DNA of 64,000 nucleotides from Diprion similis (lineage: Eukaryota > Arthropoda > Insecta > Hymenoptera > Diprionidae). Positions 1-64,000 of this stretch are shown one piece after another (within the stretch, counting starts at the first letter, position 1; every line of letters begins with the position of its first letter). The notes beneath the pieces were generated by a model, which was not told where the DNA came from, made no database searches, and saw only the letters and a program-made list of their open reading frames with translations. The position numbers and the translations under genes were made by a program. The DNA lies in contig NC_060112.1 of the NCBI RefSeq assembly GCF_021155765.1, forward strand, positions 17,670,001-17,734,000, in the 5' to 3' direction.

Positions 1-3000
1 TCTACTAAAGCATTATACTCTTAATTAGTCAAATAATAATTAATGTCGAACTGTTTTTCTTTGCCACAATCGGTTCGGATGAGGTATATTTTATAATATT
101 TCATGCACGCGCTAGGCTGCAGTTACGCAACCGAAGAAAATTTCTTACGCAATCTTATACATCATACTTTCTATTGATATAATATTTCGTTATGAGAACA
201 AATGAATTGCCAAGCAACATCGTACGTGCAGATTTCGAAAAATTTATTATTCCTCTCGTTTATAATATCATACATTTCCTTCTTCATTAGAATTACATTA
301 GATTCCATTCTCTATATTGAATTTGCAAAATCATACCATTAATTTATGCGAGTTTTGCAACAGGTTGAATAATCATTTCACTCGTTATATTATATGCATG
401 CATGTACATATTATTGCTGCAGCAAGCGCATCAGCACCGTACTGTTATTGAAAATTTGTTACAATTCCAAAACACGCGTTACGTAAGTAATTCGTTGTGC
501 AATCTGGACTATAATTGCGATAATGACAATTTATTTATAAATCATCGAAATAAGCCGAAGAGAAATTTTCTTGGAACCAATTACTGCACCGTGCTGATTC
601 TTACTCAAATATTGATCTTACTAATTACTTGCGTTGCGACCTTCGTTCTCACAAGTTACGAGGTTTTTTAATGATCAACATTCGTCAATTGTAAAATATC
701 GATATTCCTTTCCATTCAATTTCGGTCTAGAATGACCAAAAAAAATGGTTACAAAGTTTCTTCCTCTCACCGAGACCTCACGGTCAAATCATCATGATAA
801 CATTGAACATTCCCAAGTTCATCGTGTTCCAGTACCCCCTCTAATTTTGGCATTGAAAAAAAGCCTCGAAATCCGACACGTGTACATCAATCACAAGCGT
901 TCAACAACATCTTGTTTACAGGCTGCTCGTTAAACCGCAATGACGTCGATTCCACCCAAAGAAATTCTTTTGCAATAGCTGGCCTCTGTGACTTAGGCAT
1001 TACAGTCGAGTGGTTGGAATATGGACAATTTGTACAACGTTTAACTGAATATTGAACTCTTTTTACCCGGCTATATTGTATAACGTTACGTATTACGTAC
1101 CTACATAGGTATAGGTATACGCACGTCGCTCAGGATACGTTAATACAACATATTTTCATTATATCGCATACATCGCCACGCTCTTGTAGTCAATAGGCGA
1201 AAGTCTCGCGACCGGTTCACTAGCCTTCTGTAGAGGAGAGACTGTCAGACACCTCATAGCCTCGGGTTCTATGGTGCAAATCGTATCCCGCAATGCTCAT
1301 GGACGCCTTCAATTATACTCCCAGTGAAGAAAGGAGAGCCGATGATGGTGCCATCCATTTGAATAATTCATCACGATTGTAGGGCTCTTGCCTTTCGTTG
1401 CTGGACATTGTTCCGGTTTCAATATGACCGGTTGCTGGATTTGGTTGCGGTGTATTACACAGCTTTACTGGAATGAACGCGTCGCGAGCATTCAAACAGA
1501 CGACGAGATGAGCTAATGGTTGTCAGTCAATGCTGCGCACCTCCTCAGTTTACAATAAAATTGTCACAGACTTTACGGGCTAATTGGCTTCCAGTTCATT
1601 CCGTAGCTGATGGTTCTTGAAATTTTTGGATCCAAAACAGCTTTGATTGCAAGTAAAAGCGCTCATGATAACTCTATAAACATAAACAAGGCTCCGTCCA
1701 TTTAGATGTGCTACGATGTCGCAGGCAAAGCTACTTTTCTCGGTGTAGTCGTCATTGGAACTTGTGCGCATTTCGTTTTTCGACCTAACGTGACGTTTAT
1801 GAGTCAGAATTTTCCTGGGTCGTGGGCCTGTCGGAGTCGGTGAGAGTGGGACCTGATGGTTTCAATTTCCATTCAGTAATAAATACAGACTTCGAATTAC
1901 TGTAACATTTCCTCTCGCACCCCGATAATTTCCCTCTGTGATCTACAAAAAACGTACCTTAATTTCAGGTGGGGTTTAAAATATGTAAGAGTTAAAAAGT
2001 AGAAGGGCGAGAATGTTAAATTTTTTAAGAATCGGAAACTTAATTTACAGAATTTGTATGACACGTTTATTTTCACTTACACCGTTTTGCGATTCCACCT
2101 TTAAATTAGTTTCGTCTCAAGAGGTTGAAGAAATTGTTTTCTTCATTCATAGCATGCAACCGGCCATCTTCGGATCGGTCGATTCCGAGTGAAAGTTGAT
2201 CCGAGATTGACGTAGCTTGTTTATAATTAGGCAAGACAAATATCGCGGTGAGGTGCACTTGGGCAACATCCGGCTGTCCGTTTTTAATCCGTTGATTTCG
2301 TTCCTCGAAAGTAAAAAGATGAAGAAAAAGTAAACCACGGTACGTACGAACTTCCGAGTAAGTTTCTGCACGGCAATTGGAATCGCACCGAGTTGTATGA
2401 GTACAACTATCCAGAATGGTGCGAAATCAGGTTATCAATTATAATCCTCAGTATGAATACCCTAGTTTTATTATCGTGCGTTTTAAATGCGCTGAAGCGA
2501 GAATTCCGTGTCCTAAATTACCATCGCAATTAAAGGATCCGGTAAAAAGGGGCCACACGTACTGTATACATGACATGTGTGCGGATAGTAAACGGACCGG
2601 GTCGGTAAGGCGATGACTTTGGTATTCATAATATTGTAAAATTGTTCCGTGGTGTTGTTAGCATGGTGCAAATATGATTTCGAAAAGTATGTCCTCGCAT
2701 CTTGGAAACTAGGTAAATCTTTGAAATTTCCGAAGCGTGACTATATAGAAGTCGGCGCTTGTATGTACGCATGTATACACGTACCTACGCCTATACACAT
2801 AGGCGAGCGCGGAACAGCTTGAAACCCGTTGGTGGACTCGGAGGCACCATTTCCGTGGGTCAGAGAGCCGAAAGTCAGAGGAAAAGAGTGAGAGATAGAT
2901 ACAGTTACCTGCCTCGGGGAAACATACATATACCAGTATTGTGTGCGGATTGGTGGGTATCAGATTGAGCCGAGAAATTCAGTGCCAATTTAGCAAGTTG

Positions 3001-3222
3001 GTGGCTTTCACGCGTGGAAATTGTCAGAGCCGTTGCCGTATGTGCATCGGAATTTGCTGACAGCGATGCATTTGGAAACGTGTCACAATGTCGCGGTGAG
3101 CGATAGGCAGTAAGTAAGAGAGAATCACTTTCAAAGCCCGCGTTACGAGAGCAAGTTATGCGCTAGTAAGAGGCAAGGCTCGAAGCTTCTTGTATATACC
3201 TAGAAGACAGTGCACTGCCAAC
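1..3222. other. Spacer upstream of FAR-1, no gene recognised
   Basis: AT-rich sequence with only short open frames, none longer than 89 codons and none resembling a protein I know. From about 2740 to 3222 base composition becomes more GC-rich, and a TATATAG string lies at 2742-2748. This is where a FAR-1 promoter and leader would be expected, but the transcription start cannot be fixed from sequence alone. The end of an upstream neighbouring gene is not visible. Confidence 0.5.
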
Positions 3223-6200
3223 ATGAAACATCCAGCTTCGCTGAGGGAGCTCATATCCGATAGTACGATATTTTTGACCGGTGCCACTGGGTTCGTGGGC
3301 GGTGTTCTACTGGAGCGTATCCTGACCGCACCATCGCCGCCGAGGAGGGTCTACCTGCTGGTGAGGAGCCGGCGTGGAACCGACCCTCGGGATCGTATCA
3401 AGGAGATTTTTTCATCGCAGGTACGTTTTCGTCCACCCACCAACGCGCCAACGCAAGGACGCATTTCGTAGCCGCACTTGTCGTAGGTAGAGTGCAGAGG
3501 TTTCGCAAGTACCCGCAACATTTGCGGGAAGCGTAAAAGTCATGGCCACGGCCGTATGGCCCAACCAACCAAGTCGGTTTACATACTTGATGGAAAAATC
3601 GTTGATTCAGTCATTATTTTGTGAAAATTCAAAGTCAAATTGACCGAACGAGTTATTTGAACTACGCGGTTGATTTGATTGCTCAAAAAAAAAATATTTA
3701 GTTGGGTCAATTCAACGACCCGGTTGCTAGATATATTTTTGTTTCCGTCGCAAAGAATTCGGTATTCTGTGGAATAAAATTTTATCCTCTTGAATCAAAT
3801 ATACCTGTGATTTAGTAAACAAATTGATATCGTCAAACTAAGTGATTTTTATTCTTTCCGTTCAAGCTTATTTACATTGTTGAATACATATTATTGATTG
3901 AACTAAATATGCTCTTCGCCAAGAACTTTTCGTGATTAGAAGAAACAAATTAAGTTTTTTCAGCATAATCAAGTTTAGATCTTGTAGGTACCACTTGCTT
4001 CGTTGATCCAAGTCCGGAAATATAATTTGAATAACTCCAAATACTTTTGTTGATTCAACTTAATCTATCAGCTGAAACGAGAACAAAATTGTTTCCATGA
4101 AAATAGTCCACTAAATTTACCTACAATCACGAATATAGGCGAATAAATTCAGCTGCGATTTTTCCAACTAATATCCAGTTCTGTTAACTGAGATTCTTTG
4201 AGACCAACAGAATATGATCTTGACCTGACCAAACGTTTGTTGGACGAAAAAGTAGGATATTCCGATCAAAAAAATGATTTCCAGATTGACTATACTTACA
4301 AACACAGGTCATTCGACTTAATATTTCGTTGACTGTACATCCTCGCCCTTGTATTAAATAACAATTTATTCAACAGATCTGCTTTTCGCCCAGTTTACCG
4401 AATTTATAAATTGTTGTAATTACTTAGCATTTATTTCGCCACCCGTGATCGTCGCATTTGGTCGATCGAAACAATATTTCTTTTTTCCTTTTTGATTCAA
4501 CGACTTTTTTCTTTCCGCGTGGTAGCATCGTTGTCTGAAATATTATATTAACTGTTGCATATCGGGTGATCTTCGTGCCCATGATTAGCGAGGCCGGACA
4601 CTTTCAATGCCGGAATTATGGGCACACCCCACCCTCACTTCCCCTTTATGCCATGAACGTAACGTCCGAGGTCGCCTTCCGGCATAACACCAGATCCCTG
4701 AAACGAAAAACGATGTATTTTTTATGGCTGTAACAGTCTTTACGCGTCCTTAGCCTTTTCCAATCCCACTCAATGGCGCTTCTGCAGACTACCTTCTCAC
4801 ATACGTTGTACACAGAGTATCTATCAGACACAGACAGAAGGTGTTTTTGTGCAAGGGCAGTATAATGACCTTCGCCCAAGTGACCTACTCCAGCATAGGC
4901 CTGGCTAGTTCAGGGCTGAATTGGTCCACCGGTTTCATCGGTTTCGTCGTAGAAAACCGGATTGTAGTCGTCCGGTAGGAAGAAATAGTTTTTTTACTTC
5001 TTATTCTTCCTTATTTCAACAGTCGGCTACGATTTCGGCAATTCACCTTCCGATCAGAGGAATGATGGTAAAATTAGTGATTCAAAAATTAGCTAACCTC
5101 GCGCGACTTTCTCCACTCCTATACCGTTATTAGCTCGTCGTAGCTTCATGCACATTATGTACGAACGTACGTACGTACCGTATAATAAATATACTTTCAA
5201 ATAGAAGGTTTTTGATCCGGTTGGAAAAAATTTTATGTTTTTCTTCGGTATATATAGATGGTTTACTGCAGTGTACATCCTTCAACGAACATCGCGATCA
5301 GCACCTATTATCACTGTACAATTGACGTAAATATGATTGAACAATCGGAGCATCCGGTGAAATTTTCTCCACCATTCAATTTACGTGTTTAAATTTTTCA
5401 TTAGAAAGCACCCAGTTGCTGTTCATTCGCGTGTCGCATGCATGATACTGTAGACTGTGTATAAGTCATGTTGTGCGGGGATAATCTCAATTTAATGGAA
5501 CTACAGTTCCGGTCTGAACTCATTTTGCAACTCCTTTTTTTTACGAACTACTCGATCTTGGTCCTTGTAGTTTTTTGCAACACTGTGACGGCCGCAGATC
5601 ATTGTACCGAAATTGTGTCGCTAGTCCAACGTCTCTCTTTCTTCCGAGAATGTTCGAGGACCTTATTTAAATCAGATTGAATGACTCTCTGAACCACGGT
5701 AGTTGCTATTTTATTGAACTTGTACTTTACTTGTAATTCTGTCACTTCAGTAATGTCTCAATCATAAAGACTCACGCCGGCACGCGTGGAATAAAATATA
5801 AAAAGTTTATTTAACGCATCTTATTGCTGCTTAGACGAAACTCATAAATCAGTATTGACGAGCGGTTAAATCCTCAATACTAATGCCTTCTTAAAATTTT
5901 GTAATTTCTTTTACGGATTTGCCATGGGAGTATTATAGGTGCAAGAAAAAGTTGACATGACAAATGTGTTCAATCTCGTAAAGGAATGTCAATACTCAGT
6001 CTTAATGGATTACGTGACCTTAGCAAAGAGCCTCGAAAAAGTATGTAAGCTGTTGCAGATTTACATAATAATTATATGAACGCGTAGAATCAGTTCTGTC
6101 GAAAGGTAATCGTAGAAAAAAAATTGCCTCCAGATAATCAATATGCACTGACGTCTCTTTCTATTACGAAAAAAGGTGCTGACTAAATAATGACGTAGCA

Positions 6201-9200
6201 CTTCTTCACGATTGCGAATAATGAATTTGCCTGATAGATATTGCATGAGATTTTTTTCACGGTGTATCTAAGCCTTATATTGAGGTAATTGCCCAATCCA
6301 GGGAATTAGTTCTACAGTATCCAGAAAAAGATCATTTCAAAAAAAAATTTTTTTTTGTTTATTGATTCTTCATGACATAGTGAAAACCCCTGGTAGTGGC
6401 GGTCTGTCGCAGACGCAGTTTGTGAATCGTTATTTGCATGACTAAACACTGATTGCTATTACGCACATGTCAATATAGTCCAAGTGCAACGTTTGTTGAA
6501 TAAATTAAACTTTATACGGAAAGTGAAATCGATCGGTGTTACAAAACTGTTAAACGCGTGCGAGAATGTGTCTAATCATCCTTTATACTCGGAAAAAAAT
6601 TGCGTGTTTGTTGCTTGTTTTCAACTCTGCATATCGACAAGCCTTTATTTAAATTGTCGAGGTTATCGAGCCTTGACACAGAATGGACATAGTGTTACCT
6701 GAAAGTTGGGTAAAACCGATTCGGGGATGTTCACTGAACTCACCGAATGAATTAACACGACGCAATATCGGTTCCTATAACAACGCACCCATCCGAGGCC
6801 ATTGCCTTGGCAAACATCTTCATCATGCAGGATATATCAGATTCAAGGGCGAAATAAATTCAATGCGTTTCCTCAATCGCGTCTACCGAGTTCGAACTTG
6901 TGCCTAATTGATAATATCAATGATATTTATAGACGCCTTTAGGAAAAAAATAGTAATTAGCTTTCTATCAGAGACAATCAAGGCTAATCAAATAAAGACA
7001 TAATTTGACGTATTTAAAATTAGAAAAAAAAATATTCTGACCATTTTTCCTTGAATACAGTTGTTCTCAGATGTTCAGCCCAACAGATTGGATCTGGTGC
7101 AAGTGGTGGAAGGTGACGTGGGTGAAGATGGTCTTGGACTTTCCGAAAGTGATCGGAAACTGTTGGTGTCCGAGTGCAACTTGGTTTTCCACGCGGCGGC
7201 TTTCATCTCATTTGCAGCTCGCCTGGACATGGCAATCAGAATTAATCTAGAGGGTACCAGACAGGCCCTGAATTTGGCCAAAAAAATGGACAATTGCAAA
7301 GCCATGGTGTACGTTTCGACCGCCTATGCCAACTGCACCGTCAGGCACGCCGTTGTGGAAGAAAAGTTATATCCGACTCCGTGCGACCCGATAAAGTTTC
7401 TGGAAATGGTAGGTAAAACATAAAAAGCAATGTTAGGGAGAACTGGCTTTGGCTAAATTGATTGCAATGTTTATCTGCGCGTACTTCTAATTGTAAGTAA
7501 TTACCAGGATACTCATGCTAAGTGGGTTGTAGCGAGCCGATTTCGGTGGAGTGGAATTTACGTAAAGGTTGCAAAGATACATCGAGCCATTAGTATTTGG
7601 ATCACGTGAACACCAACGTGACATAATATGGACTTGCTAATGGATATTGATGGTGTCATGAAATGCTAATGCGTATCTTTTGAAACGGTGCGACAAGTGT
7701 AAGATGAGGTATTTACTCATTGAAAGGACTTGAGATGAAGCGCAAGTTTTGTTTTATTACTGTATTTGCTCCGGGGTTAGCAACGTCAGGATAGAGTCAT
7801 AAAGGTCTCATCCTCATTGGACAGGGTGCGACCCCAGTATGTATCCACGTCAGGAGACACTCGAAATGCAATGAAGTCCAGTATCAATATCAAATAAAGG
7901 CAACGCCACTGTCGTCATCAGTGAAAATAGCAATACAAACCATTCGCAGTGATATTTTTCCACGATCCTTGAGGAGCTCAAGAGTCCACCAATGACTAAT
8001 GTTGTGCAAATTTTACCCTCCATACAGGTGAAACATCTTTCCGCTGAAGAGCTGGAGCAAAAAACCCCTGAATTGATTGGGGATCATCCCAATACTTACA
8101 CTTTCACGAAACAAATGGCTGAAGCCCTACTGGCAAAAGAACGTGGTCATTTGGCGCTGAGCATAGTCAGGCCCAGCATCGTCCTGAACACTTGGAAGAT
8201 ACCGAAGAGGGGCTGGGTGGATAACGTGAACAACGGGGCCTGCGGATTTATAGCGGGAGTGAACAAGGGCATATTTCGCACGTAAGGAAAATGAACACGA
8301 TGTTATAGATATGGTGCGGACTTTGAGTCGGTTGGACATCTTTCTTCTTCTTCTTATTCTTATTCTTATTCTTTCACTTCTCTAGTATTAAAAGTTTTAC
8401 TATAACTATATATAATTATCGATGAAAATCATTATATATGCCAGAGTTCCCTCACGGCCGGATGGTATCACCGATGTCATTCCCGCCGATATGGTCGTCT
8501 CGGTGATTCTGGCTTCGGCACTTCAAGCGGTTCGTGATCCAGAGACTCTACATATTTATCACTGCACTTCCGGGACTGAGAATCCCGTAACTTGGGGAAG
8601 GTATTGCAATGCGGTTGTCAAGGCGGCCCAGGATCACCCTTGCAAAAGGGTGCTCTGGTACCCCGAGGCCAAAACAAGACTGAGCGGATTTAGGAACTTC
8701 ATCGTTATCTGGGTCTTCCAAATCATTCCTGCCTTCTTCGTGGACATTATTCTACTCCGCGGAGCACAACCCTCGTAAGTTATACATGTTAACGTGCAAC
8801 CGAATGCGATCCGAGCTTTGTTTAAAAGGCAATTTTTGTTTTACCTGAAACGCCCTGAGTTAAAATGGTTAACGTGACTTGTGTTTATTATTTGCAGGCT
8901 ATACGAATTGCAGCGAAAGTATGCCAGGGGTTGTAAATACACGGCGTACTTTACGAAAAGGGAATGGCCATTCGATACCGCAAAGGTATCGGCGCTCGCC
9001 TCCATCTTGCCCGAAGAGGAACGAAAGGCATATCCTTTCGACCCTAAACTAGTCAATTGGGATGATTATCTTGAGGGATGTGTCATTGGGATGAGACAGT
9101 ATTTCCATCGGGAATCGCAAAACACGACGGAAAGGGCGCGTCGTGAGATGCAAAGGTAAAAATTGCCGACAGCGTAAACCAGGTTTCTTTCCGTTACGTC

Positions 9201-9678
9201 ACACGAAGGTTTGAGGTAGGCGGTAAACAACCAATTAGAAATCAGTAGCTGCGGGCTACACTGTCATTTTCAAAGTGTAACCGCGTAGGGTGTGTAAAAT
9301 TCATATTTGTTTACCGTGTCTTCAAAATTTCATCATCTGACCTACAGAACTAGTTTTATCGAAGGTCCCTTCGAAGGGTCTCCGAGTGATCTTGGAAAAT
9401 GATGAAATTGATCGTAACAATATTACGCCAGAGATAATCGCGAGAGGTGTGATTTATGTATGAGCCCAGTTCCTTTCTATTATAATTATCTGCTTTAAGA
9501 TTGTTGTAAAAGAGTTTAATATGACATTTTCCTCTGTTTCAGATTGAGAATAATCGCAGCCGTCACTCCGTTTCTAAGTTTTTTCCTTCTTTGGGGAATT
9601 ACTTCACTTTTTGTATGTTCTTCTTGGGTCGCTGCGTTCGTTGCTGGCTGTATCTTGCTTTTTTTGATTTGGGTTTAA
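3223..9678 (+). CDS. FAR-1, alcohol-forming fatty acyl-CoA reductase (6 coding exons, 507 aa)
   Basis: Exons 3223-3420, 7061-7408, 8028-8281, 8445-8774, 8898-9155 and 9543-9678 join in frame through GT-AG introns. The family reduces long-chain acyl-CoA to primary alcohol using two NADPH, usually at the ER or peroxisome membrane. The N-terminal Rossmann domain shows TGATGFVG at residues 19-26, and the catalytic Tyr206-x3-Lys210 lies in NTYTFTK. The C-terminal FAR domain contains LWYPEAK and a hydrophobic stretch (FIVIWVFQIIPAFFVDIILL). The last exon encodes a hydrophobic tail, probably a membrane anchor. The 507-aa length is normal for the family. The start is the first ATG of this frame, shortly before the Rossmann fold. 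FAR-1 lacks the intron that in FAR-2 and FAR-3 precedes the VHVS(S/T)AY motif, and the one after RPS. Substrate chain length cannot be read from sequence. Confidence 0.9.
3421..7060 (+). other. FAR-1 intron 1 (3.6 kb)
   Basis: Donor GTACGT at 3421 and acceptor ACAG ending at 7060, both phase 0. The intron contains a GTACG-rich run near 5158-5180 and AT-rich sequence. I see no nested gene, RNA gene or clear transposon in it. Large first introns in this family often hold regulatory sequence, but nothing here shows that directly. Confidence 0.7.
8341..8375. repeat. TTC/TTATTC microsatellite in FAR-1 intron 3
   Basis: Runs of TTC followed by three TTATTC-like units lie between the exons at 8028-8281 and 8445-8774. 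This pyrimidine-rich run is about 70 bases upstream of the next acceptor, so it could act as an extended polypyrimidine tract, but it is most simply a microsatellite. Confidence 0.7.
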
Positions 9679-9879
9679 TAATCTTAATGGAGTTGTTTGA
9701 AAATAAAATGAGTAGGCATTTCTCATTCAAAATTTATATCGCAATGATATTTCACACGGAATCAGTCATACATGGTTCTTTATTATGCAGATCACTCTTG
9801 TACAGCATGTATTTTTACTCTGTGAATGTAATTGCATGATTATTATACCTAAGACAGATGACCGTGCGTTCGATATCGA

Positions 9880-9885
9880 AATAAA
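9880..9885 (+). promoter_or_regulatory. Candidate poly(A) signal of FAR-1
   Basis: AATAAA about 200 bases after the FAR-1 stop. Another AATAAA at 9702-9707 is only 24 bases after the stop and would give a very short 3' UTR. Which is used is unknown. Confidence 0.35.
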
Positions 9886-11739
9886 GAGGGAGAATTATTT
9901 TTAAGATAGTGAAGTATTACAATTCACCTCTGTCTTACTTGAAAGAAAAGGCGAATTACATTATGTGAACGAAAATTATTATATCTAGTGTGCAGAAATA
10001 TTGTACATACCCCGTTTTCTGCAAATTTAAAAATACAAATAGAAATTATGTAAACATTATTAATTCCTATTTTTATTTTAAAACACCAGCTTATAACTGT
10101 TTGAAATGTTGATTAAATGATTTTATTCTACTTTCAATAACTTTTACCAAAACTTTTAGAAAGTGTCCCAAATACTCGTTGTGTAAAAATATAGGTGTTG
10201 CGTGCACATTGCTGGAAATACGCACGAAACAATAACGTGCACAGTGGTTTCGAAGTCACTCAAAGACGACTCACGGGGTGAATGTTTAGTTTATCGAGCA
10301 CGATTGGTCTGTAAGAAGGTACGCATTAATCATTTAGCAGAATTGTTATTTGGTTGTCTGAAGAACGAATAATTATCCGAATTGTAGACAAATCATTTCC
10401 TGCAGCAGCTGCAGTAAAATTTGGCCCTTAAAAACCGTTCAATTCCGGGAATACGATGACGGTTCACATTAAGAGCGTATGGACGATAGTTCTTCGGAGA
10501 ATTTTCTAAGATCATTAGAAAGAGAATTGTCGAGGACTTTGTTGAGTCGGGAAAAGTAATTAATAACATTATTGTTATTTGAAAACATTATTAGCTCCAA
10601 ATCTTCGGAGTATTTCTTCAGGAGTCAACGCCGGACATTCTTTATTTCAAAACGTCGTTATTACTAAATAGTGGATCATTTTTTTCTCTGCTAATTAAGA
10701 GTGGGATCTGATCCAACTTAAGGTGGTTCTTTAGTGACTTCGGAGTCAATAGAACATCCTCTTGGAGAAGTAGATAATTTACCCTAAAGTTTTCGTAAGA
10801 ACGCACGAAAATAAAATTCATGAGTTTTAAAAATATTTTGGATGATGGTTTATTATAATTTTATTAGTAAAGTTCTGTACATATTTTTTCATTTACTATC
10901 GTTGTAATCAGTTACAATTAATAGTGAGTGTACAGGTAAATTAATTTCGTACGTCTCAATGTTTAATAGATTTCTTTCAATTAAAAATGAATCTTTTATT
11001 CGTCATTTTGTTATTATTCGTAATAAATCGATTCAGGATTTGTGAAAATGCGATTCACGATATTCAAATTCCGCGCTCTATCACGGGATCCTAGACGCGA
11101 CATTTGTGACCTAACATCGTCGTGTTTATCTCTAAAAATCTTTTCGAAACGGTTAGAAACGTCTACTTTTTAACATATCTTTTTAAGAGATCATTAGTCC
11201 AACAACTATTATCTCTTTTTTTGTCAAGGTCTATGGATTTTGTGAAATAACTGCGATGGCATTTCCGTTGAAAAAACTTGAAACGGCCATGAGCGCTATG
11301 TCAAACATTCAATTTTAAAAACCCTCGATTCCGCGTTTTTGATCGGTAGTCTGCTCTGATATTCAGCAAGAGGATTCACTTTATTCCTATTAATAATCAG
11401 TCCAAGTGTCATATACAGCCATGGACTTTGGATTGACTAAAGAAACACCTAAAACTTGTGGATTCCTTCATTTGTATTATGAATCTTTAGCGCCCCAAAA
11501 ATCGAAATAAAATACGCATCATGGCCCGTCCGGATGTCAAAGACTTAACGAACAAGTCTTCAAACAAATAGCTCTGGTTTTAAACAGGTTTTCAAAATGC
11601 AGGCATTTCTACGACCATCCTCATTCCATTAACGCTGTCCGCGGGTTTCGACAACTCCGAGCAATTCCCATAGAGATATTATAACATAGTATAGCATATA
11701 CTATACTAATATAGTATATAGTAAGCATCCCGTAAGCGA

Positions 11740-11953
11740 CTTTCAATAAGCCCTCTGAAGGACAGAAGATAATAACTCTCTAGTCCTCTCTGTCGCTCTT
11801 TCCATGGAGTGGGGGCCACGAAAGTCGTATTACGCCGCTATATGCATACAAGAATAGCTGGCAGGCGCACTTCGTGGCTCCCGCTCCATGGAAAGAGCGA
11901 CAGAGAAGACAGGAGAAATATTATCTTCTGTCCTTCAGAAGACTAATTCAAAG
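11740..11953. repeat. Foldback: two 84-85-base inverted arms
   Basis: The arm at 11740-11824 pairs imperfectly with 11870-11953 around a 45-base loop. The paired blocks include TCTGAAGGACAGAAGATAAT, TCTGTCGCTCTTTCCATGGA and GCCACGAA. It lies about 330 bases upstream of the FAR-2 start codon and could be a small foldback transposon or a transcribed hairpin. The arms are much longer than those of an ordinary animal microRNA precursor. Confidence 0.75.
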
Positions 11954-12203
11954 GATTAGCTTCTCTGCCACGGGCCATAGAAACAAACTTTACGAACGAA
12001 CCGCGACTCTTCTCTAGCGGCAAGCGGTAGTAATTTCAGTGCGTTGGATTACTTACGGATGTAGGGTCACGAAACGAAGTGTCGTCGTCTCATCTCTGTT
12101 GTTTATGTTATTGGTGCAAAGGGAGAGGACACACGTCGTGCGTAGCTTTGTAGCGATTCAGGAGTAACAAGTGCGCAGCCGAGGAGTAAAGGAATCTCCG
12201 GCT

Positions 12204-12210
12204 TATAAAA
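12204..12210 (+). promoter_or_regulatory. Candidate TATA box of FAR-2
   Basis: TATAAAA 73 bases before the FAR-2 ATG. If it is a core promoter, initiation would fall near 12235 and the leader would be about 50 bases. No transcript evidence is available, and a spliced upstream leader remains possible. Confidence 0.3.
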
Positions 12211-12282
12211 TCGTTCGAAGCGAAACGAGAGGGTTAAGGAACCAGGAAAGAATATTGGAAAAATCGAAATAAAAGGAAAGAG

Positions 12283-15200
12283 ATGGCTACGTCACCGGTC
12301 ACGGAATTCTATCGTGGAAAATCCCTGTTTATTACAGGTGGTACCGGTTTCCTCGGTATCTGTTTGATCGAGAAATTGCTGCGCTCCTGTCCAGATCTGA
12401 AAAATATCTACATCTTACTCAGGCCAAAGAAAGGAAAGAATATCGAAGAGAGGTTAACTGAGTTAACCAAAAATCTGGTATGTAGTTATGAACTTTATTA
12501 TTCCTGTATAGCGTAGTTTTACAGTGTCGGAACCGCCTTACAATCCCTCTTTTCCCCTCACCTTTCAGTCGGCAGCTCTCACATTTTTCCTACTTTTTTT
12601 TATTCATGGTCAAACCTGTTTACAGTTATGCCGACTTCATTTATCGAACACGCGCTCGGCTATATTTAACTTCGATTTCCATTGTTTAGATATATATTAT
12701 CATTTATTTAACACGTAATTACTGTTTGCACATTTCTACTTTGCACTTATATACCATATTTCAACCTGCTTGTATGCATGATATATTACCGGCGTACGTA
12801 ATGTGTTTATCACAACGGATAGCCCAATCTCACGACTTGTTGAGGTTGCTACAGTTTTGGATGATTCAAAAAACATATTAATTTTCGTTTCTTTCTTAAC
12901 TCGATACAATTAATCTTAATGTTTCACCATTTTTTTTATGTATTGGAAAGTATTTCGCAACTTCAAATTCCTTCGTTTCACCTCCGTAGATTGTCATACA
13001 ACACTTTTACCGATCTAATGTTGAAATTTATGCAAAAATGAGAAAAACTATTGGAACAAATATCCGTGGTTACGTTGAATGTGGAGAAATAATTTTTGTT
13101 TGTACGTGTTTAACAAAACTCCACGTAAATTAGTCATCGGTGCCCATTCTTGTGATTTTTCACTCGGAGGTTTTATTATTTCGGAGAATAAATATCTTGA
13201 CTTTGCATTATACAATAATAAAATCTATATGCGTAACATATGAATATGTTGTTGGGTATTCTTCAATCCATTTGGGGAGTAATGGTGAATATTATCTTTC
13301 CAATTTAGGTTCCTGTATAGTTTACTATCATTTTAATAATGAAATATTACTTATTATTGAACGAGTTTCTCAAATAAAATATTTTCTTGTACTTCAAATC
13401 TTGGTGTACTTGATTACTAATACTGTTGTTGATTATTTTCAAGATTTTCGAAACACTTAAGGAACAGGGTGGTTCTGATCTATTGAATAAGCTGATCCCA
13501 GTTGCTGGAGATGTTGGGGAGGATGGTTTGGGATTGAGTGCCTCTGATAGACAGAGTCTGATTGATAATGTCCAGATAGTTGTCCACTCTGCAGCTACAT
13601 TGGACTTTGAAGCAACCTTGAGACCGACTGTGAACATTAATTTACTCGGCACACGCAGAGTTATTCAGTTATGCAAAGAAATCCATGATTTCAAGGTGAG
13701 CAGCTTGTTTTAGACCCTTAACCCTCTTTGAATGCTCATAATCCTGCTATCATAGGCTAGTTGCGATCAATTTAGTCATTATGAAAGAAGTTAGTGTGAC
13801 GTATACAATATACATACATGATATTTTGACCCAAGTTTTGCCAGGTACTTTATTCAGACAGCACTGGTGGGTACATTACATTAGCAACTGGCATATATGC
13901 ATTTTAATTTTAAGATAATTAGTTCTGTATTCAGTTTACAACTGTTGGCTATGGAATCATAAATGTTGTTCGCGAATTGGTTTCAATTTCTGTTTGTGAA
14001 TATGTATAGATTGCTCATATGTCTTTAAAATTGCCCATGAAAAGACTATTTACTTACTACTGACTAAAGCTTTAATTCTGAAGAAATAAATACCAAATGA
14101 TTATTGGACTTCATAAGACATTAATATTTATGAGCCATTAATAATAATTACTGCAGGATTATTACCACTTATTTTACTTGATTTAAATTTCAAATTTCAA
14201 TAGAACGCACAACATATTCTTTGGTACCTTTGACAAATATTAATTACAGGTACTCGTTCACGTGTCCAGTGCCTACGTTAATTCCGCCCTCTCCGAACCA
14301 GTTGAAAAAGTCTATCCTGCACCTGCTGATGCTGAAAAAATCATCAAAATGGTGAAGGATTTAGATGATAAGGAATTGGATATTGCCACACCTGGTATTC
14401 TGGGAAACCATGCAAATAGCTACACGTTTACTAAACATTTGGCCGAACACGAAGTTCTTAATGCATCTATATGCGCAGCCATCGTGAGACCATCCATGAG
14501 TTAGTTGAAATTCGTTTTCCTGCAATCTTTATAAGTTTGTAATGAATGAAAAACTGGTTTACCAAGAATTATGCAAAGTTTGAAGTGACTTAATGACACT
14601 TTACTACACACAGAGTTGATGCAACTATAAAAAAACCATAAAAAATTTGAAAGGTTAATCATATTCAAAATGGTTAAGCAGCATTGAAATTATTTTCAAT
14701 TTTACTTATTTTATACTACTGCAACATAACAGTAGGTTTTAAAATATTTTCTTATCATCTGTAAATTGGTTTCATTCTATGATAGAATCCTAAACGCAGC
14801 TTGGTAGTAAAAATGTGGATATCTAACAACGCAAGGAAAGAGTTTTCGAGAATGAAAGTTTCCATTTACAAAATATTACCTCAAATTTACAATTTCCACA
14901 TACATCAACATGTTACTAGAAAGTGAGAGTCATTTTTTATTTATTCAGAAAATTTCTGCTTCTTGCATTAGATCTTCATTCTTGGTCCCGTTAATTCGTA
15001 AAGAAAAGAGTTTTGTTGAAAGCTAAACTCTGTTAGACCTCTTCTTGCAGAGTAGGTGTTCAGTACATTGTGAACAACAAAAAGCATGTCCCAAATTACC
15101 TCTGTTGAAAGTGTTTGTGTATGTATTGCAAACATGAACTACAACGCGTTAGAATATCATTATATACTCTTATTACTGCCACAGCATCAGTATTTAAAGC

Positions 15201-17667
15201 AATTTATCCTTAAGGAAATAGTTTTATGAATTTTTATTTTATATCTACGTTTTATTTTAAGTTGTGCAGTTATCGATATGCATAAATTTACCATAAATCT
15301 ATCGATAGATTTTTCCTTAATAACACAAAGATTCTCATGCACGTCGAGCCAACCAATTCAATGCATGATGAAATCAAAATATACTTTTGAGCAATGTAGA
15401 TGAAGTTCACCTTAATTAAACATTACAGTAACTGCCGCATGGAAGGAGCCAGTACCTGGATGGACGATATCCAAAAATGGTCCCCAAGGTTTTCTAATGG
15501 GTGCTAGTAAAGGCGTACTCAGGCGATTGCCTGTTGCGTCAACTCTGATCTATGACTACATTCCTGTCGACATAGTGGTCAACAGTCTAATTGTCGCTGG
15601 ATATCATGCGGACCGTGAACGGTAATTGTTGCAGTTTTTGAATGATGTCAGTGTTACCAGAAGTCAAATTTCACTTGTGATTGAATCGCTTTTTAGAAGA
15701 GTGAGTCATCCATACTTTCAATAACTAATCATATTAATTTTTTTTCATGTCACAGTGAAGCTGGATTGAAGGTTTACCATTGTACATCGAGTACCTGCAA
15801 TCCCTTCAAATGGGAAAAGGTTGAAACCCAGATTAATACTTATCTTCATCGTTACCCTCTGCGTAGTGCTGTGTGGTACCCGTATCTCAAGCTTCTGCCT
15901 TCGTTGTTGCTGTTCAGAATCTCTGCAATTTTTGTCCACATGATTCCGGCATATATTCTCGATACAGTTACACGTATATTTGGTGGACGGCCCATGTGAG
16001 TTTGTGTTCATGTTCTACTCTAAATTTCTTTCACTATTATATAGAGTCAAACTTTACTGTTAAAGTATAACATTCTTTTTGATATTTCACACTGAATTGA
16101 CCAAGGTCTGACCTTTTACCTCTTGGATTTGGTCCGCGATTTTTCATATTGTTCCTACTCTAAAAAGCTCTAAAAGATAATTTGTTTTTTTTGAGTGAAT
16201 TTGTTTTACTTATAATTTTTGAGAACCAACATGTGTTTGAACGTAATTTGAAAATCTAAAACAATTCTCAAAAATGTGTTGCATTTACTCGTTTTTGACC
16301 TCTTTGAAGAAAAGACGTAAAAAAAGTTCTAAGCAATAGGCAGTCGTTTGTGGGTTTAGTCGTAACTTAGAATTTTTGAGACCATTTTCACATCTGTAAA
16401 TTACTGTCATCCGCTAACCGTTCTTTAACTGTGATCTTAGGAATAGAAAATCAGAGTTCGGTTTGAAAAACGGCAAAAATTCTAGAAAATCCCGAGTTAT
16501 GTATAAAAATGTTGGAGCAGCAACCCATACGAGACTGACTATTGCTTCTAATTTTTTCCAATATTTTTTCTTTACAAAACTCAAAAAAGAATAGAAGTGA
16601 ACACCGACCCAAAATGAGTCTGGGCCTAAAAATTTTTATATCTACAACAAGGTTTTTGAGAATTTTTCCACATTTTTAAACCATGTCCAAAGACATTTTG
16701 GTTTTCAAAAATCGTAAATGAAACAAATATATTGAAAAAAAATGAAACATTCTAATGCTATCAGAACTGGAACAACAATATAAAAAATCGTTATCCAAAT
16801 CCAAGAGGTGCAGGGTCAGCCCCTGGCCGATTGAGCGCAGCAAGCCCCCTATCTTTTTATATTTTATATTTACCTATATAATATTACCGAAATACTTAGC
16901 TGTTAGGTAATCAGTTGTATACATTCAAAGCTCTATACTTGCAAATTTTATTTTTTATTTTTCGCAGAGATAACAATAATAATGAACGGTTTTAATTTGA
17001 TTTTAAACCAAGAAAAACATGAATAACTAAAAACCTAAATACGATATTTTTCAGATTGGTACGTCTACATACAAACGTTAACAAATCATTGGGACTTCTA
17101 GAAAAATTCATTTTTACAGAATGGAAATTTAGTAATGCTCGGCTCCTTGAATTAAATGAAACTCTATCAACAGTTGATAAGGATAAATTTATTTTGGACA
17201 TTAGATCGTTAAGATGGGAAGATTATTTTAATGATCTCGTACAAGGAGTTAGGAGGTACCTGAGTAACGAAAGCCCAAAAAATCTGGGAAAAGCTCGTTC
17301 AAAAGATAAAGTGTATGTATGAACTAGATTCTGGTAAATCTTTTCATTCTTTCTATTCCTACTTTTTCGCTGTCATAGAAGGTAAATTATGCATTGATTT
17401 ACCGTTGAAATTGACTAAATACAATTTTCTTGTACGTATTACTTTCAGAATGCATTTAATGAATTTTGTATAATATTTAATATACATTCAGGAGGCAGTC
17501 ATTAAATTGGTTATCTTAATGATTTCAGATTACTGGTCGCACATTTGGCTCTACAAGCTGGACTATTGGGTCTGATTTGGTGGATCTTCAAAATCTTGTT
17601 AGCCTCAACTTGGACAAAAACAGGATTGGTGGTTCCTTTGGCATACATGATCTTCAGTTTGTTATAG
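12283..17667 (+). CDS. FAR-2, alcohol-forming fatty acyl-CoA reductase (7 coding exons, 508 aa)
   Basis: Exons 12283-12477, 13444-13695, 14250-14499, 15429-15621, 15756-15995, 17055-17312 and 17529-17667 join without a frame break. Residues 18-25 form TGGTGFLG, the NADP(H)-binding glycine motif of the extended SDR fold. Tyr207 and Lys211 (NSYTFTK) are the expected catalytic pair. AWKEPVPGW follows the phase-1 intron after RPSM. The C-terminal FAR domain has VWYPYLK and a hydrophobic segment ending in [11 protein letters not shown]. The last exon ([11 protein letters not shown] and on) is strongly hydrophobic, probably membrane-associated. The donor after RPSM is GTTAGT, weaker than consensus but supported by frame and paralogue alignment. 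It should reduce acyl-CoA to fatty alcohol; its specificity is unknown. Confidence 0.9.
16097..16832. repeat. Large foldback element in FAR-2 intron 5
   Basis: The block starting at about 16099 is the imperfect reverse complement of the block ending at about 16830. Arms of at least 145 bases align by eye, including ACCTCTTGGATTTGG on the left against CCAAATCCAAGAGGT on the right. Similarity continues inward at lower quality, so most of the 735 bases form one palindrome. There is no coding capacity. It looks like a non-autonomous foldback transposon, but I could not define a target-site duplication. Confidence 0.75.
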
Positions 17668-20033
17668 ATACCTGAATATTACCTATGTTGCACAATAACG
17701 ATACAGTCATAATCGTTATAAAATATGAATCAACTATGTTTGAATAGAATATGGGAAATAGTTTAAACAATATCATCGCCTACTTGAACAGTTCACGATA
17801 ATATTGCAGGAAAATATGTTTGATAATTGGTGAGAATCGTAATTTTAAGATTGTCCATAATTTTGAGTGGCTGCAGAAAGTGTATAATTAGAATTAAGCT
17901 AATAACTGTAAAGCAATCGCGACATTTTTATATCTGACTTGATTTTTGAAATTTTACTTCAAATTGAAGCGGATCGATTTATTAAGACCTCTTATTTTAC
18001 AAATAGTCATTTGATCATTTGATGTAATGATCATTTGCGTCAACTGGACGCCAAGCCTTTCACTCGAAGTCTACTCGTTATGTTTCGAGTAATTGAATCT
18101 CTAACTTCTCACGGCATTTAAAATGAACTTATTAAGTGTTACACTGTTATTATTATTGTTACTTATAATCTCATGAGCATTGGAGTGGGATATTTTTTTA
18201 TATACGTTCAGGTTTACAATTACAAACATATGCTTTGATAAAAGCCTACGAGCGAGTTTTTCTTTAACCTTAAGGCGGGGCTGGTCGATATATAGACCAG
18301 TAGTCAGGTCGGGGACTCCTCACAAGAAATTCATTGAACTTATTTATAATCTTGAATATTTCTACCATTCATACGTGAAATTATTTTATCAATCATACAC
18401 AGTTATTCATATTACATGTACCAATGCTATTATATGGCCTTCGTAAAATAATATATCCAATAGTAGTAATAGGGTAGGCCAACCTTGTTTTCATATCCAC
18501 TGCGCGTTGGATAAGGTAGATTCAAGTAAATTAAGGTATAGAAATGGCGGGTAGATTGCAAGCGTCTCGGTAGGTAGACTTGGCAAAATCTCGCAGAATA
18601 TATACTCGACAATAATTGTACTGCAATCTGCGTCTGAAATAGGTCATTCTCGTTTGCTGCACGTCGCTTCTTTCGATATCATGGCATTGCAGCTGACTGA
18701 ATAGTGAAAAATATTTTGGCTCCCGACAGGTGATCAACGAAAAAGAAAATCACTCTTACGACTGAGCAAATGAAGAAGAATGATGTGTGTTGGAAAAAAT
18801 GGAGAATTGTGTAAGTTAAATATAGGTAACTGGGTAGGTAGGTGGTCGTTTCGGGATCCGTCGTTTATGCATCTGCGTGCGAGTATCTTTCATCAACGTA
18901 TCCGTTGGGCGATTGATTAGCTCAGGGGAGGGAGGTTGCGATATACGGTGATATTGTTACTAACTTTTGTAATCCACAATGTCGAACGATCACAGAGATT
19001 TTCTTCCTAAAACACAAAAGACTTGGTACAATAGTCTCCAGGTTAGTTGTTAGCTGTTATATTTTAACAAGCTTCAATTTTTTATTAATTCTATTAGTAA
19101 ATGCAGTACGTAAGTGGTACGATGGACGAAGAGAGATGCTTCTGAGCTTCAAAACTGCATCGAAGAAAATCACTGACCGTCACGCCACAGAGTATTGCAT
19201 GCCATTTAATCCCCCTCCGGAACTTGATTTTCATCTGAGAGCAATAATTCGCATCGTAATGTGTCTGCTTCAAAAAGATGCAGATGTGGATTGGGTTTCT
19301 ACAGAATTTTTCAACAAGTTCTTAATATTCAAGGTCTTTCGACAGATTAATGGTCGCGTTTTTCTGCGCGTAGATTAATCGCCGTAGTCTGACAAATTTT
19401 CGCGTGACGATTGATGTTGAGAGTCGATCGATCGTGCCTTTTAAGCATCGATTTTGCAAAGAATATATGAATCTTCAATAAAGTACTCTTGATGTACTGA
19501 GCCTTCAGCTCTGTGATCAATTTTTTTTTACGGATAACCAAGTTTTCAATTTGACTGCGTCCTTTGAACGTTGACTTGATACTTTTTGGTTCTGAGAGAA
19601 AGCGCGATATTTAAAAGCCGGCGGTCAGCGCACAGTAAAAATCTCGAGAGTTTAAAGTTATAGTGAACAATCTTCGGAAGTATTTATGAAATATATACCT
19701 CAGGCATACAAAAGTATTTGTTTTACTTATCGTGTTACTTTTTCTTTCATAGCAACGCATCAATTTTTATTAATAGTATATTGAAAAATGTACAGTGTTG
19801 AGTTAAACAAAATAATTCCTCCAATAATTCTTGACAGAAAAATCAAGTTGAGTACAAGAATATGCAATACCTTTGTTGTAACACATGCACGATCTCTGCG
19901 TTTTTCAAACCTATTAAGCGGGCCTAAAGTGACCTTGTTTTGAGCGGCTTGAAAAAACAGGCAATAATATTTCAAAAGTAATTGTTTCCAAAGTCATAAC
20001 TCTGAAATTATTAAGATCAGATAAACTTGTGAC

Positions 20034-20201
20034 TTAACCCTTAGAGGACCAGCATACGCCATGTAGCGTAAGGTCATTGACCTACCAACATTTAACTTTA
20101 ATTTGGTCCAACCATGGGTCCAACGTTCTGGACTTTAAATCAATTTCCATAGAAAAAAAGATTTTTCGAAATTCCTCAGACCTCGGTCCTCGAAGGGTTA
20201 A
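20034..20201. mobile_element. 168-bp piggyBac-like MITE with TTAA ends
   Basis: TTAA at 20034-20037 and at 20198-20201 flank inverted termini: TTAACCCTTAGAGGACC on the left and GGTCCTCGAAGGGTTAA on the right, matching as reverse complements except at one position. TTAA duplications followed by CCCT are the hallmark of the piggyBac superfamily. There is no room for a transposase, so it would have moved in trans. Confidence 0.75.
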
Positions 20202-20981
20202 TCAAACAATTTTTTCTGCAAGTAACATAAAACAGTTCAATACAAGATCTCATGCAAGATATGATGATAATAAAATAAGTCATTGTGATAATTAACGTTG
20301 CGATTTTTCTTCCTTTTTTCCACGAGCCTCGGGTATTTTTGCTGACGTACTTTCTTGATCTTCTTTTCTCCCAAATTGATCATTATTTGAATAATTTACG
20401 CCTTTGCCTTGAACTTTGTGCGCATACACTGGATGTGACGTCTAATTCGAGGAGATGAGTAAGGAAACTGTAGTTGTGGTCACTGCCGCGTAACTGGTTA
20501 ATATTGAGCGAAGCGCTTCAACGCATATATCAATAGTATTATTTTTCATCGATGCGTCGCAAATCTCATTTTTTGATGAATCAGGAAGAGAAAGATGCTG
20601 AATAAATAGTACGAGGAGAAATCCCGCCCGCTTATTACTGCGGACTAAAGCGATGAAGTATAATAAAGTACTTTCTTATTGAACACGAAACAATAGGTCT
20701 GTGCGATTACGTAGGCCAATCAAGAGCAGCCGACATAATACGAAAATCCGCAATAGAAATGAATTTCAAAAAACTGTTTATATTGTAATGTAAATTGTTT
20801 ATAAATATAGGATCGACGTGTGATCGGAACTTTTTATAGATTATATTTAAGATATTGGCAGACTATTTGGGGACTTTCTAAGGGGATTAAAGCTTATCAA
20901 ATCCCGGGAGTCTAAAGGCTAAAGAGTTTTTGTATAAAATATTTTATTTTAATTATTCATTACCCGCGGTCAAATGTGGAA

Positions 20982-21000
20982 GCAGACACCTCGTGTCTGC
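20982..21000. repeat. Perfect 8-bp hairpin
   Basis: GCAGACAC and GTGTCTGC are separated by three bases. It is isolated, with no neighbouring gene that suggests a function. Confidence 0.5.
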
Positions 21001-21312
21001 ATTGCGGCAGACTTATCTCAGAACGCTACTAGGGTATTTGGTATAACTAGCGAAAGACAAATGAGTATTATTACCTAAAATTGAAAAATATTTTAAATGA
21101 AGATATAAATTATCAAAAAACTTTTCCGCCACTAAAACCTTACATACGTTTTTATTTTTATAAAAATTACTATATAAAAAATCACGTGATCCGCAACACT
21201 ACGAAAAAAAAGTGGCTTCACGGTCGGCATCATATCTCTAGTAAATGTTGATCGGTCTGCAAAATTTAAAAAAATTCTTGTAAAATAAAGTTGCAGTTAT
21301 AGTATGTCAAGG

Positions 21313-21480
21313 TAATGTAATGTAATGTAATATAATGTAATTTATTGTGATCGTAGGACACAGTCCCCTAACGACCAAAAGACAGCATATATAATTTTGT
21401 ACAAAGTGCACCAAGTGCTAGTTATGCTTCTATATAAACCAGATAGTAAAAATAAAAAATAATAATAATAATAATAAACA
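21313..21480 (-). mobile_element. Probable 3' end of a 5'-truncated non-LTR retrotransposon
   Basis: Read on the - strand, an AT-rich stretch leads into GGGGACTGTGTCCTACGATC, then AATAAATTACAT and a terminal run of TTACA units (21313-21341 on the + strand). A 3' UTR ending in a short tandem repeat is typical of several insect LINE clades. No reverse transcriptase remnant was found upstream in element orientation, so the copy would be severely truncated. The full extent and a target duplication were not resolved. Confidence 0.4.
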
Positions 21481-24400
21481 ATAATAGTGACAAACAGTTT
21501 TGTTGTGAACAAGTGACTTTAAGAGTTAAAATAATTCCACAGCCAATGTTTAGCTAATAATAAGTAACAGATGTAATAAATGGTAGTAACAATAATTAGG
21601 AATAAAAAAATAGCAATAATAATAATAGTCATTGTAATGATCTCTTTTACGTCTAATTGCACTACTATTGCACAATAACATTGCAAAAAGTCATAGGTGA
21701 GCAAATAAGATAAAACAAGAAAAAGAAAATTATATAAAGTTATATAAGGGGGGAACAATTTGACTAATTTCCAGGGAGTAAATAATCAAACACTTTTAGG
21801 CTCAATTTGGATCATTCATGACAAGATTAGAGACTTAACACCGATCAATTAACACAGTTTAATGCACAGCACTATACTAACATCACTGTTTGCGTCAGAT
21901 ATACCTAGATGTGTTAAATTTACAGAGCATTTGCGATTTCAGCACGCTCGAGGTCCAATAATCGGTTATAACACAGTGTTTTAAACTCTGACAACGTTGA
22001 TGATGATGTGTGTACCCATGATCAGAAACGAATTCTAATACATGATTGTTCTGGGAATTGGCGCGATTAACGTATCGGTTCTATTCTTGTCTCGATGTCT
22101 AGCGATGTTGTGATTCAGTCAGTCTAATATTTTGCTTCAACGGTGCATTCTTATTTAGCGTTAGCATTCCATAGTAGATGCATTTGGTGGAATTTTGAAT
22201 TTTGAAAAATTTAGCTATCTATGGCAGTTTAGAAAAAAGTATGCGTTTTACGTCATAAATTTTACACTTCAATTATTTTTACAAAATCTTTAAATCGAAA
22301 TATCAAAAATCTTTCTCGACATTCTATAGAGAAAACGATTACGAATATTTAAAAAAAAAATCGCATCAAAAAATATTAAAAACTGTATGAGTTATCGTGC
22401 CGATCGTGTCGGAAAAAGTAGTTCTGAGAAAAATGCGTTTAAAGTTTTAAGTGCGTTTTGCTCGAAGTCGTGCGCAGCTAAAGCAAGAACTTTATGAATT
22501 TTTTTATTTGTTTTGTAAACGTACGTCTAACCTCCTATTCCGGTTTTGTATTGGATGCCTTCCTTGTCGGTAGTTAATTGTTTTTGTTTGTTTTTTTTTC
22601 GAGTCAACGAGCTGTTCTGGCCTCTTTTGTTGCTTTAGTAGCATTGCTTCGTGCGTGTTTTAGCCGGTTCACATTTTCTGCCATAACTTTGGATCTGTGG
22701 GGAATTTTTGCATTCGACTTTTACAGAAATAAGCCTCAAACCATAGAGAACAACAACCTGCTAAAAAAAGTTTGATTTTTTGAAAATTCTGGACGTAGGT
22801 ATGTAACGGCCGTAAGACTACGCCGTGAAATTTACGAAATTTTGGTTTTAAATGCACCATTTAATAAAATACGAAATGCTTGATTAATTTTTAGCAATTT
22901 AATCAAGTCATGTTCGATTAATTTTTTTAACGCAATTAATCGATGCATCGATTATTTTTAACTTAGTGACCATTATCACCCCGCAGGGTAACGCCACTGT
23001 AAAGACAAAAGAAAAGCACTTTTTTTAAATATGAAAGAAAAGGTAATAATGTCATAATATTGAAAGAAGTTATTAAGCATATATTTAACAATAAGTATAA
23101 CACAAAAATTTATCATCAACAAATTATTAAAAATGGCGACACTGGAGCCATTCTCGCGAGACATGCGGCACGCTGTGTAACTGGTGCAGATTTGAATCTG
23201 GAAAAAAATTACTTAATCTACTTAAATATGTAGGTAAGATCATTGAGGTTGGAGGAGGGGAGCAAGGAGGTATACGTTGAATTTATTTTCCCGTGTTTTC
23301 TCAGTCTTATTCTCTGTTTCCCTCAAATCGTCCCACACCTTCTCCACAATATTGCGTTAGTCGAAGCTGTTGCAAAAGAGCCGATTAACTAGAAGTACAT
23401 TGAAAAATTGGTGCTGCGGGCGTCCAACAAAATATTCGCGACCTTAACATCTGATCTGGGGATCGTCGCGGGAGCCAAATCATTATATGACATAGCTAGC
23501 GACCGTCTGCATGACCCTGGAGAAAGTTAGGTTACAACATATATAAAATAAATAATAGAAATATATACATTATACATACATATATAAAGTCAGAAGCAGA
23601 ATCTCATAAAGAATGCTAGAAAAATCCAAAATTGGTAAGTTACATAAATTTTATTAGTGCAATATAACGTCATATTCGAAATACTTTCATCTGATTTCAG
23701 GCGAATTGAGGTAAAATATTTACCGTCTGATCACGTTTATATGTTTATCGAGGGGTATGGCAATTATGATGTTTAACTAGTATTAACGCTAAAGTGAATT
23801 CTTCTCAGTTTATCATTGTAAATGATTTCATAGTTATCGTCTTGTGATTGCATACGTAGCGATATTGACTAATATTATTGAACGAAGATAAATAAAAATA
23901 AGAAACACGAACCAATATGTACATGAAACGTAACTCGTATAAGCAACTTTATGAAATCTTTATTTATTGCTCATGCGTTATATACATACAATACGGTGAA
24001 CTATTACATTTATACGTATGCAGGTAGAAAATATTATCCTAAAACATGAAGTAGAAATATCACAATTTGACTTTACTTGACAGTAGTCGTACTTGTACAT
24101 TAAAAGTTACGCACGAGTTACAATAGGAAATCGCAACGAACTCAACACAAATATCATTAAATTTACCAATATATAATATCATAGGTTTCGCCATTATGGA
24201 TTTCACCCTGTCCTCAAACTGTTATATTCGAAATTATATTTCTACTTTAGCTTCTACTATGGAAAATCTAGTAATGACTACACGACGCGTTCAAAAGAAT
24301 AGGGAAGAGCACTAGGGATCGGAATAAATGACGTATACGCCATTTGTTGTTCGGCAACGAATGCTCATTCAGTGAAGTGCCGAAAGACGGATCTGTTTTT

Positions 24401-25106
24401 ATCGGCTAAAAAATCCGTTGATTTTTTCTTAGTGAGATCGGCTTATCCTGTTTTGCGAATTGCCCTTGTGCCTGCCTTTATCCGAGACTAAACTTGGTCC
24501 AGACATGAGTCAGACGATGTGAGTGTATAAGCAATCGGTAACCAACCGCCCCACAAAGAGCAGAATACAAAGTTAGTAGCTCATAAGGTGTTCTCTGCTA
24601 AAAGAACGGTCTACAGTACGCCGCAAATCACTGAGCTGTTGACTGGTCGATGAGACGGTCAAACCTTTCCTTTTTCATTACATTTTTACCGTCTCCGATA
24701 GTGAATCGTTACCCAAGCTCTAAAGATAAGCTCGCGAAGATACTCGAAGATCGTTGTAACAAAGCCAAAGTAATTAGCTCGAATCCATCCATCTCGAAAC
24801 AATAAGTGAGTGATAAAACTTATAAGTGATTAATAATCAATTGTTCAAAATTACAAAAAACAGTGCGACGGTATGATTGGTTTTACAAGTCGGTATTTAC
24901 ATAGTGGAAATTTTATCACTATTAGGTCATTTTTACGAATGTACAATATTTGAGTAGTCAAATTGATATTAATGCCATGTAAATGAGGATAGCAATCTGT
25001 TGTTGTTGTTGTTATATTTTTTTCTGAATCATATTTTGAAACAATTGAACAAAACACCGGCTTCAATTTTTTCAAATCAGTTTTTTTTTCGACAGTTGGG
25101 AAAAAG

Positions 25107-28100
25107 ATGACTCGTGAACTATCGATACCAGAATGGTTGAAAAACAGAGGGATACTAGTCACCGGGGCGACTGGTTTTCTTGGAAAAGTTTTAGTTGCAA
25201 AACTGCTATTGTCGTGTCCGCAAGGTGGAAATATTTACCTGTTGGTTAGAGAAAAAAGAGGCCAGAGTCCAAAAGCAAGACTGCATACGCTGATACAGGT
25301 AAAATAATTATTTTCGCCTGTCTTCCGAACTCTCATAGTAATGTAAGTAAATAGTTGAATCTTCTTTTCAAGTGGTGGTACAAACAGTGGTTGAATGTAT
25401 GAGGTACTTGAAAATCATAAATCATGAAAGGAATGTGCGTCTAGTGTTGACGAGAGAAACGAACTCTGGTGTAGTCATTGATTTGATAAAAGTTTTCTCT
25501 ATTGAGATTTGATTTTAATCTGAATTCAAAATACACCAGCTACATACAACGTATAGCTTTTTCAATTCGATTCGTACATGCCTTGAAAAAAATGATATAC
25601 TCACAATTTACGTGTAATCTGACTCAGAAGTTCAACCTCGGCTGCGTCATCGTTTAGCAGCGATATTTTTGAGCCTGCTCGATGCGGAGTAGAAACCGTG
25701 ACGCAGCAAATCATATGACATTGTCATTCTCCGATAAATATAAATTAAGGGGGTGCCTTGGTCGAATTCGACGTTGAAGTATATATCTCCAAATATCGAA
25801 GTCCACGTATCTCATCGCGAAAAAGGGCTTGGCAGCCCCATTCTATATACAATACTGGAAAAAACACTTTAATGCATTTTCATTTGACATAGAAATAAAG
25901 AAATGGCACGAAAACTACGAATTCACTATTGGGATTTCGTAAAATCCGTATAATTTCTTTATTTTTGCGTCAACTGAAAATGCATAGGAGTGTTTCTCTT
26001 CAGAATCGTGTTCAGGATGGGGCTGTTGAGCCCTTTTTCGCGTTTGAGATCCGTGGACTTTGATGTTTAGAGATATACAGGGTGGTCCATTTTAATTGCC
26101 CCAGGCGAACATCTCGAAAACTGCAAGAGATACAAGAAAAAGTTTCATGCAAAACTTGAACGGTTTCGAGGAGGAAAGATAATGCTGGGTATCCGTTGAC
26201 TTGTGGATTTTACCACTTCTGAGACTTTGCAAGTAGCTCTGGATTATAGATGGGAAACACGAATTTCGGATATGACCCGCTGAAAGCAAGATGAGAGCCT
26301 AATTCTGATCCAAAGAAAAAAAAAAATTTGGTGAAATTGTTTTTTCATTATTTATAAAAAACAAAAAAATTTTATAGAAATTTTTTTTTATTTGGGGCAT
26401 ATTCGAATTAGTCTTCAATCTCGACATCAGTTATTCATATCCAAAATATGTGTTCCCTATCCAAAATCCGAAGCTACTTGCAACATCTCGGAAGTGGTAA
26501 AATCCACAAGTCGACACGTGTCACCGTTATCCCCCCCCCCCCCAAAACCTTTCACCCTTCAAGTTTTGTATTAAACTTTTCTCTCTTTTTCTCATCTTTT
26601 ATCTCTTGTAATTTTCGAGATATTCGCCTGGAGCAATTAAAATGGACCATCCTGTATACGACAACGTCAAAATTAACCAGGGCAGCCCCTTAACAGTAGG
26701 GTGAGAATTATCTAGTGTAGACCGCTTCATTTCAGGGTACTTTAGTCGTTGTGGTACGGGATATCAATTGCGTGTTATGCACTCGGGATTTATAACCGAA
26801 TTAGGTCGCATGAATAATGTTTACTTAATTTTGGCGAAGAGACAAGGATGCCCGTTAATATTTATACTATGTGCGTATGAAGCCTTGAAAATCGAATGTG
26901 TAAGCCGTTGCGTTGACGATGTACCAATGAGTAAAAATGCGCTACGAAAATCACAATTATTTACCAGTGGCCGTCACTTTTTTTTTCTCCCATTTTACCG
27001 TTTCGTTAGAAATTCGTGGCGTATCCGCACAGCTGCGGGATGAGCTCGCCCACAAACAAATATGATGTGTTTACGTTTGCATTCGTTGCACAATGTTTGA
27101 GAGTTGCGGCTTAAGTACACTTCGACATTGAGTTGTGTACGCGTGTCAGTTACGTTTTCTTTTCAAGGCATCGCCAAAAAGGCGATGTACGTTGAGACAA
27201 GGACACTCGAAAAATATCTGCACTGCAAACACTTGCTCATTATGCATTATAAGGTCGTTTCAATCGTTCAAGTGCAGTACATGTCTGCAATACGATGAAT
27301 GCCAGCCGCGAATTATGATTGCGATTGATAGCCGTTCATCGTACTGATCACAATTATTTTCGATTCAAGTCATAGGTACAGGTATGAGGACTCTATGCAG
27401 ACTTTCACGAAGGGGTTGCGACTGTAATTCCTTCAGAAGATCGTCTCACTGATGTTTCCAGAATCGTTTCACTTCCGTAGTTATGTACCTACTTATGCTT
27501 CTGTCTTTATTATTGCAAATGTGAAAGTTTCAGCGTCTCAGAGCGATACTTATAGCGAGCAAGATGTACGCTCTTTAAGGTACAGAGAAAAAAAAACATG
27601 GGAATAGAGGCTACGCACCAATAGTCAGTTGTTATCTTTCACCTATAGTTGGGCAATGGCTTATGGTAGTGAATGTCTGCACGTATTACGGCCACTGCAG
27701 TCGGCAAGGCTACATACTTATCTAATTGCATAATATAAGCTCCTTTCTTTACATTCCGTTATACATGTAAAGGATATTTTTTTATTTTCAGTTTTCATTT
27801 CATGTGGGTTGATTATACTCGGTAACACATTGTCTTTGTCTCTGACAAACGTGAATAACTATTGATTGCTATGAAGCATGTTACTTTTCAACGATGTATA
27901 ACGTGATGTAAGGAGAGAAAGTATAGAATGAATCGTATGACCGGTGTCACAATATTGTCTGGATCGTTGGGATGTGCATGCTAATACTAACCGGTTAATA
28001 AATCATTGACATTATGACATTAGACATGAGCGTGTACTTATACACACTTGTTTCTCTTTTTTTTTTTAGATAAGATGATATCCCATTTCTTGCAGTAAAC

Positions 28101-31100
28101 GTACGATTAGAAATGATCGTGATTCACGAGTTCATTCTGTTTTTCAGCAAGAACCGTACAGGGTGCTTCGCGAAAATCATCCTGAACGCCTTAAGCGACT
28201 TGTTGTTATTTCTGGGGATACAAGCGTCGAGGGTCTCGCTCTTTCCCCCGAGGACAAGGATCGTTTAATGGAGGATGTTTCCGTGGTTTTTCACATGGCT
28301 GCCAACGTGAGATTCGATCTTCCTCTACGTACTGCTATCAACATGAACACCAAGGGGGCCGCGAATATTATCAAAGTTGCAAAGCAGGTACGTATCTGAA
28401 AAGTCTAGATGCATTTCTATGACACACTTCTTGACTAGAACTTCTTAATTAACGCCAAATCGGATCATCAAAGTTGAAAAGTCAAATTGTTTATATTGAA
28501 GTGTACTTCTTAAAATGATATGCGCAAAAACTCTACAACAAGTTCAGAACTACGAAATCGTACCTCAAAATTTATACCCCCAATTTTTTGAAAGGTATTA
28601 TCTTGATTTTTGTTTTACGTTTGCCATTATTCTCAGTATGCAAAAAACCATTTTACTATACCGTTATACTACTTTCGAAACAGAATTAAGCTTATAAGAT
28701 TCCGAATATTCGTTGTTGATGAGTTTCCTAATGAAGTTTCGATTTCCTTATATCATTCTAACACAAACTGAAAACGATTTGATTTAAAGATTCTTAATAT
28801 TTAAAAAAAAAGAATGCCACTGTTGGACCCAGCCTGAACTGTTCGTTTTTATGCCATACGAATTGAATGTTGTAAGGAAATAAGTTGTGTTCTTGCGCAT
28901 TACTGCCGCTTCGGCCAATGAGAACGTGCTGTCACATAACGTCGTTTTAAGCATTATTTTTAAAAGCTACAAAACAGCCATTCATTCTTATATCCACCAA
29001 ATTTTATTTGACGGGGGAATGATATTCAAATGTTAAATAATTGGATACAGAGGTGACAGAGAAAAAATTTCTCTGATCCTTTCTATGACTGCCTTATTTT
29101 CAGCTGCCAAACTTAGTATCTCTGGTTCACGTGTCAACGGCTTACTGCCATTGCGGACAAACGCGTCTCGAGGAAAGGGCTTACACCCCAAACATTTCGC
29201 CGGAATTTGCAATTGCAGCTGTCGACTCCATGAGCGACGACCAACTGAAGTCTTTAGAGCGCAAATTGCTAGGCGATCAACCCAACACCTACGCTCTGAG
29301 CAAATGCCTCAGCGAAGACCTGATGGCCAGGTCTGGACTTCCGGTAGGCATCGCCAGACCTTCCATTGGTAAGCCGCTCGCATTCCATAATTGCGAATTG
29401 ATCTTTCTTCGATATCTCTATAATCGCGATTCAAAATTATCCACTTCTCCTGCAGTGATCGCATCTTGGAAAGAACCAGCACCGGGGTGGGTGGATAACT
29501 TAAACGGGCCAACCGGTTTGATAGTAGCCGCGGGAAAAGGTGTGATCCGATCGATGCACTGTAACAGTGAATACCTTGCGGACTTAATGCCTTGCGATAT
29601 CGTGGCAAACGCCGTGATTGCTCTTGCCTGGAAGGTGGGTTTGGAAACTTCCTGTAAACCGATTTTCGTCAACGTTACGGAGAGCGGACGAAACCCAATC
29701 ACTTGGGCAGGCGCCCTGAATGCCGGCAGAAGACATGCTCTTTCAAATCCATTTTCAGGTTTGTTATTACGTGCATGAATATCGTGGAAATTCTGCGGAT
29801 CGTCGAGTCGATCGGTACGTGATCGATTTGACTATCTAAATTCCGACCTTACCGACTCAAGGTAATTCGTGATCGAATCATAGAATCGAAAAATCTCTAC
29901 AACCCACCGCCACTAACGTGACACGTTTAATCCGATAGTCGGCATTAGCAATTATACAAATACCTACCAGAGCACGTGGGCATGATACGCAGATTTGATC
30001 AGTTTTCAGCAATTCATGATTTTATACATTACCCTCTCACAATGAACGTGCCATTTGTTCATGCCGATTATTCGAACAATTTAAATGAACAACACCACGT
30101 TGATTGGAAAACAATCTTTCAATATTTTACTGATGAGTTTATTTTTTTAAATTACACTGTTTCGGTGAAAGTTTTAACGAGAAACTGTATTACAATGCAT
30201 TATGTAATTTCGATGAGAACTTGCGTAAGTGTGTATCAAAATGACGAGTCGATGCTTATGAATTTCCCTTCATCCTGGCAGAGATGCCCTTCAGATAATT
30301 AATTTAGCTACAGTTGGCTTATAGTCTGTACAAATTGCGCGATAAGAACTTATTCCAATTATGTCACCAACGTATAATTCAATCGTTAATTTTGTTTACA
30401 TCATATTTTATTCGGTTGATTGTGCGACCACTGCATAACGCTTTTCTGACAATTTTTATTCTTTAACTTTCAGGCCCACTTTGGTATCCAGGCGGTAGAT
30501 TCACTTCCTCAGCAGTTCTGCATTGGTTTTCTGTGATGTTCCTTCACCTTCTCCCTGCCTACCTGTTGGATCCTTTGATATACTTGAGCGGGAACAAACC
30601 TTTTTTGGTCAAGATTCAAGGGAGAGTTTCTACCGGTTTGAGCTTGCTGCAGTATTATACGACCAAGGAATGGGTCTTTCTGTAAGTAGAAATCTTCCAT
30701 TTCCAATACGGCTTGGCTGACTATTTTATATACAAGATTTACAGTCACAAAATTTCTTGCCCTTTTCGAAAAGTTCAATTTTCTCACAGCTTATTATAGT
30801 AACCAATGGCTAAACATATTATGGTCTAAATATGGAATCCGGTGAATCCCCACGAAGTACGAAAAAATAAATTTCAGATAACCTTAAGATTACAGGATGT
30901 GTTTTTATACCATTACATACCGGTTATGGTCTCGGGGAATTTCGTGATCATTATTTGTTCCAAGGTAAGAGGTTATAGACGGTCAGACGCGTGACTCGTC
31001 ACGTCCCTATATTACACTTCTATTGCTATTGCCATCCAATTAAGAGAAGTCGTTTCGTAATGGAACAATTGCAGAAAAAAAAGGTCGCCTCGATCTCGTC

Positions 31101-31857
31101 TGAACATATGCAACTCTTGATTGGCGACCAATTTACGCTATTTACGCAATACAGAAAATTACACAAAATTTACACAACAATTACACATTGAATTCTTGGG
31201 TAAACGTTTCTGTTAATTCCAACAGTTCTGAATTTTATTATAACCTTGTATAACCTTGCGATGAATGATTAAAATCTGAATAGCTGCGAATCGTGTTATC
31301 CTCGATAAAGCAAACGAGAAATAGAAGGTGCCGTCAAGGTTATTCAAAGCCGGGCTAATAATCTGAGATATAGGAATCATTTCGATAGTGTTATGATTTT
31401 ATATCGTGAATATTCATGATATACGAATCATGTTTAAAAGGTCAAGCCTCGAAATTTCTCGCTACTTCTAACCATGCATACGTATATGAAGTTTAGAGTA
31501 ATAATTAAAATGTTGGCGATAAAAAATGGATAATTTTCGGATTCTTGTTGTAGGAATGGCACTTTAAGAGAACTGCAAGACCAACTATGCCCCTCGGATA
31601 GCGCAATATTCTTCATGGACACGAAGGACATGTGCTGGGACGATTATCTCTATCAATACATTCTTGGGATCAGAAAATACTGCCTAAAAGACGACCCGTC
31701 GACTTTGCCTCACGCAAGAAGAGTTTTTCATTATTTGTACATCGCCGATAGAATATTGCGAATTGTTGTTGCAGGATTCATCGCATGGTTCGTTTACTCA
31801 TGGTTCGCGTCAACAACGGCGGGCACAGCATCGATAATCGAGATGCAAGATTCATAG
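25107..31857 (+). CDS. FAR-3, alcohol-forming fatty acyl-CoA reductase (6 coding exons, 503 aa)
   Basis: Exons 25107-25298, 28148-28387, 29104-29368, 29456-29758, 30474-30681 and 31554-31857 join in frame. TGATGFLG is at residues 19-26 and Tyr207-Ala-Leu-Ser-Lys211 is the catalytic pair. VIASWKEPAPGW follows the phase-1 intron after RPSI. LWYPGGRF and HLLPAYLLDPLIYLSGNKP mark the FAR C-terminal domain, and a hydrophobic tail follows (IVVAGFIAWFVYSWFA). Its 3' exon layout differs from the other three: there is no intron after NKP or in the ARR segment, but one within EWVFL. A pyrimidine tract and CAG ending at 25095, 11 bases before the ATG, suggests a 5' UTR intron. The predicted reaction is acyl-CoA to fatty alcohol; the substrate is unknown. 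Confidence 0.9.
25745..26693. mobile_element. Outer inverted-repeat element with TTAA ends, in FAR-3 intron 1
   Basis: TTAA at 25745-25748 and at 26690-26693 bound GGGGGTGCCTTGGT on the left and ACCAGGGCAGCCCC on the right. The left arm (to about 25907) and the right arm (about 25968-26075 plus 26659-26693) are reverse complements, including TGAAAATGCAT-type and AAAAAGGGCT-type blocks. The right arm is interrupted by the element at 26076-26656; removing it restores the palindrome. The TTAA ends fit a piggyBac-like non-autonomous element. Confidence 0.75.
26076..26656. mobile_element. Inner 581-bp foldback element nested in the outer one
   Basis: It begins TACAGGGTGGTCCATTTTAA and ends as the near reverse complement (TTAAAATGGACCATCCTGTA). 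Arms of about 240 bases pair, sharing GACTTGTGGATTTTACCACTT. A TA on each side (26074-26075 and 26657-26658) is the likely target duplication. A 13-C run at 26531-26543 lies in the right arm. It has no coding capacity. The superfamily is not certain; TA duplications would fit a Tc1/mariner-type element. Confidence 0.75.
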
Positions 31858-34800
31858 TTACATTTTTTCTTGTGTCCTTCACGTCATGTCATGCATTGCG
31901 AGTATTTCCCGTCTAACCAGCTGTTCATACTTAGCTAAATAACGCAATTATACACATACTGTCACATATGTATGTATTCAAATTTCACGTACAATTAGAC
32001 CGCGTGGTCTAATCGGTGGAAGAAAAGCAGGAGAAGAAACTTGTAATTAAAACATTGTAAAACGGTCTCACTGACACTGTATTGTAAATATAAAATTTCT
32101 GTTTATACTTTTCGACTGCTTACTTTCAAGATTTTTCCTGTACCTGGACTTTTTATCATTTATATACTTTTGTAATTCCTAGCTGTACTTTTCAGTCTGG
32201 AGATGAACCAATTGCAATCAGATCGACCGAGTATAACCAGCATAACGTCTTCGCCTCATTCTGTCACTCAAATTTAAAGTTGCACTTACCATTTTCTGCT
32301 TGTAACGACTAATTTAATTGGCTTTACGTAATTTCGTTACGCTGCTGGATGAACTTTATAGGATTTTAATACGAACAATCAGTTCTTTAGGGCAAATATT
32401 ATTGTCATTTATTTTTGTAATCTATAGCAATCGGCATCCATCTATAATGCTATCTATTTTTCAATTCAATCAAATTTGCTTTTGGGTGATTTCCGTCAAT
32501 CAACGCAGCTTTCCTCAACTCGTTATTAGTGATGATTAAATTGTGGATTCGATCGGTCCGGTTGTTTTTCGGTTATTTGAATAACGTTTTATAAATTCAA
32601 AACGCATCGGAGTGGGAAGTTTTTAGGCTACATAGGCCATCAATGTCGAGATATAGACGATCCTCTGATTGGTTTTCGTATCTTTAAAATACTTAATTTA
32701 CCTGTCGCGACGATTACATGGTGTACGCTGACATCAATCGACGTGTCTTGTATTAACAATGGCAAAAAATTATTTTTTACCCTTTTTGTTTACCAGAATT
32801 CGCGTTTTCGGGAGTTGGCACGACAGCGGTCTCACTGGACATTCCGATTCTCCGCTTGTGCTGGGTCCCAGCTTGCGAATAGAAAATCTGATCATAAAAA
32901 ATAACCGAAGTGATGAAAACCAATGATATTTAATCTTTACAGGGCATTGAAATTTTTTTTTGACTTTTCAGTTTAAAGTCCTAGAATTTTTGGATGTTGG
33001 ATGGCGAAAAACGTCATACCACTTTTGCGCCGATATATCGGCTTCCGGGAGGGAAAAAAATCAAGATTTTAATGTTTTTATTTCTTAGTACAGCTCGCAT
33101 GACAGTACCATCGAAAGTCAGAAATAATTCGCGCACACTTTTTGGGAGAAATCTAAAAACACCATGAAATTATATAAATTTATCTAAGCAGCTAAAAGCC
33201 GATATATCGGCTACCGGTCCAGTAAGGAGTTATGGATCTATAAGATATCAGCAAAACAGCATTAAAATGTACCATTCAGTGAAAGAATTCATTGAAACTC
33301 AAGCTATGTAAACAACCATATAACAGACAAAGGAAAAGAAGTAGAAGATGCATAGGCTGCACCGACTTATTGTTAGATGAATACATAATATGGCGGGGCG
33401 TATGGCATTCACCTTACGTTCTATTCCTACCGGGCTAATCTGATTGCAGCGAAATATCAAACGGTCCAACAATCTATTGTAGGTGTTACAGTAACGGCAA
33501 GTCATAAAACACATTCGGTGAAACGATATTGTCGCAGAAACATGCCGACATAATCGCATCATTGGTGACTAGCAGAATGATTTTTACTGCAAGACTGGTA
33601 AATCAAGAAAAGTTAAAGTCTGGTAGAGATTCGAGGTATCCTAATTCTTAGAAAGTTCTGTTATGTAAGTCGGGGATTACTGTGGTATAGTTTAAGGGGA
33701 ACCAACTTGGCCGAATTATCGACTGAGTCAACTCGAAGGCGAGTCAAAGCAAGGCAAATAGAGGAGGTGATAATTTTTGAAAATTAGTTATAGTTGTTCG
33801 GAAATTATGTTAAAAGTATGACCATAGCTTCTGGAACGCTGGCTCGTCGGCATCCTGACGTGTGTCGAAATCATTCACTCTCCAATTGACTCGCGTTGGC
33901 TACACGAGCTACGTCGTCGCGCACGAAAGTAAAATTGCGTCATTGAATGAATAGAGGTCGGGCAGCTTCGCATACGCCGGCTTTGCCTGCCCGTCGATCT
34001 TGGAAAGTACTGCCAACCTTAGCAGCCATATTTTACAGGAAATACAGCGCAGTATTCAGACCTGCGAAGAAACATAGCGCTGATGAAAGAAAATAGTACG
34101 TGCTTTGTGTTTTCTTAATACAGGGAAGCAAAACTAATTCTTACCCAGTCCAAATATTTGGAGCAACGTAGCTACGAAAGTTCCTGAAATTTTCAAAATA
34201 TTGAATATGCTGTATGCATTTGATTTCAGAACTCACTATAGTTGTTGGGAGACATTTTACGACGAAGAAACCGAATTAATTAAAGAATTGTTTATCTACT
34301 ATTACATCATTATTGAACGCCTAAAAACCGAGGTGTTAACAACTTTCGACATTCAATACGCGTACGCGATATAACGATGGATCACTTGTCAGATGAAGTA
34401 TAGCATCGATCGATTCCCTGTGGAAGATTTACTTATTCCGAAATTTTGACAAACTACCTTTTCCTTAAATGAAAATCGGGACACAGACGTTCAAGTCAGG
34501 AGGATTGCAGCTGCGTCAAATAAAGTGGAATATTTGCCGGTGTAGGTAATTTTTTGGTGAATTGTTTTCAACGACCTAAGGCGAGTTCCTCGGGGTATAT
34601 TGCGCAGTATATTTAGTCGTTTTTTTCAAGCACAGCGAGTGGATTTTTTCGGTTTACAGTCATCTGCGATCGGGCCGCGAAGTTTGTATACCCAGAGACT
34701 GCAGCGCGAGTTATTTCTGTTACGGAATTGCAGAAAAGCGGTAAGAAGACTGGCGGGAGGCCCAGAGAAGAATCGGGGAGAGGTGGAAGCTGGGCCTTAC

Positions 34801-37612
34801 CGAAAGCAGGCTTCCACGCAATTGTAGTAAGCCTTCCACAATGCCAGTTTCATTCTCAGTCTGTGCTAAACTCACCATCTGATCAGATCAGGTGGATGTC
34901 GTAACCCGCCGGAGGAGTGCATTTCACGTATATACGCGTCTGCGTTGTTAACAAGTTTTCACGTGGAATCGCAGTAAGGTTTTCGCTCTTGTCTTTGTAT
35001 TCGCGCAGGATAATAAACGCATCACCAGTAAGTGAAGTTTAATTTTATTTGTAATTTGTTCATGACATCGACATCGAATATGAGAGCAAATTTAATGCAA
35101 TTATCGACAGGAATCGTCAGCACGTGCATTTGACGAACGACGGAAAACACGGCGATTTCATTGTACAACACTAAACGTATCATGCGTGCCTTTGCACGGC
35201 CTCGTTGCGTCACGCGTGCATATGTAGTAACAACTTGACAGGACAGCAGCATCTACGGAACATTTCAAGATGTTTACCGACTCCAGGAGTGTATTACGGG
35301 GTTCTTTCTATATCGTCAATAACAACGTGAAATAAACGTCTATGCGAAAATATCAGATTAGATTCATTGTCATTGTGAATACTTTTTTACACTGCTAATC
35401 AATCACGTTATCAGTTGGTTCGTTAAAGGCATCGTACTATTTTGCATCGCCATTTTTACTGTTTGAGAAAAGAAAAACTATGAGTGCAGACGTTCATCGT
35501 CTTCAAAACTCGGGACTTCACAAAAAGTGGTGGTTAGTCTAGACTGTGCGTGCTTTTGTTGGCTTCTAAGAAACGTCTGGAAAACAAGTCTAGTACAAGT
35601 TACAATCCTGCACACTTGATCGGCCACAGAGTCCGAATTATGTGCGTAACTACTGAATGCATGTATTTATTATTAGTAGTATCCAATAGACATGTTGTGA
35701 TACGTCTGATTTACGTAATACGATAAAACTTTGTTCAGAACACAAAGAAGCTGTGCACAAGTGGTGAAAAACATGCAAAATAAATTTTTTGCCACCGTCA
35801 GGATCTCCAGCAACCAGTGAGGCAGCACGTTGACGTTTTTTTGTCACCTTGAATACAAAACAAGGACGCAATCAACCAATTTTATTTCTTCAAATTATTT
35901 TAAAAGATCAAATGTTACCTAAAATCACATACAGTGTATATCCAACTTAATGTAACCGTTGCACTAGAATTGATTTTCTTCAATTTTCTTATTTCAAATA
36001 TTCTGTTTACCTTGATTTTTTCTTGTACCGATTGTGTCACTCTTTTATACACGCACCACGTGTCTCCCGACACAACAATTCACGGTCACTGTAATATTCC
36101 ACACTTCTGCTATAATCAATTCTCTGTATAAATGTGTATGGCTAATAACGAGCGGAAATTATACACGTGACTAGGTTCCAGCCGACCCCGCGCTTCGCCG
36201 TTTGAAAAAATGCACATTTTTTGCCTGAATGTCGTCACAAAGAGAAAAAGGAGTCGGCATATGAAACAGAGTATAGTTGCAAAATAGGTGGTATAATATA
36301 GTCGGAACTCTTCTTTTTAATCCATGCGTACGACTCGATAGGAAAATCAGGATAAAGAAAAAGTTTATCGCACGCGTCAGCCGATTGCGTAGTAGTTTAT
36401 ATAGCGGTGACTGGCTTACTGGCAAACCAGTTGAATTCTGGGACAAAAGGTAACTGTTACATCGAGGAAGCGTCGTGTAAGACAAAACTTGCCGTCTGAC
36501 AGGTTGAATCTGGGCTGCAATGTTAGCCATGCGCGATATTTTATGCCGTTCAATTAGTTACTCGTACGATGGCTTTATACTCTGTGTTTTCTAGTATCAT
36601 TGGTTTTTTTTTTTTTTTTTAATTACATTTTTGAGCTTTCTCAGAACCATCACCCGGAGTAGCGTTGACTTTTTGAAATAATTAAAACCGATTAACACTT
36701 AATAGTCGAAGATCCCTTTCTTTCCTCCTATTTGTTTCTCAATATTCTCTATCCCGTAATTTCAGACGAATTTGAAAGGTTTAGTTTGCGCAGTATTGAT
36801 TCCATGGCAGGAGATTGGAACCTGTGGTCATACAGCAGTCGAATAATAAGCACAGTGACTCAACTTTTAAAGTTACTTGACGTCCAATCATTAGAAGTTG
36901 ATGTTGGACGCTTGTTCCAATTACATTCAACGTTGCTTTTTTGCTTTTCACCTGTGTAATCCGGGGAGTTCGGGAAATAATCGGTTTAGAATATTGCGAA
37001 ACTGTTTATATTATATAAACTTGATCAGATGATTTCTGACCTTCGGCAGTTATTCGTGAAGTAGATTCGTCGTTATCTCACAGCTGCTTGTATGAACAAA
37101 GGTATATAATTGTGGTTTGAATGCGATAAATATTTTTACATATAAAACCATGACTTTCAAATCAGAAGATTTGCTAAGCTGCAAGGTACACTTCTTGTTG
37201 CAAAATCGACAATCGACAAACGGATTCGTGTAGTGCATACTGAATACTTTAAATCATGAACTACAGTATAACTTCGTTATTTTAGTTATCCACCTCACTT
37301 CCAGAAGAGATTAAGAGAAGTGTCGAAAATTTAATTATACCATCGAAGGTAATGCGATTCTGAGTAATTTGAGAAAGGTGTTTCTCGCGGATCTACAGCG
37401 TGAAACGAACTTCGTGGTTACTGACAGACATTATGTAATTATGTGAGAGAAATGCAGCAATGAGTGTAAACGGAATTGCGACCGCATTTCGCTGCTGCTG
37501 TATTATATGATGAAGTAGTGACATTCGTCAACACATGACGACACTGACAATCCAGAAACCGTTTTGTACACGTATATTTTAAAATTTGTTCCTTGCTTCA
37601 GGAGAGGAGATA
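31858..37612. other. FAR-3/FAR-4 spacer (5.8 kb)
   Basis: No gene recognised. It starts with the FAR-3 3' UTR, with a possible ATTAAA poly(A) signal at 32046-32051. Two copies of a 14-base palindrome lie at 33029-33042 and 33198-33211, and a poly(T) run near 36606-36622. A GC-richer stretch at 34560-34860 contains AAAGCGGTAAGA near 34740, which could be a FAR-4 leader exon and donor. An acceptor-like TTGCTTCAG ends at 37601, 12 bases before the FAR-4 ATG. The leader is inference. The 119-codon frame on the - strand at 36171-36530 has no family features. Confidence 0.45.
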
Positions 37613-40600
37613 ATGACAGAGCCAAACATGGACGATATTCCCGATAGAATCGCCGAAACCTTCAAGGGACGAGACATCTTCATCACCGGTGGTACCGGAT
37701 TCCTGGGAAAAGTAATGCTCGAAAGATTCCTTCGTTGCATACCGGAAGTTGGAACGATTTACTTGCTGATCAGAGGGAAGAAGGGGAAGGACCCGAAACT
37801 GCGAATGGACGAAATATTCAATGGACCGGTAAGTCGAGGTCCTTTGGAGACCAGTGTTCACTGGTACCAGAGTTTTCTAACGTTTATGTTCGTTGCGAAA
37901 CAGACTTGCGAAATGGCCAAGTGACCCACCTTTTTCTGGAGCACATTTCTTCTCCACCGTAACTCATGAGATGTATAATACTGTTGGGCAAGTCAAAGTT
38001 GAAACACCGTTTTGCATTAGAGTGGAAATTATGATGACAAGCTTTCTCAGATCTTTCCATATAAAAGTGGCACATGTTACCTGCTGTATAATTATGGTGT
38101 CTGCTCGTCTACTGCATGGAGTCCTTTATATAGTATGTCACTTCAATTTCATCGTCGAGCTGGACAACCGTTCCATCTTGACGTGTATGAAACTTGATGA
38201 CTCATATCCTTGCTCCATTCTACCATAAAATTCGCGACGCATGAGGGAAAGTAAATTTTCTGCGAAACTTCAATGTCTTCACGCGTAAACGGCATTGCGC
38301 ATCATTTTGCCAAAATAATCAACTCATGCGCGCCAAGATTTCGGAAGGACTGTTTTTCCAAATAGCAAATGCCAGATAGTTCAGTATCGTTCACGGAAAA
38401 ATTTTAAATTAATTCAATTTACCTATTTCGTAGATGTACTAATAATGGTATGTTAAAATCTTTCCACCACGGATTATTGCAAGAAAAAAAAAACATTGAA
38501 ATCGCAAAACGAAAGGCTTGTCAGAGGAATTCAGGCTGAAGAATGTTTACACGCTTTCAAACAAACTTCAAAGATATTGGTTTCCGGCTCTGCGTTGTCG
38601 TAGTGACATTTTCAGATTACTCACTGTTCGGAGAAGTACAGACGCATGTTCAGTATTGTGCAAGAATATCTAAGAGATAGGAGAGTCGTATAACGAACAT
38701 CGTAATTTATACATATAATTACGCATGCGTGCAATACATGTAGTAAAATTATCCTATACAATTGCATTCGAACGTATAGTGCGTTAGTTTCGCAATTTCT
38801 TGTCAATTGTAGCTTTCGAATATGGTATTGTTAAAATGAATAAATAAAAAAGGAAAAGTGGAATGAGTGTTGGCTGTTTTATTAGAGAGTTGTTATTGAA
38901 TTTTGTATGCATGATCAGTGTTTAATTTATTACGTTTATGTAGATGTATTCACTATGTACGAACAGCATGTCAAGTTTTGGTTTTGAAATATGAGGCCAA
39001 AAATATCCATATATTCATGCATTACTCAAATTCAAGTGTTTGACACGTGCAATTTTGAAATTTTTCTTCTTGCGAGGATTGCTGAAAGTTGTCAAAACAT
39101 AAGTAAACAAATTTCTCTTTGTAATTCAGCATAGATTATAATATTTGCACTCGTTTACATATTTACCAATACTTTCTATCCACAGCGCATATCATTTTTT
39201 ATGTGATAACAGGTGTTAATTCAGCATAATTCCGGAACGATATATTGAGTAACGAAAACTGTCCACTGCGAACAGCTGCTGTGCATATCAGATACGATTC
39301 AAGAGTGACAAAGAAAGCAGAAGCATAAAATTAAATTTTAGAAATCCGGAAGGTGTCCAAAATCATCAATCATACACTCTACATCAAATTGATTCACCAT
39401 TTGATGTTGGATCAAGTTATTTTTTGATGCAACGACCAGATGTTGATTAGGATTAGATTATAGGTATAAGAAGAGGGTGGCGCAAAGGCAGACGTAATTA
39501 TGAATTAGTCGGTAGAGAAAGTCGTTAGAAACTTGGACCATTTGAGTGCAAAGAGGATGAGCATTTCAGTTCAAAAGGATTGGCCATGCGGAGAGTGGTG
39601 TATATATATCTATAATTTCACAGACCACAAGATGGATGAATGAGCATGTCCTAGAAATCCTTGGAAGCATGGTATCTGCAATTTATGAAGGTTTTATTTT
39701 TATTCAGAAACCCAACATGCAGTCACCCTTTCAACATTGGCAGGTATACGTAAAACATATAAAATATGTTTTTATGTTTCACTTCATTTCCTTCACTTAA
39801 TCAGAATCAGGTGTATATATTCGTATGTGACGACATTCCCGAGATGCAAGACTGCCCCCCGTTCCGCTTTTCTCATGCTGGACTATTTTCTAATCGCTCA
39901 CGCCTTTCTAAATTAAACGCTAATATATAGGACCTAAACTACAGCATGGCCCGCACGTTGCCAAATCGTTATTCTTTCGAAATCGTACAAAAAATGATCT
40001 ACGTCGTACTCGCAATCAATCGTGCGCTGCAATCGATCCAGTGCGCCGGACGTGGAGATGAAATTGATTAAAAATTGGAGCTTGAGGTCGTTTGAAATCT
40101 CTCTTTGAACCTCAGCTTCTTCGGAATTGTGTGGTCGACGGTTTTAACTGAGTCAAGGACGCGTAAAGCGAAAAATTCATCGGCTGTTGGTGAAAGAGAA
40201 AGTTTCTTCTGCCGTTGTGTAATATTTTCTCCTGTTACTCCGTAATACCAATCCACATTAATAATATACTGGCAGCAAGTAGACGCGGTAACCACGAGTT
40301 TTGTGCGAGTCCATCAAGGCCAATAGGCCACGAGGATTTACGTTACTGTACGGCATTGCTGTGGCCACACACGCGGAGAAAACAAAAAACGGAATGGAAG
40401 TTTATTGGTTTTTACTATTCGAACTCTCTTGAACCCTCCCGAAATTTACAAGATACTTTGCGCGAAGTCGCATTTCGATAAATTCACGTTTAACAACGTT
40501 ATATTTCACGAGTACGAGTTAATTTGCGATGAACAATACCAATAATACTGTGATACTTATGAACAATTGACACATTTATCAGAGGAGTATTCATACTTGG

Positions 40601-43600
40601 CATAAAGGCAAAAACTCTCTCGCAAATTTATCTGGGGCCTAGAGGCGACTTGGTGTCCAATAATTCAATCACGTTGTTAAAATGTCGAGAAACACGAAAT
40701 CCGACGCGAGTTCCGAGTTTCGTGTAACACATGATATAACTCAGATAGTCAATACTGCATTTCATTATTCGGTAGAAATTGAATGAAAATAAAATGATAG
40801 CGTGCAGCTAGATTTGAAATGAGTCTGCGGGTCAAGGAATATGAGAAACAGTAGGAAGCAGGTGGAGTGGCAAAAACGAGAATGTTAACATGCTCGTTTA
40901 ATCTTCAAGTCATGTAGAATTAGGTATAACGCGGGAATATTTGTTATGCGTCAGAAATAGCCAAGTAGCTTGCTATTTCATGCTTGTATGGTGTGAAAAA
41001 AATTTCATTGCTTTTCAGTTATATAAGTGAAAGACCATTATACCTTGGAATATTTACTCGACTTCGCATTAGCCAACTAACCAACATTTTTTTTTTTTTT
41101 TTTTTTATTCATGACATATACTCGTTAGAAACACGCGCGATGCGTGTCGATAAACTTCTTCTCACCCTTTCGCTTTTATTGAAATATCTGTGGACAAAAA
41201 AACATCCCAAACGAGACGTCGAGGGTTTTGCATTAACAACATCGATAATTTGGCGCTAAATATTACGTACTTATGCTAATAGAGAAACGGTGTTTTTTTC
41301 TGTACCTATAATAAACCCATGTGCTCATTGGCACGTACGCAGGCATGTAGATGTATGTACATACATACATCCGTTGGCATAGCTCGGAGCGTGATAAAAG
41401 TAAACCTTCAAATAGCATAGTTATACTCTTGCTTTCTCTTGGTGTATCCGAGTGAGATATCCATATTCATCAACTCGGTGGATTAGCCAAAAATTCAAAT
41501 CAATGCTCTACCGCAGTATGCATGAATGGGTATTGGCACCCCGCGTCGATGGACAATCTCACGTTCCAATATCTGATGACGTTTGACTGACAGGCTTGAT
41601 GGCATTAATTAATTTCGCTGGTTGTAAATAACTAAATACGGTTGGTCCTAGGATTGGCTTGCACAGCTAGCGAAGGAAAGTCGAAACCCATGCAACGTTT
41701 GAATTAGGAACAACCCAAGACTTTCATTGTCAGACATGAAAGATTAATGTGCAGCGGTACGCGAAATGATTATACTTACAGTGTGCTTATGCGAACGATT
41801 TAATAGTCTTCGTGACGGGGATTTTTGAGTGGGAAAAAGTTGTTCGCATTCGAGTTGAACGGACTGTGATATGAGTGGAGTTTGATCGCCTCGAGAGCAT
41901 AATGCGAACGGAAACTAATCTGATACGTCTCTATTCTCGGTAAAACAATGGTTAGGATAAATTGTCACCTCGATTAATCTGTTACAGCTTTTCGAAAAGG
42001 TTAGAGAACAGAGGGGGCTGCCGGCTCTTCATAAATCAGTCGCTATCATCAACGGGGACGTCTCCATGCCTGGACTCGGCTTGTCAGCGGAAGACAGAAA
42101 ACTGTTGTGCGAAAAAATTAGCATCGTTTATCACGCAGCCGCTACTGTCAGGTTGATGAAACTTTGCCTTATCTATACCGCATCTAGATTCGCAATTGCT
42201 GAACTTTGCACGCATTTGCATTTCAAATATCGAAGCATAGTCTATAGCAGATAGCTAGATTTTTAATTTGCACAGCCGAATGTGTACGGCAATATGCATA
42301 TATGCATGTTGCGCAGACCTGTGTAAATACATAGAGACACGTTGAGAGCCTGTATCTTGACTTGTATTTACGATTGAATAATCGCGAGAGAAAAATAAAA
42401 TTTATGGGTAAAAATGTCTCATTAACAACCTCGACTTTCTATCGCTTCGTTATTTTTTTATATTTATACTTTCAAATGATCACCTTTTGTAATGTAATCT
42501 ATTTTCTTAACTTTGCAAATTAATTTCACGATATCGAATACGATTGAATTGAAATTTCATAAATATATCCTGTAGATTCGACGAGATGTTGAAGAAGGCC
42601 GTTCTGCTGAATACACGTGGTACAAAACTAATGCTAGAACTTGCCAAAGAAATGAAGAAGTTAATTCTCTTCGCTCATATCAGTACGGCGTATTGTCATC
42701 TCGAGGAAAAGGTAACAATATCTCATTATCACTCCAATTTTCCTGTAAATTTGCCTAACTTGAAATTATGCACATGCAATAAAATACTACATAAAACGTG
42801 AAACTTGGCCTCTTAACTTGGCGCGTCATTTTTTTGATCAATTTGCAAACCAGAATATAGTTTCGGAAAAATGTTTAGAATCAGTAGTGTTTACACATAC
42901 GAGCTAATTCTCGTGCTTAACGAAGCGTCACCCTTTGATATAGTCGCTCCAATATGGCGACGGAATAAGTCCCTATTGCGGATTGACTGACTGCTTCCAT
43001 CACTGTACAAGTTGGTTTGCCAATTGACAAGCGGATACATGATGAATTTTCTATTATTCGTCATACGCGGCTGATGATTTCTCCAATTTCATATCGATTT
43101 CTCAAAACATGGTCAGGTTCGTTAGTCCATACCTAATGATCAATCGCGTCTCTTTCATATGTCTCTCTACCAAACAAGTCAGATTATCATGATTAACGTG
43201 TTGTAATCCGTGCATTATCACTGCATAGATTCTAGGCGAAAAACCGTACCCGCCGCCAGCGGATCCCCATAAGGTGATAAGGTGCGTTGAATGGATGGAG
43301 GACGAGGTGGTCGAGGCGATGACGGACAAGATCCTGGGGGATTTGCCCAACACGTACGCGTTCACCAAGGCGCTTTCTGAGGGTTTGGTCGAAGAGGCGA
43401 TGCCTCATATCCCTGCGGTCATTCTCCGGTGATTATAATTACGTTACCGGTATTCGATTACGTCAGGTTATTTTGGCCAACAGCCTTAAACGGCGAACGA
43501 CTCGTATCGGCATCTTCGTCCCTGCCGGCGTCGCGTCTGGAGTCTTGTATATTTTGCAATTTCAGACCGATCACCATCCATGTATGCGCCGATTCTCACG

Positions 43601-45647
43601 GCCTTATTATAATTTCGCAGGTGCGTTTGCCGGTTACGTAACTCTTTTCGCGTAAAGTACCTACGCCCTCGCAAATTCTTGTTTTTTACTATACCGATGG
43701 CCAGATATACATCCCCATTCTTGCCCAAATGTAGAGGGTATATGGCCTACGATTACATCTTGTATCTGCGAATAATCGTTTGAGAGAGCCGTTCTAATGG
43801 TCCAGTATAATTTTGTACGCGGATAAACGATCCACGTACAACCGATCTTTGAGCATGTTGCCAAACCAATTTTTAGCCATGTTGCGATATTCTCGTTGAT
43901 ACTTTACTGACGCGAATTTCCCTGGCAAACAACGAGACTCAGCATTTAAAAAAACGAAATCTAGAGCCAGCTCAGCGTGGTACTTGTGTTCTCCGCCAAG
44001 TTGCCCGTCGTTCGAACCGAACTTTATCTCCTTCTAATTGGTCTCATTTATTTCCAGACCCAGTATAATAATTCCGATGTGGAGAAACCCGCTCCCTGGA
44101 TGGACAGACAACATAAATGGACCAACGGGTCTCCTGATCGGGGCTGGGAAGGGAGTCATCAGAACAATGTACTGCAATCAAAATGATTATGCCGATTACC
44201 TCCCGGTAGACATTGCGGTAAACGCGATATTCGTTACCACGTGGAATTATTTGACCAACAACGACCGTGAGAAAAACGTATACAATCTCACAAGCAGTAC
44301 CGAGTTCAAGGTAACACTCCAATTGTCTCATATGTATAGTATTACTTTATCAAAATATTGTTAGAGGTTTCGGAAAATCATTTCGACTTGTGGATACAAT
44401 TGCGTGATGTGTATAAGGTGAACTATTTTCAATTTCAGATATCGTGGGCAGAAATTATCGAACGTGGTCGTCGCATAACAAAAATTGTACCTTTGAACGG
44501 GGTCGTTTGGTACCCGGGCGGTAGTATGAAGAGCTCGCGCTTGATGCATAATATCTGTGTATTCTTCTTCCACATGCTTCCGGCTTACTTTATTGACACT
44601 ATATTATTCCTCGCGGGACACAAGCCAATGTGAGTCTTAACGATTATTCATGGGATTACGATTTTAAGAAATACAAAGTCGAGAACATCAGGTTCAGAAT
44701 GTTTACGCGACGCGATAAGTTTACCAATCGTTCATTGGTTACAGCATGTGCAGAGTGCAGCGAAGAATTCAAAAAGGTTTCGAAGTGTTCGAGTACTACG
44801 CCAATAATCAGTGGGACTTTGACAACGGGCACATAAGGGAAGTCAGAGAGATGCTCAATCCTAAGGAGCGGAAATTGTATGTGCTTGACGGCGACGATAT
44901 GGATATTGATGCCTACTTTGAAGACTGCATTAGGGCGGCAAGGATTTATATTCTTAAAGAGTATCCGGAGACTCTACCTGCAGCTCGTAGACACATGAGA
45001 GTGTAAGTGTACGATTGTACCCACCGTGGTTTTTCCTCATTAATATTTCATTTTGATTGCTAGTTAGACATCAACCAGTCAGAAGTGTTAGATTGCTGGG
45101 AAACTGAGAATTGAGGCCATAATCTTGCAAATTGATGCTAGGGCAAAAGTTTTTAGGCTTCAAGAAACGCCAACCCCTTTGGATTTTTTCAGCATAGTTT
45201 TGGCAAATTTTCAAAGCGGTACAATCACAAACGGATTTCGAGACAAAAAGTTTGTGGGTCCCAAAAATTGCTACGGAAGGAAGTTTAACCTTTTCGTCGT
45301 CGCAAAATTTTGCAACCAAAGTCTTAGCACAGTAAATCTATGATCACGTTGCATTGTCATTTTCTAGTTTTCTATTTCCTTTGAGATTAGATAAGGCTCG
45401 TGAAAACTGATTGTAAATTTTGTGTCATATTATTTTCTATTACGGGACTGCTACGTGAAGTCCTCAATAGCAAGCCGTGTTAAATAACAAAATGTTTTAC
45501 TCTTGTTGCAGTATGTACTGGGTCGACGTTATCACGAAAGTCTTGTTCTGTTTGCTGATTATCTACACTTTGGCATCGTGGAGCGATAGTTTTCGAGCTA
45601 TGTTGGCTGGTGGATGGGCCCTAATAGCCGGAGTTTTAGCCTTATAG
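37613..45647 (+). CDS. FAR-4, alcohol-forming fatty acyl-CoA reductase (8 coding exons, 517 aa)
   Basis: Exons 37613-37828, 41988-42151, 42576-42711, 43229-43428, 44058-44310, 44439-44629, 44745-45002 and 45512-45647 keep frame throughout. TGGTGFLG occupies residues 25-32 and Tyr215-Ala-Phe-Thr-Lys219 is the catalytic pair. HISTAYCH, PLPGWTDNINGPTG and VWYPGGS are FAR landmarks. The C-terminal domain includes FFFHMLPAYFIDTILFLAG, and the tail has hydrophobic segments. It is the most intron-rich copy, with an extra intron inside the ATVRFDE segment and one after HLEEK. The donors at 42152 (GTTGAT) and 43429 (GTGATT) are weak but required by frame and paralogue alignment. The ATG at 37613 was chosen because a likely splice acceptor sits at 37601. 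Function is acyl-CoA reduction to fatty alcohol; specificity is unknown. Confidence 0.88.
37829..41987 (+). other. FAR-4 intron 1 (4.2 kb)
   Basis: Donor GTAAGT at 37829 and acceptor TTACAG ending at 41987. It holds a poly(T) run near 41087-41107 and short ATAC/GTAC repeats near 41352-41372. No nested gene or clear transposon was seen. Confidence 0.65.
45149..45215 (+). repeat. Diverged satellite-like segment in the last intron of FAR-4
   Basis: CAAAAGTTTTT followed by a 21-base exact match to the satellite at 45172-45192 and then TTTTGGCAAATTTT, in the same order as the 314-bp monomers further right. The flanks are unrelated, so only part of a monomer is preserved. Confidence 0.55.
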
Positions 45648-46340
45648 CTGTTTATACATTACATGTCTTCTTTTATAACAAGTTAGCAATACCTTTTTAA
45701 TACAATATGTAATACCAAATGTAATAGATGATCTATGAATGTATATTTACATAGGTTAATTGAATAAATTCTATGAATAACTATCGCGACAAGCTACCTC
45801 CAAACGTACTAATCGTATATTCTAGTGAAAATAGAACTACATTTTAGGTTGTGTGTCTAGTTTTCGATCTTCGCGATCTCTGTGCATTTATAAGTGTAAC
45901 TATAATTGCGCGTAGCAATATGGTCCTGCGTCATGAATTGTCTATTAGGAAAAATTCGAACTACGTCGTTGAGTCCGTGGTTCTCGATTGCATTTTCATG
46001 CTAAAAATTGTAGAATATTGGATTGTTTATTCGGGATGTAAACAAACGGGGAAAACCAGGAAGCAAAAAGGAAATCCAATAAGACAGTGACAGTTTTTCG
46101 AGGTCAAAAAATGATCTAATTTATTCGCATTATACCAGAATCGGGAAAAGTGCCAAATTATCGCCTAGTCCATAATGAACAATGAACGAGAATAACGTTG
46201 ATAGTAATAGTTGATTCTGTTCAATGCATAGCATGTATTACGATTCTGGAATGATAAGGGTGAATTGAGTAGAGTTCTTGTATCTCGAACAGCTCCTCAT
46301 AACGTTTCTGGATTAGCTCAATGAAATACACTGCAAGGTA
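45648..46340. other. Spacer between FAR-4 and the satellite array
   Basis: The FAR-4 3' UTR followed by unremarkable AT-rich sequence. No gene seen. Confidence 0.6.
45763..45768 (+). promoter_or_regulatory. Candidate poly(A) signal of FAR-4
   Basis: AATAAA about 115 bases after the FAR-4 stop, the only consensus signal close to the gene end. Confidence 0.5.
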
Positions 46341-49300
46341 CGGATGTAAGTTACAGCCGAGAGACGTGAGATTTCGTTTGTCATTCATGTGTTGTTGATC
46401 CTACGCTGATTCTGATGTGAAGCAATTCCTCTGCCGTTGATTTCACGCTCATTCCGATGTCTTTTTCGCATTCCTGAGGGTCCAATTAGTGGAAAAAGTG
46501 CCCTGCAAAACGATTCTCAGACAAAAAGTTTTTGAGCTCTGAAAATCGCAAAAAAGCAAGGCTAACCCCTTTGGATTTTTTCGGGTGAAATTTGGCTGAT
46601 TTTGAGAAATGATTGAATCGATTTTTTCGTGCACTATTCTTACGTGATTTTTCGCAAGGAATCGATTGAGCGTAGTCAGAACACGCTGCGACCAACGGAT
46701 CAAAAGTTACAGCCGAAAAACGAAAAATTTCCTTTGCCATTTCTCTGCTGTTGGTTTCACGCTCATTCTGATGTCTTTTTCGCATTCCTGAGGGTCCAAT
46801 TAGTGGAAAAAGAGCCCTGCAAAACGATTCTCGGACGAAAAGTTTTTGAGCTCTGAAAATCGCAAAAAAGCAAGGCTAACCCCTTTGGATTTTTTCAGGT
46901 TAAATTTGGCTGATTTTAAGAAATGATTGAATCGATTTTTTCGTGCACTATTCTTACGTGATTTTTTGCAAGGAATCGATTGAGCGTAGTCAGAACACGC
47001 TGCGACCAACGGATCAAAAGTTACAGCCGAAAAACGGAAAATTTCCTGTGCAATTTCTCTGCTGTTGGTTTCACGCTCATTCTGATGTCTTTTTCGCATT
47101 CCTGAGGGTCCAATTAGTGGAAAAAGAGCCCTGCAAAACGATTCTCAGACGAAAAGTTTTTGAGCTCTGAAAATCGCAAAAAAGCAAGGCTAACCCCTTT
47201 GGATTTCTTCGGGTGAAATTTGGCTGATTTTGAGAAATGATTGAATCGATTTTTTCGTGCACTATTCTTACGTGATTTTTCGCAAGGCATCGATTAAGCG
47301 TAGTCAGAACACGCTGCGACCAACGGATCAAAAGTTACAGCCGAAAAACGAAAAATTTCCTTTGCCATTTCTCTGCTGTTGGTTTCACGCTCATTCTGAT
47401 GTCTTTTTTGCATTCCTGAGGGTCCAATTAGTGGAAAAAGAGCCCTGCAAAACGATTCTCGGACGAAAAGTTTTTGAGCTCTGAAAATCGCAAAAAAGCA
47501 AGGCTAACCCCTTTGAATTTTTTCGGGTGAAATTTGGCTGATTTTGAGAAATGATTGAATCGATTTTTGCGTGCACCATTTCAACGTGATTTTTCGCAAG
47601 GAATCGATTGAGCGTAGTCAGAACACGCTGCGACCAACGGATCAAAAGTTACAGCCGAAAAACGAAAAATTTCCTTTGCCATTTCTCTGCTGTTGGTTTC
47701 ACGCTCATTCCGATGTCTTTTTCGCATTCCTGAGGGTCCAATTAGTGGAAAAAGAGCCCTGCAAAACGATTCTCGGACGAAAAGTTTTTGAGCTCTGAAA
47801 ATCGCAAAAAAGCAAGGCTAACCCCTTTGGATTTTTTCAGGTTAAATTTGGCTGATTTTGAGAAATGATTGAATCGATTTTTTCGTGCACTATTCTTACG
47901 TGATTTTTTGCAAGGAATCGATTGAGCGTAGTCAGAACACGCTGCGACCAACGGATCAAAAGTTACAGCCGAAAAACGGATAATTTCCTGTGCAATTTCT
48001 CTGCTGTTGGTTTCACGCTCATTCTGATGTCTTTTTCGCATTCCTGAGGGTCCAATTAGTGGAAAAAGAGCCCTGCGAAACGATTCTCAGACGAAAAGTT
48101 TTTGAGCTCTGAAAATCGCAAAAAAGCAAGGCTAACCCCTTTGGATTTTTTCGGGTGAAATTTGGCTGATTTTGAGAAATGATTGAATCGATTTTTTCGT
48201 GCACTATTCTTACGTAATTTTTCGCAAGGAATCGATTGAGCGTAGTCAGAACACGCTGCGACCAACGGATCAAAAGTTACAGCCGAAAAACGAAAAATTT
48301 CCTTTGCCATTTCTCTGCTGTTGGTTTCACGCTCATTCTGATGTCTTTTTTGCATTCCTGAGGGTCCAATTAGTGGAAAAAGAGCCCTGCAAAACGATTC
48401 TCGGACGAAAAGTTTTTGAGCTCTGAAAATCGCAAAAAAGCAAGGCTAACCCCTTTGGATTTCTTCGGGTGAAATTTGGCTGATTTTGAGAAATGATTGA
48501 ATCGATTTTTTCGTGCACTATTCTTACGTGATTTTTTGCAAGGAATCGATTGAGCGTAGTCAGAACACGCTGCGACCAACGGATCAAAAGTTACAGCCGG
48601 AAAACGAAAAATTTCCTTTGCCATTTCTCTGCTGTTGGTTTCACGCTCATTCTGATGTCTTTTTTGCATTCCTGAGGGTCCAATTAGTGGAAAAAGAGCC
48701 CTGCAACACGATTCTCGGACGAAAAGTTTTTGAGCTCTGAAAATCGCAAAAAAGCAAGGCTAACCCCTTTGAATTTTTTCGGGTGAAATTTGGCTGATTT
48801 TGAGAAATGATTGAATCGATTTTTTCGTGCACCATTTCAACGTGATTTTTCGCAAGGAATCGATTGAGCGTAGTCAGAACACGCTGCGACCAACGGATCA
48901 AAAGTTACAGCCGAAAAACGGAAAATTTCCTGTGCAATTTCTCTGCTGTTGGTTTCACGCTCATTCTGATGTCTTTTTCGCATTCCTGAGGGTCCAATTA
49001 GTGGAAAAAGAGCCCTGCGAAACGATTCTCAGACGAAAAGTTTTTGAGCTCTGAAAATCGCAAAAAAGCAAGGCTAACCCCTTTGGATTTATTCGGGTGA
49101 AATTTAGCTGATTTTGAGAAATGATTGAATCGATTTTTTCGTGCACTATTCTTACGTGATTTTTCGCAAGGAATCGATTGAGCGTAGTCAGAACACGCTG
49201 CGACCAACGGATCAAAAGTTACAGCCGAAAAACTAAAAATTTCCTTTGCCATTTCTCTGCTGTTGGTTTCACGCTCATTCTGATGTCTTTTTTGCATTCC

Positions 49301-50333
49301 TGAGGGTCCAATTAGTGGAAAAAGAGCCCTGCAAAACGATTCTCGGACGAAAAGTTTTTGAGCTCTGAAAATCGCAAAAAAGCAAGGCTAACCCCTTTGA
49401 ATTTTTTCGGGTGAAATTTGGCTGATTTTGAGAAATGATTGAATCGATTTTTGCGTGCACCATTTCAACGTGATTTTTCGCAAGGAATCGATTGAGCGTA
49501 GTCAGAACACGCTGCGACCAACGGATCAAAAGTTACAGCCGAAAAACGAAAAATTTCCTTTGCCATTTCTCTGCTGTTGGTTTCACGCTCATTCCGATGT
49601 CTTTTTCGCATTCCTGAGGGTCCAATTAGTGGAAAAAGAGCCCTGCAAAACGATTCTCGGACGAAAAGTTTTTGAGCTCTGAAAATCGCAAAAAAGCAAG
49701 GCTAACCCCTTTGGATTTTTTCAGGTTAAATTTGGCTGATTTTGAGAAATGATTGAATCGATTTTTTCGTGCACTATTCTTACGTGATTTTTTGCAAGGA
49801 ATCGATTGAGCGTAGTCAGAACACGCTGCGACCAACGGATCAAAAGTTACAGCCGAAAAACGGAAAATTTCCTGTGCAATTTCTCTGCTGTTGGTTTCAC
49901 GCTCATTCTGATGTCTTTTTCGCATTCCTGAGGGTCCAATTAGTGGAAGAAGAGCCCTGCGAAACGATTCTCCGACGAAAAGTTTTTGAGCTCTGAAAAT
50001 CGCAAAAAAGCAAGGCTAACCCCTTTGGATTTTTTCGGGTGAAATTTGGCTGATTTTGAGAAATGATTGAATCGATTTTTTCGTGCACTATTCTTACGTG
50101 ATTTTTCGCAAGGAATCGATTGAGCGTAGTCAGAACACGCTGCGACCAACGGATCAAAAGTTACAGCCGAAAAACGAAAAATTTCCTTTGCCATTTCTCT
50201 GCTGTTGGTTTCACGCTCATTCTGATGTCTTTTTCGCATTCCTGAGGGTCCAATTAGTGGAAAAAGAGCCCTGCGAAACGATTCTCAGACGAAAAGTTTT
50301 TGAGCTCTGAAAATCGCAAAAAAGCAAGGCTAA
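46341..50333. repeat. 314-bp satellite array, about 12.5 monomers
   Basis: Landmarks such as CTAACCCCTTTGGATTTTTTC and GATTGAGCGTAGTCAGAACA recur every 314 bases from about 46430 to the transposon boundary at 50333. A degenerate edge monomer with an insertion of about 37 bases occupies 46341-46430. Monomers differ by a few per cent and fall into recurring types (ACTATTCTTACG or ACCATTTCAACG; TTTCGCAAGG or TTTTGCAAGG). 314 is twice 157, close to two nucleosome core lengths. The open frames in it are by-products of the repeat. Confidence 0.95.
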
Positions 50334-52745
50334 TGTTACGTGGGAGGGTGGACGTGAGGAGAGCGGTAAGAGTTTACGACTATTAAGGATAATAATCGAT
50401 TATGCACCCACGTAACAGCGCTGAATAAAACTTAAAACTAAGGAAGACCTACCTTTCGGTACGCCGGTATATGTAGGATCGTGTTGCTATAGTCCTATAC
50501 AGGTCTGTGAGATTGATTTAAATAGGTTGAGGCTAATTTATAATAGTAATGACTTAATCCTGAAATTGAGAAAGGTTGTTGTTCGAAATAAACGGGTTAT
50601 TGGATTTAACTGGTAAAATATGGATTATATTCTTCAAACGATTTTGGAAATGATAAGGGTTGAAGTTACAAAAAGGTTACATATAATTTGTTACATAACA
50701 TAAAATGATAAATTAAGGCCGCAAGATCTATAATGAGTGCGCATTAAGTATAACTGGTCGTTTTAGTAATTTGTATCTCTCTTTTTAGATTTATGCATCC
50801 TCTAGTTAAATTACAACATATATATATTACGTTCCGCCCAATCTCGGAAACACACACACTTGTTTGTCTATTAATAAAGTCCTAATTGTGTACGGTATCG
50901 TCAGGAGAGTAACTCTGCAGTGTGTCCAGGAGGATCCACGAACGATAACCGTACAGGACAAAGATATCTAGGATCTTCGATGTCTAAATTTAATAATCAA
51001 GGTATCGTCAGGAGAGTAACTCTGCAGTGTGTCCAGGAGGATCCACGAACGATAACCTTGTTTAGACAGATCCTGTGCGTGTGGTTCCGTCGATCGGATT
51101 GAACGTGTATACTTATTCTTATACTTTGATTTAATCGAAAAACACAGGTGACAATATATATATAGTTCCTAATTAATTAACCAAGGTGATAGGAGCCAAG
51201 CTGAAAGCCAGAGAATACCTCTCGAAATACCTAAACGATATTGACTTCTAGCTAGGCACCAATTCTATTGTTTGATTTAATTATTGAATTTATAATATAG
51301 GTATTGGTGAACAATTAGTGGTGGTTTAAAGGAGTGGCTAGTGAAGCTTGCCACCAAGACATGAGTTATTGAAAAAGACGATTTTTCGTTTGGCTAGAGA
51401 TGCTGGCCAATAAACAGAATGTTAATTACCAATAGGCAATATTTGAATAGGAATATAAATTTATCAAATTGGTGATTATCTAGATTCGGTTGATGTTGGA
51501 GTGAAACATTCGAATTGACTTAGCTTTTGTAGAGTGGTGCGTCGAGATTGAGTTCCGTCGGATCGTGTCGGTCAGGGTCTTAGTAATCTGGACCTGAGCC
51601 TCACCTCGAGTCGTACGAATGGATGGATTACGTATAGATGTTGGAGCTCGAGATCAGCCACCAAAGCAGACTCGGGGGTTGATGATCGTAGATTCGGATT
51701 ACCGTCACTCGGGCAGTACGTTAAATTTGGATGAATTAAATTGCGAAGGAATCTACTGATTTACACCGTTTACTAGTTATGTGGTGTTCAAGTTTAATTA
51801 GATGAGAAATTGAATGGTTATATCTTATTATCGTTAATCACTTAAAATTACCTGACTCGGTAGAATCAGGGCAGAACTTGATTTAATTTTTGTTAAAGGA
51901 AATGAATGTCATAAAAATGTCTATTCGCGAAGATAAGAGAGTCAGTACAGAACAGGAAAGAATTTGAAATAAGGTGATAGTAAGTCTTTGCAATTCACAA
52001 TATAAATTGAAAGCTTGAGTTTAACGAATTAGCACGGTACTTTAGGCCGGTCACAATGAAGATTTTCCGAACACTACTATCGACCAGAAGGGCTAATACG
52101 GGTTGACGTCCACGCACCTCGCGACTTGACAGACGAAAGACATGGCGTCTTGGGCCTGACGGTCCAAGAGCCCTCGGTGCAACAAAGTTACAGCGGTAAT
52201 TAGCCAATGAGATGCGAGGGCGACCTCCCGGTGCCAGAATCGGCATGGTCAGCGTCACTCCGGGCCTGACTCGAGTGCTCCGACGGTGTTCCGACGATTC
52301 TCAATCTCGTCGGTTACATACTATGATTACGAGTAAAAGATATCGAGATGCAATTCTCACACATTCATCCATACACCTTAATGAACAACCTATTTTAATT
52401 TGGTACATATTGTACGTATGGTTTAGCCTGATTGTTGATGATGACTTTGACTTAAAAAGAAGAGACACTTTTGGGTTGAGACTCGTTGGGGTTTATCTCA
52501 CCACTTCGCGCTTTGCGTTCTTGGTAATGTTAAATATGGCACCAAGTTAAACCTAATACGCGGGCCTGTACGTGACTTTCTCTAGGAGGGGTGGAACTCG
52601 TCGGTTGAAGCAATATGATATTTTGCGTTATAATCATCGAAACGAAACTCTCAAGCGCTGTGGCTGTTGAGTAAGATGAAGCAATTCTGTGATTATGTTT
52701 TAATTTTGAAAAAGGTTCGCCGAGGCGGTACGTCGGGACGTAACA
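50334..52745 (-). repeat. 3' LTR (2412 bp)
   Basis: The left LTR on the + strand is the 3' LTR of the element. It includes a 57-base direct repeat (50894-50950 and 51001-51057) and an 11-base inverted repeat (50334-50344 against 50407-50417). Short open frames occur on both strands, are repeated in the other LTR, and show no family features. 2.4 kb is long for an insect Gypsy LTR. Confidence 0.95.
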
Positions 52746-52756
52746 TCCCTCCCCAC
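52746..52756 (-). promoter_or_regulatory. Polypurine tract
   Basis: On the - strand GTGGGGAGGGA abuts the 3' LTR directly. This is the expected position and composition of the plus-strand DNA primer. Confidence 0.8.
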
Positions 52757-53759
52757 TTAGAAAAAGTCAACGTCCTCGTTGATAATCTATTTATTATAGG
52801 CATGGGTTATTATAGGTAATATATATTGATATTATAATATGTAGAATATAGAAAAGCTCAAGTATTGAATATCCGTCTCTACCCGTTTCTTGATCTTACA
52901 TTGGGGTTAGCATGCGAAAACCGTGTACATCAATTTCAGAGATATTCGGAATTGTACATTATATCAATCGAAATGTGAACCTGATTTAGATGTTCGTGAA
53001 GCAAGTGATTTAATGGAAAGGTGTTTGGGGTATGTTAAGATTATATCGAAGCGTCGAATAGTGATAATGATTTTATATAGTAAAATGACTTATGTTTGCC
53101 ATTGCTCTAATAGCTGCGATGTTGTGTGCTATCAACATCCAGCTTCGGCGTTGCTGGACATCAGGTGTACCGTGTCCTCTGGCTGGTGGTCGAGGTCTGC
53201 AGCATTAGCTCGGAGAGAAGGCTTAGGTTTTGGTAGCCTTCTGGCGAGTCCAGTATCATGTGGCCCACAGATACTCGTGGTGGTCCATTTCCGTAGGTGT
53301 AGGGTGAGTACCTTGGCAGCGGATCCTCATCGATGTTGGTTGACGAGAAAACATTTTGGCAGTACTCTGGAGTGCTGCGGTGTATCGGCAACCAGATCGG
53401 CAGGTTCCCTCTTATGTGCCAGTAGGTTTCCGTCGCCTCAGGTGAATGATGTTTCCCTGGGTTCCTTTGGAATAGGTACAGTCTGGACTCAACAGCTTGT
53501 AGACTGCATACAGCCACTCGTACTCGCCTTTTCTCCTGTTAATTTTTGTAAAATTTTTCAGCAGATTGCCATTTCACATAAGTGTTTGCCGGAATTCCAA
53601 TGGTCATATTTACTAATGTACTGTAGTTTTTGATTTCAATTTGGGAATAAAGGAATTTTGAAAGAAAGGACGGGTTTTGAGGTTAACGTCATACTGGGTA
53701 TTTGGGAAACTTCTGAACAGGCTCTAAGAGCGGATGGAGTTCAACTGTGAACGTTCATC
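52757..53759 (-). other. 1-kb segment between the last pol-side frame and the 3' LTR
   Basis: It holds a 118-codon frame on the - strand (53161-53517), rich in Pro, Ser and Tyr, with no domain I recognise and no signal peptide or membrane segment of the kind an envelope protein would have. A 236-codon frame on the opposite strand (52923-53633) overlaps it. I cannot say which, if either, is translated. Untranslated regulatory sequence is equally likely. Confidence 0.4.
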
Positions 53760-54041
53760 CTAGATGTCAACTTCAATTTTAAAGCTAGTTACAGATGCGT
53801 ATCCCTCGTTGCGGTTGGTCACGCCCCAGCCGATGGCGTTAATCTTAAAACTATTTAAAATTAAAGAATCTACGCATATTTTATATGAAAATTTCTTCGG
53901 ATTGTTTCGCAGGTCTTTCCGCATCGTACTCGCTTCTGGGCTCGTCTGTGTCACGTCGGTTTCCACATGACCTTCCTCTTTTACTGGTTCCGAAAATGAG
54001 TGCTCTTCATCTATTCCGCATGTTCTGACTCCTTTTATCAT
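53760..54041 (-). CDS. Small frame directly after pol (93 aa), unknown
   Basis: The ATG follows the pol stop codon without a gap (TAAATG), in the same frame. The product is 93 residues, acidic in its first half (EEHSFSEPVKEEGH), with no recognised domain. It could be reached by reinitiation or stop readthrough, or it could be untranslated. It is not an envelope protein by any feature I can see. Confidence 0.3.
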   Translation of the reverse strand: MIKGVRTCGIDEEHSFSEPVKEEGHVETDVTQTSPEASTMRKDLRNNPKKFSYKICVDSLILNSFKINAIGWGVTNRNEGYASVTSFKIEVDI

Positions 54042-54908
54042 TTAATAAGCCAATTCGAGTTTGTCTCTATGTTTTACGAATCTTTCACCATTACTATCCT
54101 CTAACACCACGTTATTGTTTTCCAAAACCTTTATGATTCTATATGGTCCTTGATATCGTTTGCTAAACTTTCCCTTCCTTGCTTCTATTCGCACGCGTAC
54201 CATGTCCCCTGGCTTGCCTTTAAAAGGATGCACTTTCCTGTCGTAATACCTTTTCGACCTTTCCTTTGCCTGCACTAAGTTATTAGCAGCTAAGGTTTGC
54301 ATTTCCTTCATTCTAATTATAAGATCTTCGAGATAGGAATTGTACGTTGGAGGATTTTCATTTGTGTCGAATGAATTTGGGTAACGCGCGGTTCTTCCGT
54401 AAACTAGTTCATACGGTGTAAAGTTTGTGGCTTCATGAACTGCCGTATTATATGAAAACATCGCGAATTGAACTAGCTCGTCCCAATCGTCGAACTCGTT
54501 TATATAATGCTTTATATATTCTGTTAAAACTATATGGCTTCGTTCTAAAGCGCCATTAGATTGCGGGCGATAACTCGATGTAGTAATGTGTTTAATTCTG
54601 AAAGCATTAGCCAATTTCTGTAATAGATTATTTACGAAACTTGTTCCTCTGTCTGTCAAAATTATTTTTGGTGTCCCGAATTGCAAAATCAAATGTTTCA
54701 CCATCGCGTGAGCTACGGTTTCAGCTCTAATATCAGGCAAGGGCACGGCGATGCAGAATTTGGTCAAGTTATCTTGCATAGTTAAAATATGCTTATTACC
54801 ATTAGGTGTTTGTGGTAATGGGCCTACAGTGTCGAGTGAAATTTTCTCGAACGGCTCTGATGGAGTATCCGTTATCAACATTGGCTCCCTAGTCTTTACA
54901 CGGACCAA
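54042..54908 (-). CDS. Integrase core and C-terminal domain (3' part of pol, 288 aa)
   Basis: Retroelement integrase inserts the cDNA into host DNA. The D,D-35-E catalytic triad is visible as Asp26 (SLDTVG), Asp86 (LTDRGTSF) and Glu122 (NGALERS). TPYELVYGR follows the core, and a C-terminal GPY/F-type module is seen near GKFSKRYQGPYRI, with no chromodomain after it. The frame is separated from the rest of pol by one base in an A7 run (54933-54939). The zinc-binding histidines lie in the upstream frame and the cysteine pair is encoded in this one. The nominal start codon is therefore probably not a real start: this is the 3' part of Gag-Pol. The stop is followed at once by another ATG. Confidence 0.9.
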   Translation of the reverse strand: MVRVKTREPMLITDTPSEPFEKISLDTVGPLPQTPNGNKHILTMQDNLTKFCIAVPLPDIRAETVAHAMVKHLILQFGTPKIILTDRGTSFVNNLLQKLANAFRIKHITTSSYRPQSNGALERSHIVLTEYIKHYINEFDDWDELVQFAMFSYNTAVHEATNFTPYELVYGRTARYPNSFDTNENPPTYNSYLEDLIIRMKEMQTLAANNLVQAKERSKRYYDRKVHPFKGKPGDMVRVRIEARKGKFSKRYQGPYRIIKVLENNNVVLEDSNGERFVKHRDKLELAY

Positions 54909-57900
54909 TTTCTGTTCTTGGCAACTTACGCATTTTTTTAATGAAGTTGTTTATATCGTCTCGCATTCGTGGCCAATAGAACCTTTCCCTTATCCTGCGG
55001 TACGTTTTTGTCATTCCCTTATGTCCTCCGATCACTCCCGCGTGTAATTCTGCTATTATCCCGGATCTAATTTCTGCCGGTGGTATTTCGGTCATTCCTA
55101 GGCAAATAGTAATTTCAATGTCTTGTTCTTTGAAAACATCTAAAAGTAATCTAGGTACGGTCTCTGATTGTAGTTCATCCGTCAGGTCTCCTGATTTCGA
55201 GATTCTAAACGTTTTAATTTTGAGTTCTGTTAATACGTCTTTTAAATTTTCCAGTGCGTTTCTTACATTTTGAGTTTTTATTTTGTCATAATATTTTTCT
55301 TTTATCACGAGTCCAAATACTCGGTGTTTACCATGATTTGTTATAATGATTTGGCTTAATTTTGGTTTTGTTGCTTTTTGTTCATTCGCATTTATAATTT
55401 CTAAATCACTTAGCAGTCTGCTAATTGGTGTCGAAAGTTCTGAATCAATGGATGTAAAATAAACATAATTATCTTTATGATAGGTTAAATTTTCTCTGCT
55501 TAGCAAAATTTTTCCTCGTTTAGTGCAAGTTGCAGCTGGTAAACTTAAAGGTTGTCTCTCTTCTAGGTCTGGTGGTATCTTTTCTGTAATTTTGATCCCG
55601 TTTGTGAAACTAGCTTTTTCTAATTGTGGCTGTAAACGTCTCGGCGTCTTAGTGACCTTGTTTCGTATTGAAATATCCCCTGTTTCATCTAACTCTGGTA
55701 TCATACTTAAAGGATACGGAGTAGATAGTGCTATTGGTCGGGGAGCAACTAAAGGTGTTGGTAGAGTTGATTTTTGTAAAGGTCTGCTAACTAAAGATTC
55801 GTTGGAATTACTCTCAACGGTCTCAGTTTCGACAGCCTCGTCGTTACTGCCTTTGTTATTCTTCACTCGTTTTATAAATCTTTCAATTTTGTTATTTAGA
55901 ATTTCGTCATCTGTTTCGTCTAGTTCATCTAGTACTTCGCGAGCTAACTCCTCTAAATTTTCGCCTTCTGATATAGCATCTGGTAATTCTATTCCTCTTT
56001 CTTCATCGTCTGTATCATTTGAGTTATCTAAAAGGGTTTTCTCGTGTAATGATTTGTCAAAACGGTCAAATGATTTTCGTAATTCTTTTGGATCTATTAT
56101 ACTTCTTTCATGCAATGATTTATCAAACTGTTCGAATGATTTCTGTAATTCTTCACGATCTATTGGTAATTTGTTACTGATTTTTCGATTTGATTGTGGA
56201 GGCAAAAATACATCATCGTCTGAATCGCTATTCTGTCGTGTTGATTTTAATTCAATGGCTATATTATCAGGTTCTAAATTAGATTCGTCATCCGCGTCAC
56301 TATTTGTTTCAGACTGTATGTCGGTCTGTTCCTGTTCTATTGTTTTCTGAGATGTAGTCGCTTGTTCTGAACCTAAACTCGGCAGTACACTGCGCTGTTT
56401 TCGGTAGGCCGGTGGTTCGGAGGATTCATCATCGGATGAATCCGTTGAATTGGCCTCTGGTATCGGATTCAGATCTTGTCTAGCACTAGGTGTTGTTTTG
56501 ACTCTAGATCGCGTTCTGGATGCGATTGTATTCGCAACCGGTTCAATAGTCTTTTGGTATTTCCATTTTGGTTGGAAACTATCATCACCTGATTTTCTAG
56601 TTGTGCTGGATGAGCTTGGTTTGCTTGACGGTGCTTTGCCTTTCGCGGAGGGAGTTGACTTCGCGATTGGTCTCTTAAATTTTGACGTCGCTGTTTTAGG
56701 AGGATTCGAGCTAAGTGGTAAAATCTGCCAATGATTACGTTTTGGTTTCATTTTTAGAGCAGGTAACGGATTGGTTTTAGCAAATATCGTTTTGAGGCTT
56801 TGGTTTTCTATCAAGGCTAAATTTTTACAGGCATAGATTTTAATTCCTGTCCCTCTGAATATGTATCGTAACATAATTCTAACCTTGTGCCATTCTAATT
56901 TGTCCAAGCCGCAACCCATTCTAGGTATTCTAACTGATTTTATTGAATCGTCTTCTAGAATTTTTCGGAAATTTATCAAACTGCGATACAAATCTTCATA
57001 AGTTGGTTTATCCCAAAAATATAATTTAGTCATAATATAATAAATTTTGTGATCCGGTAAATCTAACTTTGCTACTGAGTGTAGATCGGCTTGACTAATG
57101 AGATGATCCGGTACACCGTACCGTTTTCGGAAGTCGACTGCAATGCCGGCTTTCATCTCTAGGTCCGCTGAAACTGTATGTGCGTAATTGTCGAGTTTGT
57201 CGAAAACACTCTCGTCTATTTCTATTATGTCCGGATTTTTAATTTCTGCTGTTTTAGTTATTTTCAAAAAGTCTGAATATTTCGGAAAGTCCTCTACTGA
57301 CTTTACTATAAAATTACTATCATCACTATCACTATCAGATGAGTTCGACCATTGGTCGTTACCGTCCGATTCAGGGACTGGGTTACGTGAAAGCGCATCC
57401 GCGTTGACATTTAATCGTCCGGCTTTATGATTGAATTCGTAATCATAATCTCTTAGTTTAAGCCTCCATCGTACTAACCTTTGTCCCGGATCTTTGTAGT
57501 TATCGATCCATTTTAGTGGTTCGTGATCGCTAAAAAGTTGAAATTTTCGGCCATAAAGATAAGGTCGAAACTGGTTCACGGCATATACTACTGCGAGACA
57601 TTCCTTTTCAGTGGTAAAATAATTTTGTTCAGCCTTGTTCAGAGCACGAGACAGGTAGGCAACAGGCATATCGTAGCCGTCAACTTTCTGACTCAAAACG
57701 GCTCCGATGGCATAATCGGATGCATCAGTGGTCAGAGTGAAAGGTTTTGCAAAACTTGGATATTGTAGAATTGGTTGTTGACATAAAGATTTTCTAAGAA
57801 TTTTGAAACTTTTCTTTTGGTCTTTTCCCCAAATAAAGGGTGCTTCCTTTTTTAATAATTCAGTGAGTGGCTTAGCTTTAGCCGCAAAGTCTTTTATGAA

Positions 57901-59649
57901 ACGCCTGTAATAACCAGCGAGTCCAAGAAATTCTCTAATATTTTTCTGAGTTTTGGGTGTTGGAAAATTTCGAACTGCAATTATTTTCTTCGGGTCCGGT
58001 TTAACTCCTGATCTGCTAATTATGTGGCCTAGATATGCGACCTCAGTTTTTAAAAATTCACACTTATCTGGTTGTAAAGTTAATTTTGCTTCCTTTAATT
58101 TATTAAACAGGCGACGGACCTTTTTACCGTGTTCTTCCAAATTCTTCGCGTAAACCACGATGTCGTCTAAATAAACGAAAACTTCTACTCCTTGCAATCC
58201 GCGTAATGTTTGATCCATTAATCTCTGAAAAGTAGCAGGCGCGTTCTTTAATCCTTCTGGCATTCTAACGTATTCGTAATGACCGTTTGGTGTTGTGAAC
58301 GCGGTCTTGGCTCTATCGCGCGGATCCATTTCAATTTGTTGGAAACCGCTGGCAAGATCGAAGGTTGAAAAATACTGCGCCTCGCCAAGATGATCTAAAA
58401 TATCAGTGATGTTCGGTAATGGATACGCGTCTCCGATAGTTTTCTCGTTAAGTTTTCTGAAATCAATTACCATGCGCCATCGTTTTCTACCCGCAGAATC
58501 TGGTTTCTTCGGTACAATCCACACAGGTGAATTGTAGGGTGAGTTTGATGGTGTTATAATTTTGCTGTTAATTTTGATTTTAACTTGATTTTCAATTTCT
58601 GTTTTATGAATCGGGGGAAACCGATATTGACGCGTGTTAATTGGGATTTCATCGGTTGTAGGTATTTGGTGTTTAATACCAGGTGTAAATTTTAATTTAT
58701 CTCCGGGTAAGTGAAATAAATCCGGAAATTCCTCGATGATATCTAACACGTGTTCGCGTTCCTCTTTATTTAAATGATCTAAATGTAATTTTGACTGAAT
58801 TTCTTCGAATCGGTTAGTCGTTACAGGTTCAATATTTAATTCATCTGAACTTAAATCATGGTATTCTTCCTCTTCAGGGAAGTTGTGATATTCAAAGGGT
58901 ATTATTTCTTGTGGAGGGATCTCTATTTCAACATCCTCATCTAGTGTATTAATGGCAAGGACATGGCATTTCCCATCCTCAACCGAGACAGCAGCCTCAC
59001 CAATGTATACGCCTTCGATGGTTTCTATTTGCGGTAAATAGGCTTCGCTTCTGCCGCAGCTGAAAACGTCGATCCCGATAGCTTGTTTTGTTCTCGCTTT
59101 AATTTTGTAAAATCTTTTCCGCGGTTTCGTTTCTAAATCAGAGTCTGAATCGTCCTCATGTCCAATGAATCGAATCGGTTTTATCGGTGCTGTATTCATG
59201 ACTATTGTATTGTGTGTAAAAGAAATTTCTGCCTCTCGTTCACGCAAAAAGTCTTTTCCTAAAATTCCGTCACAAGGTAATGGAAACGTGGAACGCACCA
59301 CGCGAATTTTGCTTGGATAATTTTGAATTGTTAAATTCGTAACTCCTAAGGTTTTGATTTCTTCAGTTGTTATTCCCGTGATGATTGAAATTTCGTCGGT
59401 GCAAATTAACACGTCAGGGTGTAAGATTTTTGCTTTTATTAAACTGATATCCGCGCCAGTGTCGATAAGGAATTCGCCTGAGTGGTTTTTTAATTCTGGA
59501 GCGGTTATTCGTATTAGCGGCGATTTTCTACGTCGCTCGCCCGTGTGTGTTCCCCGGCTGGTGGTTCCGCAAATCGGACCGTCGGCAGACGCTCGGTCGT
59601 CGCGCTCCTCGTCGTCGCGTCCGGGCGACGAGTCGCGTTGTAGTTTAAA
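54889..59649 (-). CDS. Pol: protease, RT, RNase H, macro domain, linker, second macro-like domain, integrase zinc region
   Basis: Residue 1 is placed at 59412, but the frame is open upstream to 59658 and is entered by -1 frameshift from gag. Protease Asp-Thr-Gly is at 59455-59463. RT has YLDD at residues 414-417, and RNase H runs about 555-680 with Asp563 in TTDASDY. Residues about 725-862 match the TARG1/OARD1 class of macro domains (ADP-ribose binding or hydrolysis), with His745, Lys796 and Asp837 correctly spaced. An acidic Ser-rich linker with a 22-residue tandem repeat (about 1084-1127) follows. A second macro-like segment (about 1305-1440) keeps Lys1371 and Asp1412. The integrase zinc-binding histidines end the frame, which then breaks at 54933-54939. 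RT has MPEGL where MPFGL is usual. Most of this is secure; the macro domain calls are hand alignments. Confidence 0.9.
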   Translation of the reverse strand, partial: FKLQRDSSPGRDDEERDDRASADGPICGTTSRGTHTGERRRKSPLIRITAPELKNHSGEFLIDTGADISLIKAKILHPDVLICTDEISIITGITTEEIKTLGVTNLTIQNYPSKIRVVRSTFPLPCDGILGKDFLREREAEISFTHNTIVMNTAPIKPIRFIGHEDDSDSDLETKPRKRFYKIKARTKQAIGIDVFSCGRSEAYLPQIETIEGVYIGEAAVSVEDGKCHVLAINTLDEDVEIEIPPQEIIPFEYHNFPEEEEYHDLSSDELNIEPVTTNRFEEIQSKLHLDHLNKEEREHVLDIIEEFPDLFHLPGDKLKFTPGIKHQIPTTDEIPINTRQYRFPPIHKTEIENQVKIKINSKIITPSNSPYNSPVWIVPKKPDSAGRKRWRMVIDFRKLNEKTIGDAYPLPNITDILDHLGEAQYFSTFDLASGFQQIEMDPRDRAKTAFTTPNGHYEYVRMPEGLKNAPATFQRLMDQTLRGLQGVEVFVYLDDIVVYAKNLEEHGKKVRRLFNKLKEAKLTLQPDKCEFLKTEVAYLGHIISRSGVKPDPKKIIAVRNFPTPKTQKNIREFLGLAGYYRRFIKDFAAKAKPLTELLKKEAPFIWGKDQKKSFKILRKSLCQQPILQYPSFAKPFTLTTDASDYAIGAVLSQKVDGYDMPVAYLSRALNKAEQNYFTTEKECLAVVYAVNQFRPYLYGRKFQLFSDHEPLKWIDNYKDPGQRLVRWRLKLRDYDYEFNHKAGRLNVNADALSRNPVPESDGNDQWSNSSDSDSDDSNFIVKSVEDFPKYSDFLKITKTAEIKNPDIIEIDESVFDKLDNYAHTVSADLEMKAGIAVDFRKRYGVPDHLISQADLHSVAKLDLPDHKIYYIMTKLYFWDKPTYEDLYRSLINFRKILEDDSIKSVRIPRMGCGLDKLEWHKVRIMLRYIFRGTGIKIYACKNLALIENQSLKTIFAKTNPLPALKMKPKRNHWQILPLSSNPPKTATSKFKRPIAKSTPSAKGKAPSSKPSSSSTTRKSGDDSFQPKWKYQKTIEPVANTIASRTRSRVKTTPSARQDLNPIPEANSTDSSDDESSEPPAYRKQRSVLPSLGSEQATTSQKTIEQEQTDIQSETNSDADDESNLEPDNIAIELKSTRQNSDSDDDVFLPPQSNRKISNKLPIDREELQKSFEQFDKSLHERSIIDPKELRKSFDRFDKSLHEKTLLDNSNDTDDEERGIELPDAISEGENLEELAREVLDELDETDDEILNNKIERFIKRVKNNKGSNDEAVETETVESNSNESLVSRPLQKSTLPTPLVAPRPIALSTPYPLSMIPELDETGDISIRNKVTKTPRRLQPQLEKASFTNGIKITEKIPPDLEERQPLSLPAATCTKRGKILLSRENLTYHKDNYVYFTSIDSELSTPISRLLSDLEIINANEQKATKPKLSQIIITNHGKHRVFGLVIKEKYYDKIKTQNVRNALENLKDVLTELKIKTFRISKSGDLTDELQSETVPRLLLDVFKEQDIEITICLGMTEIPPAEIRSGIIAELHAGVIGGHKGMTKTYRRIRERFYWPRMRDDINNFIKKMRKLPRTEIGPCKD

Positions 59650-60923
59650 TGATCTGATTCAGAATCCCTACTCGGCGAAGCTGATCGCGCTCTGTCATTT
59701 TCTATTGATCTTTTTGTGTCATGCGAACGCGAGAATGGATTAGGTGAATTTGGTCTGTTCGTTCGATTGCCTGATCCTCTGGCTTCGGACCACCTTCCTG
59801 ATGGAGATGCCGATCTATTCGGGCTGAAATTTGGCGATCGCGGTCTTTGATAATTTAACGCAGGAGTCGAAGTCGGTGCAGGTAAAGCGAGTTGTTGGTT
59901 AGAAGCCGAAGTATTCGTCATAGCAGGCGGGTATCCATATGGTGAAAAATAGGGGTATCCCATCGGTGGATACATGTAAGGAAAAGGAGGATATTGGAAC
60001 GGTTGTCCGTATTGCGCATTCGCGTTGTGTTGAAAAGGCTGACCGTGCTGGGTATTATAATTATATTTAGGTGGGTAATACCCGCGCGTTTCGGACGTGG
60101 TTGGTGACGACCTCCCGCTAGCGCTTGCCGTCGGATACCTGCTGTGCCGGGTCGCACTCGGCGACGGGCTTCTCGCACGTGTTCCGCTTTCTTCCAAAAC
60201 TGAGTGTGTTAAATATTTTCGCGACCTATAGTAATCGTCGGAAAGAGCAGGAGAAACTGGTCGAGCCAGTTGTATTCTTTGGGTTTCCTCGGAAGGGACT
60301 ATCCCTTCTTCAATTCGCATTTCCGTCTTGCACGCTAGGTCGTGGGCCTCGTCGAGGGTTTTTACCCGTCCCTCAACATACCTAAATATGGATACTGGTA
60401 ATCCTCGCATAAACGCATCCAAAGCATTTTCCTTTAATACATTCATGGTACTTTCTATGTCCGCGCCCGGATACTTGTCCTCTAACGCGACTCTAGCACC
60501 GTGTATTAAGATGTTAAGTCGATCGTAAAAATCACTGACGGTTTCGTCGCGTCTCATCCGTAGAGACGAAATCTCTTGTTGGTAATAAGGAAAAGTTTTC
60601 CTCGCGGCAAACCGTTTCTTTAGGTGTTTTGTTAAATCATCGATTGTCTCGAATGTCTTTCCATATGTACTATCGCGCGCTTTACCCTGAAGCTTTGATA
60701 TAACAGCCTTTATAAATGCTGCTTCCGCATTTGGTGGTACGAATATCGAACCGTTATGAACGTCTTGCAAAAAATCTTTTAATCGAATATTTTTCCCGTC
60801 GAAATGGGATATATTTGCCATGCTCTGTTGTAAGGCATAGTAGTCTGTTATCGTTGAATCATTAACGCTTCGATTCGTGACATTGGTTCGGTCCGCGCTC
60901 TGGTTTCCAGATTGGTGAACCAT
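59514..60923 (-). CDS. Gag (469 aa), without zinc knuckle
   Basis: Capsid polyprotein of the retrotransposon. The first ~220 residues form a retrotransposon Gag-like region (LQGKARDSTY, then FAARKTFPYYQQEISSLRMRR split over two motifs). The C-terminal half is low-complexity, rich in Pro, Tyr, Ser and Arg, with NANAQYGQPFQ-type repeats. It has essentially no cysteines, so the CCHC nucleocapsid knuckle common in this superfamily is missing; the Arg-rich tail may bind RNA instead. The ATG at 60923 is the first in frame after the leader. The last 145 bases overlap pol, which is reached by -1 frameshift at 59643-59649. Confidence 0.9.
   Translation of the reverse strand: MVHQSGNQSADRTNVTNRSVNDSTITDYYALQQSMANISHFDGKNIRLKDFLQDVHNGSIFVPPNAEAAFIKAVISKLQGKARDSTYGKTFETIDDLTKHLKKRFAARKTFPYYQQEISSLRMRRDETVSDFYDRLNILIHGARVALEDKYPGADIESTMNVLKENALDAFMRGLPVSIFRYVEGRVKTLDEAHDLACKTEMRIEEGIVPSEETQRIQLARPVSPALSDDYYRSRKYLTHSVLEESGTRARSPSPSATRHSRYPTASASGRSSPTTSETRGYYPPKYNYNTQHGQPFQHNANAQYGQPFQYPPFPYMYPPMGYPYFSPYGYPPAMTNTSASNQQLALPAPTSTPALNYQRPRSPNFSPNRSASPSGRWSEARGSGNRTNRPNSPNPFSRSHDTKRSIENDRARSASPSRDSESDHLNYNATRRPDATTRSATTERLPTVRFAEPPAGEHTRASDVENRR
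59602..59649 (-). promoter_or_regulatory. -1 ribosomal frameshift signal between gag and pol
   Basis: The heptamer T-TTA-AAC (59643-59649, - strand) lies in the gag frame exactly as X-XXY-YYZ requires. After six bases a stem can form: GCG, then CTCGTCG (59632-59626) pairing with CGACGAG (59614-59608) around an 11-base loop, with CGC closing. The pol frame opens just upstream of the heptamer, at 59658, and overlaps gag by 145 bases. Confidence 0.8.
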
Positions 60924-61281
60924 TTTAATTTGTTAGCGGATGTCTTTCAAAAGTAACAGTAACAATTTTTATACACAGCTAATACACAAATGACCAATGG
61001 AAAATTCGGCAATATACGATATCAGGGTATAACAAAATATGTATATACACAATAGCACAAATAATGAATCACAGGTTTTTCATGCACAGTATCTTGTAAA
61101 TAGAATAGATCTAATCTAAAAAGAAAGATACGTTTTTTTTTTTTTTTTTTTTTTTTCAAGCGTTTGACCAGTTTTCAAAAAGAGGTTTCAAAAATTCAAA
61201 AATTCAGATTTTCGAGAAAAATTTTTTTTTTTTTTTTTATTTAATTTGTTTATTTAAACAAATCTCACTTTTAGCAACAAT
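60924..61281 (-). other. Retrotransposon leader
   Basis: Untranslated leader between the primer site and gag. It contains two homopolymer tracts, a T run near 61132-61156 and another near 61226-61239 (A runs in element orientation), and no open frame of interest. Confidence 0.6.
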
Positions 61282-61299
61282 ATCCCACCGCTGCCACCA
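61282..61299 (-). promoter_or_regulatory. Primer binding site, tRNA-Leu type
   Basis: On the - strand TGGTGGCAGCGGTGGGAT is complementary to the 3' end (including CCA) of a common eukaryotic tRNA-Leu. It sits eight bases from the 5' LTR, a usual distance. Confidence 0.8.
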
Positions 61300-61307
61300 A
61301 AACAGGA

Positions 61308-63719
61308 TGTTACGTGGGAGGGTGGACGTGAGGAGAGCGGTAAGAGTTTACGACTATTAAGGATAATAATCGATTATGCACCCACGTAACAGCGCTGAAT
61401 AAAACTTAAAACTAAGGAAGACCTACCTTTCGGTACGCCGGTATATGTAGGATCGTGTTGCTATAGTCCTATACAGGTCTGTGAGATTGATTTAAATAGG
61501 TTGAGGCTAATTTATAATAGTAATGACTTAATCCTGAAATTGAGAAAGGTTGTTGTTCGAAATAAACGGGTTATTGGATTTAACTGGTAAAATATGGATT
61601 ATATTCTTCAAACGATTTTGGAAATGATAAGGGTTGAAGTTACAAAAAGGTTACATATAATTTGTTACATAACATAAAATGATAAATTAAGGCCGCAAGA
61701 TCTATAATGAGTGCGCATTAAGTATAACTGGTCGTTTTAGTAATTTGTATCTCTCTTTTTAGATTTATGCATCCTCTAGTTAAATTACAACATATATATA
61801 TTACGTTCCGCCCAATCTCGGAAACACACACACTTGTTTGTCTATTAATAAAGTCCTAATTGTGTACGGTATCGTCAGGAGAGTAACTCTGCAGTGTGTC
61901 CAGGAGGATCCACGAACGATAACCGTACAGGACAAAGATATCTAGGATCTTCGATGTCTAAATTTAATAATCAAGGTATCGTCAGGAGAGTAACTCTGCA
62001 GTGTGTCCAGGAGGATCCACGAACGATAACCTTGTTTAGACAGATCCTGTGCGTGTGGTTCCGTCGATCGGATTGAACGTGTATACTTATTCTTATACTT
62101 TGATTTAATCGAAAAACACAGGTGACAATATATATATAGTTCCTAATTAATTAACCAAGGTGATAGGAGCCAAGCTGAAAGCCAGAGAATACCTCTCGAA
62201 ATACCTAAACGATATTGACTTCTAGCTAGGCACCAATTCTATTGTTTGATTTAATTATTGAATTTATAATATAGGTATTGGTGAACAATTAGTGGTGGTT
62301 TAAAGGAGTGGCTAGTGAAGCTTGCCACCAAGACATGAGTTATTGAAAAAGACGATTTTTCGTTTGGCTAGAGATGCTGGCCAATAAACAGAATGTTAAT
62401 TACCAATAGGCAATATTTGAATAGGAATATAAATTTATCAAATTGGTGATTATCTAGATTCGGTTGATGTTGGAGTGAAACATTCGAATTGACTTAGCTT
62501 TTGTAGAGTGGTGCGTCGAGATTGAGTTCCGTCGGATCGTGTCGGTCAGGGTCTTAGTAATCTGGACCTGAGCCTCACCTCGAGTCGTACGAATGGATGG
62601 ATTACGTATAGATGTTGGAGCTCGAGATCAGCCACCAAAGCAGACTCGGGGGTTGATGATCGTAGATTCGGATTACCGTCACTCGGGCAGTACGTTAAAT
62701 TTGGATGAATTAAATTGCGAAGGAATCTACTGATTTACACCGTTTACTAGTTATGTGGTGTTCAAGTTTAATTAGATGAGAAATTGAATGGTTATATCTT
62801 ATTATCGTTAATCACTTAAAATTACCTGACTCGGTAGAATCAGGGCAGAACTTGATTTAATTTTTGTTAAAGGAAATGAATGTCATAAAAATGTCTATTC
62901 GCGAAGATAAGAGAGTCAGTACAGAACAGGAAAGAATTTGAAATAAGGTGATAGTAAGTCTTTGCAATTCACAATATAAATTGAAAGCTTGAGTTTAACG
63001 AATTAGCACGGTACTTTAGGCCGGTCACAATGAAGATTTTCCGAACACTACTATCGACCAGAAGGGCTAATACGGGTTGACGTCCACGCACCTCGCGACT
63101 TGACAGACGAAAGACATGGCGTCTTGGGCCTGACGGTCCAAGAGCCCTCGGTGCAACAAAGTTACAGCGGTAATTAGCCAATGAGATGCGAGGGCGACCT
63201 CCCGGTGCCAGAATCGGCATGGTCAGCGTCACTCCGGGCCTGACTCGAGTGCTCCGACGGTGTTCCGACGATTCTCAATCTCGTCGGTTACATACTATGA
63301 TTACGAGTAAAAGATATCGAGATGCAATTCTCACACATTCATCCATACACCTTAATGAACAACCTATTTTAATTTGGTACATATTGTACGTATGGTTTAG
63401 CCTGATTGTTGATGATGACTTTGACTTAAAAAGAAGAGACACTTTTGGGTTGAGACTCGTTGGGGTTTATCTCACCACTTCGCGCTTTGCGTTCTTGGTA
63501 ATGTTAAATATGGCACCAAGTTAAACCTAATACGCGGGCCTGTACGTGACTTTCTCTAGGAGGGGTGGAACTCGTCGGTTGAAGCAATATGATATTTTGC
63601 GTTATAATCATCGAAACGAAACTCTCAAGCGCTGTGGCTGTTGAGTAAGATGAAGCAATTCTGTGATTATGTTTTAATTTTGAAAAAGGTTCGCCGAGGC
63701 GGTACGTCGGGACGTAACA
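61308..63719 (-). repeat. 5' LTR (2412 bp)
   Basis: The right LTR on the + strand is the 5' LTR of the - strand element and should carry the promoter. It is the same length as the 3' LTR; a constant offset of 10,974 holds across it, so there are no indels between the two. It carries the same 57-base direct repeat (61868-61924 and 61975-62031). Confidence 0.95.
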
Positions 63720-64000
63720 CTAACCCCTTTGGATTTTTTCGGGTGAAATTTGGCTTATTTTGAGAAATGATTGAATCGATTTTTCCGTGCACTATTCTTA
63801 CGTGATTTTTCGCAAGGAATCGATTGAGCGTAGTCAGAACACGCTGCGACCAACGGATCAAAAGTTACAGCCGAAAAACGAAAAATTTCCTTTGCCATTT
63901 CTCTGCTGTTGGTTTCACGCTCATTCTGATGTCTTTTTTGCATTCCTGAGGGTCCAATTAGTGGAAAAAGAGCCCTGCAAAACGATTCTCGGACGAAAAG
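63720..64000. repeat. Satellite array continues to the window edge
   Basis: The 314-bp monomer resumes at the duplicated CTAA and runs off the window. It is in phase with the array at 50333, which shows that the retrotransposon split one monomer. Confidence 0.95.

What the first reader, a model, noticed from the sequence alone, without database searches (positions are those of the whole stretch)
56828..57240. TARG1/OARD1-like macro domain inside a Gypsy Pol polyprotein
Between RNase H and integrase, residues about 725-862 align by eye with the TARG1 class of macro domains: NYAH, MKAGIAVDF, YYIMTK, KPTYEDL and RMGCGLDKL all have counterparts. His745, Lys796 and Asp837 are spaced 51 and 41, against 52 and 41 for His32, Lys84 and Asp125 of human TARG1, where Lys84 and Asp125 are catalytic. 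The retroelement may therefore encode an ADP-ribosyl-glutamate hydrolase, which could counter host PARP signalling at integration sites or in antiviral defence. The domain match is seen; the role is inference.
Basis: partly seen in the sequence, partly recalled or inferred. Interest (0 to 1): 0.88.

Follow-up and report, generated by a model that had tools for sequence, protein, structure and literature searches.

The report
Retrotransposon carrying a TARG1-like macro domain
A young insect retrotransposon carries, inside its replication polyprotein, a copy of the TARG1 enzyme domain that removes ADP-ribose marks plus a decayed second copy, suggesting that such elements took up a tool for erasing a host signal, probably more than once.

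The parts
61308..63719 (-). 5' LTR, 2412 bp, TG..CA
   Evidence: identical to the other LTR over 2412 bp
50334..52745 (-). 3' LTR, 2412 bp
50330..50333 (.). target site duplication CTAA (left)
63720..63723 (.). target site duplication CTAA (right)
61282..61299 (-). primer binding site, complementary to the 3' end of tRNA-Leu(AAG)
   Evidence: read; the matching 3' end is found at three places in the genome, each called tRNA-Leu(AAG) by ARAGORN
59514..60923 (-). gag ORF, 469 aa
   Evidence: Pfam Retrotrans_gag 28.2 bits, cut-off 24.1
54889..59412 (-). pol ORF, 1507 aa from GTG (frame open further upstream, 1589 aa stop to stop)
58018..58512 (-). reverse transcriptase, pol residues 301-465
   Evidence: Pfam RVT_1 E 5.7e-39
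57445..57831 (-). RNase H, pol residues 528-656
   Evidence: Pfam RT_RNaseH and RT_RNaseH_2
56821..57234 (-). macro1: TARG1/OARD1-class macro domain, pol residues 727-864; His745, Lys796, Asp837
55543..56808 (-). linker rich in S, E, K, P, D; pol residues 869-1290
   Evidence: composition; Ka/Ks 0.265 against L003, the highest of the segments compared
55096..55512 (-). macro2: degenerate TARG1-like macro domain, pol residues 1301-1439; His replaced by Tyr, GCGLD loop lost
54937..55080 (-). integrase zinc-binding domain H2C2, pol residues 1445-1492
   Evidence: Pfam Integrase_H2C2 E 2.8e-15
54564..54860 (-). integrase core, in the neighbouring ORF 54042-54908 (other frame in this copy)
   Evidence: Pfam rve E 9.1e-14

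Best explanation
Macro1 is a bona fide TARG1-class macro domain that a Ty3/Gypsy lineage carries as part of Pol, and it most likely works as an ADP-ribosyl hydrolase with the TARG1 Lys/Asp chemistry: Lys796, deprotonated by Asp837, attacks the anomeric carbon of the distal ribose and frees the acceptor. It is encoded with RT and integrase, so it would be carried in the particle and the pre-integration complex, where it would strip ADP-ribose that host transferases place on integrase, capsid, cDNA ends or chromatin at the integration nick. Macro2, next to the integrase zinc finger and without the His and glycine-rich loop, would be a weakly or non-catalytic ADP-ribose-binding or structural arm of integrase. 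Shown here: fold class, residues, position, conservation, purifying selection, distribution in this genome. Inferred: catalysis, substrate, packaging, biological role.
Against: No activity, binding or expression data. The Pfam score of the window domain is below the curated cut-off. This copy's integrase core is out of frame with the rest of pol, so this insertion may not be active itself. RTs without macro1 (L048/L045, L055, L056) show that macro1 is dispensable in sister lineages. Three matched residues do not prove catalysis. Macro1 diverges far more than RT between subfamilies (38% against 73% identity to L016 and to L040). Macro1 Ks is lower than that of the other segments (0.37-0.39 against 0.52-0.95 for L003, L005 and L008), so recombination may blur Ka/Ks; the near copy L002 has too few differences to tell (macro1 0.139, 0-0.58).
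Confidence: 0.68

Rival explanations
1. Reader, not eraser: macro1 and macro2 only bind ADP-ribose and tether the integration complex to ADP-ribosylated chromatin or DNA breaks, as chromodomains are said to tether other Gypsy elements (recalled).
For: Macro2 sits directly before the integrase zinc finger and 0 of 9 degenerate rows keep His, Lys and Asp together. P0027 joins an integrase zinc finger, a chromodomain and a TARG1-like macro domain in one protein.
Against: Macro1 keeps Lys and Asp in every representative row where they can be read, across two clusters of the tree; a pure reader need not keep the catalytic dyad.
Confidence: 0.2
2. Nucleic-acid eraser: the hydrolase acts on ADP-ribose attached to the element's own DNA or RNA (thymidine-linked or end-linked) and protects reverse-transcribed DNA. 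This is a narrower form of the best explanation.
For: TARG1 lies beside DarG in the ALC1-like class, and the paper discusses reversal of thymidine-ADP-ribosylation as a function of that class (PMC9411070 passages); DarG is the next-best fold match; the domain is encoded with RT and integrase.
Against: The residues do not tell protein from nucleic-acid substrates; no insect enzyme that marks retroelement DNA was looked for here.
Confidence: 0.2
3. Captured passenger: the macro domains are neutral or merely space the polyprotein.
For: Macro1 is absent in sister lineages; macro2 has decayed.
Against: Ka/Ks 0.07 for macro1; dyad kept at 38% identity between subfamilies; probable repeated recruitment.
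Confidence: 0.06
4. Artefact: assembly chimera or chance similarity.
For: None found.
Against: Separate copies on many contigs and public proteins from other sources; E 3e-23.
Confidence: 0.01

Closest known systems
Human TARG1/OARD1/C6orf130 (TARG1 group of ALC1-like macrodomains)
   Same: Best sequence and fold match; His, Lys84 and Asp125 equivalents at matching spacing
   Different: A cellular protein without Pol (recalled); here it is an internal domain of a retrotransposon polyprotein with a second, degenerate copy
Ty3/Gypsy LTR retrotransposons with accessory Pol domains such as chromodomains (recalled)
   Same: LTRs, tRNA primer, gag, RT-RNase H-integrase order, extra Pol domain near integrase
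   Different: The accessory domain is an ADP-ribosyl-hydrolase-type macro domain placed between RNase H and integrase
[quoted passage not shown] 2009, not read; as cited in PMC4977317, one passage read)
   Same: A retroelement that encodes a macro domain
   Different: There described as additional open reading frames in vertebrate retroviruses, class not stated in the passage; here TARG1 class, internal to Pol, with two domains, in an insect-type genome
Viral macrodomains of alphaviruses and others
   Same: Macro fold carried by a genetic parasite; lower-ranked fold matches
   Different: 8-14% identity in the rows listed; in RNA-virus replicase proteins (recalled)
Athalia rosae LOC105684241 (P0023) and the two TARG1-like genes in L043
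   Same: TARG1 domains; the three places read are followed by a stretch with weak likeness to macro2
   Different: Annotated or apparent cellular genes, split as by an intron in L043; not retroelements

Membership tests
TARG1/OARD1-class macro domain | macro alpha/beta/alpha fold closest to TARG1 | tested here: met
TARG1/OARD1-class macro domain | sequence similarity to TARG1 above other macrodomains | tested here: met
   TARG1 E 3e-23; next macro entries E 0.0057 and 0.0066
TARG1/OARD1-class macro domain | catalytic dyad Lys84/Asp125 | tested here: met
   Lys796 and Asp837 in invariant columns
TARG1/OARD1-class macro domain | ADP-ribose binding and hydrolysis | not testable with these tools
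   needs purified protein
Pfam Macro PF01661 | score above the curated cut-off | tested here: not met
   window domain 16.2-19.8 bits, cut-off 22; L040 35.2-37.0 passes, L016 17.5 and L044 13.8 do not
TARG1-class macro domain, for macro2 | His, Lys and Asp together | tested here: not met
   0 of 9 degenerate rows keep all three; Lys in 6 of 9, Asp aligned in 5, both in 4 including the window's macro2, where the loop around Asp is changed; homology itself is supported
Ty3/Gypsy LTR retrotransposon | LTRs with TG..CA, short target duplication, tRNA primer site | tested here: met
Ty3/Gypsy LTR retrotransposon | gag and RT-RNase H-integrase order | tested here: met
   integrase core in another frame in this copy
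Env-bearing errantivirus | env gene after pol | tested here: inconclusive
   the only ORF of 100 aa or more on the coding strand between 52746 and 54041 has 118 aa; no profile search for env was run

The most novel reading that the evidence does not exclude
Insect Gypsy retrotransposons have taken up TARG1-class hydrolases more than once, duplicated them and kept the catalytic copy under selection because hosts restrict retroelements by ADP-ribosylation; macro1 is a counter-defence enzyme inside Pol and macro2 a reader arm next to integrase.
Probability: 0.35. Interest if true: 0.87.

Novelty: new variant of a known kind. Interest (0 to 1): 0.68.

Why it matters
If macro1 is an active hydrolase, ADP-ribosylation becomes a directly testable layer in the conflict between insects and LTR retrotransposons, parallel to what macrodomains do for some RNA viruses (recalled). 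It would also give integrases an ADP-ribose-linked module, and one genome holds related lineages with both macro domains or macro2 alone in which to ask what the module does.

Full report
Observation. The pol ORF of 1507 aa lies at 54889-59412 on the minus strand. Pfam finds RVT_1 at residues 301-465, RNase H at 528-656, Integrase_H2C2 at 1445-1492 and a sub-threshold Macro match at 800-845. Compared with PDB sequences, the stretch around residues 737-860 matches human TARG1/C6orf130 at E 2.9e-23 to 3.4e-23, the best five distinct sequences all being TARG1; the next macro entries are at E 0.0057 and 0.0066. In an alignment with the 22 relatives (135-262 aa) that passed among 34 candidates in the protein collection, Lys796 and Asp837 are in columns invariant in 23 of 23 rows.

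The element. Two LTRs of 2412 bp, identical base for base, flank the unit (50334-52745 and 61308-63719), with TG..CA ends and a CTAA target duplication. It inserted into an array of 314-bp repeats. The primer site matches the 3' end of tRNA-Leu(AAG); three places with that end were found in the genome and called as such genes by ARAGORN. gag is at 59514-60923. In this copy the integrase core is in another frame (54042-54908); in L016 and L040 one open frame runs from RT into the integrase core. Identical LTRs point to a very recent insertion.

A second macro domain. Residues 1301-1439, directly before H2C2, are a degenerate relative. phmmer against PDB ranks TARG1 first, though only at E 0.01. 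An HMM built from three macro1 sequences finds it at i-E 1.1e-14 in the window, 3.2e-16 in L016 and 2.4e-4 in L040. hhalign of macro2 against the TARG1-like set gives probability 98.6 even without the most TARG1-like row; an RT/RNase H control gives 1.0. None of nine degenerate rows keeps His, Lys and Asp together; Lys is kept in 6, Asp is aligned in 5 and both in 4, the window's macro2 among them, but the GCGLD loop is exact in none. A macro2 model (pLDDT 68.1) has TARG1 as best fold match, but its alignment contained TARG1-like proteins.

Distribution in the genome. The window's assembly is 269 Mb in 60 contigs. Macro1 as query gave 150 scored matches of 224 candidates, macro2 150 of 190, human TARG1 112 matches from 150 scored of 187 candidates. 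The window's RT gave 150 scored of 556. Of these, 102 have RT identity of 58% or more; 90 of the 102 have at least one macro match within 5 kb downstream on the same strand (65 two, 25 one) and 12 none; of the 48 at 42-50% identity, 0 have one (with lists typed as told in Tried and rejected; the macro searches were capped, so absences are soft). Three of the 12 were read: two (L055, L056) carry a divergent macro2 (E 5.4e-13 and 3.2e-13) and no macro1, the third (L057) shows none; nine were not read. Lineages therefore carry macro1 plus macro2 (window group, L016 group, L040 group, L044 group) or macro2 without a macro1 between RNase H and linker (L048/L045, L050, L055, L056).

Elsewhere. With the L040 pol fragment as query, six proteins of 304 candidates passed. 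P0026 (1709 aa, unnamed source) has a protease-like start, RT, RNase H, macro1, linker, macro2, H2C2 and integrase; P0025 (Athalia rosae, a sawfly, recalled) has the end of RNase H, macro1, linker, macro2, H2C2 and integrase; P0027 has H2C2, a chromodomain and a TARG1-like macro domain; P0028 has a TARG1-like macro domain before RT (Pfam names, the rest by eye and from the alignment). P0023 and P0024 are isoforms of an annotated Athalia gene.

Origin. In trees of 30 and 35 domains the window's macro1, those of L003, L016 and L044, and the macro2 sequences form one cluster (98/96; 96/93), which fits duplication within the element lineage. The macro1 of L040, L033, L046, P25 and P26 forms another cluster (96/94) that groups with animal TARG1 (97/96, with P0002 and L046_m3 inside; 89/76, with P0002 and P27 inside). 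One clade for all macro1 is rejected (p-AU 0.0013 and 0.00045); one clade for all element macro domains only marginally (0.040 and 0.046). Long branches advise caution. The host has two TARG1-like genes in L043, each matched in two pieces and read as split by an intron; the element domains that were read are continuous there.

Selection. Between the window element and L003, Ka/Ks is 0.015 for RT, 0.041 for RNase H, 0.070 (0.03-0.16) for macro1, 0.142 for the spacer before it, 0.178 for the part of macro2 held and 0.265 for the linker. Macro1 Ks is lower than that of its neighbours, so some recombination is possible. Against L016 and L040 synonymous sites are saturated or nearly so; macro1 is 38% identical there and RT 73%.

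Mechanism. PMC9411070 (passages read) states that TARG1 uses the dyad Lys84/Asp125: Asp deprotonates Lys, which attacks the anomeric carbon of the distal ribose and frees glutamate/aspartate. The same residues in macro1, under constraint, make hydrolysis the most likely activity; I put that at about 0.75. What it acts on and why a retroelement needs it is inference: ADP-ribose on integration-complex proteins, on cDNA ends, or on host defence proteins. Macro2 as a weakly or non-catalytic arm of integrase is inference from its place and lost residues.

Known and new. Macro-domain ORFs are on record for fish endogenous retroviruses (PMC4977317, one passage), and viral macrodomains are well known. 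Ten paper searches in the held library gave, in the listings and passages seen, no account of a TARG1-type domain in a Gypsy Pol. I rate it a new variant of a known kind.

Noticed in passing
L046, L050, L060 (C14:3856500-3861600, minus): An element whose integrase is followed by a degenerate macro domain, an aspartic-protease-like stretch (by eye) and a TARG1-like macro domain broken by a stop; macro2 also before its integrase.
   Followed up: partly
L051 (C2:946803-947027): A degenerate macro-like stretch upstream of RT in the L044 group: i-E 5.5e-11 with a profile of TARG1-like proteins, E 6.7e-4 to human TARG1.
   Followed up: partly
P0027 and P0028: TARG1-like macro domains at other places in retroelement proteins: after a chromodomain and before membrane/glycoprotein-like sequence (by eye), and before RT.
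   Followed up: partly
L043 (C2:13509000-13513000) and P0023: Tandem TARG1-like genes with a further stretch after the TARG1 domain that resembles element macro2 weakly (hhalign 57-80).
   Followed up: partly
window 46422-50333 and 63720-64000: Tandem array of a 314-bp repeat, target of the insertion.
   Followed up: no
window 50894-50950 and 51001-51057: Exact 57-bp repeat inside the LTR.
   Followed up: no
window 7061-7423 and 29131-29778: ORF pieces with Pfam NAD_binding_4 (Male sterility protein), as in fatty acyl-CoA reductases (recalled).
   Followed up: no
window 54889-54908: The frame changes between the integrase zinc finger and the integrase core in this copy.
   Followed up: no
window 56809-57240 against L003: Macro1 has lower synonymous divergence (0.387) than the other pol segments compared (0.54-0.95), which may point to recombination.
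   Followed up: no
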